A DNA stretch of 8,001 bases from JAGLHV01 sp023143305 [NCBI: Clostridia bacterium]. GTDB taxonomy: Bacteria; CBDUZB01; JAGLHV01. The notes beneath the pieces were generated by a model, which made no database searches, had not been told where the DNA came from, and worked only from the letters and a program-made list of their open reading frames with translations. The stretch is from positions 1 to 8,001 of the forward strand of contig DAOVVV010000060.1 of the NCBI GenBank assembly GCA_030637025.1, written 5' to 3'. The translations under genes were made by a program, and so were the position numbers. Numbering within the stretch: the stretch's first letter is position 1; every line of letters begins with the position of its first letter. Shown here piece by piece: positions 1 to 8,001 of the stretch.

Positions 1-63
1 AGCTAATTCCTGTACTAAATTTCCACCAATAAACCCGGTAGCCCCGGTAACTAAAACATTCAT
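1..63 (-). CDS. NAD(P)-dependent epimerase/dehydratase, N-terminal fragment
   Basis: Only the first 21 codons are inside the window; the gene runs off the left edge. The reverse complement starts with ATG at 63-61 and reads MNVLVTGATGFIGGNLVQEL followed by A. VTGATGFIGG is the GxxGxxG dinucleotide-binding loop of the extended short-chain dehydrogenase family (sugar-nucleotide epimerases, dehydratases and reductases). A good ribosome binding site, AGGTGG (complement of 69-74), lies 5 nt upstream and supports the start. Substrate cannot be told from the N-terminus. The gene is not an obvious part of hydrogenase maturation; it follows hydG on the same strand after about 185 nt that contain a terminator-like structure, so it is probably a separate transcription unit. 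Confidence 0.85.
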   Translation of the reverse strand, partial: MNVLVTGATGFIGGNLVQELA

Positions 64-80
64 CTTTCCCACCTGTTTTT

Positions 81-151
81 AAAAAATTGTAGTTGCCTCA
101 TTTATGAGGCATCATTATTATCCGTTCCGCCCAATAAATTGGGCAACTACA
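81..151 (-). terminator. Three-way-junction inverted repeat followed by a T-run, in the leader of the epimerase gene
   Basis: An outer stem TGTAGTT (88-94) pairs with AACTACA (145-151). It encloses two hairpins: GCCTCA-TTTA-TGAGGC (95-110) and GCCCAA-TAAA-TTGGGC (129-144), separated by an 18-nt spacer. On the minus strand the structure is followed within 2 nt by TTTTTT (complement of 81-86), as in an intrinsic terminator. It ends about 6 nt before the ribosome binding site of the epimerase gene, so it could end hydG transcription or act as an attenuator in the epimerase leader. It could equally be a dispersed intergenic repeat; I see one copy only. Confidence 0.5.
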
Positions 152-181
152 TTGATCACTTCACAGTAATGACCCGTCTTA

Positions 182-206
182 TCCGCCAGTTTGTAAAGCG
201 GAGCGG
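182..206. repeat. Short inverted repeat resembling the left end of the palindromic elements
   Basis: TCCGC (182-186) can pair with GCGGA (198-202), with a second GCGG just after. The stretch CCGCCAGTTTGTAAAGCGGA resembles the left-end motif of elements A and C (CCGCCA, then TTTTCAAGG, then CGGA or TGGA). It may be a decayed relative of that motif. The rest of 152-247 shows no gene or clear promoter to me. Confidence 0.25.
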
Positions 207-247
207 ACAAGTAATAAAGGTAAAAAAGCGATTTTTCAAAAGTCTAT

Positions 248-1744
248 TTATAAATAAAGGTCCCTTTCTCCTGCTTTAATCTTTTCATAATATTCCATAA
301 GCTTAGGATAAAAAGTCGGGAGCGCTTTCTTAATTTCTTCTATCTCTTTATTAATAATTGCCTCACCGGCAACTTTGGTTTCCTCGCTGGCAAAATCATC
401 AAGCCACTCCCGAAAAGTAAGAACGGCATTTAATTTACAAAACCTTCCTTCTTTTCCTGTTCTTAAAAGGTTCATAATCTTATCCCCTGTTCTTCCACAT
501 CTATACCCGGCAGTACAAAAGGAAGTAATATACCCTTTTTCGGCTAACTCTTTGATTACCTCATCTAAACTTCTGGTATCCCCCAGAATAAACTGCTGCC
601 TCTCTCCTTCCTGGCTGGTATAGCGGTCACTATAAGCCCCTATTCCAATACGGGTAGATGCATCCATCTGTGTACACCCCAAAGCCAACACTTCTCTCCG
701 CATTTGAGCTGATTCCCGGGCAGTAAGAATCATTCCGGTATAAGGAACTGCCAATCTAATTACTGTAATTAATTTTTTAAAATCATCATCACTTACTTTA
801 TATCCTGTCTGTTTATTAAAGGGAGTATTAGCCGCCGGTTCCAGTCGGGGAAAAGAAATAGTATGCGGCCCTACGCCAAACTTTTTTTCTAATTCCCGGG
901 CATGATACAACAAACCCATTGCTTCAAACTTCCAATCATATAAACCAAAAAGAACACCTATACCCACATCATCTATCCCTGCTTCCATAGCCCGGTGCAT
1001 ACAATAAAGCCGCCAGTTATAATCTGCTTTTATCGTTCCCACCGGATGTACTTTCCGGTAAGTCTGATGATGGTACGTTTCCTGAAATACCTGAAAAGTA
1101 CCCAGGCCTACTTTTTTCAATTCTTTGAGCTTTTCGATAGATAAAGGAGCAGCATTGACATTCACCCGTCGTATTTGACTACAACCTCTTTTTGTTTTTT
1201 CCTTAACGCTATAAATAGCTTTAATGGTTTCCATCATATAATCAACGTCTGTTTGAGGGTGTTCACCATAAACAACAATCAAACGTTTGTGCCCTATTTT
1301 ACCGGTTAGTACCTGAGTTTCTTTTTTGACCTCTTCCAAATTAAGCTTTCTTCTTTTTACTGCAGTATTATCTTTTCTAAAAGCACAATAAAGGCAATTA
1401 TTGACACAAAGATTACTTAAATAAAGAGGAGCGAAAGTTACGATTCGGTTATCGTAAACTTTTTTCTTAATTACCGATGCAACCTCTTTCATTTCCTGCC
1501 ATAATTGTTCATCTTCTACATTTAAAAGAGCCGCTGTCTCCTCCGGAGTTAAAGTTTGAATGGCTAATGACTTTTGTAAAATGTCTCTTACTTTTTTAGC
1601 ATCTGTATTTTTTTCAACCTGTAATTTTTCCACAATTTCTTCTTCATTAATAAAATCTTTTCCCTCATTTAAATACTTTTCATATTCGTCCTTTTTTATT
1701 TTATTTTGTCTCCACTCCTGATAATCAACCAATGTTTTATTCAT
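248..1744 (-). CDS. hydG: [FeFe]-hydrogenase H-cluster maturase HydG (radical SAM tyrosine lyase)
   Basis: 498 aa from ATG at 1744. A GTG at 1753 would add three residues, but it overlaps the ribosome binding site GAGGTG (1751-1756), so the ATG is preferred. HydG cleaves tyrosine with a radical SAM cluster to p-cresol and dehydroglycine, then forms CO and cyanide and the Fe(CO)2(CN) unit used to build the H-cluster. The radical SAM cluster motif CX3CX2C is Cys113, Cys117, Cys120 (CVNNCLYC). The ThiH/HydG core follows (VYGEHP about 158-163, FQVFQETYH about 217-225, FPRLEP about 298-303). The C-terminal auxiliary cluster normally uses CX2CX22C; here it reads CTAGYRCGRTG, with Cys410, Gly413 in place of the second Cys, a new Cys416, and the third Cys at 436. 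About 30 residues at the N-terminus precede the usual start of similarity. The gene is separated from hydF by the GIY-YIG composite element. The only possible confusion is ThiH, made unlikely by length, the C-terminal domain and hyd context. Confidence 0.93.
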   Translation of the reverse strand: MNKTLVDYQEWRQNKIKKDEYEKYLNEGKDFINEEEIVEKLQVEKNTDAKKVRDILQKSLAIQTLTPEETAALLNVEDEQLWQEMKEVASVIKKKVYDNRIVTFAPLYLSNLCVNNCLYCAFRKDNTAVKRRKLNLEEVKKETQVLTGKIGHKRLIVVYGEHPQTDVDYMMETIKAIYSVKEKTKRGCSQIRRVNVNAAPLSIEKLKELKKVGLGTFQVFQETYHHQTYRKVHPVGTIKADYNWRLYCMHRAMEAGIDDVGIGVLFGLYDWKFEAMGLLYHARELEKKFGVGPHTISFPRLEPAANTPFNKQTGYKVSDDDFKKLITVIRLAVPYTGMILTARESAQMRREVLALGCTQMDASTRIGIGAYSDRYTSQEGERQQFILGDTRSLDEVIKELAEKGYITSFCTAGYRCGRTGDKIMNLLRTGKEGRFCKLNAVLTFREWLDDFASEETKVAGEAIINKEIEEIKKALPTFYPKLMEYYEKIKAGERDLYL

Positions 1745-1795
1745 TTTTTTCACCTCGTTTTAAATTTTTTTTATTATCGTTTCCAAATTTTTTAT

Positions 1796-1801
1796 CTTAT
1801 A
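1796..1801 (-). promoter_or_regulatory. Possible -10 box for hydG at the left edge of element A
   Basis: The minus strand reads TATAAG (5 of 6 match to TATAAT) about 50 nt upstream of the hydG start. It spans the exact boundary where similarity to element C begins. No convincing -35 box lies 17 nt upstream (TAAAGA at best), so this is weak. hydF lies about 850 nt upstream across the composite element, which makes a separate hydG promoter plausible. Confidence 0.2.
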
Positions 1802-1834
1802 TTAAAATAAATGCTTTTTCTTTATTCTGCCTGC

Positions 1835-1853
1835 CCGCCAATTTTCAAGGCGG
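1835..1853. repeat. Left-end hairpin of element A
   Basis: CCGCC (1835-1839) pairs with GGCGG (1849-1853) around a 9-nt AT-rich loop. The equivalent in element C has one G-to-A style change in the right arm (GGTGG), which keeps a G-U pair in RNA. In copy B this hairpin is degenerate. Confidence 0.5.
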
Positions 1854-1872
1854 ATCATTCCTTTTTTCATCT

Positions 1873-1921
1873 TGTCATTCCTCTTTTTATTCTGTCATTC
1901 CTCTTTTTATTCTGTCATTCC
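1873..1921. repeat. Element A tandem array, 20-nt unit
   Basis: TGTCATTCC occurs at 1873, 1893 and 1913, an exact 20-nt period, with CTTTTTAT or TTTTTTCAT between copies. The last copy runs directly into the first full palindrome at 1917-1936. The same array, with slightly different spacer letters, is in copies B and C. Confidence 0.8.
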
Positions 1922-1936
1922 TGCGAAAGCAGGAAT
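1917..1936. repeat. Palindrome A1
   Basis: Perfect palindrome ATTCCTGCGAAAGCAGGAAT: 8-bp stem around GAAA, preceded by TGTC and followed by CCA. The same unit occurs at 2023-2042, 2465-2484 and 5711-5730, and inverted at 2518-2537 and 5764-5783. Confidence 0.9.
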
Positions 1937-1949
1937 CCACTTTTCTGTC

Positions 1950-2009
1950 ATTCCTGCCCCCTGCGGAAGCAGGGGTAAACTTGTCCCCGTGAAAACGGGG
2001 AGCAGGAAT
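1950..2009. repeat. Nested palindrome A2 (three-way junction)
   Basis: The outer arms ATTCCTGC (1950-1957) and GCAGGAAT (2002-2009) equal those of the simple palindrome, but 44 nt replace the GAAA loop. The insert has two perfect hairpins: CCCCTGC-GGAA-GCAGGGG (1958-1975) and TCCCCGT-GAAA-ACGGGGA (1984-2001). Both loops are GNRA type when read on the plus strand. Flanks (TTTTCTGTC before, CCACTTTTC after) match those of A1 and A3. Confidence 0.85.
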
Positions 2010-2022
2010 CCACTTTTCTGTC

Positions 2023-2042
2023 ATTCCTGCGAAAGCAGGAAT
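2023..2042. repeat. Palindrome A3, at the 3' end of the GIY-YIG gene
   Basis: Copy of the 20-nt palindrome, starting 6 nt beyond the GIY-YIG stop codon. It could fold in that mRNA, but no T-run follows on the minus strand, so it is not a typical intrinsic terminator. The flank CCATAATC is the same as beside palindrome C1. Confidence 0.85.
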
Positions 2043-2048
2043 CCATAA

Positions 2049-2336
2049 TCATATCAAATCATAATATAAATCTTTCCATCCAGGATTAAATCTTTCAATT
2101 AATTCTATTTTCCACTCTCTTTTCCATTTTTTAATCCTTTTTTCGAGTTGAATAGCACTGTAACTATCATTGCTCTGCTCATAATATACTAACCTATGAA
2201 TGTTATATCTCTTAGTAAATCCTTCTACAAAGTTTTGCTTATGTTCATATACTCTTTTTACAAGATTATTCGTAACCCCAAGATATAATGTCCCATTCTT
2301 TTTATTAGATAATATATAAATATAATAATCTCTCAT
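2049..2336 (-). CDS. Small GIY-YIG endonuclease-domain protein inside the palindromic element
   Basis: 95 aa, a stand-alone GIY-YIG domain of the short UvrC-like or YhbQ/UPF0213-related type. Visible motifs: YYIYIL (residues 4-9) as the GIY half, TLYLGVTNNL (16-25) as the YIG half, Arg28 and EHK (31-33), the FTKRY segment (40-44), Glu65 in the QLEKRIKKW helix as the likely metal-binding glutamate, and FNPGWKDLY at the end. Known members of the superfamily cut DNA with one metal ion; the substrate of this small subgroup is not established. No added DNA-binding domain is present beyond the basic helix 66-76. Its edges are made from the repeat: the stop codon lies in the CCATAATC flank of palindrome A3, and 3 nt upstream of the start the left end of copy B begins. 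No proper Shine-Dalgarno is seen, only purine-rich AAAAAGAAG. Inference: it may act on the flanking palindromes. Confidence 0.85.
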   Translation of the reverse strand: MRDYYIYILSNKKNGTLYLGVTNNLVKRVYEHKQNFVEGFTKRYNIHRLVYYEQSNDSYSAIQLEKRIKKWKREWKIELIERFNPGWKDLYYDLI

Positions 2337-2394
2337 CTTCTTTTTCTTTTTATTCTGCCTGCCCGTAAGTTTTTAAGAAGGGTCATTCCTTTTT

Positions 2395-2468
2395 TCATTC
2401 TGTCATTCCTTTTTTCATTCTGTCATTCCTTTTTTCATTCTGTCATTCCTTTTTTCATTCTGTCATTC
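2395..2468. repeat. Copy B tandem array, 20-nt unit
   Basis: CATTCTGTCATTCC recurs at 2395, 2415, 2435 and 2455, an exact 20-nt period, joined by TTTTTT. The last copy merges into the palindrome at 2465. There are no differing spacers, so it is not a CRISPR array. Confidence 0.9.
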
Positions 2469-2541
2469 CTGCGAAAGCAGGAATCCACAATCCAAAATAT
2501 TCTCAAAATATCAATAGATTCCTGCTTTCGCAGGAATGACA
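2461..2541. repeat. 25-bp inverted pair of palindromes, copy B
   Basis: The left arm 2461-2485 (TGTC + palindrome + C) is exactly complementary to the right arm 2517-2541 (G + palindrome + GACA), with a 31-nt AT-rich spacer. Each arm is itself a palindrome, so the DNA or RNA can form one long 25-bp hairpin or two short ones. It lies 51 nt beyond the hydF stop codon. Confidence 0.9.
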
Positions 2542-2591
2542 ACAACAGTGTTTTAGTATACTTTAATGCAATCCTACTTTTTCATCTTCTT

Positions 2592-3851
2592 TTATTCATT
2601 CTTTGATATTACCTTATTTTTTTCCTGAAAAACACCCAAAGCCGCCGGAAAAGGAGAAAGTGCTCTTTCCAGAACCCCCTGTAAAAAAGAAATACAAACC
2701 CCATAGTTAGTTATGGGAATACCGGCCTCTTTGGCTTGCTGAAATCTAACCAAAACCTCCCTGCGGGTAAACATACATCCCCCGCAATGGATAATCAGTT
2801 TATAGTTCTTTAAATTATCCGGATAATCCCTTCCCGCACAAACATCTATTCTTAAATCACCGCCTACATATTGCCTTAACCAGCGGGGAATTTTTACCCT
2901 GCCAATATCATCCTCTACCGGATGATGACTACAGGCCTCAGCAACCAGGATTTTATCTCCTGATTTTAGTTTATCGATAATTAAAACATTCCTTACCGCC
3001 TCCACTAAATTGGATTTATAGCGGGCAAAAAGAATAGAAAAAGTCGTACATTTTATATTTTTAGGCGTATCAGCCATCATTTTCAATACCACCTGGGAAT
3101 CACAGACTACAATATCCGGTGGATTTTTTAAATTATCCAGTAAGTGAGCATATTCCCTCTCTTTAACAATTAAGCAGGCAGCATCATTATCCAGAGCATC
3201 CCTGATTGTTTGCACCTGGGGCAAGATAATCCTTCCCTTGGGTGCCTCCAAATCTATAGGAACAATTAATATAGCCAATCCTCCGGAAGGTAATAAATCC
3301 CCTATTAAAGCCGGTGGATTTAAAAAATCATCCGGACAGATTTCCATTAAACATCGTTTTAACTCATTTACATAATTATCTCTGTTTTCCAATTTCATAC
3401 TGGAACAAAGGATAAAAATTTTTGTTTTTTCCTTAATTTTTTCTATAAATAAATCATCAGGATATTTTAAGTCAATCTTATTGACTACAATAATAACCGG
3501 TATTTTGTTTTTCTCCGCCTGACTTAAAATATCTTCTTCATATTCGTTCCATATATCCGGTTCAACTACCAGTAAAATAACATCCGCCCGGTTAAATACC
3601 TTTCTGGTTTTTTCCATTCTTAATTGAGCAAGTGTTGATAAGTCATTAAACCCGGCAGTATCTAAAAAAACCACCGGCCCTAAAGGCAAAAGCTCCATTG
3701 TTTTCTCTACTACATCCGTAGTCGTTCCGGGAACAGTAGAGGTTATGGCTACCTCCTGACCGGCAACCATATTGAGAAAAGCAGATTTACCTACATTAGT
3801 CCGGCCAAACAAACCGATTTGTAATCTTAATGATTTAGGTGTTTTGTCCAT
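2592..3851 (-). CDS. hydF: [FeFe]-hydrogenase H-cluster maturation GTPase HydF
   Basis: 419 aa, normal length for HydF. It is the GTPase scaffold that receives products of HydE and HydG and transfers the 2Fe precursor to apo-HydA. The N-terminal GTPase domain has P-loop GRTNVGKS (16-23), switch segment TVPGTTTD (39-46), DTAG (64-67) and NKID (124-127). A dimerisation region follows (about 180-285). The C-terminal domain has the cluster ligands: Cys307 and His309 in ACSHHPVEDD, and Cys356, Cys359 in HCGGC, fitting the family pattern CxH...HCxxC. The start codon lies within the 3' end of the aspA-like gene (17-nt overlap), with a weak AGGAT site 9 nt upstream, so translation is probably coupled. 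It is the last gene of the operon; I see no intrinsic terminator before the repeat element. Confidence 0.96.
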   Translation of the reverse strand: MDKTPKSLRLQIGLFGRTNVGKSAFLNMVAGQEVAITSTVPGTTTDVVEKTMELLPLGPVVFLDTAGFNDLSTLAQLRMEKTRKVFNRADVILLVVEPDIWNEYEEDILSQAEKNKIPVIIVVNKIDLKYPDDLFIEKIKEKTKIFILCSSMKLENRDNYVNELKRCLMEICPDDFLNPPALIGDLLPSGGLAILIVPIDLEAPKGRIILPQVQTIRDALDNDAACLIVKEREYAHLLDNLKNPPDIVVCDSQVVLKMMADTPKNIKCTTFSILFARYKSNLVEAVRNVLIIDKLKSGDKILVAEACSHHPVEDDIGRVKIPRWLRQYVGGDLRIDVCAGRDYPDNLKNYKLIIHCGGCMFTRREVLVRFQQAKEAGIPITNYGVCISFLQGVLERALSPFPAALGVFQEKNKVISKNE

Positions 3852-5223
3852 TGTTTTTATATCCTAGGGCAGTAAGTTTATACGGAGACAGAATTTGTTC
3901 CACCCAATCCTTTCCCAATTTTTCTCCTAAAAATTCCCACAAATTATTTTTTGGGGAAATAGAAAATTCCTCCAACAACTGACTTGCTTTTTCGTATCCT
4001 ATATAAGGAATAAAAGCGGTAATCAGAGTCGTGCTCTGATCACAATATTGCTTACATTTTAAGGCATTTGCTTTTATCTCTCTGATATGTTTTGCTAACA
4101 TTTGATTACTATTAATTAAAATATCTAATGACTCTAATGCCGCAAAAGTTAGAAGAGGCATAAATTCATTAATTTGAAATGTCCCTCTTGAACTCACTTC
4201 GCTAATAATATAGTCATTAGCGACTATTTTCATCCCGGATTGAATTACAGCTTCTAAAACCACCGGATTAACCTTTCCCGGCATAACCGATGACCCTACT
4301 TGTACTGCCGGTAATTCTATTTCTCCCAAAAGATGCAACAGTCTCAAATCATTAGCGATTTTAATTAAATTACTGGCATGTGCTTTTAAAATTCCCGATA
4401 CCTCAACAAATACATCAGTATTAGCGGTTTGATCCACTAAATTTTCCCCGCGTGCTAAACCCAATTGAGTAACTTCCCTTAACTTTTCAATTACCAGAAA
4501 AATATAATTTTGGGGAGCAGTTAAACCGGTTCCTACTGCCGTTCCCCCTAAATTAACTACCCGCAGGCGTTCCTCACATTTAAACATACGCCATCTATCG
4601 CGGGCAAAAGCCTGAGCAAAAGCAGAAAATTCCATTCCCAGAGTCAATGGAACTGCTAATTGCAGCTCTGTTCTTCCCATTTTTACTATTGCAGCAAATT
4701 CCTTCTCTTTTTTTTGAAATTCTCCTTGCAAATTAGCTATTTCAGCCGCTAATTGACGTATCTTTAAAATAACAGCAACCTTCAAAGCAGTAGGATAAGT
4801 GTCATTAGTAGATTGATGTAAATTTACTTCTCTTAATGGGTCAACAAGAGCATAATTTCCTTTTTCCCCTCCCAATATTTCTATTGCCCGATTAGCAATT
4901 ACCTCATTAATATTCATATTGGTAGAAGTACCTGCCCCTCCCTGTAAGGCATCTAAAGGAAACTGTTCGCTTAATTTTCCTGCTATAATTTCGTTACAGG
5001 CCAAAATTATTGCTTCTGCTTTTTTATCTTTTAAATATTTCAACTCAAAATTAGCCAAACAGCAAGCTTTTTTCACCATAGCTAAAGCCTGGATAAAAGA
5101 AAAATTTACCCGGTATCCGGTTAAAGAAAAATTATCTTTTGCCCTCTGGGTATGTATTCCCCAATAAACATCTTTAGGCACTTTTATTTCTCCCAAAGAA
5201 TCCTTTTCTATACGGTATTCCAT
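3835..5223 (-). CDS. aspA: Aspartate ammonia-lyase-like protein of the hydrogenase maturation operon
   Basis: 462 aa, of the aspartase/fumarase superfamily. It would convert L-aspartate to fumarate plus ammonia in the cytoplasm as a homotetramer. Motifs: QGGAGTSTNMN (94-104) and QSTND (137-141), closer to aspartase than to fumarase (which has TGSGT and QSSND), GRTELQ (183-188), and the signature GSSVMPGKVNP (310-320) with the catalytic serine of the mobile loop. Between NDLRLL (291-296) and the signature the usual SGPRxG loop is missing, replaced by only HLLGE. The signature has G where aspartases often have A. Start: the ribosome binding site AAGGGGTGA (5231-5239) overlaps the stop codon of the TM1266-like gene, 7 nt upstream. 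Co-transcription with hydF implies a role in maturation, possibly as an ammonia source; this is inference. A lyase acting on another succinyl or fumarate adduct cannot be excluded. Confidence 0.85.
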   Translation of the reverse strand: MEYRIEKDSLGEIKVPKDVYWGIHTQRAKDNFSLTGYRVNFSFIQALAMVKKACCLANFELKYLKDKKAEAIILACNEIIAGKLSEQFPLDALQGGAGTSTNMNINEVIANRAIEILGGEKGNYALVDPLREVNLHQSTNDTYPTALKVAVILKIRQLAAEIANLQGEFQKKEKEFAAIVKMGRTELQLAVPLTLGMEFSAFAQAFARDRWRMFKCEERLRVVNLGGTAVGTGLTAPQNYIFLVIEKLREVTQLGLARGENLVDQTANTDVFVEVSGILKAHASNLIKIANDLRLLHLLGEIELPAVQVGSSVMPGKVNPVVLEAVIQSGMKIVANDYIISEVSSRGTFQINEFMPLLTFAALESLDILINSNQMLAKHIREIKANALKCKQYCDQSTTLITAFIPYIGYEKASQLLEEFSISPKNNLWEFLGEKLGKDWVEQILSPYKLTALGYKNNGQNT

Positions 5224-5230
5224 TATAAAT

Positions 5231-5482
5231 TCACCCCTTTTTACTCAAAGCTGATTTAACCGATACACCCTTTATATCTCCCAACTTTCCGGTCAAAGCC
5301 CCCAACTCATTGGTCGTAGCATCAATAATTAAAGTTATTATACAGCAATTTCTTTTTAGGTAAGGAAGTCCTGTTCGGGCAACAATAATTGCCCCAAACT
5401 CAGAAAGAATTTCATTAACCAATGAGGCACTATTTTCTCTTTCTTCTACTATTATACCGACAAACCCTAATCTTTTTCCCAT
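5231..5482 (-). CDS. TM1266-family putative iron-only hydrogenase system regulator
   Basis: 83 aa. The sequence RLGFVGIIVEERENSASLVN, then FGAIIVARTGLPY, CCIITLIIDATTNELGALTGKLGDIKGVSVKSAL, fits the small ACT-like (ferredoxin-fold) proteins related to Thermotoga maritima TM1266 that sit in [FeFe]-hydrogenase maturation clusters. It has no DNA-binding helix-turn-helix, and its ligand and partner are unknown; the regulator label comes from gene context and fold. Adjacent cysteines (CC) lie in the third strand region. It is the first gene of the operon, with a strong AGGAGGAG site upstream, and is followed after 7 nt by the aspartase. Confidence 0.88.
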   Translation of the reverse strand: MGKRLGFVGIIVEERENSASLVNEILSEFGAIIVARTGLPYLKRNCCIITLIIDATTNELGALTGKLGDIKGVSVKSALSKKG

Positions 5483-5490
5483 TTTTTATT

Positions 5491-5498
5491 CTCCTCCT
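5491..5498 (-). promoter_or_regulatory. Strong ribosome binding site of the maturation operon
   Basis: The minus strand reads AGGAGGAG 8 nt before the ATG at 5482. It is the best Shine-Dalgarno sequence in the window. Confidence 0.8.
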
Positions 5499-5533
5499 AA
5501 AAAATAGTAATCTCAAAAATCTTTGTCATTTAA

Positions 5534-5553
5534 TTTATAATCTTCCGTTTATA
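5534..5553 (-). promoter_or_regulatory. Possible -10 boxes of the maturation operon
   Basis: The minus strand has TATAAA at 5539-5534 and again at 5553-5548. The second spans the left edge of element C, in the same place as the possible hydG -10 beside element A. The -35 regions are poor (TTATTT or TAAAGA). The upstream hydA terminator means a promoter must lie between 5483 and 5800. Confidence 0.25.
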
Positions 5554-5619
5554 TTAAAATAAATGCTTTTTCTTTATTCTGCCTGCCCGCCAGTTTTCAA
5601 GGTGGATCATTCCTTTTTT

Positions 5620-5715
5620 CATTCTGTCATTCCTTTTTTCATTCTGTCATTCCTTTTTTCATTCTGTCATTCCTTTTTTTCATTCTGTCATTCCTTTTTT
5701 TCATTCTGTCATTCC
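5620..5715. repeat. Element C tandem array, 20-21-nt unit
   Basis: CATTCTGTCATTCC recurs at 5620, 5640, 5660, 5681 and 5702, joined by T6 and then T7 runs, giving periods of 20, 20, 21 and 21. The last unit becomes the left arm of the palindrome at 5711. Unit number differs between copies (about 3 in A, 4 in B, 5 in C). Confidence 0.9.
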
Positions 5716-5787
5716 TGCGAAAGCAGGAATCCATAATCCAAAACATTCTTAAAATATCAATAGATTCCTGCTTTCGCAGGAATGACA
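5707..5787. repeat. 25-bp inverted pair of palindromes, element C
   Basis: Left arm 5707-5731 and right arm 5763-5787 are exact complements, with a 31-nt spacer, the same geometry as 2461-2541. The palindromes are at 5711-5730 and 5764-5783. Confidence 0.9.
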
Positions 5788-5801
5788 ACAACAGTTTTCG
5801 T

Positions 5802-5848
5802 AAAAAAATCCCAACCTTCCCGACAAATTATGTCTGAAAGGTTGGGAT
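5802..5848 (-). terminator. Intrinsic terminator of the hydA operon
   Basis: On the minus strand ATCCCAACCTT (from 5848) pairs with AAGGTTGGGAT (ending 5808): 11 bp, with an inner GACA/TGTC pairing, followed directly by at least six T (complement of 5802-5807). It lies about 95 nt after the hydA stop codon and 8 nt before the right end of element C. Confidence 0.9.
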
Positions 5849-5943
5849 AAAATATCTTTGTTCCTTTATTTTTCCCTTGGTTTCAGACGAATATGCCCTT
5901 ACCTCAGAATCATTATTCACTTTTATACAAACTTTAACCGCTT

Positions 5944-7680
5944 TTATTTCTTAGGAATTCCCCTTTCTTTATAATGTGTATGCAAAAGATGATGAGACTT
6001 TTCCCCTAACGGCTTCTTTAAAAATTCTTCATAGAGTGTCTTAACAGCCGGATTTTCATGCGATTTTCTGATTCCTTTTCCTTCATCTTCCTGATATATA
6101 CTGGCTGCCCGCGCTTTTCTTACCTCTAAATTAGTAGGCATCGGCTGTCCTCCACCGCCTAAACATCCTCCGGGACAGGCCATTACTTCAATAAAATGAT
6201 ACGGAGACTTGCCCTGCGCAATTTCTTCCAATAAAAACTTAGCATTGGACAATCCATGAGCTACGGCTACTTTTACTTCCAATCCATTAAGAACTACACT
6301 AGCTTTTTTAATCGATTCCATTCCCCGTACCTGTTCAAATTCTACTTTTTCTAAAGTTTTTCCAGTTACTACCTCGTATGCCGTCCGCAAGGCAGCTTCC
6401 ATTACTCCACCGGTAGCACCAAAAATTACTGCCGCTCCGGTTGATATTCCTAACGGTTTATCAAAATCCTCATCCGGCAAATTAACAAAATCTATCCCGG
6501 CCTCTTTAATCATCCTGGCTGCTTCCCGTGTAGTTAATACCGCATCAACATCCTGCACCCCGGAATCATTCATTTCCGGACGCGCTGCTTCGAATTTCTT
6601 AGCAGTACAAGGCATAATGGAAACAACATACATATCTTCCGGCTTTACTTTTATCTTTTCCGCATAGTAAGTTTTAGCTATTGCTCCAAACATCTGCTGA
6701 GGAGATTTACAACTAGATACATGCCCCAGACATTTAGGAAAAAAATGTTCAATATATTTTATCCAACCCGGCGAACAGGAAGTAATCAAAGGCAAAGTTC
6801 CTTTATTGGTTACTCTGTCTACCAATTCATGCGCTTCTTCCATAATGGTTAAATCCGCAGTAAACTGAGTATCAAATATCTTATCGAACCCTAATCTTCT
6901 TAAAGCTGCTGCCATTTTTCCGGTAACCAAACTTCCCGCCGGCAAACCAAATTCTTCTCCAATCGCGGCTCTTACTGCCGGAGCCGTCTGCATTATTACA
7001 ACCTTTTTGGGGTCGGCAATTGCTGCCCAAACCTCATCTACTACTGTTTTCTCCCTTAATGCTCCGGTAGGACAGGCAAGAATACATTGTCCGCAATTAG
7101 TACATTCTATATTATCCAATCCCTGATTAAAAAAAGTCAAAACCTGGGTACGCCCTCCCCGGTTCACAAAATCAATCGCTCCTACCGATTGAATCTCTTT
7201 GCACACCCTAATACAACGGCCGCATAAGATACATTTGTTCGGGTCTCTGATTACCGCCGGAGAAGAGGTATCTTCTTTATAATCATATTTTCTTGCTTTT
7301 TCAAATCTCAATTCTTTTATACCTAAATCATAAGCTAACTTTCTCAATTCGCAGATCTGGCTTCTATCACAGGTAAAACAATCCTCCGGATGATTAGCCA
7401 ATAATAATTCCACAATCATTTTACGCGCTTTCCTGATTCTTTTATTATTAGTTGTTACCTTCATTCCTTCCTCTACCACCACAGCACAGGAGGGTTCTAA
7501 TCTCGGTCTTCCTTCAACTTCTACCATACAAATCCTACAAGCACCATAGATAGATAATGCTTCATGCTGACATAAATGAGGAATGTTAATATTTATTTTT
7601 TTAGCTGCCTGGAAAACAGTCGTATCTTTTTCTGCCTGAACCTTTTGTCCATCAATGATAAAATTTATTAAATTAGACAT
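5944..7680 (-). CDS. hydA: [FeFe]-hydrogenase catalytic subunit HydA (HndD type)
   Basis: 578 aa. It reduces protons or oxidises H2 at the H-cluster in the cytoplasm. Domains in order: a [2Fe-2S] domain (Cys37, 48, 51, 65); the His-Cys3 [4Fe-4S] site HPEDCFTCDRSQIC (His97, Cys101, 104, 110); two [4Fe-4S] ferredoxin motifs (Cys150, 153, 156, 160 with 203; and Cys193, 196, 199 with the remaining partner); then the H domain from about 225. H-cluster motifs: L1 TSCSPGW (301-306 region, Cys302), L2 MPCTAKKFEA (Cys358), L3 EVMACPGGCLGGGG (Cys502, Cys506). L1 usually reads TSCCPGW; Ser303 is at the second Cys. There is no C-terminal extension, unlike Thermotoga HydA. The ATG is 2 nt after the hydB stop; the site GGGAGGG (7692-7700 region) lies inside the hydB end. 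Association with HydB indicates an NAD(P)-linked, probably bifurcating complex. Confidence 0.96.
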   Translation of the reverse strand: MSNLINFIIDGQKVQAEKDTTVFQAAKKININIPHLCQHEALSIYGACRICMVEVEGRPRLEPSCAVVVEEGMKVTTNNKRIRKARKMIVELLLANHPEDCFTCDRSQICELRKLAYDLGIKELRFEKARKYDYKEDTSSPAVIRDPNKCILCGRCIRVCKEIQSVGAIDFVNRGGRTQVLTFFNQGLDNIECTNCGQCILACPTGALREKTVVDEVWAAIADPKKVVIMQTAPAVRAAIGEEFGLPAGSLVTGKMAAALRRLGFDKIFDTQFTADLTIMEEAHELVDRVTNKGTLPLITSCSPGWIKYIEHFFPKCLGHVSSCKSPQQMFGAIAKTYYAEKIKVKPEDMYVVSIMPCTAKKFEAARPEMNDSGVQDVDAVLTTREAARMIKEAGIDFVNLPDEDFDKPLGISTGAAVIFGATGGVMEAALRTAYEVVTGKTLEKVEFEQVRGMESIKKASVVLNGLEVKVAVAHGLSNAKFLLEEIAQGKSPYHFIEVMACPGGCLGGGGQPMPTNLEVRKARAASIYQEDEGKGIRKSHENPAVKTLYEEFLKKPLGEKSHHLLHTHYKERGIPKK

Positions 7681-7682
7681 TT

Positions 7683-8001
7683 TTAAACGTTCCCTCCCTT
7701 ATTCATTGAGCACACATTGAGCTCACATTTTTGTTTAGTAATATGTTTTTTAAACTCATCAGGAAATTTATCTAAAGCAGAGACCACTACATTAAGTGCT
7801 GCCTGCCCTAATCCACAACGGGAAGTATCATACAACACTTCCTGCAATTCTTTAAGAAGTTCTAAATTACTTAATTCTCCCCGGCCGCCGGCAATGTTAT
7901 TTAAAATTTCCCGTGCCCGTTTACTGCCTTCGCGACAAGGGGTACATTTCCCACAGGATTCATAATCAAAAAATTCAATACACCGTTTAGCTATATCTAC
8001 C
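7683..8001 (-). CDS. hydB: NuoF-like hydrogenase subunit HydB, C-terminal fragment
   Basis: The gene enters from the right edge; 105 codons and the stop TAA (7685-7683) are visible, in the frame ending at base 8000. It begins VDIAKRCIEFFDYESCGKCT and contains SCGKCTPCREG with the later SRCGLGQ, the four-Cys [4Fe-4S] site of NuoF and HydB proteins that takes electrons from FMN. It passes electrons between NAD(P)H and HydA. After this site the protein ends about 45 residues later (ITKQKCELNVCSMNKGGNV). The two-cluster ferredoxin domain found at the C-terminus of many HydB/HndC proteins is absent, though the KCxxxxC stub that usually precedes it remains. The FMN and NAD binding parts and HydC would lie beyond the window. 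Confidence 0.92.
   Translation of the reverse strand, partial: VDIAKRCIEFFDYESCGKCTPCREGSKRAREILNNIAGGRGELSNLELLKELQEVLYDTSRCGLGQAALNVVVSALDKFPDEFKKHITKQKCELNVCSMNKGGNV

Follow-up and report, generated by a model that had tools for sequence, protein, structure and literature searches.

What moves the short palindromic repeats of bacterial intergenic DNA? Many of them have no known mover. A 2025 report in Nat Commun is said to describe the Ssn proteins, GIY-YIG nucleases that cut single-stranded DNA site-specifically and that have cognate NTS repeats in Neisseria and thousands of homologues; the cognate repeat reportedly differs by lineage. Among other GIY-YIG enzymes, Slx1 is a nuclease of branched DNA, and for neither Slx1 nor the UPF0213 proteins do we know of a palindrome partner. 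REP sequences and their REPIN doublets, with the RAYT (TnpAREP) proteins, are described in passages of PMC3116915 and PMC8266576 as hairpin repeats with a conserved 5' tetranucleotide that form inverted doublets predicted to fold into hairpins; the same passages tie the repeats to a partner gene and read singlets as remnants. The tetranucleotide preceding a REP is most often GTAG, according to a passage of PMC8266576. The neisserial dRS3 repeat, with the 20-bp pattern ATTCCC(N8)GGGAAT, occurs in intergenic mosaic arrays and is linked, in passages of PMC3898611 and PMC3046118, to the integrase of a filamentous prophage and not to a GIY-YIG nuclease. Here we describe a locus that we read, with a probability of roughly 0.6, as part of a REPIN-like repeat family with its own GIY-YIG nuclease, which most likely nicks the hairpin units.

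The window—the whole 8,001-nucleotide stretch of DNA that was analyzed—is hydrogenase-related and encodes a radical SAM/BATS protein (its gene presumably hydG), HydF, a lyase, a TM1266-like protein, and an iron hydrogenase. Between the first two of these genes, hydG and hydF, lies a composite repeat structure that contains a small nuclease gene (1797-2548), and a gene-less element with the same two ends, element C (5549-5794), separates the TM1266-like gene from the hydrogenase gene; all features are on the plus strand unless stated otherwise. The left ends of the two (1797-1869 and 5549-5621) differ at 2 of 73 nt, as a preliminary description of this DNA had claimed, and the right ends (2489-2548 and 5735-5794) at 2 of 60 nt, where about three differences had been reported. 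The similarity on the right is part of a longer match (2450-2552 against 5696-5798; 99/103 identical). In 20 shuffles of the window in 2-nt blocks, the best match of the 73-mer was 40/73.

The basic repeat unit is a palindrome, GTCATTCCTGC-GAAA-GCAGGAATC, with an 8-bp stem and a 4-nt loop; a 27-nt copy has a predicted fold of -7.8 kcal/mol. Units are accompanied by 20-nt tandem half-units (GTCATTCC...), which tandem-repeat analysis placed at 1855-1922 (3.4 copies of TCATTCCTCTTTTTATTCTG), 2382-2470 (4.4 copies of GTCATTCCTTTTTTCATTCT), and 5607-5716 in element C (5.4 copies). Copy A of the composite (1797-1942; repeat family D1) consists of the left end of a C-like element, 71/73 nt identical to that of C, followed by tandem half-units and the first palindrome unit, TGTCATTCCTGC-GAAA-GCAGGAATC (1913-1937; inverted repeat I6). 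Copy B (2343-2548) is a nearly whole C-like element with its own degenerate left end, from ~2343. Both B and C terminate in an inverted pair of units, preceded by the half-units: 2461-2485 (I8) with 2517-2541 on the minus strand, and 5707-5731 (I4) with 5763-5787 on the minus strand. The members of each pair, taken from the inverted-repeat list, are predicted to form a 25-bp DNA hairpin (-28.4 kcal/mol, z ~ -11).

Between A and B lie the nuclease gene (2049-2336, minus strand) and two more palindromes. One (1947-2010) has, in place of the 4-nt loop, 44 nt with two further predicted hairpins (1958-2001), the sole case of an enlarged loop among 30 distinct class A copies (see below) from the window and from loci of its genus. 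The other (2019-2043), found in both the inverted-repeat list and the flank scan, sits directly downstream of the gene with its GTCA edge away from it. The composite is a mosaic: an element A truncated beyond its first palindromes is followed by the gene unit and the almost whole C-like element B. The palindrome that belonged 5' of the gene has been lost and element B is found in its place, so that the window's gene copy may have lost its mobility. As had been described, A and B form direct repeats on either side of the nuclease gene; they lie 528 nt apart and differ at 13 of 100 nt. The accompanying idea of a simple, single LTR-like element did not survive: an LTR element, or a solo LTR derived from one, would have near-identical bounding direct repeats, whereas A and B have diverged to this extent and B is itself nearly a whole element. 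With flanks as diverged as these, no target-site duplication could be made out at either end of C or of the composite, nor among the aligned Sphingobium sequences discussed below. Rfam at gathering scores identified no known RNA family, and no tRNA was found in the window. Two other structured features of the window are an inverted pair at 88-151 (GTAGTTGCC...GGGCAACTAC; I10), a GTAG-edged doublet that resembles a second, REPIN/RAYT-like repeat family, and a strong stem at 5808-5848 (ATCCCAACCTTCCCGACA/TGTCTGAAAGGTTGGGAT; I14) downstream of the hydrogenase gene, which is also present in the genome G003 and is perhaps a terminator.

What kind of protein does the gene encode? The product, 95 amino acids long, matches Pfam PF01541 (E 3.2e-14). 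In an alignment of 38 proteins, from which stop-bearing and some other loci were left out, the invariant residues include Y7, Y18, R28, H32, and N84; E65 is nearly invariant, and a basic stretch at ~68-76 is strongly conserved. Judged by its sequence, which has both the domain and the catalytic Tyr, Arg, and Glu, the protein is a member of the GIY-YIG nuclease superfamily. An AlphaFold2 model (pLDDT 95.9, pTM 0.87) matched the fold of the UPF0213 protein 1zg2 (E 3.1e-4, 24% identity) and, less well, that of Slx1 (7cq2; E 7.2e-3, 21% identity); by sequence, the PDB yielded weak matches only, the best again to UPF0213 (E 0.015). A Neisseria gonorrhoeae homologue is 51% identical to the window's nuclease. 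We take this homologue to be Ssn, and the window's nuclease probably belongs to the Ssn nucleases.

The neisserial relative also raises the possibility of a role in genome maintenance or transformation control, in which the nuclease would cut incoming or displaced single strands at the repeats and so steer recombination, while the repeats spread by other means. Such a role is reportedly that of Ssn in Neisseria; the gonococcal gene lies among GTCATTCCCGC..GCGGGAATC repeats; and 50,697 phage records held no relative of the protein at E 1e-5. Taken alone, however, genome maintenance leaves unexplained why the gene lies between inverted copies of its repeat and why sites occur in gene-bearing and gene-less versions, and we regard it as rather unlikely. 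The GTCATTCCCGC palindromes around the gonococcal gene fit the dRS3 pattern as given in a passage of PMC3898611. A phage origin was rejected, as neither DNA nor protein matched the phage records, and so was a defence gene, there being no PADLOC match at E 0.1. On a Planktothrix plasmid, the nuclease gene (L118:1501-1785) lies between annotated genes for a type IIL MmeI restriction enzyme and DISARM drmA.

How general is the pairing of such genes with palindromes? Relatives were found at 15 loci in 9 of 41 genomes and at 54 loci from a species collection, whose titles include Moraniibacteriota, Shapirobacteria, and other candidate phyla, Omnitrophus, Nitrospirae, planctomycetes, flavobacteria, Balneolaceae, alpha- and betaproteobacteria, and Gastranaerophilales. 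A plasmid collection held 33 matching records, among them Rhizobium, Sphingobium, Planktothrix, and Neisseria, of which 7 were taken, picked to span organisms. First scans placed the palindrome core next to many of the relatives' genes. One locus, L001, was left out of the flank counts, as its contig and that of L016 are evidently one (each 3496 nt long, with mirrored matches). A word of at least 14 nt was common to the upstream and downstream flanks (300 nt each) at 34 of 68 loci; in the controls, the count was 7/199 for mispaired flanks and 0/60 for distant ones. Up to 120 nt from the gene, perfect hairpins with a GTCA edge pointed outward far more often than inward, both upstream (27 vs. 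4) and downstream (32 vs. 5); in these counts and those of shared words, the upstream and downstream labels of L002, L006, L011, and L015 are swapped, which leaves outward and inward unaffected. At 120-240 nt downstream the orientation was reversed (1 outward, 8 inward), as would be the case if another inverted unit came next, and the arrays are more complex than one doublet.

The flanking palindromes fall into three classes: class A, with a loop of 4 (GAAA, GAAG, GCAG, and similar); class B, with a loop of 5 around CTTGA/CTTGT; and class C, with imperfect GTCATTGCGAG/GTCATTCTGAG stems. The class rules were drawn up after inspecting the flanks and were controlled by offset and by flipped orientation. 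An outward unit, with its GTCA edge away from the gene, lay within 220 nt at 64 of 76 loci and on both sides at 36, and the flipped orientation gave 24/76; some loci are close kin (e.g., L030, L031, L036, and L040), so that a count of loci is not a count of independent events. At offsets of 220, 440, 660, 880, and 1100 nt, outward counts were 10/75, 5/71, 1/71, 2/69, and 2/66. The check proposed in the preliminary description, of whether other small GIY-YIG genes have flanking palindromes, is therefore answered in the affirmative (64/76, vs. 1-2 of 66-71 at 660 nt or more). Twelve of the 76 loci had no palindrome of the three classes, including L009 and L014 (whose proteins are the two most remote of all and branch together), the Rhizobium gene L115, and L018, where a GTCA hairpin was missed by the loop rule. 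At L008, L035, L064, L065, L068, and L069, the matched frame contains stops or frameshifts, as expected of a selfish or dispensable gene. In-frame stops were also flagged in L044, and the stop-bearing loci are decayed, frameshifted, or using another code.

Does the class of palindrome follow the protein? On a maximum-likelihood tree of the 76 proteins, with stops in the matched frame set to X, the labels A, B, C, and none need 15 changes; shuffled labels needed a mean of 35.6, and 0 of 200 shuffles were as low. The tree rests on 95 columns, and kinship alone makes palindrome classes cluster, so that the match between class and tree supports, but does not prove, recognition by each nuclease of its own palindrome. 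Beyond L016, the window's closest neighbours on the tree are the rows L019 (Moraniibacteriota), L017 (an unclassified bacterium), L020 (Omnitrophus), and L010 (genome G006). Because these rows, all class A, span distant groups, the tree suggests transfer of the gene between them.

Across 193 genomes, the window's palindrome (GTCATTCCYGCN4GCRGGAATC) occurred in 38, its reversed control in none, and the gene (E 1e-12) in 34, as counted with a single query sequence that could miss remote relatives. The palindrome was present in 21 of the 34 gene-positive genomes and in 17 of the 159 gene-negative ones (Fisher p 1.1e-9, odds ratio 13.5), with 608 and 96 copies, respectively; when the window's genus was excluded, the counts were 19/32 and 16/158. 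Gene-negative genomes had up to 17 copies and, because 17 of 159 carry it, the palindrome persists or spreads without a detected gene. The two findings named in advance as signs of a chance association both occur in part: 17/159 genomes have the palindrome without a detected gene, and 12/76 genes lack a classed palindrome. The partnership of a small GIY-YIG nuclease with dispersed palindromes, proposed from the window alone, is strongly supported by the tests of flanks, orientation, covariation, and genome counts.

Could another enzyme be the mover? The palindromes might be REPs moved by HUH Y1/RAYT transposases, with the GIY-YIG gene a passenger or a settler in repeat-rich intergenic sites. 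Y1 transposases do associate with the palindromes (31/93 vs. 7/100 genomes, odds ratio 6.6), even among gene-negative genomes (13/67 vs. 4/92), and GTAG-type doublets are present in the window's genus. However, the association of the GIY-YIG gene with the palindromes holds in both Y1-positive (18/26 vs. 13/67) and Y1-negative genomes (3/8 vs. 4/92), and three genomes with the gene and palindromes, G002 (18 copies), G173 (4), and G187 (172), had no Y1 match at E 1e-10. A fixed outward orientation and a class that tracks the protein are unexpected for a passenger. Moreover, REPs are mostly preceded by GTAG in the relevant passage of PMC8266576, and these units by GTCA. We consider it very unlikely that the GIY-YIG gene is a bystander.

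The preliminary description also called for occupied and empty sites in close relatives, and both kinds turned up. The congeneric genome G002 carries the gene (91% protein identity) not at the window's locus but between gltD and carA, in a minimal unit: a GTCATTCC unit, the gene, and an inverted unit. The LTR-like reading of A and B as the basic architecture was rejected, since this congeneric gene unit is bounded by an inverted palindrome pair. The gltD-carA site measures ~510 nt in G002 and ~40 nt in G001, which has no GTCA unit there but has ~107 nt nearer gltD that are absent from G002; in G003 the site holds a remnant of a unit beside another repeat. At the window's own two sites, G003 has no such element and has GTAG-type doublets, together with a remnant of the right end at the second site. 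Neither was accepted as a clean empty site: hydG-hydF lacks the composite but has a GTAG-type doublet, and TM1266-hydA retains the right-end remnant. At L076 and L135 in G003, GTAGCCGCAGGCTTTAGCCTGCG repeats occupy intergenic sites where the window or G002 carries GTCA elements, as if both families favour the same spots. A mixed doublet of a class A unit and an inverted class B unit (GATTCCGCATCAAGTGCGGAATGAC) recurs among L081-L111 in G002 and G003, where several class B loops have inserted palindromes such as TCCGCCTGAGGCGGA.

A site on Sphingobium plasmids, at fnrL, was found in three states, which are not polarised: gene-bearing in 7 records (of the 4 that were aligned, one lacks 1 nt of the gene), with a single GTCA...TGAC palindrome in 2 records (one with two changed stem bases), and with neither in 2 (TomTYG65, which has a different hairpin, ATTCCAGC-CTCC-GCTGGAAT, and TomTYG72, with other sequence). 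The suggested solo relation of a C-like element to a gene-bearing one has a counterpart here, in the single palindrome and the gene-bearing version of one site. For Rhizobium plasmids there was no empty partner, as all eight records covering at least 80% of the query carry the gene, and CIAT894 was the only match to itself over most of the query.

These sites bear on a further alternative, a homing-type selfish gene, whose nuclease would cut gene-less palindromes and be copied in by repair, the palindromes being targets rather than products. The single palindrome of TomTYG64 has the outer edges of both units that flank the gene where the site is occupied, as though such a palindrome had received the gene, and the nuclease matches a PHROG of homing GIY-YIG proteins (E 1.2e-4). 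Yet in G002 palindromes far outnumber genes (18 palindromes, 1 gene match), and other sites in the same 50-kb Sphingobium stretch hold gene-less doublets, one of them in all five plasmids compared, whose subterminal sequence resembles that of the gene-bearing element, as would suit their origin by deletion. We think homing distinctly unlikely.

How might a repeat family with its own nuclease work? The basic unit would be a hairpin with an oriented 5'-GTCA edge; the doublet, two inverted units with GTCA outermost; and the full element, a doublet whose units enclose the GIY-YIG gene. Short-spacer doublets, such as element C, and single units would be gene-less derivatives. Because gene and palindrome associate, we infer direct recognition: the GIY-YIG nuclease very probably acts on these repeats, and cognate recognition of the palindrome is highly likely. 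The nuclease most likely recognises the hairpin and its GTCA edge in single-stranded DNA, such as at replication forks or in incoming or displaced strands, with single-stranded GTCATTCCTGCGAAAGCAGGAATC as the proposed target. A GAAA loop closed by G-C pairs makes an exceptionally stable DNA hairpin, and the unit is therefore suited to recognition as a single strand. From this stability and from the REPIN/RAYT-like features (an oriented hairpin, an edge tetranucleotide, inverted doublets, and a matched small nuclease), we propose that the nuclease would nick the recognised unit, as is reported for the Ssn nucleases that it resembles; cleavage of the unit as a single strand seems likely. The repeat could then be copied to new intergenic sites when the nick is repaired from another copy or when the freed hairpin end is joined, and recombination or slippage between two units could delete the gene and leave a solo copy. 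That the nuclease is what spreads the repeats is close to an even call, with the balance slightly against. The locus ties one of the many intergenic repeats, and two further classes, to one small-enzyme family in many bacterial groups, and the rule of GTCA outermost with units inverted around the gene lets a nuclease be paired with its repeat from sequence. Who spreads or polices the repeats can be tested directly with a 95-aa protein and short oligonucleotides.

How does this family compare with known systems? Like Ssn, the window's nuclease is a small stand-alone GIY-YIG protein; its N. gonorrhoeae homologue lies among GTCATTCCCGC palindromes, and a lineage-specific cognate repeat is common to both, for Ssn reportedly. 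As with Ssn, the cognate repeat is both near the gene and dispersed, the dispersal being seen in genomes congeneric with the window. The gene-bearing unit here is an inverted repeat pair with the gene inside, and there are gene-less doublets as well. The expectation that this would be a different kind of system is thus probably not borne out, given what is reported of Ssn nucleases and their cognate repeats; what may be new is the carriage of the gene between inverted copies of its repeat, the gene-less doublets, and the site polymorphism, and not the gene-repeat pairing. The UPF0213 and Slx1 nucleases share the fold of the window's protein at the low identities given above. The dRS3 pattern given in the passages cited agrees with the class A core in its CCC variant, whereas the window's own core is ATTCCT...AGGAAT. 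Features of REPIN/RAYT in the cited passages—dispersed inverted hairpin doublets, an edge tetranucleotide, and a partner gene—are matched by the window's family, except that the edge is GTCA, not GTAG, and the partner a GIY-YIG nuclease, not an HUH Y1 transposase. More broadly, and tentatively, at somewhat below even odds, the locus may represent a class of mobile element that is widespread in bacteria and whose GTCA-edged hairpin repeats are mobilised through single-stranded DNA by a 95-aa GIY-YIG nuclease, with palindrome-gene-palindrome units as full elements, gene-less doublets as non-autonomous ones, and neisserial dRS3 and similar repeats as products: an independently evolved counterpart of REPIN/RAYT.
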